Below, piece by piece: positions 1 through 50,903 of a stretch of 50,903 nt of DNA. The number at the start of each line of letters is the position of its first letter. Position 1 is the stretch's first letter. The stretch comes from Gammaproteobacteria bacterium (lineage in GTDB: Bacteria; Pseudomonadota; Gammaproteobacteria; SZUA-152): contig JAKIUF010000032.1 in the NCBI GenBank assembly GCA_021647705.1, forward strand, positions 1 through 50,903. The letters run 5' to 3'. The translations under genes and the position numbers were made by a program. The notes below the pieces were generated by a model, which was not told where the DNA came from, did no database searches, and saw only the letters and a list, made by a program, of their open reading frames with translations.

Positions 1-39
1 CAAGGGTGGGGTGGTAATGGCACGGGTGGAGTAGTTTCT

Positions 40-555
40 TTAATTTTCATCTGGCGGCAGAAAAATACGCTGCGGCTCACTGATGTCTGTTATGTTCACT
101 AAGTCCCATTGCTCGTTGTTGCGGTACAACCGTTTGTTTTTGTCCGGGTAATCCGCCACATCCTGTTCGAGCCGTTGCCCCATTACCAGGCATTGCAGCA
201 GGTCATCACCGTCGTTGATGATATTGTGTGCCGCTACGCCGCGCGGGAAACCAAGAAAATCTCCTGGCTCTACGGTGTAACGCTCACCATCGATGATGGC
301 CGTGCCCCAGCCAGAGAGAATGTAAACACACTCCTCCTCGTAAAAGTGTTTGTGATATTCCGTTGTGTCATGGCCGGGTTTTACGCTGATAATATGTACG
401 CCAATTTGCGTTAGGCCCACCGCATCGCCGAGAGATTTGTTAATGCGCACGGCATTGGGGTTGAGGAAATGAATCCGCTTTTCACCGGACATCGCAGTGA
501 TGTCGGTCGATTTTAATATGAGATTATGTTTGTTCACCTCGGATTTTCTCCTCAT
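40..555 (-). CDS. Cupin domain protein
   Basis: A 171-residue single-domain cupin. Motif 1 is visible as H68-x-H70 followed by acidic residues 73-75 and a Gly-rich turn. Motif 2 is the PGDF-to-H110 stretch (PRGVAAH), so a mononuclear metal site of the usual His-His-Glu-His type is likely. No signal peptide is seen, so it should be cytoplasmic. Its substrate cannot be told; cupins of this layout include sugar-binding, dioxygenase and regulatory proteins. The ATG at 555 has a weak AGAGA upstream. A GTG seven codons later has a better GGAG about ten bases before it, so the first six residues are uncertain. It is transcribed away from the Fic operon and has no functional partner in view. Confidence 0.88.
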   Translation of the reverse strand: MRRKSEVNKHNLILKSTDITAMSGEKRIHFLNPNAVRINKSLGDAVGLTQIGVHIISVKPGHDTTEYHKHFYEEECVYILSGWGTAIIDGERYTVEPGDFLGFPRGVAAHNIINDGDDLLQCLVMGQRLEQDVADYPDKNKRLYRNNEQWDLVNITDISEPQRIFLPPDEN

Positions 556-720
556 TTAATCTCTTTGGGTTCAATTCCCCGCAGTTTGTCCAGGAACGCC
601 GTTTTTGGTGTTATGAATACCGTCATTCTGACACAGGCCAGAATTCAGAGGCTCTGAAACCCTCGGGCACCGGCCTTTGTCAGTGTGATGTTAATATCTC
701 ATCAGTTTGCTGCGAGGCTG

Positions 721-800
721 TTTATTTTTTCTTTGCGTCCCTCGTGCCTTTGCGTTTATAACACGTCACTTGCCCGTGCCACGATAACATAGCCTTCCGG
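721..800 (+). repeat. Dispersed repeat, copy A
   Basis: A CTTTGCGT...CTTTGCGTTTATAACAC core is followed by a conserved tail (CACTTG, GT-CCAC, ATAACAT). The same tail recurs inverted near 21466-21520 and directly near 24154-24200. Only one arm of the palindromic core is present in this copy. Confidence 0.7.
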
Positions 801-919
801 GAGCTTAGGTCTCTGGATTCCGGCTAACAATATGCCGGAATAACGGTGTTTTCAGTTTTAAAGCGAAAATCATGATGCGATAGAGAGGTGCGCTTACTTT
901 CTCTGATATGACGACCTGT

Positions 920-984
920 TCGACATATAGGCAGCATATGTCGAAAATAATAGAATAGCTCGACATAAGTCCGCATAATGTCGA
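920..984. promoter_or_regulatory. Tandem palindromic operators upstream of fic
   Basis: Two 25-bp inverted repeats lie end to end. The first is TCGACATAT-N7-ATATGTCGA at 920-944, with perfect 9-bp arms. The second spans 960-984, with TCGACAT and ATGTCGA arms of 7 bp. Their centres are 40 bp apart, close to four helical turns, and the second ends about 50 bp before the fic start. This is the arrangement expected for cooperative binding of two dimers of a winged-helix regulator. The Fic protein has such a domain at its C-terminus, so autoregulation is an obvious possibility, but this is inference. Confidence 0.65.
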
Positions 985-1036
985 AACAACCAGCTACACG
1001 CCAACAACAATAATCAGGGATTACAGAATAGTTATT

Positions 1037-2197
1037 ATGCCAAGTTTTAATCCAGATCAGCCATACAACGCTTTGCCTGCCCTGCCGCCGAAGCAAGAGC
1101 TGGAAACCCGGGCGATCTGGAAATTATGCACAGAGGCCCGTGTCGCGCTGGCCGAGCTGAAACAGGTGGGTGAGCTGATTTCAAATCAGTCAATACTGAT
1201 AAACACCATACCCCTGCTGGAGGCACAAGCCAGCTCAGAGATCGAGAACATTGTTACCACCAGCGACCAGCTATTTCGCTTTGCCGATGCCGATATCAAT
1301 AATGGCACCAACCAAACAGACCCGGCGATTAAAGAAGCATTGCGTTATCGCACCGCCCTCTATCAAGGGTTCCATGCCCTGCAAAAGCGTCCGTTAAATG
1401 CCAGTCTGGCGGTAAAGCTCTGCTGCACCATCAAAGGCAGTGATCTGGATATTCGCCGTGTTCCCGGTACAACGCTTGCCAATGACCGAACCAGCGAAGT
1501 GATCTATACGCCGCCTGCTGGCGAAGCGATCCTGCGCCAGCTACTTGCCAACTGGGAACAGTTTCTCCACAACCATGACGAAATCGACCCGCTGGTACGC
1601 ATGGCTGTAGCGCATTATCAATTCGAAACAATTCACCCCTTTACCGACGGCAATGGCCGTACTGGTCGGCTGCTTAATATCCTCTATCTGGTCGATCAAA
1701 AACTGCTCAGTCTGCCGGTGCTTTACCTCTCACGACACATCATCCAAAACAAAGCCGACTACTACCGCCTGCTGTTGGGTGTCACCCAAAATAACCACTG
1801 GCATGAGTGGATCACCTTCATGCTCACCGCCGTCAAAGAGACCGCCCACTGGACCACGGCAAAGATACGTGCAGTACGCCAGTTGCAAGAACAGGCCGTT
1901 GACTGTGTGCGCCAGCAACAGCCTGCTATCTATAGCCAGGAGCTGATCGATCAGATCTTCATCCAGCCCTATTGCCGTATTGGAAATCTGGTCGATGCAG
2001 GCATTGGCCACCGTGAAACCGTTTCAAAGTACCTTAAAGCGTTATGTGATATTGGTATGTTGCAAGAGGTTAAAGCAGGCAGGGAGAAATTGTTTGCGCA
2101 TACCAGGTTGTTGCAACTGCTGACAACGGACAGTGATGAAAAGAATAGCAATAAATTGACCCCGTACAGCGAGGCTAAAAGTGGAACGCTGGAGTAA
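1037..2197 (+). CDS. Fic family AMP-transferase with C-terminal winged helix
   Basis: A 386-residue Fic/DOC protein. The core motif HPFTDGNGRTGR at residues 200-211 carries the catalytic His200 and is a complete HPFxDGNGRxxR. An inhibitory-helix motif S-x-x-x-E-N at residues 66-71 marks it as a class II (N-terminally self-inhibited) Fic protein that probably transfers AMP from ATP to hydroxyl side chains. Residues about 300-375 form a winged-helix-like region (IGHRETVSKYLKAL) typical of Fic proteins that may bind DNA. No separate antitoxin gene precedes it, which fits self-inhibition. It is first in a run of five co-directional genes, ending 6 bp before the methyltransferase start, so it is probably co-transcribed with them. 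Whether it is part of the defence module or only regulates it is not known. Confidence 0.93.
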   Translation: MPSFNPDQPYNALPALPPKQELETRAIWKLCTEARVALAELKQVGELISNQSILINTIPLLEAQASSEIENIVTTSDQLFRFADADINNGTNQTDPAIKEALRYRTALYQGFHALQKRPLNASLAVKLCCTIKGSDLDIRRVPGTTLANDRTSEVIYTPPAGEAILRQLLANWEQFLHNHDEIDPLVRMAVAHYQFETIHPFTDGNGRTGRLLNILYLVDQKLLSLPVLYLSRHIIQNKADYYRLLLGVTQNNHWHEWITFMLTAVKETAHWTTAKIRAVRQLQEQAVDCVRQQQPAIYSQELIDQIFIQPYCRIGNLVDAGIGHRETVSKYLKALCDIGMLQEVKAGREKLFAHTRLLQLLTTDSDEKNSNKLTPYSEAKSGTLE

Positions 2198-2203
2198 GCA
2201 ACA

Positions 2204-4987
2204 TTGAACGCGGTTGAAATAGAAGAAGCCATTGCCCACTTAGCCGAACAGTCGTTCGATGCGGAGGCATTTCCGTTTGCCTTTTTAGAGGCTTTTGGTA
2301 ATAAGAAGACCACCATCAAGCGCCTTAAAACCGGTTCGTCTAATGCCTCAGATATTGATGGTGGTGTGCTGCAACGCAGCAATATTCATATCGCGGTGTG
2401 TGGCGAGGGGGATGTAACCAACACACTTGGTCAACTCAAGGCCAGCCCCACCACCAGTAAGGCCAAGGCCAGGTTTGTGTTGGCGACGGATGGCGTAACC
2501 CTTGAAGCTGAAGATCTCACCTCAGGTGAGCCTCCCATCGTCTGTCACTATTCAGACTTCCCCAACCACTTCGGTTTCTTTCTGCCGCTGGCGGGCATTA
2601 CCACCGTCAAACAAATCCGCAACAACCCCATCGACATTCAGGCCACGGGTCGTTTGAATCGCCTCTATGTTCAACTGCTAAAAGACAATGAAGAGTGGGC
2701 CAGCGAAGCCCGCCGCCATGACATGAACCACTTCATGGCGCGGCTGATCTTCTGCTTTTTCGCCGAAGACACCGACATCTTCAACAGCGACAATCGGTTT
2801 ACCGCCACCATCGAGCAGATGAGCGACAGCCGTTCAGACAACACCGAGTATGTGTTGGGTGAACTGTTTCGCGCCATGGACATCCATCCAGATGATCGAG
2901 CAACCGCCAACCTGCGCAACTGGGCTGATGACTTTCCCTACGTCAACGGCGGCCTGTTTACGGGTAACAAAGAGATTCCACGCTTTAGCCGCATCGCCCG
3001 CTCCTACCTGCTTCACGCCGGTCGTTTGAACTGGAAAGAGATCAACCCCGACATCTTCGGCTCCATGATCCAGGCCGTCGCCAATGACGATGAACGCGGC
3101 GAGCTGGGGATGCACTACACCAGCGTGCCCAACATCCTCAAAGTGCTGAACCCGCTGTTTCTGGATGATTTGCGCGAACAGTTGGAACAGGCCGGAGAGA
3201 ACCCTCGCAAGCTGTTAAACCTGCGCAAGCGCATCGCCAACATCCGTGTGTTTGACCCCGCCTGCGGCTCGGGCAATTTTCTGGTGATCGCCTATATCCA
3301 GATGCGCGAGATCGAGGCCGAAATCCTGCGCCGACGCGGCGAGGCTAACCAAAAATCGTGGATCAGGCTGGAGAACTTTTACGGCATCGAATTAAAGGAC
3401 TTTGCGGTGGAGGTTGCTCGGCTCTCCCTGCTGATTGCCGAGTTTCAGTGCGATGTGCGTTTGATCGGGCAAAAGGAGGCCAAGGCGCTGGTGCTGCCGT
3501 TGAAAAAAACCGGCCAGATTCACCAGGGTAATGCTTTGCGTATGGATTGGCTTGAAGTCTGTCCGCCGACAAAGCTGGTTGAACAGGTGCGTGAAGACTT
3601 GTTTGATGATGTTCCAGAGAAATCAGATATAGAGTTTGATGGGCAAGATGCAGAGACCTATATTTGTGGAAACCCCCCGTACAAGGAGAGTCAAACCCAA
3701 AATACAGAGCAAAAAACTGACTTAGACTTGCTTTTCAAAGGGCATGTTCGTTCTGCAAAACAACTTGATTATGTCTCCGGTTGGTTTTTCAAAGCAGCAC
3801 AGTATGGCAAAGCCACAAATTGTGTGAGTGCCTTCGTCAGCACAAACTCAATTTGCCAAGGCCGTATTGTATCTATTCTTTGGCCGCTTATATTCCAAAC
3901 AGGCTGCGAAATAGTTTTTGCCCATACTTCTTTTAAGTGGGCCAATTTGGCTGCTCATAATGCGGGGGTTACAGTTGTAATCGTTGGCGTTGGTTCATCT
4001 ACTAAGTCTCAGCGCTGTCTGTACTCCGAAAATGAAGACGGAGAAACTAATGTCCAAAACGTAGGGGCAATTAACCCGTACCTTACGCCTGGAATAAAAA
4101 CAATCGTCGAGAAACGAACAAAGCCTCTTGGTAGCCTGTCAACAATGGACTTTGGAAATATGCCCGTTGATGGCGGCGCATTGTTGCTTAGTAGAAGCAC
4201 CTTGGAAGGTATGTCTATTACACAGGAACAAAAAGAGCGCTTTATTAAAAATGTTTTTGGGTCTTCTGAATTTATTCGGGGAACAAAAAGATTTTGTTTA
4301 TGGATCACTGAGCACGAATTAGATGATGCACAATCTATCGACTCTATTTGCAAACGAATATATCAAGTGAAATCTTTTCGTTTGCAAAGCAAGGATTCTG
4401 GAACCAGGGCTCTTTCTTCATATCCCTACAGGTTCAGGGAGCAAAAATATGGCTCTGTTCATACCATAATTGTTCCAAGTGTCAGCTCAGAAAATCGTAG
4501 CTACTTACCCGTTGGTTTGTTGGATAATAAATCAGTAGTAACCAATCTTGCATTCGCCCTCTACGACGCCCCACTCTGGAACATGGCTCTAATCGCGTCC
4601 CGCATTCATTTAGTCTGGATAGCGACAGTATGCGGAAAAATGAAAACGGACTTTCGTTATTCCAACACCCTCGGCTGGAACACCTTCCCCGTCCCACCCC
4701 TCACCGAAAAAAACAGAGCCGACCTGACCCGCTGTGCCGAAGAGATCCTGCTGGCACGGGAAGCGCACTTTCCGGCCACCATTGCCGATCTCTACGCCCC
4801 CGACAAGATGCCGGATAATCTGCGCCGCGCCCATGAGCGCAATGATGAGGTGCTGGAGCGCATCTACATCGGTCGCCGTTTTAAAAACGATACCGAGCGG
4901 TTGGAGAAGCTGTTTGATCTCTACACCAAAATGACAACAGGCGCGGCCAAGTCAGGCGCGAAAGTGACAAGGGGGAAGCGCGCATGA
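2204..4987 (+). CDS. MmeI-like class I DNA methyltransferase (N6-adenine type)
   Basis: A 927-residue enzyme with the layout of MmeI/type IIL proteins. It has an N-terminal region, a helical spacer (HFMARLIFCFFAEDT, about 177-190), GMHYTS at 302-307, SAM motif I DPACGSGNF at 351-359, catalytic NPPY at 490-493, a target-recognition region (about 560-830) and a C-terminal MmeI-like tail (LYAPDKMPDNLRRAH). NPPY points to N6-adenine methylation. I see no clear PD-(D/E)XK triad in the first 160 residues, so the nuclease may be supplied in trans by the next gene. It starts with TTG at 2204, with GGAG nine bases before it inside the fic stop region. Its stop overlaps the next start (ATGA). DNA coding for about 3590-4650 is visibly more AT-rich than its flanks, suggesting an exchanged recognition domain. 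Confidence 0.93.
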   Translation: MNAVEIEEAIAHLAEQSFDAEAFPFAFLEAFGNKKTTIKRLKTGSSNASDIDGGVLQRSNIHIAVCGEGDVTNTLGQLKASPTTSKAKARFVLATDGVTLEAEDLTSGEPPIVCHYSDFPNHFGFFLPLAGITTVKQIRNNPIDIQATGRLNRLYVQLLKDNEEWASEARRHDMNHFMARLIFCFFAEDTDIFNSDNRFTATIEQMSDSRSDNTEYVLGELFRAMDIHPDDRATANLRNWADDFPYVNGGLFTGNKEIPRFSRIARSYLLHAGRLNWKEINPDIFGSMIQAVANDDERGELGMHYTSVPNILKVLNPLFLDDLREQLEQAGENPRKLLNLRKRIANIRVFDPACGSGNFLVIAYIQMREIEAEILRRRGEANQKSWIRLENFYGIELKDFAVEVARLSLLIAEFQCDVRLIGQKEAKALVLPLKKTGQIHQGNALRMDWLEVCPPTKLVEQVREDLFDDVPEKSDIEFDGQDAETYICGNPPYKESQTQNTEQKTDLDLLFKGHVRSAKQLDYVSGWFFKAAQYGKATNCVSAFVSTNSICQGRIVSILWPLIFQTGCEIVFAHTSFKWANLAAHNAGVTVVIVGVGSSTKSQRCLYSENEDGETNVQNVGAINPYLTPGIKTIVEKRTKPLGSLSTMDFGNMPVDGGALLLSRSTLEGMSITQEQKERFIKNVFGSSEFIRGTKRFCLWITEHELDDAQSIDSICKRIYQVKSFRLQSKDSGTRALSSYPYRFREQKYGSVHTIIVPSVSSENRSYLPVGLLDNKSVVTNLAFALYDAPLWNMALIASRIHLVWIATVCGKMKTDFRYSNTLGWNTFPVPPLTEKNRADLTRCAEEILLAREAHFPATIADLYAPDKMPDNLRRAHERNDEVLERIYIGRRFKNDTERLEKLFDLYTKMTTGAAKSGAKVTRGKRA

Positions 4988-6054
4988 GCAATGAGACAGG
5001 TGATCAACCCATCCGCCTGACACCGCCCCCCGAGGGCTACGCCGACTGGCTGATTGAACTCAAGGGGCGCATTCATAGCGCCCGGCAGCGCGCCACGCTG
5101 GCGGTCAACCGCGAACTGGTACTGCTCTACTGGCAGATCGGCCGCGACATTCTGGCACGACAGGCGGAAGCGGGCTGGGGCGCGAAGGTGATCGAGCGGT
5201 TGGCGCAGGATTTGCGCACCGCCTTTCCCGAGATGAAGGGGTTTTCGCCGCGTAATCTCAAATACATGCGCGCCTTTGCCGAGGCCTGGCCGGATGCCGA
5301 ATTTGTGCAAGAGGTGCTTGCACAATTACCCTGGTATCACCAGTTGGCGCTGCTGGATAAGTTGCCCGACCTCGAAACCCGCCGCTGGTATGCGGCTAAA
5401 GCGATTGAACACAATTGGTCGCGTAATATTCTGGTGATGCAGATCGAAACCCGCCTGCTGGAACGCAGCGGCACGGCGGTCACTAATTTCGCCACCAGCC
5501 TGCCCAAGCCTCACTCCGACCTGGCCCGCGAATCGCTGAAAGACCCTTACCGTTTCGACTTTCTGGGCCTCAGCGATGAAGCGCAGGAGCGCGAGGTCGA
5601 GAACGCCCTGGTGAAGCATGTCACCGAGTTTCTGCTGGAACTTGGCGCGGGGTTCGCGTTCGTCGGGCGGCAGCTGCTGCTGGACGTGGGCGGTGACGAG
5701 TTTTTCATCGACCTGTTGTTCTACCACCTCAAGCTGCGCTGCTATGTGGTGATTGAACTCAAGGGCGGCAAATTCAGACCTGAGCACCTGGGGCAGTTGG
5801 GCTTTTACCTCACCGCGGTAGATGCCCAGATCAGGCACCCGCAGGATGGCCCGACCATCGGCCTGCTGCTATGCAAGAGCAAGAACAGGGTCGTGGCCGA
5901 ATATGCGCTGCGCGACAACGCTCAACCCATCGGTGTGGCCGAATATCAACTGGTGGAGTCCTTGCCCAGGGAGTTGCAGACCAGCCTGCCCAGCATCGAG
6001 CAGATTGAGCACGAGCTGTCGGGTGGCGACTCATCCATCGACGATGACGCATAA
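4984..6054 (+). CDS. YhcG/DUF1016 family PD-(D/E)XK nuclease
   Basis: A 356-residue protein. It has a DUF1016 N-terminal helical domain (about 20-180, with RGRIHSARQRATLAVNRELV-type helices) and a C-terminal PD-(D/E)XK nuclease domain. The likely metal-binding residues are D243 (FIDLL), E258 and K260 (IELK), followed by Q271 (QLGFY). Family members act as nucleases or Holliday-junction-type factors and occur next to restriction-modification genes. Here the gene overlaps the methyltransferase by 4 bp, so the two are translationally coupled. It is the best candidate for the cutting subunit. Length is normal for the family and the ends look intact. Confidence 0.92.
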   Translation: MSNETGDQPIRLTPPPEGYADWLIELKGRIHSARQRATLAVNRELVLLYWQIGRDILARQAEAGWGAKVIERLAQDLRTAFPEMKGFSPRNLKYMRAFAEAWPDAEFVQEVLAQLPWYHQLALLDKLPDLETRRWYAAKAIEHNWSRNILVMQIETRLLERSGTAVTNFATSLPKPHSDLARESLKDPYRFDFLGLSDEAQEREVENALVKHVTEFLLELGAGFAFVGRQLLLDVGGDEFFIDLLFYHLKLRCYVVIELKGGKFRPEHLGQLGFYLTAVDAQIRHPQDGPTIGLLLCKSKNRVVAEYALRDNAQPIGVAEYQLVESLPRELQTSLPSIEQIEHELSGGDSSIDDDA

Positions 6055-6100
6055 TGAATTTACTGAAGGCAATGCCATGAATCAAACCGTACCTTTGCTG

Positions 6101-6176
6101 GTTCCCATGCTCCTGCGTGGGAACCCATACCGCGCTTACGGCTGGTCTGCATTCCCTCGCGGAGCATGGAAACGAG
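6101..6176. repeat. REP-like palindromic element
   Basis: GTTCCCA (6101-6107) pairs with TGGGAAC (6118-6124), forming one hairpin. The outer arms GTTCCCATGCTCC (6101-6113) and GGAGCATGGAAAC (6161-6173) are inverted with one mismatch. It fills the only sizeable gap in the five-gene island. Elements of this look are common short extragenic repeats in gammaproteobacteria and are mobilised by RAYT transposases; a RAYT-type gene lies at the right end of this window. It may partly uncouple transcription of the last two genes from the first three. Confidence 0.75.
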
Positions 6177-6200
6177 AAAAGAGTTACTTAATAGGAAAAT

Positions 6201-8252
6201 ATGATGGCAGATAAATCGATCCCTCACGTCTCTGTTAACTATGCCCGCACTGGCCGTTCAAAAAAATCCAACGAGCTGGGTATGCGAGTGATGCAGGAAC
6301 GCGCTTATGAAAAACGTGGCGAACAATATTTATTGATTAAATCACCACCGGCCTCAGGTAAAAGCCGGGCGCTGATGTTTATTGCGCTGGATAAGTTGCA
6401 CAATCAGGGTTTAACGCAGGCGATTATCGTGGTGCCGGAAAAATCCATCGGCGCGAGTTTTAATAATGAGCCGCTGCGTCAATTCGGCTTTTGGGCTGAC
6501 TGGCAGGTTGAACCGAAATGGAACCTCTGCAATGCACCGGGTGAAGATGGCGGCAAGGTCAATTCCGTAAAGGCGTTTTTAGCGAGCAATGACAAAGTGC
6601 TGGTCTGTACTCACGCCACCTTACGTTTTGCGGTGGATCGTTTTGGTGTGGCCGCCTTTGATAATCGCTTGATTGCGGTGGATGAGTTTCATCATGTCAG
6701 TGCCAATCCAGACAATAAGCTAGGCGCACATCTTGGTCAGTTTCTTGCCCGCAATAAAGTGCATATTGTGGCGATGACCGGCTCCTATTTCCGTGGTGAT
6801 GCGGTGGCAGTGTTGACACCGCAGGATGAGGCTAATTTCGAAACCATCACCTACACCTACTACGAACAGCTTAACGGTTATGAATATCTGAAAACGCTGG
6901 ATATCGGTTATTACTTCTACTCGGGCGCTTACTCGAATGAGATCCTGAGTGTGTTAGATCCTAACGAAAAAACCATCATCCATATTCCCAATGTTAATTC
7001 GCGTGAAAGCACCAAGGATAAGATCAAGGAAGTCGAACATATTATTGAGGAGCTGGGCAGCTGGAAAGGCATTGACCCTGAGACGGGTTTTCATCTGGTT
7101 GAGGCATCGAATGGGAAAATAATCAAAATTGCCGACCTGGTGGATGATGATGCGGCTAGGCGCGATAAGGTATCCACGGCGTTAAAGCTGCCGGAGGCCA
7201 AGCATAATCGCGACCATGTGGATATCATCATTGCACTGGGCATGGCCAAAGAAGGCTTTGACTGGATCTGGTGCGAACATGCGCTGACGGTAGGTTATCG
7301 CTCCAGCCTGACCGAGATTATCCAGATCATCGGTCGTGCTACCCGTGATGCCAAAGGTAAAACTCATGCCCGCTTTACCAATCTGATTGCCGAACCCAAT
7401 GCCGAAGAAGAGGCGGTGGTGGATGCGGTCAACGATACCTTAAAGGCCATTGCTGCCAGTTTGCTGATGGAACAGGTGCTTGCGCCCAGGTTTAACTTCA
7501 CCCCTAAAAACAAACAGAGTGGCCCGGTTGATGGATACGACTATGGGGAGAATGGCTACGATCCAAAAAGTAGTAATGTTGGCTTTAATGAATCAACCGG
7601 CCAATTTCAAATTGAGATTAAGGGGCTGGTCGCACCAAAGAGTGACGATGCCCAGCGTATTTGTCAGGAAGACCTGAACGAAGTGATTACGGCCTTTGTG
7701 CAAGATAAAACAACGCTTGAACGCGGCCTGTTTGATCAAGAGATGGTGCCTGAAGAACTGACCCAGGTGCGCATGGCGACGATTGTGAAAGAGAAATACC
7801 CTGAGCTGGATGATGAAGATCAGGAGGCGGTTCGCCAACATGCGATTGCTGCCCTTAATTTGACGCAAAAGGCCAAAGAGGTTGTGAATGGCAGTGATGA
7901 GTTACAGAAGAGTGGCAGCACGGCCTTGATCGACGGAGTGCGAAAATTTGCCATGGATGTGCGTGACCTGGATATCGATTTAATTGATCGCATCAACCCA
8001 TTCAATGAGGCCTATGCGGTGCTTTCCAAAGCCATGACCGAAGAGAGTTTGAAACAGGTGGCTGCGGTCATTTCCGCCAAACGTATCAACCTCAGCCTCG
8101 AAGATGCCCGCATGTTAGCCAAGCGCGCTTTGACGTTTAAGCAAGAGCGTAATCGGTTGCCATCGCTAACCTCTCAAGACCCCTGGGAAAAACGCATGGC
8201 TGAAGGAATCGCCTACTTGCAGCAAAAGGCAAAGGAGGCGAAGGGTGATTGA
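6201..8252 (+). CDS. DEAD/DEAH-box-type superfamily 2 helicase
   Basis: A 683-residue SF2 ATPase resembling type III restriction helicase subunits. It has Walker A PPASGKS (49-55), motif II DEFHH (161-165), motif III AMTGS (191-195), motif V GMAKEGFDW (347-355) and motif VI IGRATRD (377-383). The C-terminal 280 residues are unassigned, helical and charged. It has no nuclease motif of its own. AGGA lies five bases before ATG 6201; a second in-frame ATG follows at 6204. Its last codons overlap the next gene by 8 bp, so it very likely works with the GIY-YIG protein. It may translocate on DNA for the nuclease(s) of this island. Confidence 0.92.
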   Translation: MMADKSIPHVSVNYARTGRSKKSNELGMRVMQERAYEKRGEQYLLIKSPPASGKSRALMFIALDKLHNQGLTQAIIVVPEKSIGASFNNEPLRQFGFWADWQVEPKWNLCNAPGEDGGKVNSVKAFLASNDKVLVCTHATLRFAVDRFGVAAFDNRLIAVDEFHHVSANPDNKLGAHLGQFLARNKVHIVAMTGSYFRGDAVAVLTPQDEANFETITYTYYEQLNGYEYLKTLDIGYYFYSGAYSNEILSVLDPNEKTIIHIPNVNSRESTKDKIKEVEHIIEELGSWKGIDPETGFHLVEASNGKIIKIADLVDDDAARRDKVSTALKLPEAKHNRDHVDIIIALGMAKEGFDWIWCEHALTVGYRSSLTEIIQIIGRATRDAKGKTHARFTNLIAEPNAEEEAVVDAVNDTLKAIAASLLMEQVLAPRFNFTPKNKQSGPVDGYDYGENGYDPKSSNVGFNESTGQFQIEIKGLVAPKSDDAQRICQEDLNEVITAFVQDKTTLERGLFDQEMVPEELTQVRMATIVKEKYPELDDEDQEAVRQHAIAALNLTQKAKEVVNGSDELQKSGSTALIDGVRKFAMDVRDLDIDLIDRINPFNEAYAVLSKAMTEESLKQVAAVISAKRINLSLEDARMLAKRALTFKQERNRLPSLTSQDPWEKRMAEGIAYLQQKAKEAKGD

Positions 8253-9432
8253 TAAATCCGACCTCGACTTACTGGGCGAGCTTGGCGTTAATATTGCGCC
8301 AGATAAAAAGGTGGCTCACTCACCACGGGAAGAGCGCATTATTGCCGGGTTTGAAGAGATTCAACGTTTTGTTGATCAGCATGGCCGCCCGCCTGTGCAT
8401 GGCGAAGAGAATGATATTTTTGAGCGGCTTTATGCAACGCGGCTGGATCAGATTCGCCAGCAGGCAAAATGCCGGGAACTACTTCGGGATTTAGACCATC
8501 AAGGATTGCTGGATGACTCTTATCAGGATGAGGCACCTACCCTTGATGAGCTGAATGATGATGAACTGCTGACACAATTAGGTGTGCCAGAATCAAGCGA
8601 AGGAGATGTAACGCATCTCAAGCATGTTAAGTCTCGTGCTGAAATAAGAGCCGCAGAGGAAATTGCAAGCCGCATGCCTTGCAAAGATTTTGATAAATTT
8701 AAACCCCTGTTTGAAACGGTGCAAACAGAGATTGAAAATGGCATAAGAGAGATAAAACCGTTCAGAGATTATGCAGAAATTCTGGAAGGTGATTTTTTTA
8801 TTCTCTCTGGCCAGAAAGCTTATGTTGCCGAAGTGGGTGAAGAATTTCTGGGTGAACATGGTCGGCCTGACGCACGCTTACGTCTGATTTATGATAATGG
8901 CACTGAAAGCGATTTGTTAATGCGTTCATTACAGAGAGCGCTTAATAAAGACCCCGCAGGTCGGCGCATTACTGACAACTCACCAGGGCCACTATTTTCT
9001 GGCGTGATGGATGGTGAAGAGTTGGCCAGTGGCATAATCTATGTGCTGCGCAGTCAATCTGACCATCCGGTTATCGAAAAAAGCCGTGATGTCATACATA
9101 AAATTGGCGTCACCAGTGGCAGTGTTGAGAAGCGTATCGCCAACGCCAAGCTTGATCCCACTTTTTTAATGGCCAAGGTTGACGTGGTGGCTGAATATAC
9201 GCTCTACAATATCAACCGATCAAAACTGGAAAAGCTTATTCATACGTTTTTTAATGGTGCGCGATTAGATATTGAAATTAATGATCGGTTCGGGCATCCG
9301 GTTGTTCCCAGGGAATGGTTCCTGGTGCCGTTGTTTGTGATTGATGATGTGGTTGAAAAAATTAAGGATGGAACGATTGGCAGGTATGTATACGACATGA
9401 AGTCCGCAGCTCTGGTCTCCGATGAAAGGTAA
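8245..9432 (+). CDS. GIY-YIG nuclease family protein (T5orf172 type)
   Basis: A 395-residue protein whose last 140 residues form a GIY-YIG/T5orf172 domain. It shows GIIYVLRS (263-270), HKIGVT (285-290), the catalytic-type Arg297 and Glu329. The N-terminal 250 residues (acidic, helical) are not recognised and may be a partner- or DNA-binding part. It starts with GTG at 8245, six bases after an AAAGGAGG ribosome site inside the helicase gene. It is the last gene of the five-gene run. Together with the DUF1016 protein the island carries two unrelated nuclease folds around one methyltransferase and one helicase. Confidence 0.9.
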   Translation: MIDKSDLDLLGELGVNIAPDKKVAHSPREERIIAGFEEIQRFVDQHGRPPVHGEENDIFERLYATRLDQIRQQAKCRELLRDLDHQGLLDDSYQDEAPTLDELNDDELLTQLGVPESSEGDVTHLKHVKSRAEIRAAEEIASRMPCKDFDKFKPLFETVQTEIENGIREIKPFRDYAEILEGDFFILSGQKAYVAEVGEEFLGEHGRPDARLRLIYDNGTESDLLMRSLQRALNKDPAGRRITDNSPGPLFSGVMDGEELASGIIYVLRSQSDHPVIEKSRDVIHKIGVTSGSVEKRIANAKLDPTFLMAKVDVVAEYTLYNINRSKLEKLIHTFFNGARLDIEINDRFGHPVVPREWFLVPLFVIDDVVEKIKDGTIGRYVYDMKSAALVSDER

Positions 9433-9489
9433 TGCGGGTTTGGTCGTTTTGTATTACAACAATTCACCAAACACTGTGACTGTCAATAG

Positions 9490-9561
9490 TTTTCACCGCA
9501 AAAGGAGCACGAAGACTGAAGGTTTATTTTTTCGCACCTCTTTGCATCCTTTGTGGTGAAA
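9490..9561. repeat. Imperfect inverted repeat, remnant of the dispersed family
   Basis: TTTCACCGCAAAAGGA (9491-9506) is inverted against TCCTTTGTGGTGAAA (9547-9561). The wording (GCAAAGG...CCTTTGC-like arms) resembles the core of the repeats at 24073 and 21508. A 17-bp stretch just after it (AAGTGATTTAGCCCTTA, about 9580-9596) also recurs inverted near 21360. Confidence 0.5.
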
Positions 9562-9695
9562 TGTGAATTAAGCACCAGCAAAGTGATTTAGCCCTTATGT
9601 TCATATTTAAAATGAAAATCATAATGGGGTAGAGAATATGTTGCCAGTCTATATTACTATCAGCAAACGATTATTGATCTTGTCAGGAGAGAGTC

Positions 9696-10412
9696 ATGCC
9701 TATATTGCGTCCACCCCATTTTTTGTTATTCCTATTTTTTATCATGGTCTCATTATTGTCAGCGGCAACGATGGCCAGCGAGGATAATGATACGCACTAT
9801 GATCGCATCAGCCTGCTGGCCACAGCTTCAGATGAAATCGAGAATGATATTCTTGAAACGACATTGTCTGTACAGCGTGAAGGTAATAATCCGTCGGAAT
9901 TATCGGAGGAAGTAAACACAACGATTCAGTGGGCTATTACTGAAGCTAAAAAAGTCAGTGGGGTCACGGTGCAGACCATGGGTTATCAGACCAATCCCGT
10001 TTATCAGCAACGGCGTTTGTCGGCTTGGCGGGTGCGACAAAGCCTGCGCCTGGAAAGCAAGGATATTGCCAAATTAAGCCAGCTAATTGGTAAGTTGCAA
10101 GAGCGTTTGACGGTGGACCGGGTCGGTTATCGTATTTCCGTCCAGCGCCGTAATACGGTGGAGGAAAACCTGATTACTGAGGCAATAGCACTTTTTCAGC
10201 AGCGTTCGAAGCTGGTTGCAAAACAGATGAACCGTGATCGTTATCGCGTGGTGAAAATGAATATTAATGCCGGAGGTGCGCCAATGCGGCCAATGATGAT
10301 GCGAGCAGAAATGTCGGCGATGGCTGATACACGTATCGCTCCCAGTTTTGAAGCAGGTGTACAAACGGTTACGGTTTCAGTGAATGGCACCATCGAGTTG
10401 CAGTTGGATTGA
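9696..10412 (+). CDS. SIMPL domain (DUF541) periplasmic protein
   Basis: A 238-residue protein with a signal peptide (hydrophobic core about 8-26, cleavage near ATMA-SE). A SIMPL/DUF541 domain follows, recognised by the long alternating beta/alpha repeats, the SAWRVRQSLRLES segment and the C-terminal VTVSVNGTIEL strand. Family members are periplasmic or outer-membrane-linked proteins (for example E. coli YggE) with poorly defined roles in stress tolerance. A clear AGGAGAG precedes the ATG. It is monocistronic and converges with the next gene. Confidence 0.88.
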   Translation: MPILRPPHFLLFLFFIMVSLLSAATMASEDNDTHYDRISLLATASDEIENDILETTLSVQREGNNPSELSEEVNTTIQWAITEAKKVSGVTVQTMGYQTNPVYQQRRLSAWRVRQSLRLESKDIAKLSQLIGKLQERLTVDRVGYRISVQRRNTVEENLITEAIALFQQRSKLVAKQMNRDRYRVVKMNINAGGAPMRPMMMRAEMSAMADTRIAPSFEAGVQTVTVSVNGTIELQLD

Positions 10413-10586
10413 GCCCAAAGTTACAAACACATTGTCTGGAATGATTTTTGGTGTGCGATGAGAGCTGGCGACCGTATATCAAAAAACGTGGAACAAAATG
10501 TGTCTTGAGGTATCTTTACGATGATAGTCATTAATGATATTGCTGATCCGGAATGCTCTTTGATTTGCTGGTAAGTATTTAGAAAA

Positions 10587-10609
10587 CCCCAAGGATAATA
10601 TCCTTGGGG
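10587..10609 (-). terminator. Rho-independent terminator of the glycoside-hydrolase gene
   Basis: A perfect 11-bp stem (CCCCAAGGATA / TATCCTTGGGG) with one central base. On the minus strand it is followed by TTTTCT. It lies 18 bp beyond the stop of the minus-strand gene that ends at 10627. Confidence 0.8.
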
Positions 10610-10626
10610 GGACGATGTGCAGCTAA

Positions 10627-12168
10627 TTACGGACTGATTTCAAAGCTTGAGTTGGTGATATTAGGGCGAGGAAGAGTGCTGATGACTGGGTTTTTAAGTA
10701 AAATGATACCTTCGCTTTCACCTAGAGTGACGCTGGAAACCGCTGTTCCGGTGGTGTTATCCACGAGTAGAGGGTAATAATTGCCACCTAATTGATAAGT
10801 GACTGGATTGTTACCTATATTGGCAAGCCCACCTTGACCAAATTTTGCCAGCACCAGCGCATTTGAATACTCACGGGCTAGCACACTACTACCACTGTCA
10901 GATGCAAGTTCATAGAAGCGGTCCGTGTTTGCTGCATTCCAAGAGTCAGTGCCTGTTCGCGTAACGGGCACTCCGATATTCACTTCCATATTCCGGTGCC
11001 AGTGACTGGTTCGAAAATTGCCATAGGGTGTGCCTCCATAGTTGGCTGCACTCCCCTCGTGATACATAAAGTAGGCATTTTCATGATTAATCAGATAATG
11101 AGTCGCCAGGATAAAGCGGGTAAAAGCATAGGGAATATCCTGCATGGTTGAGGTGACATTGGTTTGACTGCGGATTAACATTTTACGGCCATTTTCTAGG
11201 TCGTCATAAACATCCCTAAGGCGGGGAATGCGAGATCGTCCGCTGGTACTTGTCACCATATATTCGATAGTGAGGTGCATCGTTTTGTCACGCTGGTCTA
11301 CATAAAGATCGGGAAACCATTGATACACAATATCGGCATCGGCAGCATTGGCGTTGACCACAAATGAATTATTATCGGTCTGTTGTTTGAGATATGCTTC
11401 CAGCTCTATTTTTGCATCTAAAAGATCTTGTTGTATCTGATTGTAGACCTCTTCAATACTCCGGCTGCCATCGGGGTTCAGCTCAATCGTATTTTGTAAG
11501 TTACTTGTCCATGGTCCGCTATTTTGTATGCCGTCGAAAGTATCTAGGAATACACCGTCCAAAAAGGTGTTGGAAACCCCTGCAACGCTGATTTCATACA
11601 ATGCATATGCTTCAAAGGCGCGTCGAAAAGTTATTGAAGTTGGGTTAATGCCTACCCATCCTCCATTCCAGCGAACGCGTGCGCGTGCCTCTGCCAGCGT
11701 AGTGGCGCTGCCGTTAGGACCAAAACCCGGTACAGTTATACTGCCGCCGAGTATTCTCACTTCAGAGTCCGAGTGATAGTGATAGTAAATATTTTCCGGA
11801 TCGTGGCCATTATTGCTTGCCCAGTTTTCCATCCACGTCATAGCATCTGGGGCGAGGCTATGGTAGGCCAAATAACGCATGAGCCTGGTGTCAGGGTTTG
11901 CCTCTTTAATCGTAGTGTAGAGCTGTATATCCCAGTTGTTGCCCCCTCCTATAATCCAGTCATGATGCTGTGCTAGCCATGTGGCCTCAGCTAAGCGGTT
12001 ATTTAGAGGAGCATAATCAAAACCAAATGTTTTTATATGTGGGAAGTTCTGTGCAGTTGCTGTGCTAGCCAGCAGCGTTAATGAGACTATGATTGTGCCC
12101 AGCAAGGAGAGCTTTTTACGTTGGCGTTGAAAAAAGCTGTTTAACCGTGGTTTTTCAGAAGAGCTCAT
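10627..12168 (-). CDS. Secreted putative glycoside hydrolase (GHL15-like)
   Basis: A 513-residue protein with a basic N-terminus (RQRKKL), a hydrophobic segment about 21-39 and a likely cleavage site at TATA-QN. The body resembles the putative glycosyl-hydrolase-like GHL15/DUF4015 group: FGFDYAP near the start, GNNWDIQLYTTIKEANPDTRLMRYL-type barrel strands, and GVFLDTFDGIQ (about 206-216) with two Asp residues where barrel hydrolases hold their acids. The C-terminal 110 residues look like a beta-sandwich. It is probably exported to act on an extracellular or envelope polysaccharide; the substrate is unknown. The gene stands alone with its own terminator. Confidence 0.75.
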   Translation of the reverse strand: MSSSEKPRLNSFFQRQRKKLSLLGTIIVSLTLLASTATAQNFPHIKTFGFDYAPLNNRLAEATWLAQHHDWIIGGGNNWDIQLYTTIKEANPDTRLMRYLAYHSLAPDAMTWMENWASNNGHDPENIYYHYHSDSEVRILGGSITVPGFGPNGSATTLAEARARVRWNGGWVGINPTSITFRRAFEAYALYEISVAGVSNTFLDGVFLDTFDGIQNSGPWTSNLQNTIELNPDGSRSIEEVYNQIQQDLLDAKIELEAYLKQQTDNNSFVVNANAADADIVYQWFPDLYVDQRDKTMHLTIEYMVTSTSGRSRIPRLRDVYDDLENGRKMLIRSQTNVTSTMQDIPYAFTRFILATHYLINHENAYFMYHEGSAANYGGTPYGNFRTSHWHRNMEVNIGVPVTRTGTDSWNAANTDRFYELASDSGSSVLAREYSNALVLAKFGQGGLANIGNNPVTYQLGGNYYPLLVDNTTGTAVSSVTLGESEGIILLKNPVISTLPRPNITNSSFEISP

Positions 12169-12843
12169 TGTTCTTTAACCTCATGAATCAAATTTATGGG
12201 CGGATGTCGATAATCTGTTCCGCGCTGAGTGCGGAGCCAAGTGACGTGGTTAATTTTTTTGTGGTACCTCAGTTAAGTCGATTTTTTTCATTTCCAATCA
12301 TTTCCAATCATTGCTGCTCATTGCTGCAGGGGGCTTATGTCATCCAAACAGGAGTGGAGTCTGTCGTTGGCGCATAAAACGGGTATAGCAATATACCTAG
12401 GCTTATCCTGATCAAAAGCTGCTTACGCATACACTGGAAATAGTCTCCCAGTTTTTTCAGAAACTGATACATTCGGTTAAAAACAGACAGTTTATTCAGG
12501 CTGTGTTGTACCACCTTTGCGAGAAAGGCTCCCATTTTTTAGCGCGATTAAGGGCCGCAGGCTCAAGCCTGCGTCATTTGGGGGCCATTTTTAGGGTGTG
12601 TTGTTGCATTTTAGATGTTACTTAAAGGTGCGGCTGTAATGCAAAATGCCTGTTTTTTTGTTAGCACTACCCTTCAGTCTTTCTCTGCGTTGATTTTGGG
12701 CATTTTGCCAGTGTGCCGCAGGGTAATGGGTGTGGTATGCTCTCGCGACTGAAAAGAGCGCTCAAGCGCTGCTCATTCCCTGAAAACCGGGGCTTTGAAA
12801 CCAGAGCCGAGACCATTTATTGAAGAGGTAGTGGCATACACCT
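12169..12843. other. Intergenic region upstream of gyrA
   Basis: A 675-bp stretch with no supported gene. It holds a short tandem duplication (CATTTCCAAT twice, then CATTGCTG twice, about 12290-12327) and a hairpin CGCAGGCT-CA-AGCCTGCG at 12557-12574. An AGCGCT-CA-AGCGCT palindrome lies near 12758-12771. A possible extended -10 (TGGTATGCT, 12733-12741) could serve gyrA, but its -35 is poor. Confidence 0.5.
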
Positions 12844-15420
12844 ATGACAGACAGCATCGAGTTCGCCAAAGAAACCATCCCTGTCAATATTGAAGAGGAG
12901 ATGAAGCAGTCTTATCTTGATTACGCCATGAGCGTCATTGTTGGCCGTGCCTTGCCAGACGTGCGTGACGGCCTCAAGCCCGTGCATCGCCGTGTGCTTT
13001 ACGCCATGAGCGTGCTGGGTAACGACTGGAATAAACCCTACAAAAAGTCCGCCCGTGTGGTAGGTGATGTTATTGGTAAATACCATCCGCATGGCGATAC
13101 TGCGGTGTATGACACCATCGTACGTATGGCTCAGCCGTTTTCGCTGCGCTATATGCTGATAGACGGACAGGGCAATTTCGGTTCGGTGGATGGTGATTCC
13201 GCTGCTGCCATGCGTTACACCGAAGTGCGTATGTCCAAAATTGCGCATGAACTGTTAGCTGATTTGGATAAAGAGACAGTTGATTTTACCCCCAACTACG
13301 ATGAATCCGAACACGAACCTGCCGTATTTCCGTCGCGCCTGCCTAACCTGCTGATCAACGGCAGCTCTGGCATTGCTGTGGGTATGGCCACCAATATCCC
13401 GCCGCACAATCTTGGCGAGGTGGTGGATGCGGTGCTGGCGCTGATTGATGATCCTTCGCTGGACATTAATGCGCTGATCGATATTGTACCCGGCCCGGAT
13501 TTCCCTACTGAAGGCATTATTAACGGTGTGCGCGGTATTCGCGAGGCCTATCGCACCGGTCGTGGTCGCGTGCTGGTGCGTGCCCGCACTGAGATCGAAG
13601 AACACGGCAATGGTCGTCAACGCGTTGTGGTTACCGAGTTGCCGTATCAGGTGAACAAGGCGCGCCTCATTGAAAAAATTGCGCATTTGGTGCGTGACAA
13701 AAAAATTGAGGGTATCAGTGAGTTGCGTGATGAGTCTGACAAAGACGGCATGCGCATGGTCATTGAACTCAAGCGCGGCGAAGTGCCGGAGGTGTTGATC
13801 AACAACCTCTATTCGCAGACACAAATGCAGAATACCTTCGGCATCAACATGGTGGCACTGGTAGACGGCCAGCCACGGTTGCTGAATCTCAAACAGATAT
13901 TACAGGCTTTTATTGATCATCGTCGTGTGGTGGTGACCCGTCGCACGATTTTTGATTTACGCAAGGCGCGTGAAAAGGCGCACATCCGTGAAGGTCTGGC
14001 GGTTGCGTTGACCAATATTGATCCGATTATTGCGCTGATCAAATCGGCTCCCAATCCCGCACAAGCCAAAATCAAATTGATGGATGCTGGCTGGGAGCCA
14101 GGTGTGGTATTGAAGATGTTGGAGCGTTCCGGTGCTGAGTCTTCGCGTCCCGACAGTCTGGGCAAAGAATTTGGTCTGGTGGATGGCAAGTATCATCTGT
14201 CTGAAGTACAGGCCCAGGCCATTCTGGAAATGCGCCTGCATCGTTTGACCGGCCTCGAACAGGATAAAATTCTTAACGAATATGAAGAATTGCTCATTGT
14301 TATTGCCGATTTATTGGATATCCTCGGCAGCATTGAACGCCTGATGCAGGTGATTCGCGAAGAATTGCGGGAAATCAAAGAGCAGTACAATGACGAGCGA
14401 CGTACTGAAATTCGTGAATCAGAAGCAGATATTAATCTCGAAGACCTGATCACCGAAGAAGATGTGGTGGTAACGCTGTCGCATGAGGGTTATGCCAAGT
14501 GTCAGCCGCTGACGGATTATCGTGCTCAGCGTCGTGGGGGTCGCGGTAAGTCTGCCACCAATATGAAAGATGAGGATTTTGTCGATAAGCTGTTTGTCGC
14601 CAGCACCCACGATACGATTCTGTGCTTCTCCAGTCAGGGCAAGATGTACTGGAAAAAAGTCTACGAACTGCCACAGGCGGGACGCGCTGCGCGTGGTAAA
14701 CCCATTGTCAACCTGTTGCCGCTGGAAGAAGGTGAGCGTATTAACGCCATCCTGCCCATTCGTGAATACGAAGAGGGCAAGTTTATTTTCTTCGCCACGG
14801 CGAATGGCACGGTGAAAAAAACACCGCTGGTGGATTATTCGCGACCGCGAACCAATGGTATTCGTGCCATTGATTTGCGTGATGGTGATCAATTGGTGGG
14901 TGTGGATATCACTGATGGTGATCGTGATGTGATGCTGTTCACCAGTGCGGGAAAAACCATTCGTTTCAGTGAATCCAATGTACGCGCCATGGGCCGTACT
15001 GCCGGTGGTGTTCGTGGAGTGCGACTGGCAGGTGATGCCAAGGTGATTTCGCTGATTATTGCCGATGAGGGCTGTGTACTCACTGCAACAGAAAATGGAT
15101 ATGGTAAACGCACTGCCGTGGACCAATATCCCAGCCATGGTCGCGGTGGGCAAGGCGTTATCTCCATTCAGGGCGGTGAGCGTAATGGTGCTGTGGTGGG
15201 TGCGGTGCTGGTGTCTGAAGATGACCAGATTATGCTGATTTCCGATGGTGGCACTTTGGTGCGTACCCGTGTGACGGAAATTTCAGTGCTGGGACGTAAT
15301 ACCCAGGGTGTGCGACTGATCAAATTGTCCAACGGTGAAAAGCTGGTGGGTATTGAGCGTGTTGCGGAAGCTGAAGAAGATGACAGCGATGGCGACGATG
15401 AGGTTTCGTCAGAAGATTAG
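12844..15420 (+). CDS. gyrA: DNA gyrase subunit A
   Basis: An 858-residue GyrA, the breakage-reunion subunit that introduces negative supercoils with GyrB. The catalytic Tyr is Y125 ([10 protein letters not shown]). The quinolone-resistance region reads [10 protein letters not shown] at 81-90, with T86 and D90 at the positions of E. coli S83 and D87. This is a natural Thr variant also seen in Pseudomonas, not evidence of resistance. The GyrA-box QRRGGRGK in the C-terminal domain and the six-bladed wrap are intact, and the tail is very acidic ([15 protein letters not shown]). It stands at the head of the serC-aroA block, as in many gammaproteobacteria. Confidence 0.98.
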
Positions 15421-15615
15421 TTGGAGTGGAAATTGTGTCATCAGCTCGCCAGAAATAATTGTGCCCACATGATTGCGAATATACTTATTGACGATAAAAA
15501 CGGTAGGTCTTCGCTTATGCTCATGCCGGGCATTATGGTATTGCTGGTTGTATTCGGGTGTTGGTCTTTGGACGCCGGATCAGGTTCTTAAGTTTGTTTA
15601 GGAACTGGTAGAGAT

Positions 15616-16569
15616 ATGAATATATATTATCACCCGCAGTATAATATTAACCTTGGTTTGTTAAGTTATCTGCACCCCTTTGATGGGCGAAAGTTTTCCA
15701 AGGTTTTTAAGGCCATTAAGTCACTGGATGGTATTGATATAAAGCAGCCTGGCGGCCCGGTTCCGCAAGTCGCTATTGATAATTTTGTGGGTGGAATACA
15801 GCAAAAATTATTACATGAAAAGCGTTATATCTTGCGGGCATTGGAGATACCTTATATTCCTCTGCTGCCGTTTTCTATCATTGATAAACGTATTTTGTTA
15901 CCCATGCGCTGGGGGATAGAAGGAACCATTGAAGCGAGTAAAGATGCGTTAAAGGGAAACGTGGCGTGGAATTTATCAGGTGGATACCACCACGCAACCC
16001 CCAGGAATTCCGAGGGGTTTTGTATCTATAACGACATTGGTATTGCGGTACAGGAGATGTTGGCTACCAACCTGATCAGTGAGACGGATAAAATATTGAT
16101 TGTCGATATCGATGCGCATCATGGTAATGGCAATGCCTATACTTTTATGGATAATAAGAATGTGACCATTCTGGATATCTATAATAACGATGTTTATCCG
16201 CAAAATAATTATACTAAAAACCGGGTGAATATTGATGTTCCTATGGCCGCAGGAACAGAGGGCACTCAGTATAATGAAGCATTAAAAAATGCACTGGATA
16301 AATTAGACGGTGATTATTGTATTGCCTATGTTGTAGCAGGCACTGATGTTTTGGCATCTGATCCGCTAGGCCGACTAGGGTTATCAATTTCTGAATGTGT
16401 TGAGAGAGATAAGTTGGTCTATGAGAAACTGCAATCGCTTTCCATTCCTGCTGTTTTTGTCGGCGGTGGTGGTTATTCAAGTGAAAGTGCCCAGGCCATT
16501 ACTGAGAGTATAAAATGTTTACATCGCCTTGATGAATCTGAATCGGTCAGAATGGACAGCATGCGTTAA
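15616..16569 (+). CDS. Histone deacetylase family protein (arginase/deacetylase fold)
   Basis: A 317-residue zinc-dependent deacetylase-fold protein. The pair H125-H126 (SGGYHHA), the Zn ligands D166 and H168 (DIDAHHGNG) and D244 (AGTDVLASDPLGRLGLS) are all present, as is the GGGGYS loop at 283-288. It should therefore be catalytically competent. Bacterial relatives deacetylate acetyl-lysine proteins, acetylpolyamines or small acetylated amines; the true substrate is unknown. It is cytoplasmic. The coding DNA is more AT-rich than gyrA and serC on either side, suggesting insertion into an older gyrA-serC arrangement. Confidence 0.93.
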   Translation: MNIYYHPQYNINLGLLSYLHPFDGRKFSKVFKAIKSLDGIDIKQPGGPVPQVAIDNFVGGIQQKLLHEKRYILRALEIPYIPLLPFSIIDKRILLPMRWGIEGTIEASKDALKGNVAWNLSGGYHHATPRNSEGFCIYNDIGIAVQEMLATNLISETDKILIVDIDAHHGNGNAYTFMDNKNVTILDIYNNDVYPQNNYTKNRVNIDVPMAAGTEGTQYNEALKNALDKLDGDYCIAYVVAGTDVLASDPLGRLGLSISECVERDKLVYEKLQSLSIPAVFVGGGGYSSESAQAITESIKCLHRLDESESVRMDSMR

Positions 16570-16670
16570 TTTTCTGAATTTCAGTCTGTACTTGAATGAT
16601 GAAAGAGGTGCCCAGGGAGATTGCGGCAATAATGCTGCGAGTATATAAATAGAGATGAACGGGAGTTTTA

Positions 16671-17756
16671 ATGAGACGCGTATTTAATTTTAGTGCGGGC
16701 CCTGCGGCATTGCCACAGGAAGTATTGGAAAAAGCCCAGGCTGAAATTCTGGACTGGCATGATGCCGGTATGTCGGTGATGGAAATGAGCCATCGTGGCA
16801 AGGAATTCATGTCTATCGCAGCACAGGCCGAGGCCGATTTGCGTGAAGTGATGGCCATTCCAGATAATTACAAAGTGTTATTTTTGCAAGGTGGCGCATC
16901 CAGCCAGTTTGCTATGGTGCCGTTGAACCTGCTGCGCGGCAAAACATCGGCGGATTATTATCGTACGGGCTCCTGGTCGAAAAAGGCCATTGCCGAGGCC
17001 AAGCGTTATTGCGATGTCAACATCGTTGCTGATACTGAAACCGGCGGAAAATTTACCACGGTGCCGGAAGAAGGCAGTGTGACATTTAATCCTGATGCCG
17101 CTTATGTGCATTACACGCCGAATGAAACTATTGAAGGCGTGGAATTTCCTTACGTGCCAGACACAGGGGATGTGCCTCTGGTTGCTGACATGTCGTCAAC
17201 GATCTTGTCACGGCAAATTGATGTTTCCAGGTTTGCAATTATCTACGCGGGCGCGCAAAAAAATATCGGCCCTGCCGGGCTTACCATTGTTATTGTGCGC
17301 GATGACCTGATTGGTGATGTGAAAGAAGGCACACCAGCCATGTTTGATTATGCTGTGCATGCCAAAAATGATTCCATGTACAACACGCCACCGACCTATG
17401 GTTGGTATCTGGCTGGGTTGGTGTTTACCTGGCTCAAGGAAAAAGGCGGTTTGGTAACAATGGGCGAAATTAATCAACGCAAGGCAGAAAAATTATATGC
17501 GGCGATTGATACGTCGAATTTTTATGCAAACCCTGTTGCCATTCATTGTCGTTCCTGGATGAATGTGCCGTTCACACTGGCCAATGCTGATCTGGATGCT
17601 GCGTTTCTTTCCGAAGCCAAGAAGGCCGATTTGGTGACGTTGAAAGGGCATCGTTCGGTGGGTGGTATGCGTGCAAGTATTTATAACGCTATGTCTGAAG
17701 AGGGTGTGGATGCACTGATCACTTTCATGGCCGATTTTGAAAAACGTAACGGCTAA
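16671..17756 (+). CDS. serC: Phosphoserine aminotransferase
   Basis: A 361-residue class V aminotransferase that converts 3-phosphohydroxypyruvate and glutamate to phosphoserine. It also serves the matching step of pyridoxal phosphate synthesis. It starts with the family signature FNFSAGPAALP. The PLP lysine is K197 (YAGAQKNIGPAG), and HRSVGGMRASIYNA near the end is typical. GGGAG precedes the ATG. It works directly after SerA, which is encoded just downstream. Confidence 0.98.
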   Translation: MRRVFNFSAGPAALPQEVLEKAQAEILDWHDAGMSVMEMSHRGKEFMSIAAQAEADLREVMAIPDNYKVLFLQGGASSQFAMVPLNLLRGKTSADYYRTGSWSKKAIAEAKRYCDVNIVADTETGGKFTTVPEEGSVTFNPDAAYVHYTPNETIEGVEFPYVPDTGDVPLVADMSSTILSRQIDVSRFAIIYAGAQKNIGPAGLTIVIVRDDLIGDVKEGTPAMFDYAVHAKNDSMYNTPPTYGWYLAGLVFTWLKEKGGLVTMGEINQRKAEKLYAAIDTSNFYANPVAIHCRSWMNVPFTLANADLDAAFLSEAKKADLVTLKGHRSVGGMRASIYNAMSEEGVDALITFMADFEKRNG

Positions 17757-17765
17757 TAAAAATCC

Positions 17766-17801
17766 AACGCAAAGACGCAGAGGAGCAAAGGCCGCAAAGA
17801 A
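17766..17801 (+). repeat. Remnant of the dispersed repeat between serC and serA
   Basis: An AACGCAAAGACGCAGAGG...GCAAAGG..GCAAAGA string matches one arm of the palindromic core at 24073-24163. No tail is present. Confidence 0.5.
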
Positions 17802-17845
17802 TTAATCATTTTTTGGATTTCTTTCTGGCCTTTTCATTGAAATAA

Positions 17846-19021
17846 ATGGATATCACTATGCACAAAATTCTGACACTCAACAATATTTCCGTTGCCGGAC
17901 TGGAGCGCTTGCCGCGTGACGGTTACGAAGTGGCTTCGGAAATTCAACACCCCGACGCTATCTTGTTGCGCTCGTTTAAAATGCATGACATGGAAATTCC
18001 ATCGACATTGAAAGCGGTGGGCCGTGCGGGTGCGGGTGTTAATAATATTCCGGTGGATAAAATGAGCGCCGCAGGCATTCCCGTGTTCAATGCACCGGGT
18101 GCCAATGCCAATGCTGTAAAAGAGTTAGTGATTACCGGCATGTTGCTGGCTTGTCGTAATATTTGTCAGGCTTGGGAGTTTGCACGTGAGTTGGAAGGCG
18201 ATGATGCGACAGTCAACAAACAGGTTGAGGCGGGCAAGAAGAATTTTGGTGGCTTTGAGTTGCCAGGCCGTACCCTGGGGGTGGTTGGTTTAGGGGCTAT
18301 TGGTCGTCAGGTGGCTAATGCCGCTATTGCGTTGGGTATGAAAGTGGTTGGTTTTGATCCGGGTATTACTGTGGAAGGTGCCTGGGCTTTGTCGGCTAAT
18401 GTGAAAAAGGCGGCCACGGTGGATGAGCTGTTATCACAAGTGGATTTCGTTACTTTTCATGTGCCGCTTATGGAGGCCACTAAGCATATGATCAATGCAG
18501 AACGCCTGAAGAACATGAAAGACAATGTGGTCATCCTTAATTTTGCCCGTGGTGGTATTGTGGATGATGAGGCTGTGTCTGAGGCGATCAAGGCCGGTAA
18601 GGTTTATGCTTATGTGTGTGATTTTCCAACCAATCTGTTAAAAAAACATGAACGGGTCATTACTTTGCCGCACTTGGGAGCGTCCACTGTGGAGGCAGAA
18701 GATAACTGTGCCATCATGGTGGCGGAGCAGGTGCGTGATTACCTGGAAAATGGCAATATTACGAATTCAGTGAATTTTCCTGAAGTGAATATGCCGCGTA
18801 ACGAAGGTGTGCGCATTACTGTTGTGAATTCCAATGTCCCTAATATGGTGGGGCAGATCACCACGGCGTTGGCCGAGGGTGGTTTGAATATTATTGATAT
18901 GCTGAACAAATCCCGCAATGATTTAGCTTACACTCTGGTGGATGTTGATCAGGACGTGCCGGATACTGTGCTGGATGCTGTGCGTGCCATTGATGGTGTA
19001 TTGGCCGTGCGAGCGATATGA
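17846..19021 (+). CDS. serA: D-3-phosphoglycerate dehydrogenase
   Basis: A 391-residue NAD-dependent dehydrogenase that starts serine synthesis. The Rossmann motif GLGAIG is at 148-153, and the catalytic Arg is R235 (NFARGGIVDD) with His276 (PHLGAS). A C-terminal ACT domain (about 318-391) suggests allosteric control by serine. The residue usually given as catalytic Glu lies in the short VCDFPTNLL segment typical of this subgroup. ATG 17846 and ATG 17858 are both possible starts; neither has a strong ribosome site. Confidence 0.95.
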   Translation: MDITMHKILTLNNISVAGLERLPRDGYEVASEIQHPDAILLRSFKMHDMEIPSTLKAVGRAGAGVNNIPVDKMSAAGIPVFNAPGANANAVKELVITGMLLACRNICQAWEFARELEGDDATVNKQVEAGKKNFGGFELPGRTLGVVGLGAIGRQVANAAIALGMKVVGFDPGITVEGAWALSANVKKAATVDELLSQVDFVTFHVPLMEATKHMINAERLKNMKDNVVILNFARGGIVDDEAVSEAIKAGKVYAYVCDFPTNLLKKHERVITLPHLGASTVEAEDNCAIMVAEQVRDYLENGNITNSVNFPEVNMPRNEGVRITVVNSNVPNMVGQITTALAEGGLNIIDMLNKSRNDLAYTLVDVDQDVPDTVLDAVRAIDGVLAVRAI

Positions 19022-19023
19022 AA

Positions 19024-19040
19024 ACGGCAGAGCCTGCCGT
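19024..19040. other. Hairpin immediately after serA
   Basis: ACGGCAG-AGC-CTGCCGT lies three bases after the serA stop. On the plus strand it is followed by A-rich sequence rather than a T-run, so it is unlikely to terminate efficiently. It may stabilise the mRNA end. Confidence 0.45.
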
Positions 19041-19131
19041 GAAAAAATAAAAAACCACTGGGTTTAGCGAATGCATCAGGTTAAAGATACCCTGAAAATA
19101 ACGATCAGTTGCATGCTGTCTACTAAAAATT

Positions 19132-20211
19132 ATGACCAATAAACTTGACTCAATCCGACAAAAAATTGATGTGCTGGATAAAAAACTCCAGGATTTGATC
19201 AATGAGCGTGCGCGTCTTGCACAGGAAGTGGCACAGGTAAAACAGGCACAGGGTGATGATGCGGTTTATTATCGCCCGGAGCGCGAAGCGGCAGTATTGC
19301 GTGAAGTGCTGGCGCGTAACGAAGGCCCTTTATCCGGTGAAGATATGGCACGCTTATTTCGTGAAATCATGTCTGCCTGTCTGGCGCTGGAGCAAACGTT
19401 ACAAGTGGCCTTCCTTGGGCCCGAAGGCACTTTTACCCAGGCTGCTGCATTGAAGCACTTTGGTCATTCGGTGCGTACTGTGTCAATGACAGCTATTGAT
19501 GAAGTATTCCGGGAAGTGGAATCTGCTGCGGTAAATTATGGCGTGGTGCCAGTGGAAAATTCCACCGAAGGTGTGGTCAATCACACACTGGATATGTTTA
19601 TGCAGTCTTCGCTGGTGATTTGTGGTGAGGTGGATCTGCGTGTACATCATCATCTGTTAGGGCACAGTCAAGAGCGCAGTAGTCTGAAGCGTATTTACTC
19701 ACATCAGCAATCACTGGCGCAGTGTCGCGAATGGTTGGATGTGCGCCTGCCGGGTGTGGAGCGGGTCGCCGTCAGTTCTAATGCAGAGGCGGCGCGTCGC
19801 GCCGCTGGTGAAGAACAGGTAGCAGCGATTGCCAGTAATATTGCTGCTGACATTTATGGTCTTGAAATACTGGAAGCCAATATTGAAGACAATCCTGATA
19901 ACATCACGCGCTTTCTGATTATTGGTCGCGAATCGGTTGCTTCCAGTGGTGATGATAAAACGTCTTTACTGGTTTCCATGCCCAACAAACCGGGCGCATT
20001 ACATCAAATGCTGGAGCCGTTTGCAGAAAATGCGATCTCCATGAGCCGTATTGAGTCTCGCCCCTCCCGTTTGGCTAACTGGGAATATGTATTCTTTATT
20101 GATATCAATGGCCATGTTGACGATAAAAAAGTTACTCAGTGTCTGGATGCATTACGTGAAAAAACCTCAATGCTCAAAGTGCTGGGTTCCTACCCCCGGG
20201 CGGTTTTGTAA
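19132..20211 (+). CDS. pheA: Bifunctional chorismate mutase / prephenate dehydratase
   Basis: A 359-residue P-protein. The AroQ-type chorismate mutase spans about 1-90 (IRQKIDVLDKKL, INERARLA). The prephenate dehydratase covers about 92-270, with GVVPVENSTEGVVN and ITRF at 258-261. An ACT domain follows, with GAL at 288-290 and ESRPS at 308-312, the phenylalanine-binding motifs. It therefore makes phenylpyruvate and should be feedback-inhibited by phenylalanine. It ends 30 bp before hisC, so the two are probably co-transcribed. Confidence 0.98.
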   Translation: MTNKLDSIRQKIDVLDKKLQDLINERARLAQEVAQVKQAQGDDAVYYRPEREAAVLREVLARNEGPLSGEDMARLFREIMSACLALEQTLQVAFLGPEGTFTQAAALKHFGHSVRTVSMTAIDEVFREVESAAVNYGVVPVENSTEGVVNHTLDMFMQSSLVICGEVDLRVHHHLLGHSQERSSLKRIYSHQQSLAQCREWLDVRLPGVERVAVSSNAEAARRAAGEEQVAAIASNIAADIYGLEILEANIEDNPDNITRFLIIGRESVASSGDDKTSLLVSMPNKPGALHQMLEPFAENAISMSRIESRPSRLANWEYVFFIDINGHVDDKKVTQCLDALREKTSMLKVLGSYPRAVL

Positions 20212-20241
20212 CCGGGTTACACTACACCGAACTGAATTATC

Positions 20242-21351
20242 ATGAATCCATTCGAAGCACGGGCGACATCCGGCATTAAAAGCCTGCGTCCCTACCAGCC
20301 GGGTAAACCCATTGATGAGTTGCAGCGCGAGTATGGCGTGAGCGATGTGGTTAAACTGGCCTCCAATGAAAACCCGTTAGGGCCAAGTCCCGTAGTACTG
20401 GCGGCATTGCAAAACAAATTTGCCGAACTGGCGCGCTATCCCGATGGCAACGGGTTTGAGTTGAAGCAGGCACTGGCTGCCAGACACGGTGTCGATATGG
20501 CACAAATTACGCTGGGTACGGGTTCCAGTGATCCGCTGGAGTTTGTGGTGAGAGTGTTTGTGCAGCCAGGCGATGAGGTGATGTTTTCCGAACATGCTTT
20601 TGCCATGTATCCCATTATCACCCAGGCTGCCAGCGCCACTGCGGTTATTACACCGGCAAAGGATTGGGGGCATGATCTTGATGCCATGCGCGCTGCGGTT
20701 ACTGATCGCACCCGGGTGATTTTTATTGCCAACCCGAATAATCCTACGGGTACCTGGTTGGACAGCGACGCGCTACGGGCTTTTATTGCTGATATTCCCG
20801 AGCAAGTGATGGTGGTAGTTGATGAAGCCTATTTTGAATTTGCCAGTGATCCTGCGTTGGGTGCTGTGGGCTATCCTGATGCCACGCAATGGCTGAATCT
20901 TTTTCCTAACCTGATGGTAACCCGCACTTTTTCCAAAGCTTATGGACTGGCAGGCTTACGTGTGGGTTATTCGCTGTCCCACCCGGATGTGGCCAATTTG
21001 CTTAATCGTATCCGTCCTCCTTTTAACGTGAACAGTCTGGCATTGGTGGCTGCCCGCGCAAGTCTGGATGATACGGATCACATACGTCGTGGAGTGGCGC
21101 TTAACACTGAGCAAATGCATGTAGTGACCACGGCCGTGAAAGAAATGGGATTGAACTTCATTCCTTCGGTGGGAAATTTTGTGTGTATCGATGTGGGAGA
21201 GGCAGCCGCGGTATATGATGCGCTGCTGTACGAGGGCGTGATTGTGCGTCCTGTGGCTAACTACGGTATGCCGCAATACTTGCGGGTGACGTTGGGGCTG
21301 GCGGAAGAAAATGTACGGTTTTTAACAGCCTTGGGCAAGGTGTTGGCTTAA
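20242..21351 (+). CDS. hisC: Histidinol-phosphate aminotransferase
   Basis: A 369-residue class I/II PLP aminotransferase. NPNNPTG is at 164-170, DEAYFEF at 194-200 and the PLP lysine is K232 (TFSKAYGLAGLRVGY). In gammaproteobacteria the copy between pheA and tyrA is usually the HisC2 type, which may serve both histidinol-phosphate and aromatic amino-acid transamination. Its place here supports such a double role. Confidence 0.95.
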   Translation: MNPFEARATSGIKSLRPYQPGKPIDELQREYGVSDVVKLASNENPLGPSPVVLAALQNKFAELARYPDGNGFELKQALAARHGVDMAQITLGTGSSDPLEFVVRVFVQPGDEVMFSEHAFAMYPIITQAASATAVITPAKDWGHDLDAMRAAVTDRTRVIFIANPNNPTGTWLDSDALRAFIADIPEQVMVVVDEAYFEFASDPALGAVGYPDATQWLNLFPNLMVTRTFSKAYGLAGLRVGYSLSHPDVANLLNRIRPPFNVNSLALVAARASLDDTDHIRRGVALNTEQMHVVTTAVKEMGLNFIPSVGNFVCIDVGEAAAVYDALLYEGVIVRPVANYGMPQYLRVTLGLAEENVRFLTALGKVLA

Positions 21352-21465
21352 ATGCGAACTAAGGGCTAAATCACTTCGTTAATATTTTTTACTGAAAGCA
21401 ATGTCATTCCGCATGTTGTTCGTCGGAGCCCAGAGGCTTAAGTTCTCAAACAAGCGTTCCTATGT

Positions 21466-21566
21466 GTTGGGAGGTTATGTTGTAGTGGTACTGACAAGTG
21501 ACGTGTTATAAACGCAGAGGTCGCAGAGGTCGCAGAGGCGCGGAGACACAGAGAAAGACAATTTTT
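21466..21566 (-). repeat. Dispersed repeat, copy B (inverted)
   Basis: Read on the minus strand, it carries GCGTTTATAACACGTCAC, then GTACCACTACAACATAACC, matching the tails of copies A and C almost base for base. The core is GCAGAGGTCGCAGAGG repeated before the tyrA start. A 17-bp block (AAGTGATTTAGCCCTTA on the minus strand, about 21363-21379) shared with 9580 lies just left of it. Confidence 0.7.
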
Positions 21567-21616
21567 ATCTCTGAGGTTTTTGTATTATCAGTATCGTTAC
21601 CAAAAAATGTACAGCA

Positions 21617-22477
21617 ATGATTAAACAACTCACTATTATCGGCGTTGGACTTATCGGTGGTTCCCTGGCACGGGCACTGAAGCGAGCGGGTGCCGTGGAT
21701 GAAGTGGTGGGCGCAGGGCGTGATGCGCAACACTTGCAACAGGCGCTGACGCTGGGTGTAGTGGATCGCATCGAAACGGATCTGGCGGTGGCGGTGCAGG
21801 GGGCTGACATCGTGGTGGTGGCGACGCCGGTAGGCGCGACGGAAACGGTTTTTCGCAGTATTGCTCCTGCTCTGTCTGCTGATACCATTCTTACTGATGT
21901 GGGCTCCACCAAGGCCAGTGTTGTTGCCGCAGCTCAGGCGGCCTTTGGTCAGTTGCCGGAAAACTTTGTGCCAGCTCACCCTATTGCGGGCACGGAAAAA
22001 AGCGGCGTGGAAGCCTCGTTTGCCGAGTTGTTTGAAGGGCGTCGTATTATTTTAACGCCCACGGAAAACAGTGCGCCGCAAGCAATAATCCGAGTGCGGG
22101 CCATGTGGGAACAAACGGGTGCCAAGGTAGTGGAAACCGATGTTGAGCATCATGATGATGTGCTGGCAGCCACCAGCCACTTGCCACATCTGCTGGCCTT
22201 TTCGCTGGTGGATACTTTGGCCAAACTTGACGCCAAGCAAGAAGTTTTTGAATATGCTGCCGGTGGTTTTCGGGATTTTTCTCGTATTGCTTCCAGTGAC
22301 CCGGAGGTGTGGCATGATATCTGTTTGCACAATAGCGCGGCTTTGTTGAAAATGCTGGAACGTTTCGAGGTTGACCTGGACAAGTTGCGTCAGGCCATTG
22401 CCGATAATGACAGTGATTATTTATTGCAGGTATTCAAGCGTGCGAAGGCTGCGCGCGATCAGTTTTGTGAGGATTGA
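21617..22477 (+). CDS. tyrA: Prephenate dehydrogenase (or arogenate dehydrogenase)
   Basis: A 286-residue NAD(P)-dependent enzyme of tyrosine synthesis. The Rossmann motif GVGLIGGS is at 9-16, and HPIAGTEKSG at 121-130 carries the catalytic His121. No ACT or chorismate mutase domain is fused, so it is a monofunctional TyrA. Prephenate versus arogenate use cannot be settled here. It lies between hisC and aroA, separated by repeat-filled spacers. Confidence 0.95.
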   Translation: MIKQLTIIGVGLIGGSLARALKRAGAVDEVVGAGRDAQHLQQALTLGVVDRIETDLAVAVQGADIVVVATPVGATETVFRSIAPALSADTILTDVGSTKASVVAAAQAAFGQLPENFVPAHPIAGTEKSGVEASFAELFEGRRIILTPTENSAPQAIIRVRAMWEQTGAKVVETDVEHHDDVLAATSHLPHLLAFSLVDTLAKLDAKQEVFEYAAGGFRDFSRIASSDPEVWHDICLHNSAALLKMLERFEVDLDKLRQAIADNDSDYLLQVFKRAKAARDQFCED

Positions 22478-22501
22478 GGTTTTTTGGAATGTGATGTGTT
22501 T

Positions 22502-22566
22502 AACGCAAGGAACGCAAAGTTGTTTGATTGTTTTTTCTCTGCATCCTTTGCGACTTCTGCGTTTAT
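22502..22566. repeat. Remnant of the dispersed repeat between tyrA and aroA
   Basis: An AACGCA..GGAACGCAAAG arm and a TCTCTGCATCCTTTGCGACTT..GCGTTTAT arm are inverted around a T-rich loop. This is a degenerate full palindrome of the family, without the tail. Confidence 0.55.
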
Positions 22567-22621
22567 TTCCAGAGTGCCAATTAAAACCTTTATATGAGAT
22601 GAGATAAATACAGGATTGAAT

Positions 22622-23944
22622 GTGGAAGAACAGAATATAATTTTTACCGTTGAGCCCGGCGGTGCATTGCGTGGTGAATTGCGCGTGCCCGGTGATAAAT
22701 CCATTTCCCACCGTTCTATCATGCTGGGTTCGCTGGCCGAAGGCACGACGGAAGTCACGGGGTTTCTTGAAGGCGAAGATGCATTGGCTACCCTGCAAGC
22801 CTTCCGCGATATGGGTGTTAATATCGAAGGCCCGGATAATGGCCGGGTGACTATTCATGGTGTGGGCATGCGTGGATTAAAAACACCCGCAGGCCCATTG
22901 AATATGGGTAACTCGGGGACATCAATGCGCCTGTTGTGCGGTTTGTTGTCTGGACAATTGTTTAATACCAGCCTCACGGGTGATGGCTCGCTCTCCGGTC
23001 GGCCCATGCGTCGTGTCACTGAGCCATTGGCAGAAATGGGGGCGGTGATTGGCACTACCGAGACTGGCACCGCGCCGTTGAATGTTTGTGGTGACCAGCC
23101 ATTGCGTGGTATCCAGTTCGATATGCCCGTGGCCAGCGCGCAGGTTAAATCCTGTTTGTTGCTGGCGGGCCTGTATGCCAAGGGCCGCACTTGTGTCACC
23201 GAACCCGCACCTACCCGCGATCATACTGAACGTATGTTGACAGGTTTTGGTTATGCGGTGGAAAGAATAGGAGCCATGGCCTGTGTTGAGGGCGGTGGTA
23301 AACTTATTGCAACGCCAGTGGAAGTGCCTGCGGATATTTCATCAGCCGCCTTTTTTATGGTGGGAGCCAGCATCAGCGAAGGCTCGGATATTGTATTGCA
23401 ACATGTGGGTGTTAATCCCACCCGTATCGGGGTTATCAACATTTTGCGCCAGATGGGGGCCGACATTACTCTTAGTAACGAACGCGAAGTGGGCGGCGAG
23501 CCCGTGGCGGATATTCGTGTGCGTTCGGCTCCGTTAAAAGGCATCGTGATTCCTGAAGACCAGGTACCTCTGGCCATTGATGAATTTCCAGTGTTGTTTG
23601 TTGCCGCTGCCTGTGCCGAAGGTGAGACGGTGTTGACGGGAGCGAAAGAATTACGGGTAAAAGAAAGTGACCGTATTCAGGTGATGGCTGATGGGCTGCA
23701 TATTTTAGGTGTGGATGCCCAGCCTACCGAAGATGGTATGGTGATTCAGGGTGGCGGGGCGAATTGTCAGTTGGGGAGTGGTCGCGTGGAAAGTCATGAT
23801 GACCATCGTATCGCAATGGCTTTTTCCATGGCTGCGCTACGCGCCAGTGGTCCGGTGGTCATCAACAATTGCGCCAATGTAAATACGTCGTTTCCAGGGT
23901 TTGTTGAATCGGCGCAAAAGGCGGGGCTCAAAATACAAAACTGA
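22622..23944 (+). CDS. aroA: 3-phosphoshikimate 1-carboxyvinyltransferase (EPSP synthase)
   Basis: About 440 residues. It joins PEP to shikimate-3-phosphate. The signatures are intact: LRVPGDKSISHRS (PEP and shikimate-3-P binding), NSGTSMRLL, GDGSLSGRPM, ELRVKESDRI and DDHRIAMAFS. I place the start at GTG 22622, six bases after AGGA (22612-22615). The in-frame TTG at 22616 would sit directly on that ribosome site. It ends the aromatic block. The cmk-rpsA pair that often follows aroA is not here. Confidence 0.96.
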   Translation: MEEQNIIFTVEPGGALRGELRVPGDKSISHRSIMLGSLAEGTTEVTGFLEGEDALATLQAFRDMGVNIEGPDNGRVTIHGVGMRGLKTPAGPLNMGNSGTSMRLLCGLLSGQLFNTSLTGDGSLSGRPMRRVTEPLAEMGAVIGTTETGTAPLNVCGDQPLRGIQFDMPVASAQVKSCLLLAGLYAKGRTCVTEPAPTRDHTERMLTGFGYAVERIGAMACVEGGGKLIATPVEVPADISSAAFFMVGASISEGSDIVLQHVGVNPTRIGVINILRQMGADITLSNEREVGGEPVADIRVRSAPLKGIVIPEDQVPLAIDEFPVLFVAAACAEGETVLTGAKELRVKESDRIQVMADGLHILGVDAQPTEDGMVIQGGGANCQLGSGRVESHDDHRIAMAFSMAALRASGPVVINNCANVNTSFPGFVESAQKAGLKIQN

Positions 23945-24379
23945 ATGTGTACGTTCCTTACAAACACGTTGCCCAATATGTTTATGACAGTGTTATTAAC
24001 TTTAACTGATGCCACTCAGGTCGCAAATGTGAATTAAGCGCTAGAAATATCTGTTTTAAGAATACCGAGCATTTAACGCAGAGGTCGCAGAGGCGCAAAG
24101 GACGCAGAGAAAAACGCTAAAAACTTTGCGTTCTCCGCGTCTTTGCGCCCTCTGCGTTTATAACACACCACTTGCCAGTACCACGACAACATAACCCCCC
24201 AAGACACTGGAACGATTGTCCGAGTGCTTCTGATATTGCTCAAGGCTTCAGTCAGAATACGAGTGTGGCGTCATGTAAACCATCAGTCATTGATTCATTA
24301 TTTTTTGTTTCCACATTCTGTGGTATACACTGAATATCTAGACTTTACTCGCCACGGGCGTGGCCCAGCTGTTTATTCC
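23945..24379. other. Intergenic region between aroA and the dsbA-like gene
   Basis: The stretch is dominated by repeat copy C. Two small hairpins, CCACA-TTC-TGTGG (24311-24323) and GCCACG-GG-CGTGGC (24351-24364), lie between the convergent genes. Neither has a proper T-run, so terminator function is unproven. Confidence 0.5.
24073..24205 (+). repeat. Dispersed repeat, copy C (full palindrome plus tail)
   Basis: The most complete copy. An AACGCAGAGG..GCAGAGGCGCAAAGGACGC arm is inverted against GCGTC-TTTGCGCC-TCTGCGTTTATAACAC across a short AAAACTTT centre. The tail follows (CACTTG, CAGTACCACGACAACATAACC). The palindrome would fold into a long imperfect hairpin. Confidence 0.75.
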
Positions 24380-25030
24380 TCAGTAATTAGCATTGACCTC
24401 TGAATCCACCAGTGTTTGCAGTTGTTCAAAGCCAAAACTGGGCAATGGTTTTCCGTTAACAAAAAAGGTGGGTGTTTTGTCTGCTCCCAGTAATCTGGCA
24501 TCGCCGAGATCCTGCTGAATTATTTTCATAATTGCAGGACCATCCATGTCCTGTTGGATGCGTGCAGTATCAACACCTGCCTGCTCAATAAAGCCCCAAA
24601 AAATATCCGGTTGCGCTACATGATCGATGGTCCACTGTGACTGGGTTTCAAACATCAGCTCTAACACTTCCCAGAATTTATTCTGCTTTCTGGCACCCTC
24701 CAGCATTGCGACCATTTGATCCGAGCCTTGATGCAATGGCAGGTAACGTACCACCAGATTAACTTTGCCGGAATGTTGCTGCATGAGTTGTTTTACAAAG
24801 GGGTGAAACCGGGCGCAGGTTTCACAGGCGGGGTCCAGGAATTCGACGATAGTGACTTTTGCAGATGGGTTACCGGTTTTGACTGAATAATCTTTGATCA
24901 GTGCGACACTGTTGTCTGCCGCGCGTTTTTCCTGCGCCTGTTTTTCTCCAGCATCATGAAACAGGGCTGCGACGACAAAGGCAAGTACCAGTAAAAATAA
25001 AGCGATCAGGGTAAAGTGACTCTGTTTCAT
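24380..25030 (-). CDS. DsbA-like thiol:disulfide oxidoreductase (membrane-anchored)
   Basis: A 216-residue thioredoxin-fold protein with an N-terminal membrane anchor or uncleaved signal (about 6-23). The redox motif is C69-E-T-C72, with a cis-Pro in TPTFFVNG near the end. It probably oxidises or isomerises disulfides of exported proteins and is kept oxidised by the DsbB-like protein. The two genes overlap by 4 bp (ATGA). It resembles the BdbD/DsbA_4-type branch rather than classic E. coli DsbA. Confidence 0.9.
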   Translation of the reverse strand: MKQSHFTLIALFLLVLAFVVAALFHDAGEKQAQEKRAADNSVALIKDYSVKTGNPSAKVTIVEFLDPACETCARFHPFVKQLMQQHSGKVNLVVRYLPLHQGSDQMVAMLEGARKQNKFWEVLELMFETQSQWTIDHVAQPDIFWGFIEQAGVDTARIQQDMDGPAIMKIIQQDLGDARLLGADKTPTFFVNGKPLPSFGFEQLQTLVDSEVNANY

Positions 25031-25503
25031 AGTGTATTCCTGGTTTGATGATTGTTTTGATTCAAAAGCCTGTGTGCCTTAAGCAGCAGAATAATGATGG
25101 CAACAAAAGCGGCCAGTGACAACAGTGGGATAGGTAATATGTCAAACAATACCATACCGTCATCGGCACAAGATATTCCCTGGCGACAGGGTTGCAGGTT
25201 TTCCGGGATAAGGCCATAAAACAACAGGCTGTGATAAATGGTGAACAATAGCCCGATGGCTGCAATGGGTAGCGCATATCTTATTACGCGACTATCGAGT
25301 GGATGCAGGCCAAGTAACAAAATGACCGCTAGTGGGAACATAAAAATCCGTTGATACCAACACAGCTCACAGGGAATCAGCCCCATTATTTCACTGAAAA
25401 ACAGGCTGCCTAGCGTGGATAACATTGCAACCAACCAAGCGATAAAAATCAGCCACCAGCCGGCGGTGTTTGTTGTCGTTCGGTCAGCCGTACTCATTTC
25501 CAT
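25027..25503 (-). CDS. DsbB/BdbC-like quinone-linked disulfide oxidase
   Basis: A 158-residue protein with four to five membrane helices. It carries both periplasmic Cys pairs: C45-E-L-C48 in the first loop and C106...C112 in the second. The first motif is followed by WYQR as in DsbB. It should pass electrons from the DsbA-like partner to quinone. It is first in a two-gene unit and may follow prmA transcription, 174 bp upstream. Confidence 0.9.
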   Translation of the reverse strand: MEMSTADRTTTNTAGWWLIFIAWLVAMLSTLGSLFFSEIMGLIPCELCWYQRIFMFPLAVILLLGLHPLDSRVIRYALPIAAIGLLFTIYHSLLFYGLIPENLQPCRQGISCADDGMVLFDILPIPLLSLAAFVAIIILLLKAHRLLNQNNHQTRNTL

Positions 25504-25677
25504 TTGGCCTCATGAAATATGCGGGAGAGAAGTGGGTAAAACATGTATGCCATGCCCTTGCAAAAATACTGAAATCGCCGGGAATTGTATTGTATAGCAC
25601 GTGAAAAATCACCCGCAGAGTATCGTATCAGGTGATAGGTAGTCTTTCGCTCAAACTTGCCCGTTATTTTTTGATGT

Positions 25678-26559
25678 TTAGCTGAAGCGCTGGCCGTTAA
25701 GCCGTACCCATTCATCTTTGAGCGTGGCGGGTTCCATGGTAAACCAGGGCGCATAGCTGGCTGCAACCTGTTCGGCTTGTTCGGCAAGAATTCCCGATAA
25801 TACAATGTGACCGCCGGGGGTGACGTGTGCGGCAAAACGCTCGGCAAAGTTTATCAATGGTTGAGCGAGAATATTGGCCAGCAATAAAGAGGTTTGCAGA
25901 TCAGGCAGGGCATCCGGTAGCACGGCATCAATATTGTCGGCAACCGCATTTTTTTGTGCATTGTCATGCGTGGCAATCAGTGCCTGCGGGTCGTTATCCA
26001 CAGCCCACACATGGCTTGCCCCCAGCTTGGCAGCAGCCACAGCGAGAATACCGGAACCGCAACCATAATCGATGACTTCATCATGATTTGCGCCATATTC
26101 ATCCAGCCATTGCAGGCACAATGCCGTGGTGGGGTGAGTGCCCGTGCCAAAAGCCAGCCCCGGGTCTAACAAAATATTGATGGCTTTGGGTTGCGGTGCT
26201 GGTGTCCAGCTAGGCACGATCCACAAACGGTTGCCAAAAGGCATGGGTTTGAAGTTGTCCATCCATTCACGTTCCCAGTCTTTGTCTTCCAATGGCGAGA
26301 TACGGTGGTCCGGCAGGCGATTTGGTGTTATGGCATTGCTGAGCTGTATTAATACTGCGTCCATATCGGTAGCAGCATCGAACAAAGCAATGATGCGGGT
26401 GCGTGACCACAAAGGTGTCTCACCCACCGGTGGCTCGTACAGAGGTTGGTTTGCACTATCAAGAAAAGTGACAGCACTGGCACCGATCTCGCTAAGCAAT
26501 TCAGAGAATTGTTCTGCATTGTCTGGTGTGGTTTCCAGGATGAGTTGTAGCCAGGGCAT
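25678..26559 (-). CDS. prmA: Ribosomal protein L11 methyltransferase
   Basis: A 293-residue SAM-dependent enzyme that trimethylates ribosomal protein L11. The N-terminal substrate-recognition domain covers about 1-110. The catalytic domain shows GLAFGTGTHPTT (134-145) and the SAM-binding DYGCGSGIL (164-172). Length and motifs match the family and the gene is complete. Confidence 0.97.
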   Translation of the reverse strand: MPWLQLILETTPDNAEQFSELLSEIGASAVTFLDSANQPLYEPPVGETPLWSRTRIIALFDAATDMDAVLIQLSNAITPNRLPDHRISPLEDKDWEREWMDNFKPMPFGNRLWIVPSWTPAPQPKAINILLDPGLAFGTGTHPTTALCLQWLDEYGANHDEVIDYGCGSGILAVAAAKLGASHVWAVDNDPQALIATHDNAQKNAVADNIDAVLPDALPDLQTSLLLANILAQPLINFAERFAAHVTPGGHIVLSGILAEQAEQVAASYAPWFTMEPATLKDEWVRLNGQRFS

Positions 26560-27432
26560 TGCCAGTTCTCAGGGTATCGTTTGAAAAATATTTGTTGAGC
26601 GGGAGTATAGGTGCAATGCCTGAAGATTAATACTCAAGTATTTCTTTGTGAGTAACAATGTTGCGGCCTTGAAACAGGGCAGCAGGACATTATCAAAAAA
26701 TATGTGAAGTGAGTGTTATAAAAATACACCCATAATAATTGAAGGTCAGATGTGAGGTTTATGCCATATTTTTTTCATGATGCCACCCAAAAATATCTCT
26801 CCAGAAAAGTGAAATGATAAACAATAGTAGGGATGTTGATTCTGTATTATCACTTAAAGTGTGAGTGTGACACAGGTTTTTTTATGCGGCACTTGCAAAG
26901 TATATTTTGAGGGTGTGTTTGTTGAGTTTTAGAAGTGTCAAAGGTTCGTGTGTTTTTATTTTCAACGTAAAGATGGTTTTTAACGTTATTGTGATTAATG
27001 GAAAAATTGTAAGTTTATATTTTTATTGTTAATTATTTAGTTAAGCTGGTAATGCTAATATTAATAAAAGTAGATATTGAAGTCATAAGGTTAACTTTAT
27101 TAAGTTATAAACATTACAGGTCTAATTTTTATAAATAGGTTATCAATATTAAATAATAGTTTTACGCAGGGCTGTGAGGATTTTTGCGGATATAAAAACT
27201 TTTGGTCTTGGTCTAAAGTTTAACCTCAGTTGGTGGGACATTGTTTTTAAAGAAGGTGAGTTTTTTGAAGATTATTAAATTTTCGATTTTTTTCTACCAA
27301 GAAAAAATCAGACACCAACATCTACGATTAGCTCAGAGCATTAACTGACTATGGACGAGAGAATGATTTTTATTCTTTTAAAACCTGGATCAGGATCAAT
27401 GACATTCTATTTGTTCTGCCATCGTCATAAGT
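26560..27432. other. Long AT-rich intergenic region
   Basis: About 870 bp with no ORF of note on either strand. It separates divergent prmA and the large secreted protein gene and is markedly AT-rich in 26940-27300. It presumably holds both promoters and an upstream regulatory region, but I could not pick out a convincing promoter or palindrome. Confidence 0.5.
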
Positions 27433-27471
27433 ATGAAATCGACTACTTCACTTCACAAGGACAATGATCTC

Positions 27472-30366
27472 ATGTTAAAGAAATCGGGCGCTATGGTTTT
27501 CTCGCAACACAAGAAACTGTACGGCATTACATCGCTTGTCGTCTTGGGCTGCTTTACTCAAAATGTATTCGCTGATACGGCATTTGAGCCACAGATTGAA
27601 TATGCACTTTCCGGAACCGACCCAATTGGTATTATTCTGGGTGACTTTAATAATGATGGTATTGATGATATTGCAACGAGCTTGGCCGATGGCACTGCTG
27701 GTGGCAGCATATCAATATTGTTTGGTACGAGTGCTGGTACATTTACCGATCACCTTCAGATGCCAATAACCAATGGAAATGGAGACGGTTATGTTCCTGC
27801 CGGTCTGGCTGGCGGAGATTTTAATGGTGATGGCCGTTTAGATTTGGCGGTTACTGCGGGCGGGTCTAATCTTGCTGACGTGCATGTGTATCTCAATACG
27901 GCTTCTGGTGCTGTAGGTTTTTCGTACTCAACAACAGTTGTGAGCGGAGGAATACCTGCCGTAGCTGTTGTGGCTGAAGATTTTGATAAGGATGGTAATC
28001 TGGATCTTGCTGTGGGCAATAACGTTGCTACTACAGGTGCAGGCGTATCAGTATTTGTAGGTAATGGGGACGGTACATTTTCAGTCGCTCAAAATATTGA
28101 TTCGACAAATGCAGTGGGAGTCACTGACATTATTGCCGTTGATATTGATAAGGACAACGATTTCGATCTGGTGATGCCAAGACTGGTTTTACATAACGAT
28201 GGAAATGGTGGCTTCGATGTGAATAACCCGCTGGAGCGACAAGGTTCACCATTGCATATTGTATCCGTTGACCTTAATCAGGACACCTGGGTAGATATTG
28301 TCCTGAGTGGAGAAGGTGGAATGGGCACCTATACAAATGATCAATTGGGGATTTTCAGCGCTGTAGATCGAGGGTTTGAAGACGGTCCTCTGCGTGGACA
28401 TACGGCAGGTGATTTTAACCTTGATGGTAATGTTGACGTTGCTCTGGCTAGAGAAGATACGGACGATCTGCGGATTTTTCTCGGTGATGGCGCTGGTGTG
28501 CTGGCACGGGATACGCCACTCCTTTTTCCTGTAGGCGATGAACCGCAAAATATTGTCAGCGGTGACTTTAATAATGATGGTATGTTGGATATTGCAATAT
28601 CGAATCGCAATGCCGGGTCTCCCACGGTTTCCGTGTTGTTGCAGCATGACCCGAATGCTCCGCCCAATGAACTACCTGTTGCAAACCCCGGTGGCCCATA
28701 CAACGGTACCGTTGATGTTGCTGTACAGTTCGATGGTTCTGCCTCGTCTGACCCCGATGGTTCTATTGCCTCCTATAGTTGGGATTTTGGCAATGGCACA
28801 AGTGGTACGGGTGCAACGCCGAGTGCGACTTATAGCGAAGCAGGTACGTTTGACGTGACTTTGACGGTCACAGATGATGCTGGTGCAACAAACTCAATGA
28901 GCACAACAGTGGAAGTTATTGCCGCAGCTAACCAGCTGCCGGTTGCAGACCCTGGTGGTCCCTATAATGGAACGGTTGATGTTGCCGTACAGTTTGATGG
29001 TTCTGCCTCGTCTGACCCCGATGGCTCTATTGCTTCCTATAGCTGGGATTTCGGCAATGGCACAAGTGGTACGGGTGCAACGCCGAGTGCGACTTATACC
29101 GAAGCGGGTACATTTAATGTGACCCTGATGGTAACAGATGATGTGGGTGAAACGAACTCGGTGAGTACAACGGTGATTGTTGCCAGCGCAGCGAATCAGT
29201 CACCAGTTGCAAATCCTGGTGGTCCTTATAATGGTACTGTGGGTGTTACCGTACAGTTTAACGGTTCTGGTTCATCCGACCCCGATGGTTCGATTGCGTC
29301 CTATAGCTGGGACTTCGGCAATGGTACAAATGGTACGGGCGCAGCGCCGAGCATCACTTATACCGAAGCGGGTACATTTAACGTGACCCTGACGGTAACG
29401 GATAATGCCGGTGCAACAAACTCAGTGAATACAACCGTGGTGATTGTTGCCGCAGCGAATCAACAGCCGGTTGCAAATCCTGGTGGCCCTTACAGTGGTA
29501 CTGCTGGTATTGCCGTACAGTTCAACGGTGCTACCTCATCTGATCCCGATGGTACGATTGCTTCCTATAGCTGGGACTTTGGCAATGGTACAACCGGTGC
29601 GGGCGCAACCCCAAGTACGACCTATACCGAAGCGGGTACGTTTAACGTGATTTTGACGGTAACGGATAACGCCGGTGCAACAAACTCAGCCAGTACAACG
29701 GTAGTGATTGGTGCAGTTGTTGTTAACCAACAACCGGTTGCAGACTCTGGTGGTCCTTACAGCGGCACTGTTGGTGTTGTCGTAACGTTTGATGGTTCTT
29801 CCTCATCCGATCCAGATGGCACTATTGTTTCTTATAGCTGGGACTTCGGTAATGGCATAACTGGCACGGGTACAACGCCGGGCAACACCTATGCTGAAGA
29901 AGGCACATTTGATGTGACTTTGACGGTAACGGATAACGTTGGTGCAACAAACTCAATGAGCACGACAGTGGACATTGTTGCTTCAGGTAATCAATTGCCG
30001 ATTGCTAATCCGGGTGGTCCATATAAAGGCTCTGTTGATAAAATATTATTATTCAATGGGTTTTTCTCATCCGATCCCGATGGAAAAATTGTTTCCTATA
30101 GCTGGGACTTTGGTGACGGTGGCGTTGGTGAAGGTATAAGTCCGATTTACACTTATACTGAAGAAGGAACCTATGACGTTACATTGACAGTAACGGATAA
30201 TGCTGGCGGTACCAATACGGCCAGTACCACTATCGAAGTTGGTGAAGCAGGTGGTGGTGCCTTTGGTCCCTTCGCGGGTCTTGCATTATTGATGATGATG
30301 ATGGGCTTGCGAGCTCGCAGGCATAGCAATGATGAGCACGATAGCAGTAATGATGTCGATCACTAA
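27472..30366 (+). CDS. Secreted FG-GAP/VCBS and PKD repeat protein with C-terminal sorting tail
   Basis: About 964 residues from ATG 27472, which has AAGGA ten bases upstream; the frame itself opens at ATG 27433. The signal peptide ends near VFADT. Seven FG-GAP/VCBS-type Ca-binding units follow (GDFNNDGIDDI, GDFNGDGRLDL, EDFDKDGNLDL and so on). Then come six PKD domains of about 88 residues, each with PVAxPGGPYxG, SSDPDG and YSWDFGNG. The C-terminus has a Gly-rich stretch (GEAGGGAFGP), a hydrophobic helix (about 14 residues, four Met in a row) and RARRH, resembling a GlyGly-CTERM sorting tail but with an extra charged end. It is probably cell-surface bound, in adhesion or polymer binding. The first five PKD units are close to identical at DNA level. 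Confidence 0.85.
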   Translation: MLKKSGAMVFSQHKKLYGITSLVVLGCFTQNVFADTAFEPQIEYALSGTDPIGIILGDFNNDGIDDIATSLADGTAGGSISILFGTSAGTFTDHLQMPITNGNGDGYVPAGLAGGDFNGDGRLDLAVTAGGSNLADVHVYLNTASGAVGFSYSTTVVSGGIPAVAVVAEDFDKDGNLDLAVGNNVATTGAGVSVFVGNGDGTFSVAQNIDSTNAVGVTDIIAVDIDKDNDFDLVMPRLVLHNDGNGGFDVNNPLERQGSPLHIVSVDLNQDTWVDIVLSGEGGMGTYTNDQLGIFSAVDRGFEDGPLRGHTAGDFNLDGNVDVALAREDTDDLRIFLGDGAGVLARDTPLLFPVGDEPQNIVSGDFNNDGMLDIAISNRNAGSPTVSVLLQHDPNAPPNELPVANPGGPYNGTVDVAVQFDGSASSDPDGSIASYSWDFGNGTSGTGATPSATYSEAGTFDVTLTVTDDAGATNSMSTTVEVIAAANQLPVADPGGPYNGTVDVAVQFDGSASSDPDGSIASYSWDFGNGTSGTGATPSATYTEAGTFNVTLMVTDDVGETNSVSTTVIVASAANQSPVANPGGPYNGTVGVTVQFNGSGSSDPDGSIASYSWDFGNGTNGTGAAPSITYTEAGTFNVTLTVTDNAGATNSVNTTVVIVAAANQQPVANPGGPYSGTAGIAVQFNGATSSDPDGTIASYSWDFGNGTTGAGATPSTTYTEAGTFNVILTVTDNAGATNSASTTVVIGAVVVNQQPVADSGGPYSGTVGVVVTFDGSSSSDPDGTIVSYSWDFGNGITGTGTTPGNTYAEEGTFDVTLTVTDNVGATNSMSTTVDIVASGNQLPIANPGGPYKGSVDKILLFNGFFSSDPDGKIVSYSWDFGDGGVGEGISPIYTYTEEGTYDVTLTVTDNAGGTNTASTTIEVGEAGGGAFGPFAGLALLMMMMGLRARRHSNDEHDSSNDVDH
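28666..30240 (+). repeat. Six tandem PKD-coding repeats, 264-bp period
   Basis: Units begin at 28666, 28930, 29194, 29458, 29725 and 29989. Spacing is 264 bp except for one 267-bp unit, which carries one extra Val codon. Units 1 and 2 are the most alike and unit 6 the most divergent, a pattern of recent duplication at the N-terminal side. Confidence 0.9.
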
Positions 30367-30388
30367 TAGTTAATCGTGTTTTGTTGGC

Positions 30389-30421
30389 AGAAGTGGTGCA
30401 GGTTTATTTTGCACCACTTCT
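30389..30421 (+). terminator. Hairpin terminator after the PKD protein gene
   Basis: A perfect 12-bp stem AGAAGTGGTGCA / TGCACCACTTCT with a 9-base loop, 23 bp after the stop. It is followed by AT-rich sequence but not a clean T-run, so efficiency is uncertain. Confidence 0.6.
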
Positions 30422-30562
30422 GAATTATAAAATTATCGTTATATAAAAAACCTGTCTGTTAGTCTAATTTTTATTATTTTTTTATAAAAAATAAAAAATT
30501 ATTCATGTGTAATTTAACCTAATTAAGGTAGATCAAAGGAAAATGTTGTATCTTTATCGTTA

Positions 30563-30591
30563 TTGACAGAATTTAACTTTCAAAAAATAAT
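30563..30591 (+). promoter_or_regulatory. Sigma-70-type promoter of the sulfur-oxidation operon
   Basis: A consensus TTGACA (30563-30568), a 17-bp spacer and AATAAT (30586-30591). Transcription would begin around 30598. That rules out the ATG at 30595 and supports ATG 30640 as the tsdB-like start. Confidence 0.65.
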
Positions 30592-30639
30592 AATATGAAA
30601 GGCCGCTTCACAGGAGTGGTATTTATAAAGGACATTGAT

Positions 30640-31464
30640 ATGAAGTCGAGCAGTAATATTAAGCGTTCTTTAGTTTCCAGGTTAAAAAACATGTCAGTAT
30701 GGAGTATGTTTTTATTTTTGTTATTTCTGTCTTTTATTATTTTTCTTATTCAATCAGTACTACCTATTTCTTCCAGTTCTCATAATTTACATCGGTTGGC
30801 CGGAGAGCAGCTGGCTTTAAATGGTCGTGGCAATATTCCTGCCTGTGTTCCATGTCATGGTCTCCAGGGGCAAGGGAATGCTGGAATAGCAAGCCCCAGG
30901 CTGGCTGGATTGCATCCTGATTACATTAAAAAACAATTGGAAGATTATGCACGAGATCCCCTGAGAACACGGGCTGTTGTTGAGCCTATTGCTCGTGACT
31001 ATATTAAAACCCCCCGAACTTATGGTGATCTGACCGTGTTCACGCCAGGCACCCGTTACGACCCTAAAATGAATAGCTTGGCCAAATTATTGAGTGCTGA
31101 AGACCGACATAATCTGGCGATTTATTATAGTAATTTAGCTTTTGTGGCTAGCCCAAAGGCATATGATTTTGAAACCCTGGAACGTGGTGAAGACTTGGCT
31201 TTGCGTGGAAAGCCAGAATACGGATTACCTTCCTGTAATTCCTGTCACGGTCCTAAAGGGCAGGGTTTTCGCGCGATTTTTCCTCCTCTGGCTGGGCAAC
31301 CTGTCACATACATTATTGCGCAAATTAATAAATGGCAAACGGGGAAAAGAGATAATGATCATCTGGCATTAATGAGGAATATTGCCGATCAGCTTACCGA
31401 TGGAGATAAGGTCAATGTGGCTGCGTACTATGACAATTTGTCATACTCTGTTAATAGCGAGTAA
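30640..31464 (+). CDS. Dihaem cytochrome c, TsdB/c4-like electron acceptor
   Basis: A 274-residue protein from ATG 30640, with AAAGGA seven bases before it. An N-terminal membrane segment (FLFLLFLSFIIFLIQ) is followed by two class I cytochrome domains, each with a haem site: CVPCH and CNSCH. Candidate axial Met residues lie in KMNSL and ALMRN. Two-haem c4-like proteins named TsdB precede thiosulfate dehydrogenase TsdA in Thiomonas and Pseudomonas stutzeri and take its electrons. The same order here, with a 5-bp gap, supports that reading, but the name rests on context. It would act in the periplasm and feed a terminal oxidase. Confidence 0.85.
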   Translation: MKSSSNIKRSLVSRLKNMSVWSMFLFLLFLSFIIFLIQSVLPISSSSHNLHRLAGEQLALNGRGNIPACVPCHGLQGQGNAGIASPRLAGLHPDYIKKQLEDYARDPLRTRAVVEPIARDYIKTPRTYGDLTVFTPGTRYDPKMNSLAKLLSAEDRHNLAIYYSNLAFVASPKAYDFETLERGEDLALRGKPEYGLPSCNSCHGPKGQGFRAIFPPLAGQPVTYIIAQINKWQTGKRDNDHLALMRNIADQLTDGDKVNVAAYYDNLSYSVNSE

Positions 31465-31469
31465 TACAA

Positions 31470-32387
31470 ATGAAAAGAATCTTTTTGCAATGGGTTTTAG
31501 TTTTCAGTGTTTATAACATCGGTGTTTTACCGGTTGCAGCACAGGAACTTGGGCAAAGCTTAGACAGCCTGGAAGTTAGGCCCAGTCTGGTAAATTCACG
31601 ACTTAGTTTACCGACCCAATTAACTCAGGTGCATGTGATCAGTCCCGGCGAATATTTTGCCCCCCCGTTGGTTGCTGATATTCCCGATGACAGATTCGGT
31701 GACATGGTAAGAATGGGACGTAATATTTTTACTAAGACGGGGGTGTATGCCAAACGTTATGCCGGTAACGGATTGAATTGTTCCAGTTGTCATTTGCAGG
31801 AAGGTCGTAAACCACATGGCATCCCTTTATGGGCGGCTTATGGAAGATACCCAATGTATCGTCATAAAACCCGCACAGTGGTAACACTTGAAGAGCGCAT
31901 TCAGGATTGTTTTATATACAGTATGGATGGTATTGCTCCAACGCTGGATGCGCCGGAAATGAAAGCCCTGGTCACTTATACAAAATGGCTTTCAAAAGGA
32001 GCGCCTGTGGGTGTAGATCTCCCAGGGCGCGGTCTTCCTAATGTGAGCCGTACGCAGGATTTAGATCCAAAACGCGGAAAAATTGTCTATGAAACCCATT
32101 GTGAGTTTTGTCACGGGAAAGATGGTAAAGGACAAAAGCATACCAACGGTGAAGGTTATATGTTTCCACCAGTGTGGGGAGGGGACTCTTATAATAAAGG
32201 TTCAGGATTACAACGCGTCCGGACTTTGGCAAAATTTATCAAGGGTAATATGCCTCTGGGAGCCAGCTTTAGTTTGACAAACCAGGAATCACTGGACGTG
32301 GCAATTTACATTTGGCTGCAAGAGCGTCCCAGAAACCCAAAGATGAGTCAGGCAATGGATTTCTTTTTTCCAAACATGGCGCGTTAA
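31470..32387 (+). CDS. TsdA-like thiosulfate dehydrogenase (dihaem cytochrome c)
   Basis: A 305-residue protein with a signal peptide (about 1-24, AAQ). Haem 1 is bound by C104-S-S-C-H108 and haem 2 by C211-E-F-C-H215. Between them lies the TsdA-type block WAAYGRYPMYR...TLEERIQDC147FIYSMDG. C147 matches in position the unusual axial Cys of TsdA haem 1, and K258/M261 (FIKGNMPLG) are plausible haem 2 ligands. TsdA joins two thiosulfates to tetrathionate, or does the reverse. Its neighbours (TsdB-like, SulP, DsrE-like, SoxB-like) all suit thiosulfate metabolism. Without an alignment I cannot exclude another SoxA/TsdA-like dihaem enzyme. Confidence 0.8.
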   Translation: MKRIFLQWVLVFSVYNIGVLPVAAQELGQSLDSLEVRPSLVNSRLSLPTQLTQVHVISPGEYFAPPLVADIPDDRFGDMVRMGRNIFTKTGVYAKRYAGNGLNCSSCHLQEGRKPHGIPLWAAYGRYPMYRHKTRTVVTLEERIQDCFIYSMDGIAPTLDAPEMKALVTYTKWLSKGAPVGVDLPGRGLPNVSRTQDLDPKRGKIVYETHCEFCHGKDGKGQKHTNGEGYMFPPVWGGDSYNKGSGLQRVRTLAKFIKGNMPLGASFSLTNQESLDVAIYIWLQERPRNPKMSQAMDFFFPNMAR

Positions 32388-32393
32388 ACGGTT

Positions 32394-34205
32394 ATGGCAA
32401 CTAAAATAAACTGGGTTTACACCTTTTTCCCTTTTTTGCGCTGGATGTCCATGCTGAATCGGAAGATCGTTAAAGCTGATATTATTGCAGGTGTCACTGC
32501 CGGAGTATTGATATTGCCACAAGCCATTGCGCTTGCAACATTAGCGGGCCTACCACCTGAATACGGACTGTATACTTCGATATTTCCGGTTATGTTTGCG
32601 GCTTTGTATGGTTCATCCTGGCACGCTATGTCAGGCCCTAATACCGCCTTAAGTATACTTATCGCTTTCACCATTGCCCCGTATGCCAGTATTGCCTCAC
32701 CCGAATGGATTCAATACGCTGTTACTCTGGCATTCATGGCCGGTGTTATCCAGATTGCATTAGGTTTTCTGCGCCTTGGTATTATATTTAACTATTTCTC
32801 CCAAACCGTAACGATTGCGCTGATTACCGGTGTTGGTATTATCATTATTGTCTCCCAGTTGGGTAATTTTATGGGTGTCTTAATGAATATTGCTGAGCCG
32901 ATCGAAGACGCTATCCCTCAGGTTATTTATGGCATATCAAGAGCGAATGGATTTGCTGTGTCTGTTGGCATTGTTACTGTGCTTTCGGGATTGTTGATCA
33001 AGCACTATTATCCAAAACTGCCTTTTCTGATTATCGCTGTTGTCATGGGGATGTTATTTTCGGCAGGATTGGAATTAATACTGGGTGAAACCAGTGTGGG
33101 CCTGGACAAACTGGGTACCATGTCATTATCAGCATTACCCCTTTCTTCTCCGGACTTTAGCCCGGAAAATTTTGCTGAAGCCTCTCAAGGTCTGTTACCC
33201 GCAGCATTTGTAATCGCTTTTTTAGGTTTGATACAGGCATCTCTTATTGCCCGTGCCATGGCGATTAAGTCGGGTCAGTGTATCGATATTAATCAGGAGG
33301 TTTTGGGGCAGGGTATCTCAAACCTGGCAGGTAGCTTTGTTTCCTGCTATCCCAGTTGCAGTTCTTTCAACCGTAGCGCGTCTAATTTTGAATCAGGTGG
33401 GAGAACACCTTTATCTGCGCTGATATCCGTTGTTACCCTGGGCGTGCTCATTGTATTTGCGGCCCCACTTATCGCACATATGCCAATCTCTGTGATGGCT
33501 GGCATATTATTGTTAGTCGGTGCGGGGCTCATCAAAAAAAGTGATATCAAAAAAACCCTTCTGGAAAAAAAAGAGAATCAATTTATTTTCGCGCTGATTT
33601 TATTTTCTACAATCTACGGTGGTGTTGATTATGCAGTATTTTTTGGTATTTTTTTATCGATTATTGCGTATCTGAAAAACGCATCAAAACCTGAAATAGA
33701 ATTATTGACAGGGAAAGAGGCTCAGCAATATTTTCCTCAATCTGTTCCTGATAAGAATGTACAAAATACGGTGTCCAAAGAAGGTAGAGGATGCTGTCAA
33801 TTTTCAAAAAATAAGTGCTTTTTGGTTTCTTCTAAAGAAAAAAAATATAATGACCTTAATGTGGAAATACCCAAACAATTTGACCACGTTACTGTATTAC
33901 AAATTTCGGGTAGTTTGTTTTTTGGCTCTGTAATGCGTTTAGAGAGTGCTTTGACGGAGTTAAGAAAACAAGATAACGGAAAAGGGGATTTAATCATTTC
34001 AGGAGAGAACCTTCAGTCAATTGATGGCACTGGCGCAGAAGTTCTGGTGAGAGAAGCTCAAAGCCGCATAAAGGCAGGAGCCCGAATGTTGTTGTGGCTG
34101 CGGAATCACAACCACGATGCCGTGCTTCAGTCTAGCGGGTTGAAAAAAGTCATTGGCGAAAAAAATATTTATTACTTGAAAGAAAATAATAATGGGGATC
34201 ATTAG
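32394..34205 (+). CDS. SulP family inorganic anion transporter with STAS domain
   Basis: A 603-residue membrane protein. The SulP transport domain covers about 20-430 in multiple helices (for example GVTAGVLILPQAIALATLAGLPPEYGLYTS, the family signature). A C-terminal STAS domain (about 485-595) contains LQSIDGTGAEVL. An unusual Cys-containing linker (GRGCCQFSKNKCF) precedes the STAS domain. It follows the TsdA-like gene by 6 bp. In this setting it may export sulfate made by sulfur oxidation or take up sulfate or bicarbonate; the sequence does not say which. Confidence 0.93.
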   Translation: MATKINWVYTFFPFLRWMSMLNRKIVKADIIAGVTAGVLILPQAIALATLAGLPPEYGLYTSIFPVMFAALYGSSWHAMSGPNTALSILIAFTIAPYASIASPEWIQYAVTLAFMAGVIQIALGFLRLGIIFNYFSQTVTIALITGVGIIIIVSQLGNFMGVLMNIAEPIEDAIPQVIYGISRANGFAVSVGIVTVLSGLLIKHYYPKLPFLIIAVVMGMLFSAGLELILGETSVGLDKLGTMSLSALPLSSPDFSPENFAEASQGLLPAAFVIAFLGLIQASLIARAMAIKSGQCIDINQEVLGQGISNLAGSFVSCYPSCSSFNRSASNFESGGRTPLSALISVVTLGVLIVFAAPLIAHMPISVMAGILLLVGAGLIKKSDIKKTLLEKKENQFIFALILFSTIYGGVDYAVFFGIFLSIIAYLKNASKPEIELLTGKEAQQYFPQSVPDKNVQNTVSKEGRGCCQFSKNKCFLVSSKEKKYNDLNVEIPKQFDHVTVLQISGSLFFGSVMRLESALTELRKQDNGKGDLIISGENLQSIDGTGAEVLVREAQSRIKAGARMLLWLRNHNHDAVLQSSGLKKVIGEKNIYYLKENNNGDH

Positions 34206-34234
34206 GATCATGTGGCATAAACGGGGGAGTAAGG

Positions 34235-34660
34235 ATGAATATTCGGAAATGGCTGCCAGGCATCATGTGTTTGATACTATGTGTTGGCATGGCATGGTCT
34301 AGTGAAGCACCACGCTATAGCCTATTGTTACAGGTGAGTGAAGACAGCCTGGACAAATTGAATCTCGCTTTAAATAATGCCAAAGATGCACAAAAATCTT
34401 TTGGTCCTGAAAATATAGAAGTAGAAATCGTGGTATTCGGTGCAGGCGTTCATACGCTGAAATATTATGCACCAGCACCGATATCTGACAAAGTAAAAGC
34501 AGCTACATACAGCGGAGTGCGTATTGTACTTTGTGAAATTGCTATGCGCACGGCAAACCTGCGTCCTTCTGATATGTTGCAATCTGTGCGTTATGTACCT
34601 TCGGGGGTTGCCGAAATTGTTGAAAAGCATACCTTGGGGTGGACTTACATCCGTCCTTGA
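34235..34660 (+). CDS. Periplasmic DsrE-family protein
   Basis: A 141-residue protein with a signal peptide (about 1-22, WSSEA). A DsrE-like alpha/beta domain follows. One conserved Cys, C100, lies in the family segment IVLCEIAMRTANL, where DsrE-type proteins hold the sulfur-carrying residue. Signal-peptide-bearing relatives occur beside sox and tsd genes and may handle sulfur or persulfide groups in the periplasm. GGGGAG/AAGG precedes the ATG. It ends 10 bp before the SoxB-like start. Confidence 0.85.
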   Translation: MNIRKWLPGIMCLILCVGMAWSSEAPRYSLLLQVSEDSLDKLNLALNNAKDAQKSFGPENIEVEIVVFGAGVHTLKYYAPAPISDKVKAATYSGVRIVLCEIAMRTANLRPSDMLQSVRYVPSGVAEIVEKHTLGWTYIRP

Positions 34661-34670
34661 TGTTCAGAAA

Positions 34671-36419
34671 ATGAAAATAATAACGAGATGGGCATGTTCA
34701 GTATTTTTATGCAGCATATTTTTTTCGTCTGTACAGGCTGATGATAATACAATCACATTGATACACATGGGTGATATCCATGGGCACCTTGTACCTCGTC
34801 CTAATATGCGAGACAGTGAATCAACTACAGAATACAAAGTGGGTGGTCTTGCCTATTTATACAGCGCAATAAAAGAAGTGCGTGAGAAAAATACCAATAC
34901 ATTATTGATTAATACGGGGGACACTATACAAGGCTCTGCCGAAGCCCTGTTTTCCCGTGGTCAGATTATTGTCGATATACTCAATAAATTTGATATTGAT
35001 GCTTTTGCACCAGGAAACTGGGATTTTTTATACGGCACAAGACGTTTTATTGAATTGTTTTCAGGGGATAAACCAAAAGCCAATTGGAATGCTCTGGCCG
35101 CTAACCTCTATTATGTCACTCTCTATGAATACCCCCTCACACCCTACCCACAAAACGCAGGACGGCGGGTTTTACCCTCACATTTGATTAAGCAAGTTGG
35201 TGATATAAAAATAGGTATTGTTGGTCTTACTGCTGAGCGTGGCCCACAATCCGTGAGCCCATTTTTAATGGATGGATTTTTTTTAAGCCCCGGTGAGGAG
35301 GAGCTTGAAGAAGCCATATCTCTGTTGAAGAAAGAAAACAACGTTGACTTACTTATACTGATTTCAGAGCGTGGTCTAGCGGCTAATCTTGATATTGCAG
35401 AGCGAATTCCAGGTGTTGACATCATATTATCTTCAGACATGCATGAAGAAACCCGGGAGGTTTTGCAAACAAAAAATGGCACATTGATTATAGAAGAAGG
35501 CCAGGATGGCACCATGCTCGGAGAAATCACTCTGACGATTACAGATAAGAAAATCAGTAATTGGAATTGGACGCCCCATTTTATCAATACTCGTGACTAC
35601 AAACCCGATCCGGAAATACAGGCAATGATAGAAAAATACCGGCGTCCTTTTATAAAAGGGCCGGGTTTTATACCCCATGTTAACCCTGTTAATGCAGCAG
35701 TATTGCGAACACCCATCGATACCATCATTGGTTATACAAAAGTTGCCTTGCATCGTTCCAATTTTTCCGACGCTGCATCTATGCCCGCAGTAGTAGAAGG
35801 CTCATCCCACAATTTTCTTTCCGATGCATTCAGGCTGGCTTGTAATGCCGATGTGGGTGTTATTCGCGGGTTTCGTTATGGCACACACATTGCTCCGGGG
35901 CCAATCCGTCTTGAAGATATTTACCATTATATTCCCATTGGGCCGCAAATTGCCTGCGGTAAAGTGTCAGGTGATAATTTATACCTCGCCATTGAAAAAT
36001 CTGCTGATGATGTTTTCAGTGGCTGGGTTGCCAATTGGGGTGGGGGCTGGCTACAAGGATCTTCAGGCATTACTTATACACTTGATCCGGGTAATGAATA
36101 TCGGGTGAGGGTATCGAATATGCGTATTAATGGTGAGTTGCTGGATGCTACGCGCATGTATACTGTTGCAGGTTATTGGTATCTTGATAACTCACATAAA
36201 ATCAATGGCATGCTCGCTCAGGAAATCAAAGTGTTAAAAGATAGGTATGGCGGTATTGTGGATGCAACGGAAGTTGTTGCCTATTATTTACAATCTCTGC
36301 CGAGTAAAACGGTTGACCCGGAAAAAAACCGTATTCACTTGTTAAAACCTCTGCCCAAATCCATCAGTAACAACAAAGAAATACAACCATTACGGGGTAT
36401 ACCCCGCCCGGATTATTGA
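34671..36419 (+). CDS. SoxB-like periplasmic metallohydrolase with altered metal site
   Basis: A 582-residue protein of the 5'-nucleotidase/SoxB family. The signal peptide is about 1-23 (VQADD). N-terminal ligands D35 and H37 (GDIHGH), D84 (GDTIQGSAEALFSRGQ) and N116 (GNWDFLYG) are kept and are SoxB-like in wording. The other two usual His ligands are changed: the S-H-x-G motif reads S232-E-R-G and the G-H-x-H motif reads S255-D-M-H. The C-terminal domain has the SoxB-type GFRYGTHIAPG and VAGYW. SoxB cleaves sulfate from SoxYZ-bound thiosulfate; whether this variant does is doubtful, and no soxYZ is in view. The start at 34671 is chosen because it begins a clean signal peptide; the open frame extends further upstream across the dsrE-like gene. 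Confidence 0.82.
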   Translation: MKIITRWACSVFLCSIFFSSVQADDNTITLIHMGDIHGHLVPRPNMRDSESTTEYKVGGLAYLYSAIKEVREKNTNTLLINTGDTIQGSAEALFSRGQIIVDILNKFDIDAFAPGNWDFLYGTRRFIELFSGDKPKANWNALAANLYYVTLYEYPLTPYPQNAGRRVLPSHLIKQVGDIKIGIVGLTAERGPQSVSPFLMDGFFLSPGEEELEEAISLLKKENNVDLLILISERGLAANLDIAERIPGVDIILSSDMHEETREVLQTKNGTLIIEEGQDGTMLGEITLTITDKKISNWNWTPHFINTRDYKPDPEIQAMIEKYRRPFIKGPGFIPHVNPVNAAVLRTPIDTIIGYTKVALHRSNFSDAASMPAVVEGSSHNFLSDAFRLACNADVGVIRGFRYGTHIAPGPIRLEDIYHYIPIGPQIACGKVSGDNLYLAIEKSADDVFSGWVANWGGGWLQGSSGITYTLDPGNEYRVRVSNMRINGELLDATRMYTVAGYWYLDNSHKINGMLAQEIKVLKDRYGGIVDATEVVAYYLQSLPSKTVDPEKNRIHLLKPLPKSISNNKEIQPLRGIPRPDY

Positions 36420-36578
36420 GTTTGTTTTTTTGTCTTTAGGTGGCTCGAATTAAGCTGGGGTGTTTTAATCGTAACGCTTAAAAACCCATTTTTTATTAGC
36501 AAAACACTTCAGTAGAAAAATGAAGTATCACCGATAATTTGAAGTTGTTACGTGTCTGAGTTTCATCGTGTATCGTAT

Positions 36579-37583
36579 TTACACACCACCGAAAACAACT
36601 TCAAGTTTAAATGTTAACGAATGCCGCGAGTGAAAGTTTTCGGCCTGTGGGTATACTACTTTGGGGTTGATCTCGAAAAATAACCAGTCACGGTGAATTT
36701 GTTCGCGCAGGCGTATTGACAGGGTATAGCCAGTAGTTTGCATTTTGGGTTCACTGACAGCAGTCAGTCCGGTACGATAAATGACCGCACGATGTTTGTT
36801 GATCGTATGGATTAGAAAGAAATCCTGGCCCATATCGAATTGGTGGGTTTCGTCCAGCCAAGTGGCTTTGCTGGTGGCGCGGAACAGCCAGGTTTTGGCA
36901 AACCGGCGTTCGATGTCCAGTCGTGTGGTTGAACCAGGGCCGGTTGAGTCGCGCCAAAACAGGGTTTCGGTAGCGCGTAGATTCCAATGGCCGAGGTTAA
37001 ATAATCCTCGCAGGCGAAAACGGACAAAGGTATCCAGTCCCCCGGAACGGAAACGTACGCCGACATCAGTATTGGCACGTAACCAGTCGGTGGAGAGCTG
37101 GATGTACCGCAGACCGAGGGATTGCTCCTGTGCTTCCACAGCTTCTACGACGGTATTGTCGGCATTTGTATTTTCTTCGGGGTCGCTCTCGAATAAAAGC
37201 TCCAGTCGTTTTTGTGTATTGGGCAGGGTGAGTTTGCCTTGCAGGTTGGCCTCGTAGCGCGGTTGATGGCCTTCTTCGTTAATTTGCAACAGGTTCAGCT
37301 TGAGGCTGCTGTTTTGCGATTCATCGTAGATGCGCTCATCACCAAAAAAATTGTCCAGCCAATTGGCAAATTCGGTGACTTGATGCGCGACAGCATTGCG
37401 TGTGCCGTCCAGCGGTTCCAGCAGGGAGATACGTGGCTCTATTGTCCTTTCTGTTGAGCCTGTGTTTGTTTCTGCGGCGGCATGCAGGGGGATACTGCAA
37501 AGCAGTATTGAAAAAAACAGGGTCGTACAACAGCCGATAAAGTTCTGCGGTGGGGCAGTATTTGGGGAAAGCGGTTGTACCAC
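36579..37583 (-). CDS. Exported hypothetical protein, probably outer-membrane beta-rich
   Basis: 334 residues. A hydrophobic signal (about 17-36, HAAAE) is followed by an acidic linker and then many alternating beta strands from about residue 100 on (YEANLQGKLTL, FRFRLRGLFNL, FEINPKVVY). This looks like a beta-barrel or lipid-facing envelope protein. I do not recognise the family. The C-terminal residue is Val rather than the usual aromatic, which weakens the barrel reading. It stands alone on the minus strand. Confidence 0.7.
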   Translation of the reverse strand: MVQPLSPNTAPPQNFIGCCTTLFFSILLCSIPLHAAAETNTGSTERTIEPRISLLEPLDGTRNAVAHQVTEFANWLDNFFGDERIYDESQNSSLKLNLLQINEEGHQPRYEANLQGKLTLPNTQKRLELLFESDPEENTNADNTVVEAVEAQEQSLGLRYIQLSTDWLRANTDVGVRFRSGGLDTFVRFRLRGLFNLGHWNLRATETLFWRDSTGPGSTTRLDIERRFAKTWLFRATSKATWLDETHQFDMGQDFFLIHTINKHRAVIYRTGLTAVSEPKMQTTGYTLSIRLREQIHRDWLFFEINPKVVYPQAENFHSRHSLTFKLEVVFGGV

Positions 37584-37690
37584 GTTTTATGAACTCTCTG
37601 ATCGTCCGTGCGGGTCTTTAGCCTACGGTGGAATGGCGGTTAATTCAAAGATTTGTGTTGTGCGGTATGAGTGAAGAAATGTGTACAGGC

Positions 37691-37722
37691 AAAAAAAAGC
37701 CCTGCCAGGCTGTGTTGGCAGG
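37691..37722 (-). terminator. Rho-independent terminator of tusE
   Basis: Stem CCTGCCA / TGGCAGG with an 8-base loop. On the minus strand it is followed by GC and eight T. It lies about 55 bp beyond the tusE stop. Confidence 0.85.
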
Positions 37723-37776
37723 ACATGTTCGGCAAAAATGGTCAGTACATCGTTAAAATAATTATTAATACCCCCC

Positions 37777-38109
37777 CTAGCTACAACCTTTGGGACGTGG
37801 CAGTCCGGCAATCTTGTTGGCTGATTTTACCAGACCGTAAGGGAACAGGGAGTAGAGGTACTTACTATCACTACGGTCTTTGCCGTATTTCTTTTTCATG
37901 ATTTTGGAAAAGGCACGAGGCTCACAGACTTTGCCGTTTTCCTCGAAAAAATGCCGAGCTTCGTTAATGATGTCCCAATGTTCGGGGGTGAGTTCCACTT
38001 TTTCATTTTTGGCGATTTCGTAGGCGAGGGCTTCGCTCCATTCGCTCAGGTTTTCCAGCCATCCGGCTTCACTTAGCTCAATGATCTTGCCGTTTACTTC
38101 TGCCTGCAT
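37777..38109 (-). CDS. tusE: TusE/DsrC family sulfur-carrier protein
   Basis: About 110 residues from the ATG at 38109, which has GGAG six bases upstream; the frame opens earlier, at 38151. The fold is clear: GWLENLSEWSEALA, LTPEHWDIINEARHFFEE. The C-terminal arm AGLPRPKGCS holds the single penultimate Cys that carries sulfur in TusE. The second Cys of true DsrC, eleven residues earlier, is Asn here. It therefore fits TusE of tRNA 2-thiouridine synthesis, or another one-Cys DsrC paralogue, rather than dissimilatory DsrC. It ends at the strong terminator. Confidence 0.9.
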   Translation of the reverse strand: MQAEVNGKIIELSEAGWLENLSEWSEALAYEIAKNEKVELTPEHWDIINEARHFFEENGKVCEPRAFSKIMKKKYGKDRSDSKYLYSLFPYGLVKSANKIAGLPRPKGCS

Positions 38110-38229
38110 GATTGACTCCAGCGGTGCTGCGTTGCCAGGTGGCAACAACATATATAAAGGGCTCCGTACGTTATTTTAGATAACCTAGCGTTTTCGTCAA
38201 CCACCCCTTTGGGGGGGCATGGGTAGAGC

Positions 38230-38970
38230 CTAATGTTTAAGCAGGTAATCTTTGGCCTGATTGATTTTGGTGGCGAGATAAGTGGAGCCACCGCGATCCG
38301 GGTGAAGTTTATGGATTAGCCGCCGGTGGGCCTGGGTGATTTCTTCTTTGCTGGCTTTGGCTTCCACACCTAAAATGTCGCGGGCTTCGGCGGCAGACAT
38401 ACCGTGTTCCGATGAGGCTTCGTGGGGGCCGCCACTGTTGGTTTGTGTGCGCCAGCCACTGTGGTGGCGGTCCAGGTAGGCTGCGAGCAGGGCGGTAGAG
38501 CGTGGGTCGGCGCTGCACTCCTGTAGCAGACGTAGCAATTCGTCCAGCGTCAGTTTGCTGAGAAATTGTCCCTCAAAGGCACCCTCCAGCACTTCACCAT
38601 CCAGGTTGCCGGTACTGGTGTCCAGACTGACCCGCAAAAAACGGGTTTCCAATGTGGAGAACGGACTGCCTTGCTGTTGACCGAAAGCGGCACCCGCCTG
38701 ACCGGCTGCGCCGCCAAACAGACCTCGTACCATGGGCAGGAAACGCAACAACATAAAACCTCGTCTCAGGAAGGGCAGGGCTGCTGCGCCGACGACAAAA
38801 ATCCAGTTGAGGCGACCGGTAAGGGCAAAAAAGGCAAGCACGAGCAACGCAAGCATCAGTCCGGCGCGTTTGGCAGCGGTGATCACCTGTTTGGGCGGGG
38901 TGCGCACAAACCAGCGCACCAGCAGCCAGGCAACCAGTACAACAGCGATGAGGATAATGAGGCGGGACAT
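38230..38970 (-). CDS. Membrane-anchored J-domain (DnaJ-like) protein
   Basis: 246 residues. Membrane helices lie at about 3-20 and 38-66. A middle region (FSTLETRFLRVSLDTSTGNLDGEVLEG) is typical of DjlA-like relatives. The C-terminal J domain (about 195-246) has the essential HPD at 223-225. It should stimulate DnaK ATPase at the inner membrane. It lies between tusE and purT, all on the minus strand. Confidence 0.9.
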   Translation of the reverse strand: MSRLIILIAVVLVAWLLVRWFVRTPPKQVITAAKRAGLMLALLVLAFFALTGRLNWIFVVGAAALPFLRRGFMLLRFLPMVRGLFGGAAGQAGAAFGQQQGSPFSTLETRFLRVSLDTSTGNLDGEVLEGAFEGQFLSKLTLDELLRLLQECSADPRSTALLAAYLDRHHSGWRTQTNSGGPHEASSEHGMSAAEARDILGVEAKASKEEITQAHRRLIHKLHPDRGGSTYLATKINQAKDYLLKH

Positions 38971-38993
38971 GGTAAGGACGGAGAGGGTTCTGG

Positions 38994-40208
38994 TTATTTC
39001 GGTACGGGCTTAATGAGCGATGCAGCTTGTTTGGCGCGTTGGCGGGCATCGTTGGCACTGTTGTGGGTACCGCCACCACCGTAAGCCAGGGCCACGCCCA
39101 TGCGTCGGCGTACAAAAGCTTCGGGTTTGCCGAACAGACGTAATTCGGTTTGCTGAACGCGCAATGCTTCGGCGATACCTTCAAACGCAATGCCTGCCTG
39201 TTCATGGCCGCCATAAATCACCGCGCTGGCTCCGGGTTCGCGCAGGCGAGTGTCTACTGGCAGGCCGAGAATGGCGCGGGCGTGTAATTCAAATTCATTT
39301 TGTGCCTGAGTCACCATGGTGACCATGCCGGTGTCGTGTGGTCGCGGGCTGACTTCACTGAACCAGACTTCGTCGCCTTTGATAAATAATTCCACGCCAA
39401 ACAGTCCACGCCCACCCAGGTTGTCAGTGACTTCTTTGGCGATTTGCCGGGAACGGGCCAGGGCAATTTCGCTCATGATCTGGGGCTGCCAGCTTTCCAC
39501 GTAGTCACCTTGTTGTTGCAGGTGACCAATGGGGTCGCAAAAATAAGTTTGTATTTCACCCTGTGCATTCAGGGCGCGTACGGTGAGCTGGGTGATTTCA
39601 AAATCAAAGCGGACCATTTCTTCCACGATTACCCGGGTCTGCGATACGCGACCACTGTTGATAGCGTGATCCCAGGCCGCAGCTATATCATCCGGGGAGT
39701 GCAGGGTAGATTGGCCTTTACCTGAAGATGACATCACCGGCTTGACGATACAGGGATAACCCACGCCATTATCAATGGCTGTCTGCAACTCATCGTGCGA
39801 ATCGGCAAAGGCATAACGTGAGGTGGCTATGTTCAGTTCTTCTGCGGCCAGTCGGCGAATGCCCTCGCGATTCATGGTTAATTGTGTCGCTCGTGCAGTG
39901 GGTATCACCTGTGTCAGGCCATCGGCCTCGATTTCCGCCAGCATGTCGGTGGCAATGGCTTCTATTTCCGGCACAATGAAATGGGGTTTTTCCTGTTCAA
40001 TCAGTGCGCGCAATGCCGCGCTATCGGTCATATCAATGGTATGAGCACGGTGTGCCACCTGTTGCCCCGGTGCGTTGTCGTAACGATCGACAGCAATGAC
40101 TTCCACCCCCAGGCGTTGCAGGGCGATGATGACTTCTTTCCCCAGTTCACCGCTGCCCAACAGCATTACACGCAGCGCGGTATCAGAAAGGGGAGTACCT
40201 ATTTTCAT
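38994..40208 (-). CDS. purT: Formate-dependent phosphoribosylglycinamide formyltransferase
   Basis: A 404-residue ATP-grasp enzyme that formylates GAR with formate and ATP in purine synthesis. It shows [11 protein letters not shown] near the start, [10 protein letters not shown], the ATP-grasp loop [12 protein letters not shown] and the substrate segment [11 protein letters not shown]. It is full length. The next gene starts 23 bp downstream on the same strand. Confidence 0.97.
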
Positions 40209-40237
40209 ATGGAGCCCTGGTTTTTATCAGCCTGGAT

Positions 40238-41341
40238 TTAGATTTGCAGTGATTGGAAAAAATGATTGATAACATCGGTTTGTAGCTGAGTGCAATGATC
40301 AGTATCACGCAGGCTGTGTAATTCATCCAGCAATGGCTGACGCAGACCGGGCATAAACATCAGGTCAGCCATGATGTTGTCAAAAGCACCTTGGCCTGCA
40401 TCACAAAGGGCTAGGTTACATAAAAAGGCACGGCGGATATCGTCCTGTTCAAGGCATTGCCAGGCACGCCCGGCAATGGTGGCCAACACTTCCACATTAC
40501 GTCCGCTATGGCTGTTCAGTACAGCGTGGAGAGTGCTAACGAGCGCATGTTGGTCGCTGCCGTGCGACAGACCACGAATGGCAGCGGCAACGGTATTGGC
40601 GGCAATGTTGACATCGGTCTCTTGCAGGGCTGCTGTGATGCGCGCCGATAAGGCAGCACTTAGTGCCGGATCGATGGCCTCGTTTTCCAGGCAACTGCAC
40701 AATGCCGCAAAAGGCGTGACAGGTAATTGCGGAATGGCTTTGATCACGGTTGCCAGATTGTCATTTTCATCGAGGCGGGTAGCAACATCGGCGATGCCTT
40801 GCAGGCCGACAAAATTCCATTGTTCGAAGCCGTTGTTGCCGGTGAAATAATCAACGGCGTGGGCGTAAAACTGGCTGGCTGGCTGGTCAAGCTGTTTGGC
40901 AACCCTGGCGTGAAAACAGGCCATGCGGTCTTCACGCGGGGTGAAACCATGGGGATTGTCTTCCGGCATATCGGGCGGGTTTTGCATGGCCTCGGGATCG
41001 TGTCTGGCCAGCGTTTGTTCCGCCAGCCGCTCTACCATGCGACGCAGAAAATCATCTCGCGCAGCCTGTTGCAGCAGACCTTGTTCGTCCAGCGGAAATT
41101 TCAGAAACCAGATTTGCTGATCGCTGCTGGCAGCCTCATTATCTTCGTAATAAAACAATACGCCCAGTGAGGCACTACGCAAAAACGGTTGCGGATAGGC
41201 TTGCTGTTGGCGCTCAATGGCCAGCATATCGGCACCTGGAATTTCCACCAGACGACGGCCCATGTCATAAAACTGCACCTGGGCACCGGCCTGTTGAAGA
41301 AATTCACTCAGGGTTTGCGGGAAGGGGTTGTTATCAGTCAT
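40238..41341 (-). CDS. DUF3549 family protein
   Basis: A 367-residue soluble protein matching the DUF3549 group of gammaproteobacteria in length and pattern (FPQTLSEFLQQAGAQVQFYDMGRRL at the start, WFLKFPLDEQG). The function is unknown. The C-terminal half looks like helical repeats (LPVTPFAALCSCLENEAI, AAAIRGLSHG). It precedes purT on the minus strand with a 29-bp gap. Confidence 0.85.
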   Translation of the reverse strand: MTDNNPFPQTLSEFLQQAGAQVQFYDMGRRLVEIPGADMLAIERQQQAYPQPFLRSASLGVLFYYEDNEAASSDQQIWFLKFPLDEQGLLQQAARDDFLRRMVERLAEQTLARHDPEAMQNPPDMPEDNPHGFTPREDRMACFHARVAKQLDQPASQFYAHAVDYFTGNNGFEQWNFVGLQGIADVATRLDENDNLATVIKAIPQLPVTPFAALCSCLENEAIDPALSAALSARITAALQETDVNIAANTVAAAIRGLSHGSDQHALVSTLHAVLNSHSGRNVEVLATIAGRAWQCLEQDDIRRAFLCNLALCDAGQGAFDNIMADLMFMPGLRQPLLDELHSLRDTDHCTQLQTDVINHFFQSLQI

Positions 41342-41399
41342 GGTACTGATTTTATCAAACGTGTGCGCATTCTGCTGGTTTGTTTAGGAGCCCGACTCT

Positions 41400-41900
41400 T
41401 TATTGTCTCTGTTTTGCCTCGCTGACACGCAAATTGCGCTCACAAAACTCCGTGTTATCCAGCTGGCTGATGGCTTCGTGTGCGGCATTACTTTCCATTT
41501 CCACAAAAGCATAACCTCGGGGGCGATGGGTGGTGCGGTCCATCATGATGCGTACGGAATTGACCTGCCCGTATTGTGAAAACAATGTGTGCAGCTCCTC
41601 ACGTTTTGCGCGGTAAGCGAGATTGCCGACGTAGAGGCTGATGGTGTCACCAGACTGGGGAGTGGCGGCAGTTTGCGGAGAATGAGGTGCAGTGGTGGTT
41701 GCGCGTTCGCGTTGTTGTGCTGATGATGTCCGGCTGCAAGCGCCGATCAGATGACCGATGAGCAGTCCTGCTCCCAGTACGAGCAAGCCATTGCTTACCA
41801 GGTTTTGTGTTTGCAGAATCCAGTAGGCCAGACCGGCAACAGGTAGTGCAATGAGCAGGCTGCCGAAATAAACGGTAGGGGATGGAGTTTTGAAGGTCAT
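41400..41900 (-). CDS. Membrane-anchored RRM RNA-binding protein
   Basis: 166 residues. Two hydrophobic helices (about 10-29 and 36-54) precede a Ser/Thr/Ala-rich linker. One complete RNA-recognition motif follows, with RNP2 LYVGNL at 89-94 and RNP1 RGYAFVEM at 128-135. It should bind single-stranded RNA on the cytoplasmic face of the inner membrane. Its role is unknown; placement of mRNA or RNA degradation factors is conceivable. Confidence 0.9.
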   Translation of the reverse strand: MTFKTPSPTVYFGSLLIALPVAGLAYWILQTQNLVSNGLLVLGAGLLIGHLIGACSRTSSAQQRERATTTAPHSPQTAATPQSGDTISLYVGNLAYRAKREELHTLFSQYGQVNSVRIMMDRTTHRPRGYAFVEMESNAAHEAISQLDNTEFCERNLRVSEAKQRQ

Positions 41901-42077
41901 TGTTTAATTACCACATAAAAGATATGGAATGAATGAGTGTGTCGCCGAGAACGTGCGTGCTGACGCAGCGCTGTCACGAGCAGCGGCTTTATACCAGATG
42001 TGAATGATTTATTCGAGTCCGAACAGGAAAGAAGCGCCGCATATGCGGGTTTTTGTTAAACGAGGGGTCGTGCGCTT

Positions 42078-43427
42078 TTAGTGGTGCGTGGTTGCTTTTT
42101 TTCCGTCGATTGCCAGGGTGAACATAAACGTTGCACCGCCTTTCTGGTTGGTTTTGTGCGTGAGTTTGCCGCCGTGGTCTTCCACAATGGTGCGACTGAT
42201 AGCCAGTCCCAGTCCCATACCATTGGCTTTGGTGCTGAAAAAAGGAGTGGGAATTTTTTTCATGTCATCAAGGGGGATTCCCGGTCCGGTATCGCTGACA
42301 GAAATGCGCACATGTGTTGCGGTGGGTTGATCCAGGACAATATTTAGGTGACGGGTGTCACAATGATTTTGTGGATCGCTCATGGCTTCGTTGGCATTAC
42401 GCAGCAAATTGAGCACTACTTGCTCGATTTGAATGGCGTCGGCGGTAACTAATGGCATATTAGCCAGTGTTTCGATATTCAGCGTGATGTTGTTTGTATG
42501 GAATTCAGTGCGCATCATACTGACGGCCAGCTGTATTACGTTACCGAGCTCGGTGGTTTCACGGTGCGAAGCACTTTTGCTGACAAAATCACGCAGGTGA
42601 CGAATGATATTGGCAGCCCGTTGCGCTTGATTACATGCCTGTTCGAGGATGCCGGGAACCTGCGCGCGTTTTTTTTCATCACCTTCCAGCAGGCGCAGAC
42701 AACTTCTGACATAACTGCTAATGGCCGTTAGCGGCTGGTTGATTTCATGCGCCAGTCCCGCTGCCATTTCTCCCATGGTATTGAGGCGGGCGACATGGGC
42801 GAGTTTTTCCTGGTGCTGTCGTGATTGTTCTTCCAGCAGTTCGCGTCCGCTGATTTCCTTGCGCAGTTTTGCATGGCTTTTGGCGAGTTCGTCAAGGCAT
42901 TGGGGATAGCTGGTGTTTTCCTGTAGTGAAATACGACCGTGAATCATGCCGGTAGTTTGTATTGTGCTTTTCATTTGCACTTTGACTTGCATTTGCTGTG
43001 ATGTCACTAGCGAGATAGTGCAGTGTGCGCTGGCAGCATTTTTATTATTGTCGCGCAGCCAAGTCAGGTGCCGGATGAAATGGGCGTGGTCTTGCGGAGC
43101 AATAAATTTTCCGATGTGCTGGCCTATTAGCTGTGAGCGTTTTATCTGTAGTAAATTGGCCAGAGTCAGGTTGGCTTCTACAATTTGCTCATTGCTGTCA
43201 TGAGTAAACAGCCCCAGCGGAGAGGCATCAAAGAGTGTTTCGAAACGCTGGCGAAGGCCGCTGGATAAGTGCAGGGTTTGTCGCAGCGTTGCGTTTTGTT
43301 TTTGCAGCGTACGGAATTTTTCGCGCAGGATAAACGGTATGTCAGGGGACTGTAAGGCTTTGTGTGCCCTGTCAGCCTGAAAAATCCGACGTGAGAGTGG
43401 ATCATGGGGTGTGAAATCAGGTTTGAT
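42078..43427 (-). CDS. PAS-domain sensor histidine kinase (atypical start codon)
   Basis: A kinase with HisKA (phospho-His in GLAHEINQPLTA) and HATPase_c (NLLRNANEAMSD, DTGPGIP, GLGLAISRTIVEDHGG). From GTG 43007 only 309 residues would be made, and the PAS domain would be cut in half. The same frame continues to a stop at 43449-43451 and encodes the rest of the PAS (FETLFDASPLGLFTHDSNEQIVEANLTLA) plus a helical lead. No ATG, GTG or TTG occurs in that part. A strong GGAGGA (43434-43439 on the minus strand) stands eight bases before ATC at 43425-43427. I take this as the start, giving about 449 residues. It is either a rare ATC start or a G-to-C change in ATG. No response regulator is adjacent. 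Confidence 0.82.
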   Translation of the reverse strand: MKPDFTPHDPLSRRIFQADRAHKALQSPDIPFILREKFRTLQKQNATLRQTLHLSSGLRQRFETLFDASPLGLFTHDSNEQIVEANLTLANLLQIKRSQLIGQHIGKFIAPQDHAHFIRHLTWLRDNNKNAASAHCTISLVTSQQMQVKVQMKSTIQTTGMIHGRISLQENTSYPQCLDELAKSHAKLRKEISGRELLEEQSRQHQEKLAHVARLNTMGEMAAGLAHEINQPLTAISSYVRSCLRLLEGDEKKRAQVPGILEQACNQAQRAANIIRHLRDFVSKSASHRETTELGNVIQLAVSMMRTEFHTNNITLNIETLANMPLVTADAIQIEQVVLNLLRNANEAMSDPQNHCDTRHLNIVLDQPTATHVRISVSDTGPGIPLDDMKKIPTPFFSTKANGMGLGLAISRTIVEDHGGKLTHKTNQKGGATFMFTLAIDGKKATTHH

Positions 43428-43450
43428 AGCAGTGTCCTCCGTGAGTCGCT

Positions 43451-44364
43451 ATTAGTGAACGGAATCTGGGCTGATTATATCCGGTTTTATCATCCTTGGA
43501 AAAACTGAATAATGCACTGTACTGCGCCCATTCTTTTCATCAAGCATATAAATCAATTTCAGTATGTATATACATTTTACTGTTTGGTTAATTTTCCCCT
43601 TTTCCTTCTGGGTGTGGGTACCACCATACTGTATTACGACAAGAAATTTTTAGCTATTAATTATTTCATTGGTTACCCGTTTGCTTGAGTGGTTCCGATC
43701 TAAATGTGAGTTTATATTTTTCTATCGCTGATTGCTTTCCCGTTCAATGTTACCGCTGTTGCATATACGGTTATGACGCAAGAGGGGGGGAATAGTTCCA
43801 GTTATTGATTGATGCAATGCATGTTTCCCCTGTGTCATTGTTCGCCCGGTTTGTTTTAATAAATCAGCCTGTTACCGCTGCAACAATATGATAGTAGTGG
43901 GTTAACAGGGGTATTTTTTCAGGCGCAGACAGTATGGTTTTGTTTCACTGAAAATACCCTCGGGCAATCGCATTTGGTATCTGAGTGGAAAGGGTCAGTA
44001 TTCGGATGGGTTGCATTACCATTGGTTTGTTTGTGGGAGTAACTGATAATTGCGATGGAACAATTACAGGGTAACGAGGCATCGAAAAAAACCACAGCAG
44101 TACGGAGGGGGTGCAGATGAAATTCACGAGAAAATTACTTTCGAGAGTGCTGGCTACGGCTCTTGTTTATCCGTGATGTTTGAAGAGCTGACGTTGAAAA
44201 AACAGTAATTGTCAGACGTTGATCGCAGGATCCAGGTGGGATGCTGCAAGGTATCAGGGAGACTTGGAAGAATATACTGGAGCGGTACCGTTAAAATTTG
44301 TGCATGCTGGCTGCATTTTTCCTGTACAATCTGCGCCCTTTCAATCCAGTAGAGCCGCATTCCC
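43451..44364. other. Long intergenic region between the kinase and typA
   Basis: About 910 bp without a supported gene. An imperfect inverted repeat GGGTATTTTTTCAG (43909-43922) / CTGAAAATACCC (43948-43959) is the clearest structure. Short frames on both strands have no ribosome site or recognisable product and may be decayed coding sequence. Confidence 0.5.
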
Positions 44365-46185
44365 GTGATCCAGAAACTCAGAAACATTGCCATCATCGCC
44401 CACGTCGATCATGGCAAGACCACCCTCGTCGATAAACTCCTGCAGCAGTCCGGCACTGTCACCAGTCGTGGCGATGCGGAAGAGCGGGTGATGGACTCTA
44501 ACGACATAGAGAAAGAGCGCGGGATTACCATTCTTGCCAAAAACACGGCTATCGAATGGAACGACTACCACATCAATATTGTAGATACCCCCGGCCATGC
44601 CGACTTTGGTGGCGAGGTGGAGCGGGTGATGTCCATGGTGGATTCGGTGCTGTTGCTGGTGGATGCCGCCGAAGGCCCGATGCCGCAAACCCGTTTTGTT
44701 ACGGAGAAGGCTCTGGCGCAGGGGCTTAATCCCATTGTGGTGGTGAACAAAATTGACCGTAATGGCGCCCGCCCGGACTGGGCAGTGGATCAAACCTTTG
44801 ATCTGTTTGACCGTCTCGGTGCCACTGATGAGCAAATGGATTTCCCCATTATTTACTGTTCGGCCATCAACGGCTACGCCGGATTGGAATCCGATATCAG
44901 TAGTGGCGACATGACTCCCCTGTTTGAGACCATCGTCGAACATGTCAAAGCGCCCGATGTGGATGTGGACAGCCCTTTCCAGATGCAGGTCAGCGCGTTG
45001 GATTACAACAGCTACACGGGTGTTATCGGCATTGGTCGCGTTACTCGTGGCAGGCTCAAGGCCAATTCGCCAGTGGTCGTGGTGGATGTCGAAGGCAAGG
45101 AGCGTCGTGGACGGATCCTGCAAATTTTCGGTTTTCTGGGGCTGGAGCGCATCGAAAAAACCGAGGTGCAGGCTGGCGATATTATTGCTTTTACCGGCCT
45201 CGATCCGCTGAATATCTCTGACACTCTGTGCGATCCCAATAATGTCGAAGCCATGACGCCGCTGTCCGTGGATGAACCGACAGTGAGCATGACTTTTGGT
45301 GTCAACAACTCCCCCTTTGCCGGGCAGGATGGCAAATTCCTGACTTCGCGTCAGATTCGAGAACGTCTCCAGCGCGAACTGTTGCACAATGTTGCCCTGC
45401 GTGTGGAGGAAACCGACGACCCGGACAAATTCAAGGTTTCCGGCCGTGGCGAATTACACCTGTCCATCCTCATTGAAAATATGCGTCGTGAAGGCTACGA
45501 GCTGGGCGTGTCCCGTCCCGAAGTCATTATTCACACGCTGGAGGATGGCACCAAAGAAGAGCCTTACGAGCAGGTCACTGTGGACGTGGAAAGCGACCAT
45601 CAGGGCAGCGTGATGGAAAAACTCGGTGAACGAGGTGGCGAAATCAAGGATATGGTGCCTGATGGTCAGGGCCGGGTGCGGGTGGATTACATCATGCCCG
45701 CGCGTGGGCTGATCGGTTTTCGCACGGAATTCCTTACGGCCACTCAGGGCACCGGCCTGATTTACAGCGTGTTCGATCATTACGGGCCAATGAAACCCGG
45801 TAATTACGGCCAACGGCTCAATGGTGTGCTGATTTCTAACGGTAAGGGTAAGGCGCTAGGTTATTCCCTGTGGAACCTGCAAGAGCGCGGCAAGCTATTT
45901 ATCGGTGCCAATACCGAAGTTTACGAAGGCAGTGTTATTGGTATTCATGCGCGAGATAACGATCTGGTGGTTAACTGCCTCAAAGGCAAGCAGCTTACCA
46001 ACGTGCGTGCTTCTGGTACTGACGAAAACATCCAGCTCACCCCGTTTATCAATTTGAGCCTGGAGCAGGCACTGGAATTCATCGACGATGATGAACTGGT
46101 GGAAGTGACACCCACTAATATCCGTCTGCGTAAAAAAGTCCTCAACGAAAGTGACCGTAAAAAGGCCAGTCGCGCCGCCAAATAG
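44365..46185 (+). CDS. typA: Translational GTPase BipA/TypA
   Basis: A 606-residue ribosome-binding GTPase needed for ribosome assembly and growth under stress. G1 [10 protein letters not shown]3 [15 protein letters not shown] and G4 NKID are intact, followed by the EF-G-like domains and the BipA C-terminal domain. It starts with GTG at 44365, matching the conserved N-terminus [17 protein letters not shown]. It converges on the M48 gene, 4 bp away. A 7-bp stem (ACGGGAG / CTCCCGT, 46204-46227) inside the end of that gene could end its transcript. Confidence 0.98.
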
Positions 46186-46189
46186 CCTA

Positions 46190-47350
46190 TCACGGTGATT
46201 CTGACGGGAGTGCCTGAGTGCTCCCGTTGGATGTTGCCGCATTTTTAAATCGCGTTACGCGCTCTTTGGTGAGCGGGTGGCTTGCGAAATATTGGCGGAT
46301 ATCCTTTTTTTCCTGCGTGATGCCCTGATTTTCATTGGCCGCCTCAATGGCTTTGCGTAGACATTCCTGTATGTCTGCCTGATGTGTAGCGCATTGCCGG
46401 CTGACCTGTAATTTTTGCATCATGGTGGAAAAATACGCAGGATCAATGGCGTACCGAAGCATGTATTGCAGCGCAAATTCATCAGCCTCTATTTCCATGT
46501 CACGTGAATAACCGGATTCTACCAATAGCACAGGTAGTCCAGTGATGATGGCGCTACTGGTGGAAACATCGCCGGTAATCACGGCGACAAACAATGCCAG
46601 ACTGGCCCCCTGAATGACCCGGCGCAGGCTGTGCCGGTATTGCAAGTGACCAATTTCATGCAGCATGACAGCAATAATCTCATTGTTATCTGCCGCAAGA
46701 TTGATGAGATCGTCGGTGAAAACGATGGTACCGTCAGGAAGCGCCAAGGCATTGGCACCGATGGTGTTACTTTTTCTGAACACGACACGAATGTTGTTCA
46801 GATCTAAAGTGTTCAGCAGAACAGTAAACGTCTGTTGTAGATCCTGCTGACGTGTTTTGCTTAATTCGCTGGCCTGCATGAGATGTTCATCGAGTGAATC
46901 CAGTACACCATCACCGAGTAAACGGGCATGTTCATCAGGAATCATGAAAGCGATTTCCTTGCTGAAATAAGGAATACCAAACTGAATAAAACTCCAACCG
47001 AAAAAAATCACCACCAGTAGTGTTGAAAGCACCCATCGCTTGGATTTTTCGAGCTTGTGAACCAGATTGTGCGAGCGCTTGCTGGATGTTCGTTCAATGA
47101 TATGGTCAATACCATCATTGTCCAGCGTTTCAAAATGCGCGCCGTTAGGGAACTCTACATAGCGCGGAGAATTGCCGATGCGTGGAGAGAAGTTCACTGC
47201 GGCAACGGCGACCAGCTCTTCATCAATGCCTTCCAGACCGATAAAATCTTCATCGGTTAGGTATAAAAGGGTCTCGGTACAGTGTGAGGTTTTGCCGTCG
47301 GAGTATTGACCCGTGATTTTAATATCCACCGTCATTGAATCAACAGTCAT
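46190..47350 (-). CDS. M48 family zinc metallopeptidase, membrane-bound
   Basis: 386 residues. An N-terminal domain of about 100 residues is followed by one membrane helix (about 107-124). The M48 catalytic domain has HEIGH at 231-235 and a third ligand in the following DMEIEADEFA segment. It is probably an envelope-quality-control or regulatory protease. It is separated by 5 bp from the upstream DUF898 gene, a pairing often seen in proteobacteria, so the two likely work together. Confidence 0.9.
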   Translation of the reverse strand: MTVDSMTVDIKITGQYSDGKTSHCTETLLYLTDEDFIGLEGIDEELVAVAAVNFSPRIGNSPRYVEFPNGAHFETLDNDGIDHIIERTSSKRSHNLVHKLEKSKRWVLSTLLVVIFFGWSFIQFGIPYFSKEIAFMIPDEHARLLGDGVLDSLDEHLMQASELSKTRQQDLQQTFTVLLNTLDLNNIRVVFRKSNTIGANALALPDGTIVFTDDLINLAADNNEIIAVMLHEIGHLQYRHSLRRVIQGASLALFVAVITGDVSTSSAIITGLPVLLVESGYSRDMEIEADEFALQYMLRYAIDPAYFSTMMQKLQVSRQCATHQADIQECLRKAIEAANENQGITQEKKDIRQYFASHPLTKERVTRFKNAATSNGSTQALPSESP

Positions 47351-47355
47351 CGGGT

Positions 47356-48513
47356 TTACACGCCCAGGCCCATATCAAAGACTTCTCCCATTTCTTCACC
47401 AAAGGCCGATTGTCCTTCAGGCTGTACACCAAAAAAATTATCCAGATCACCAGTAATGATGATGGATGTCATTTGTGCGCGGTATCGCGCTGTACGAATT
47501 TTGGCCCAGGGCATTAATAATCCCAAGCTAATGGCGATAGCCAGAGTATTGGTAACATACAAGTACAGCATGGCACCGACTTTTAAATCAGACTGTACAC
47601 GGTGCTCAGCAATATTGAGATTGCCAAAAATGAAATTGGTTTTTTTCGTCTGGATATAAGAGAGCAGCCAAAGGTATAAGGGTAATGTCAGGATGAAGCC
47701 AAGCAACCCATTAAATGCAAACATTGCAAGCAGGCCAAAAACAGATACTACCAGAAATGCTTTGATATAAATGCTGTACAGGTCGCCGAGAGTACCATTA
47801 AAACTGAAGTCAGCCTGCCCGAAACAGGCGTGAGAGGATTTGAATTTGATGATCATGTATTGCCACAGAGGGAAAAGGCAGACGATGGGCAGCAGAGGGA
47901 GAATGACAAATAAAAAAAAGGGCGAAAAAATGGAAGGAGAAGGTGTTTCGGTTTCATTTTCTGCGGCTGCCGCAGTGGGTAGAAAACTGTCCTGAAAATA
48001 AGCGACGAATAAAAAATACAGTATGGTAAGCAACAGGGGATAGGCAAAAATTGTGTAGGCACGTTTAAAGTTTTTCTGGAAATTGAATTTGATATTGCGA
48101 TACGCAGTGTTGCGAAGCTGAAATGACATGGACATAACCACCATTGCCGGAATCAGTAAAGCAATGACTCCAATCATAATGCCCGTAGCCAAAGGGCTGA
48201 TGAGCCCGGAAAAATAATAAGCTGCAAAAAACACCAAGGCGATGGCACGACCTTTGAGTATTTGCAGGGGACTGGCCAAATAACGAAAGCTGGCACCATC
48301 CAACTGGATATTGCCATAAAAATATTGGAGCGTGCGTACCTTGGCCCAGGGAGAATAAATACCCAGCGTCAGTATAGTCAGCAGTACGTTGATGATCCAA
48401 ATGGAAAAAAATTCGTTGGCGTTGCCGGTAAACTCAAAGGGTATTCTGTGTTCTGGTGTGGGGTTTGTTGTGGGCGCTATCATGTGTTGCTCGTCATTTG
48501 CGTGAGTATCCAT
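47356..48513 (-). CDS. DUF898 (YjgN-like) multi-pass membrane protein
   Basis: A 385-residue inner-membrane protein with about seven or more hydrophobic helices. It shows the two family repeats: a GNANEFFSIWIINVLLT region with LGIYSPWAKVRTLQYF, and again near the end LLMPWAKIRTARYRA. Function is unknown. It is the first gene of an operon with the M48 peptidase. Confidence 0.9.
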   Translation of the reverse strand: MDTHANDEQHMIAPTTNPTPEHRIPFEFTGNANEFFSIWIINVLLTILTLGIYSPWAKVRTLQYFYGNIQLDGASFRYLASPLQILKGRAIALVFFAAYYFSGLISPLATGIMIGVIALLIPAMVVMSMSFQLRNTAYRNIKFNFQKNFKRAYTIFAYPLLLTILYFLFVAYFQDSFLPTAAAAENETETPSPSIFSPFFLFVILPLLPIVCLFPLWQYMIIKFKSSHACFGQADFSFNGTLGDLYSIYIKAFLVVSVFGLLAMFAFNGLLGFILTLPLYLWLLSYIQTKKTNFIFGNLNIAEHRVQSDLKVGAMLYLYVTNTLAIAISLGLLMPWAKIRTARYRAQMTSIIITGDLDNFFGVQPEGQSAFGEEMGEVFDMGLGV

Positions 48514-48721
48514 CCCTTATCCTTGTATAGGTTACCCGTCATGCGGATATTTATTTTTGTTCTCAGGATTATTAATGGCTATCCCGATTCAGTACAGAAA
48601 TTTATTATTGCGCCAAGATCTCAAAGTGTACTGATCCCCGTGGCAAAAATAAGGTTTTGGTATTATTACCTGTTTCAGTTCAGTGTGATACCAGGGCGAG
48701 GAATGATTGCAAAATGTGACT

Positions 48722-49471
48722 TTATTCCAGATACTTTTTCTGCCATTGCATGTACATTTTTCGTACATGTTCAGCATAGGCTACCTTGTCATCAAAATCA
48801 GCCGGGTCGATAGCATCAAACACATAATAGTTAGCCCGGTGATTTTGAGTGCGAATGAAATGCCACATTTTATCCATCAGCGTGTACGGATCCTGCCACT
48901 CGAAATCCTCCTGAGATTCATAATGAATGAACACGGGCACAATGGGTACACCGGTTTGCAGTGACACATCGAAGGCACCCAACTTGAAGTCACGAGTAAT
49001 GCGCCGTCCGGTACAACCACCTTCCGGGTACAAGGCAATATTTTTACCGCTGTCCAGTGCCACGATCATCGTATCGATCACAGCCCGGCGTGAGTCGGGG
49101 TTATCGCGATCCACGTACAGGTTGCCTGCCGCTTCGGTGATGCGTCCCACCAGCCACCACTTCTTCACTTGCACCTTGGCCACTGAATGCACAGGGAACA
49201 GTGCGGGAACGCCCACATCTTCCAGTGCTGAAGGATGGTTGGCAATCAGAATGTAGCGCTCGGGCAGGGCCGAGACATTTTTTTGATGCAGGCGCAGGTC
49301 TACCCCCAGTGCCCTTACAAAACTACGGCACCAGAACCGAAATAGCGTGAAATAAACGTGGCTGCCGCGTAGTTTGCGCAAGTGGCTCAGCCCGTTCATG
49401 GCCAGGGTAAATATAGCCAGCTCCACGCTGTTGATAATGAAATAGATGAATTTGCCCAATGCCTGAATCAT
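48722..49471 (-). CDS. PlsC-type lysophospholipid/1-acylglycerol-3-phosphate acyltransferase
   Basis: 249 residues. A membrane-associated N-terminus is followed by acyltransferase motif I NHPSALED (78-85). Motif II is GNLYVDR, motif III is LYPEGG and motif IV is VPIVPVFI. In the usual H-x4-D motif the position after His79-x4 is Glu84, with Asp85 next to it. This is a small departure that may still work. It probably acylates a lysophospholipid at the inner membrane. It is monocistronic. Confidence 0.88.
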   Translation of the reverse strand: MIQALGKFIYFIINSVELAIFTLAMNGLSHLRKLRGSHVYFTLFRFWCRSFVRALGVDLRLHQKNVSALPERYILIANHPSALEDVGVPALFPVHSVAKVQVKKWWLVGRITEAAGNLYVDRDNPDSRRAVIDTMIVALDSGKNIALYPEGGCTGRRITRDFKLGAFDVSLQTGVPIVPVFIHYESQEDFEWQDPYTLMDKMWHFIRTQNHRANYYVFDAIDPADFDDKVAYAEHVRKMYMQWQKKYLE

Positions 49472-49846
49472 ATGAATGATGCGCTCTCTGATGTCTTTAT
49501 AGGGTTTGTTGCCACACCATAATGATGAACGGCGCTTTTGGGAAAATATTTAATCTGCATGAATCGGCAGATATGGCCACTATCGTTCCAAAGGCGCTAC
49601 CAATAACCCTGCAAATGAGCGTTACCATAAGCATTTGGTGTAATTACAGTTATTTAGCATTTCACCATTTTATAGTTTATATGTTGTAGCAAGCCCATGT
49701 GTTAATGTAAATTTTTGTTGCTTGGGCTTGCATTATGGTTATGGCGAGTGATGTATCGAGGATAAATAATCCGCTCCAGTCACACAGCGCCGTAGACACT
49801 CCTTCCTGTTGATGTAAACTCTGTCCTGCGAGCCATATGGCCCGCC
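49472..49846. other. Intergenic region upstream of the structured RNA
   Basis: No gene is seen. A 9-bp inverted repeat GCAAGCCCA (49689-49697) / TGGGCTTGC (49723-49731) with a 25-base AT-rich loop is the only clear structure. The plus strand must supply a promoter for the structured element, but I could not identify it with confidence. Confidence 0.45.
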
Positions 49847-50022
49847 GGAGCTTTACAACTCCGCAACAAGCGGTTGGCATTACCGTTATTAATGCCGTCT
49901 TTCGACCTGTTATGGCCGGGAGGCGGCGGTGTATGTCCAGGACTTCGGTCTAAAGACCGTCGCGGTCGTCTTGTTGCGGCTTGTAAACTCCCGGCCACCC
50001 TTAATCGGGTGGCCGCGTTTTT
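49847..50022 (+). ncRNA. Candidate structured leader RNA with terminator hairpin
   Basis: Long arms close the element: GGAG-CTTTACAA and CCGCAACAAG (49847-49870) pair with CTTGTTGCGG and CTTGTAAACTCC (49970-49991). This is a near-perfect 22-bp stem. Inside are stem GGCATTA-N7-TAATGCC (49876-49896) and the 14-base palindrome CGGTCTAAAGACCG (49946-49959). Directly after it comes CGGCCACCC-TTAATC-GGGTGGCCG (49992-50015) and a T5 run, a textbook terminator. A small ORF with a good ribosome site starts 20 bases later, suggesting attenuation control or a stand-alone small RNA. I do not recognise the fold as a known class. Confidence 0.6.
49992..50022 (+). terminator. Intrinsic terminator or attenuator
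   Basis: A perfect 9-bp GC-rich stem with a 6-base loop, followed by CG and TTTTT. It stands upstream of the next ORF, so it either ends the structured RNA or regulates read-through. Confidence 0.75.
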
Positions 50023-50041
50023 AGCCAAAATAAGGAGAGAC

Positions 50042-50287
50042 ATGGCCATGCCCGATCAACCTGACACTCGTGTTCAAGACACTGATGAGCGCCATATCGA
50101 ATTGCAGCGCACCAACCCCCTGCTGAGCGAAGACATCCCGGTAGATAACATACGTGCCGTTTTAACGCTGCTCACATATATTGATTTGAGCGATATTTGT
50201 TTGGGAGATGAAGGCAGTTATGGGCTCTTCCTGGTTCACGAATGGCTGCGGTGTTCCGTCACATATTCAGGTCGTAAAAATATATAA
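50042..50287 (+). CDS. Small hypothetical protein downstream of the structured leader
   Basis: 81 residues from ATG 50042, with AAGGAGAG just upstream; a second ATG two codons later has even better spacing. The protein is acidic and soluble, with a predicted helix VDNIRAVLTLLTYIDLSDI. I do not recognise it; wording of this kind occurs in small ORFs linked to mobile elements or plasmids. The same frame is open back to a TTG at 49874 through the RNA stems, but that extension lacks a ribosome site and encodes the hairpins. Confidence 0.5.
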   Translation: MAMPDQPDTRVQDTDERHIELQRTNPLLSEDIPVDNIRAVLTLLTYIDLSDICLGDEGSYGLFLVHEWLRCSVTYSGRKNI

Positions 50288-50483
50288 AGACCATCAAATG
50301 AAAAGCCTGCTTAAACCTATTCCTCGAAAATGTGGGGTGAGAAACTTATGTTTTTTGCTAGACAAGGAAAAAACCGGATGTTTTCCAGCAAACAACCCGC
50401 TTTTCCAGGTCGCGGACAACAGAAGACCTTCGCCTGTTACTCAGGCGACCTGAAAATAAAAACCTGAAGAAAATGATTGAGGC

Positions 50484-50903
50484 TTATGTGGGCAGTGTCT
50501 GTTTATAAACGCACTTGTCCGCAGACTGCCCCTTCATCCAACACTGTCCCAGCCGATGGGCAAACTGTTTCAGTTTGTCCATCGCGCCTACAGCCCGGAA
50601 GAATCGTTGGTCGTAGTGGTTGATCATATCCAGCCAGCCTTGTTGTTCAATCCCCAGTCTGGCTAATATGGGCGGTAAGTTGTCGGCAATTGCTCCGGCT
50701 TTATCATCGCGTATGGCCCGACCACTCCAGTCCACGAGTTCCAGGTAATCCAGGTATGAAAAGGCGATGCCTTCGGGCTGGTCTTTGTGTTCGTCTCCAA
50801 TGAAATCGGTCAGTTTGACGGTCGTTTGGGAGGAGTGTGATTGAGCTTGATCTTGTTCAGGAGGTGAGGTCGAGCTTTGATGGGCTTGTATCCGTGCCTG
50901 AAT
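50484..50903 (-). CDS. RAYT/REP-associated-type transposase, C-terminal part (partial)
   Basis: The frame is open from the window edge to a stop at 50484. It encodes about 139 residues ending in GIAFSYLDYLELVDWSGRAI, RDDKAGAI, PPILARLGI and GQCWMKG. This is the C-terminal extension seen on many IS200-like (Y1) transposases of the REP-associated kind. The catalytic HUH and Tyr part lies beyond the window. It may be the source of the REP-like element at 6101. Confidence 0.75.
   Translation of the reverse strand: MQARIQAHQSSTSPPEQDQAQSHSSQTTVKLTDFIGDEHKDQPEGIAFSYLDYLELVDWSGRAIRDDKAGAIADNLPPILARLGIEQQGWLDMINHYDQRFFRAVGAMDKLKQFAHRLGQCWMKGQSADKCVYKQTLPT

What the first reader, a model, noticed from the sequence alone, without database searches (positions are those of the whole stretch)
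1037..9432. Five-gene Fic / MTase / DUF1016 / helicase / GIY-YIG island
Seen: five co-directional genes with 4-8 bp overlaps or short gaps, combining an AMPylator, an MmeI-like methyltransferase with no visible nuclease triad, a PD-(D/E)XK nuclease, an SF2 helicase and a GIY-YIG nuclease. Known: each family occurs in restriction or anti-phage contexts. Inference: this may be a composite defence system in which modification, translocation and cutting are split over separate proteins and Fic either guards or regulates it. I do not recognise this exact set as a named system.
Basis: partly seen in the sequence, partly recalled or inferred. Interest (0 to 1): 0.75.

Follow-up and report, generated by a model that had tools for sequence, protein, structure and literature searches.

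The report
Split-enzyme phage-defence operon with guests
A known kind of three-gene bacterial DNA-defence operon has picked up two extra genes, one of them a Fic toxin whose control region carries a repeated DNA signature, so the five genes look like a core plus passengers rather than a new five-part machine.

Summary
The five co-directional genes are real, but not a conserved five-gene system. Genes 2, 4 and 5 are the known DnmA(YeeA)-YeeB-YeeC triad: an MmeI-family methyltransferase without its nuclease, an SF2 helicase and a GIY-YIG protein; the last two are adjacent in 80 of 80 related loci. The gap between methyltransferase and helicase is a cargo slot: at most 60 bp in 32 of 75 loci, over 300 bp in 43, never between. 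DUF1016 is one such cargo: GC 60.6%, before the helicase in six other loci here, 83% identical to one inside a Type I operon. Fic, a SoFic, sits in a leader position; the intact five-gene set was seen nowhere else. The nearest relative keeps a Fic remnant and a toxin-antitoxin pair instead of DUF1016. A same-genus genome lacks the island. New: dyads TCGACAT-N11-ATGTCGA lie before 17 of 20 SoFic genes, often in tandem 30 or 40 bp apart, against 0 of 17 divergent Fics and 4 of 648 control windows. This predicts that SoFic represses itself and, here, the operon. New variant of a known kind.

The parts
851..886 (+). left copy of a 36-nt flanking direct repeat (81% identical to 9600-9635); suggestive only
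   Evidence: family D5; a similar sequence lies at the empty site of the same-genus genome G197
920..944 (+). predicted SoFic operator dyad 1, TCGACAT-N11-ATGTCGA
960..984 (+). predicted SoFic operator dyad 2, 40 bp from dyad 1
1037..2197 (+). SoFic: class II Fic AMP-transferase with C-terminal SoFic-like_C domain; leader gene
2204..4987 (+). DnmA/YeeA-type MmeI-family adenine methyltransferase, N-terminal nuclease triad absent; MmeI_TRD at residues 632-833
4984..6054 (+). DUF1016/YhcG PD-(D/E)XK protein (PADLOC PDC-S02); cargo in the methyltransferase/helicase slot, GC 60.6%
6093..6181 (.). intergenic repeat with imperfect 21-nt inverted arms between DUF1016 and helicase; four other partial matches in the genome, three of them overlapping or close on contig C27
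6201..8252 (+). YeeB-type SF2 helicase/translocase
8245..9432 (+). YeeC-type GIY-YIG (T5orf172) putative nuclease
9600..9635 (+). right copy of the flanking direct repeat; suggestive only

Best explanation
The island is one horizontally acquired restriction-modification operon built on the DnmA-YeeB-YeeC triad. Proposed mechanism: DnmA methylates an adenine in a site set by its recognition domain and so marks self DNA; on unmethylated invading DNA it serves as the recognition subunit, YeeB is the ATP-driven translocase and YeeC the GIY-YIG nuclease, i.e. a Type I-like division of labour made from a nuclease-dead MmeI enzyme. DUF1016 is an accessory PD-(D/E)XK nuclease carried in a slot behind the methyltransferase gene, most likely a back-up or retaliation activity, tied to it by a 4-bp overlap. 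SoFic is a self-inhibited AMP-transferase in the leader position that probably represses its own promoter through the tandem dyads and, as first gene, tunes the operon. Shown here: gene content, conserved active-site letters, synteny, slot variation, recognition-domain divergence, empty site, dyads. Inferred: restriction activity, complex formation, the role of DUF1016, DNA binding by SoFic, co-transcription.
For: Triad conserved: YeeC starts within 60 bp of YeeB in 80 of 80 loci; DnmA sequence upstream in 75 of 80, 4 of the 5 misses being at a contig start. At 97% or more conserved: helicase motifs in 99 sequences, GIY-YIG residues in 98; no conserved ExK in the N-terminus of 84 MTases (window row included). 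Window against nearest relative L002: MTase residues 601-750 are 31-50% identical, the other blocks 64-100% except the C-terminal one at 48%, as expected of diversifying specificity. Mobility: cupin and SIMPL flank the island here but are adjacent in same-family G064; in same-genus G197 window 1-560 (78%) and 9612-9662 (76% over 51 bp) lie 10 bp apart, and neither has the helicase; a Polaromonas plasmid carries MTase-DUF1016-helicase-GIY and another the last three. DUF1016: GC 60.6% against 47.5-52.0% in the other 1-kb blocks of 1001-9000; the 7 copies next to DnmA or YeeB fall in an 11-row clade (100/99) with 3 Type I copies and 1 solitary one. SoFic dyads. In print: deletion of the homologues in Vibrio crassostreae raised sensitivity to some phages (as told in PMC9973331, passage read).
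Against: In B. subtilis, deletions of dnmA, yeeB or yeeC left phage sensitivity unchanged and deletion of dnmA left transformation unchanged (PMC9973331, PMC7261158, passages read); its authors call it a relic. The YeeB and YeeC models were too weak to add support. SoFic is not needed for the triad: of 68 loci with a visible upstream region only L002 has a SoFic relic, and L044 a distant Fic (26%) 1.3 kb away. One locus (L053) has helicase and GIY-YIG without an MTase in 10 kb.
Confidence: 0.7

Rival explanations
1. A true five-component defence system in which Fic, DUF1016 and the triad work as one complex or pathway.
For: Tight co-directional spacing and one acquired block that holds all five; both added families have PADLOC defence models.
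Against: Intact five-gene set in 0 of 80 loci (upstream visible in 68) and 0 of 11 other class-survey genomes. L002, 93% identical in the helicase, keeps the triad with a Fic remnant abutting tRNA-Arg and a Phd/YefM-ParE-like pair instead of DUF1016. DUF1016 differs in GC.
Confidence: 0.08
2. A decayed relic in which only the methyltransferase works, as proposed for B. subtilis DnmA.
For: B. subtilis phenotypes (PMC9973331, PMC7261158, passages read).
Against: Catalytic motifs intact in window and conserved in relatives; recognition domain diverging fast; widespread, also on plasmids (153 of 264 matching plasmid records cover at least 80% of the helicase, at any identity).
Confidence: 0.15
3. 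Fic and DUF1016 are selfish toxin-type passengers that stabilise the island, with no part in restriction or its control.
For: The two positions also hold PIN/VapC-like, ParE/YefM-like, BrnT, CcdA, HEPN and RhuM genes; SoFic also stands alone or in plasmid backbone regions.
Against: DUF1016 often sits behind the methyltransferase gene in both DnmA and Type I operons, though not always: after hsdS, before HsdM-like genes in L134 and L137. SoFic is followed after 8 bp by hsdM in G119 as after 6 bp by dnmA here.
Confidence: 0.3

Closest known systems
DnmA(YeeA)-YeeB-YeeC of Bacillus subtilis
   Same: MmeI-family MTase without nuclease, then SF2 helicase, then T5orf172/GIY-YIG, same order (PMC7261158, PMC9973331, passages read)
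   Different: Window adds DUF1016 between MTase and helicase and SoFic in front; B. subtilis copy reported inactive in restriction. I did not align the window proteins to the B. subtilis ones
MmeI (Type IIL restriction enzyme)
   Same: Five MmeI Pfam domains; alignment to PDB 5hr4 from residue 90 on
   Different: No nuclease triad; nuclease and helicase would be supplied in trans by neighbours
Type I restriction-modification with embedded accessory genes
   Same: Division of labour and a shared cargo pool: hsdM-DUF1016-hsdS-rhuM-hsdR, SoFic-hsdM-hsdS-RhuM/Fic fusion; multi-level defence with HEPN, DOC/Fic and RhuM proposed in PMC3710099 (passages read)
   Different: No HsdM/S/R here; MTase with its own recognition domain, GIY-YIG nuclease
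SoFic (Shewanella oneidensis; PDB 3eqx, 3zcn, 9tch)
   Same: Same family over the curated cut-off, close sequence match over residues 5-368, inhibitory helix and Fic motif
   Different: Leads a restriction operon instead of standing alone
CccR and CbFic2 (class II Fic proteins with winged HTH)
   Same: CccR represses its own promoter through a palindrome; CbFic2 activity is changed by DNA binding (PMC9755527, PMC10628234, passages read)
   Different: CccR footprint is AGATAATCAT-N26-ATGATAATCT, unlike TCGACAT-N11-ATGTCGA; PMC10628234 (2023) states that SoFic DNA binding had not been shown

Membership tests
DnmA-YeeB-YeeC | MmeI-family MTase lacking the N-terminal nuclease triad | tested here: met
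DnmA-YeeB-YeeC | SF2 helicase and T5orf172/GIY-YIG genes downstream in this order | tested here: met
   homology to B. subtilis YeeB and YeeC themselves not aligned, taken from family, order and one plasmid annotation naming YeeB
DnmA-YeeB-YeeC | helicase directly after the MTase | tested here: not met
   DUF1016 intervenes; but 43 of 75 relatives also have more than 300 bp there, so I do not count this as defining
DnmA-YeeB-YeeC | m6A at an asymmetric motif | not testable with these tools
   no methylome data
Type I restriction-modification | HsdM, HsdS and HsdR subunits | tested here: not met
   Pfam finds MmeI domains and no Methylase_S in the five proteins
Type IIL (MmeI) restriction enzyme | PD-(D/E)XK nuclease in the same chain | tested here: not met
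SoFic | NF046030 above curated cut-off, Fic motif, N-terminal inhibitory helix, SoFic-like_C | tested here: met
   604.2 against 550 bits
SoFic | downstream antitoxin AS1 (47 aa) reported for E. coli SoFic | not tested
   PMC12249575 passages read; Fic is followed after 6 bp by the MTase, leaving no room for such a gene between them
DUF1016/YhcG (PADLOC PDC-S02) | DUF1016_N plus YhcG_C with D-ExK | tested here: met
BREX / DISARM | PglX or DrmMI with their partner genes | tested here: not met
   MTase-domain matches only, far below the NCBIfam cut-offs for BREX and weaker than REase_MTase_IIG in PADLOC; no partner gene among the five

The most novel reading that the evidence does not exclude
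SoFic is a combined operator-binding repressor and guard of a restriction operon: bound to the phased dyads it is held silent and keeps the operon low; when a phage pulls it off DNA (DNA mimic, host DNA breakdown), the operon is derepressed and the freed enzyme AMPylates host targets as a second line. Restriction operons of two different kinds (Type I and DnmA-YeeBC) would share this leader and a common pool of slot genes.
Probability: 0.18. Interest if true: 0.75.

Novelty: new variant of a known kind. Interest (0 to 1): 0.48.

Why it matters
It replaces a supposed five-part machine with a rule that can be tested: a three-gene split restriction enzyme with two exchangeable positions, a leader position for regulators and toxins and an internal slot behind the methyltransferase, stocked from a pool shared with Type I operons. 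It also gives a concrete DNA sequence for the open question whether SoFic binds DNA, and offers intact-looking relatives of a triad reported inactive in B. subtilis.

Tried and rejected
Composite five-gene system: rejected on synteny. BREX or DISARM: only methyltransferase similarity. A known PADLOC profile covering all: PADLOC names the MTase Type IIG REase_MTase and Fic SoFic, has candidate PDC-S02 for DUF1016, weak PbeA/Cas3 matches for the helicase and nothing for the GIY-YIG protein. Phage origin: 3 phage records match the helicase, none over 80% of it. Rfam, window 1-12000: nothing. Promoter scan: no excess. GIY-YIG model: mean pLDDT 78 but pTM 0.39, no PDB match at E 0.001 or better, a local EF-P domain I-like match only; helicase model pLDDT 59, not searched. 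DUF1016: no solved relative by sequence. Morgan 2009 (MmeI family) is not held; its content is taken from the two B. subtilis papers. SoFic DNA against E. coli genomes: no match.

Results against the operator idea: 3 of 20 SoFic genes lack a dyad with up to 2 mismatches (L169; L172, an incomplete match; L206, a Salmonella plasmid); only 11 of the 20 have a pair 30 or 40 bp apart, L167 has 71, and five Alphaproteobacterial plasmid genes have one dyad each; 32 of 41 exact sites in 369 genomes are not at SoFic genes. The control pattern, read backwards, gave 2 sites, so the excess of single sites is not explained by chance alone; 21 of the 23 non-SoFic loci looked at have the site inside an ORF of 100 codons or more, and none has a second site 30 or 40 bp away. 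The direct repeat at the island edges is 81% over 36 nt and one of 24 families found, so it is suggestive only.

Full report
OBSERVATION. Pfam gives SoFic-type Fic, five MmeI domains, DUF1016/YhcG, a DEAD/ResIII helicase and T5orf172/MUG113. Active-site letters are present except in the MTase N-terminal domain, which has no D-x6-14-(D/E)xK and no conserved ExK in an alignment of 84.

CORE. In all 80 the GIY-YIG gene starts within 60 bp of the helicase stop; 75 of 80 have MTase sequence upstream. Four of the five without it begin too near a contig start to tell; L053 has 10 kb upstream and no MTase. In a separate class survey 12 of 369 genomes, own genome included, have the helicase at E 1e-50. 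Of the 11 others, 9 have the GIY-YIG gene within 60 bp, one has it after 661 bp and one contig ends first. G119 of that survey seems to be the same contig as L010 of the first set (equal contig length), so the sets overlap by one. The triad is dnmA-yeeB-yeeC: PMC9973331 and PMC7261158 (passages read) describe order, lost nuclease, defence context, the earlier Type I-like proposal, the negative phage and transformation tests in B. subtilis, and positive deletion data in Vibrio crassostreae by others.

INTERNAL SLOT. The MTase-helicase gap is at most 60 bp in 32 of 75 loci and over 300 bp in 43 of 75, with nothing between; among the 11 others of the class survey it is 4 and 7. Pfam on 30 chosen slot proteins (not all of them) finds RhuM, SLFN_AlbA_2, HEPN, BrnT, CcdA, Phd/YefM (just under its cut-off) with a ParE-like toxin, DUF3800 and a YobI-ATPase (PADLOC Tmn), besides weak matches; 13 of the 30 have no family at E 0.01. 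RhuM is also in the slot in 2 of the 11 other class-survey genomes. Five loci carry what looks like the same cassette, so counts are not independent events.

DUF1016. It lies in the slot in the window, L061, G304, G232 and plasmid pH1NP1, and directly before the helicase in L081 (contig starts there) and plasmid pE10SP1 (no MTase found upstream): seven places, the two plasmids found by searching with DUF1016 itself. In sets not chosen for it that is 2 of 80 loci and 3 of 12 class-survey genomes including the own one. PF06250 has matches in 67 of 369 genomes; of the 30 loci fetched, 12 have Type I genes within 1.5 kb and 2, one of them the window, have DnmA and YeeB (a lower bound, as only two sets of Hsd queries were used and some contigs end). 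In a 37-row tree those seven copies sit in one clade of 11 (100/99) with three Type I copies and one solitary copy; they are not a clade of their own. Window and G304 share 86% in DUF1016 but 69% in helicase, 60% in MTase and 53% in GIY-YIG, and DUF1016 stands out in GC: it seems to move as a cassette, though stronger constraint could explain part of the identity.

LEADER POSITION. Among 59 ORFs ending within 60 bp of a dnmA start, BLAST to representatives gives 9 HTH_17, 6 XRE, 7 PIN/VapC-like, 2 RHH, 2 resolvases, one HTH_37 and the Fic remnant of L002 (one HTH_17 is the L010/G119 duplicate); many of the rest look like chance ORFs. SoFic holds this place in the window. It also precedes hsdM, hsdS and a RhuM/Fic fusion in G119, and an HsdM-like and an hsdS gene in G145. 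That is 3 of 14 SoFic neighbourhoods inspected (13 fetched plus the window; three contigs end within about 500 bp of Fic) and 0 of 6 on plasmids.

NEAREST RELATIVE AND EMPTY SITE. L002 (helicase 93%, GIY 86%, MTase 78%) has tRNA-Arg abutting a Fic remnant (residues 267-386), and in the slot a repeat resembling, by eye, the one at window 6093-6181, followed by a toxin-antitoxin-like pair. MTase identity drops to 31-50% at residues 601-750. In same-genus G197 the two flanks lie 10 bp apart, the right one by a 51-bp match at 76% (E 2e-4); beyond it G197 differs and lacks SIMPL. In same-family G064 cupin and SIMPL are neighbours. None of G197, G064 and G301 has the helicase.

SOFIC OPERATOR. Two exact dyads TCGACAT-N11-ATGTCGA start 40 bp apart before Fic (with 2 mismatches allowed, 0 of 100 shuffles had two). 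The only other exact site in the 4.4-Mb genome lies before a second SoFic on contig C8, with a one-mismatch partner 40 bp on; two more one-mismatch sites lie elsewhere. A dyad with up to two mismatches lies within 250 bp upstream of 17 of 20 SoFic genes (at least 55% identity), 0 of 17 Fics below 50%, and 4 of 648 control windows of the same loci; block-shuffled upstreams average 0.03 of 20. Eleven of the 20 have pairs 30 or 40 bp apart. Over 369 genomes there are 41 exact sites, 9 of them before 8 SoFic genes in 7 genomes. Of 29 site loci inspected, the 6 with a second site 30 or 40 bp away are the 6 with a SoFic gene beside it. Precedents are CccR and CbFic2 (passages read). Two paper searches for a described SoFic operator (418 and 60 papers matched, 15 listed each) showed none in the titles and abstract openings; three of the listed papers were read in passages.

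VERDICT. A mobile DnmA-YeeB-YeeC operon with a DUF1016 cargo and a SoFic leader. The mechanism of the triad is inferred; the cargo rule and the SoFic dyads are the parts worth following.

Noticed in passing
G000 contig C8 51652-52731 (L191): Second SoFic, 86% identical to the window's, with its own dyad pair at 51525-51549 and 51565-51589; the two copies may cross-regulate.
   Followed up: partly
G000 contig C25 70312-71376: A third SoFic-like reading frame, below the SoFic cut-off, with one stop inside.
   Followed up: no
L002 6076-6505: tRNA-Arg (ccg) directly abuts a truncated Fic gene at the edge of the related island, as if integration or deletion used the tRNA.
   Followed up: partly
window 6093-6181 and L002 9309-9395: Look-alike intergenic repeat (GTTCCCA...TGGGAAC type, by eye) in the slot of both islands; four other partial matches to the window copy in the own genome.
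   Followed up: partly
window 10627-12168 (-): 513-aa reading frame with no Pfam match; its N-terminus looks like a signal peptide by eye.
   Followed up: no
L067 3013-9210: Large slot load: an unknown 454-aa protein, RhuM and a 1217-aa YobI/Tmn-type ATPase between MTase and helicase.
   Followed up: no
L182 and L183, upstream of divergent Fic genes: A different dyad type (TGTATAG) precedes two Fics of about 41-42% identity, hinting at other Fic operators.
   Followed up: no
L213 12308-18693 (E. coli G5): E. coli triad with empty slot, followed by a 1650-aa AAA-domain protein and an unknown gene.
   Followed up: no
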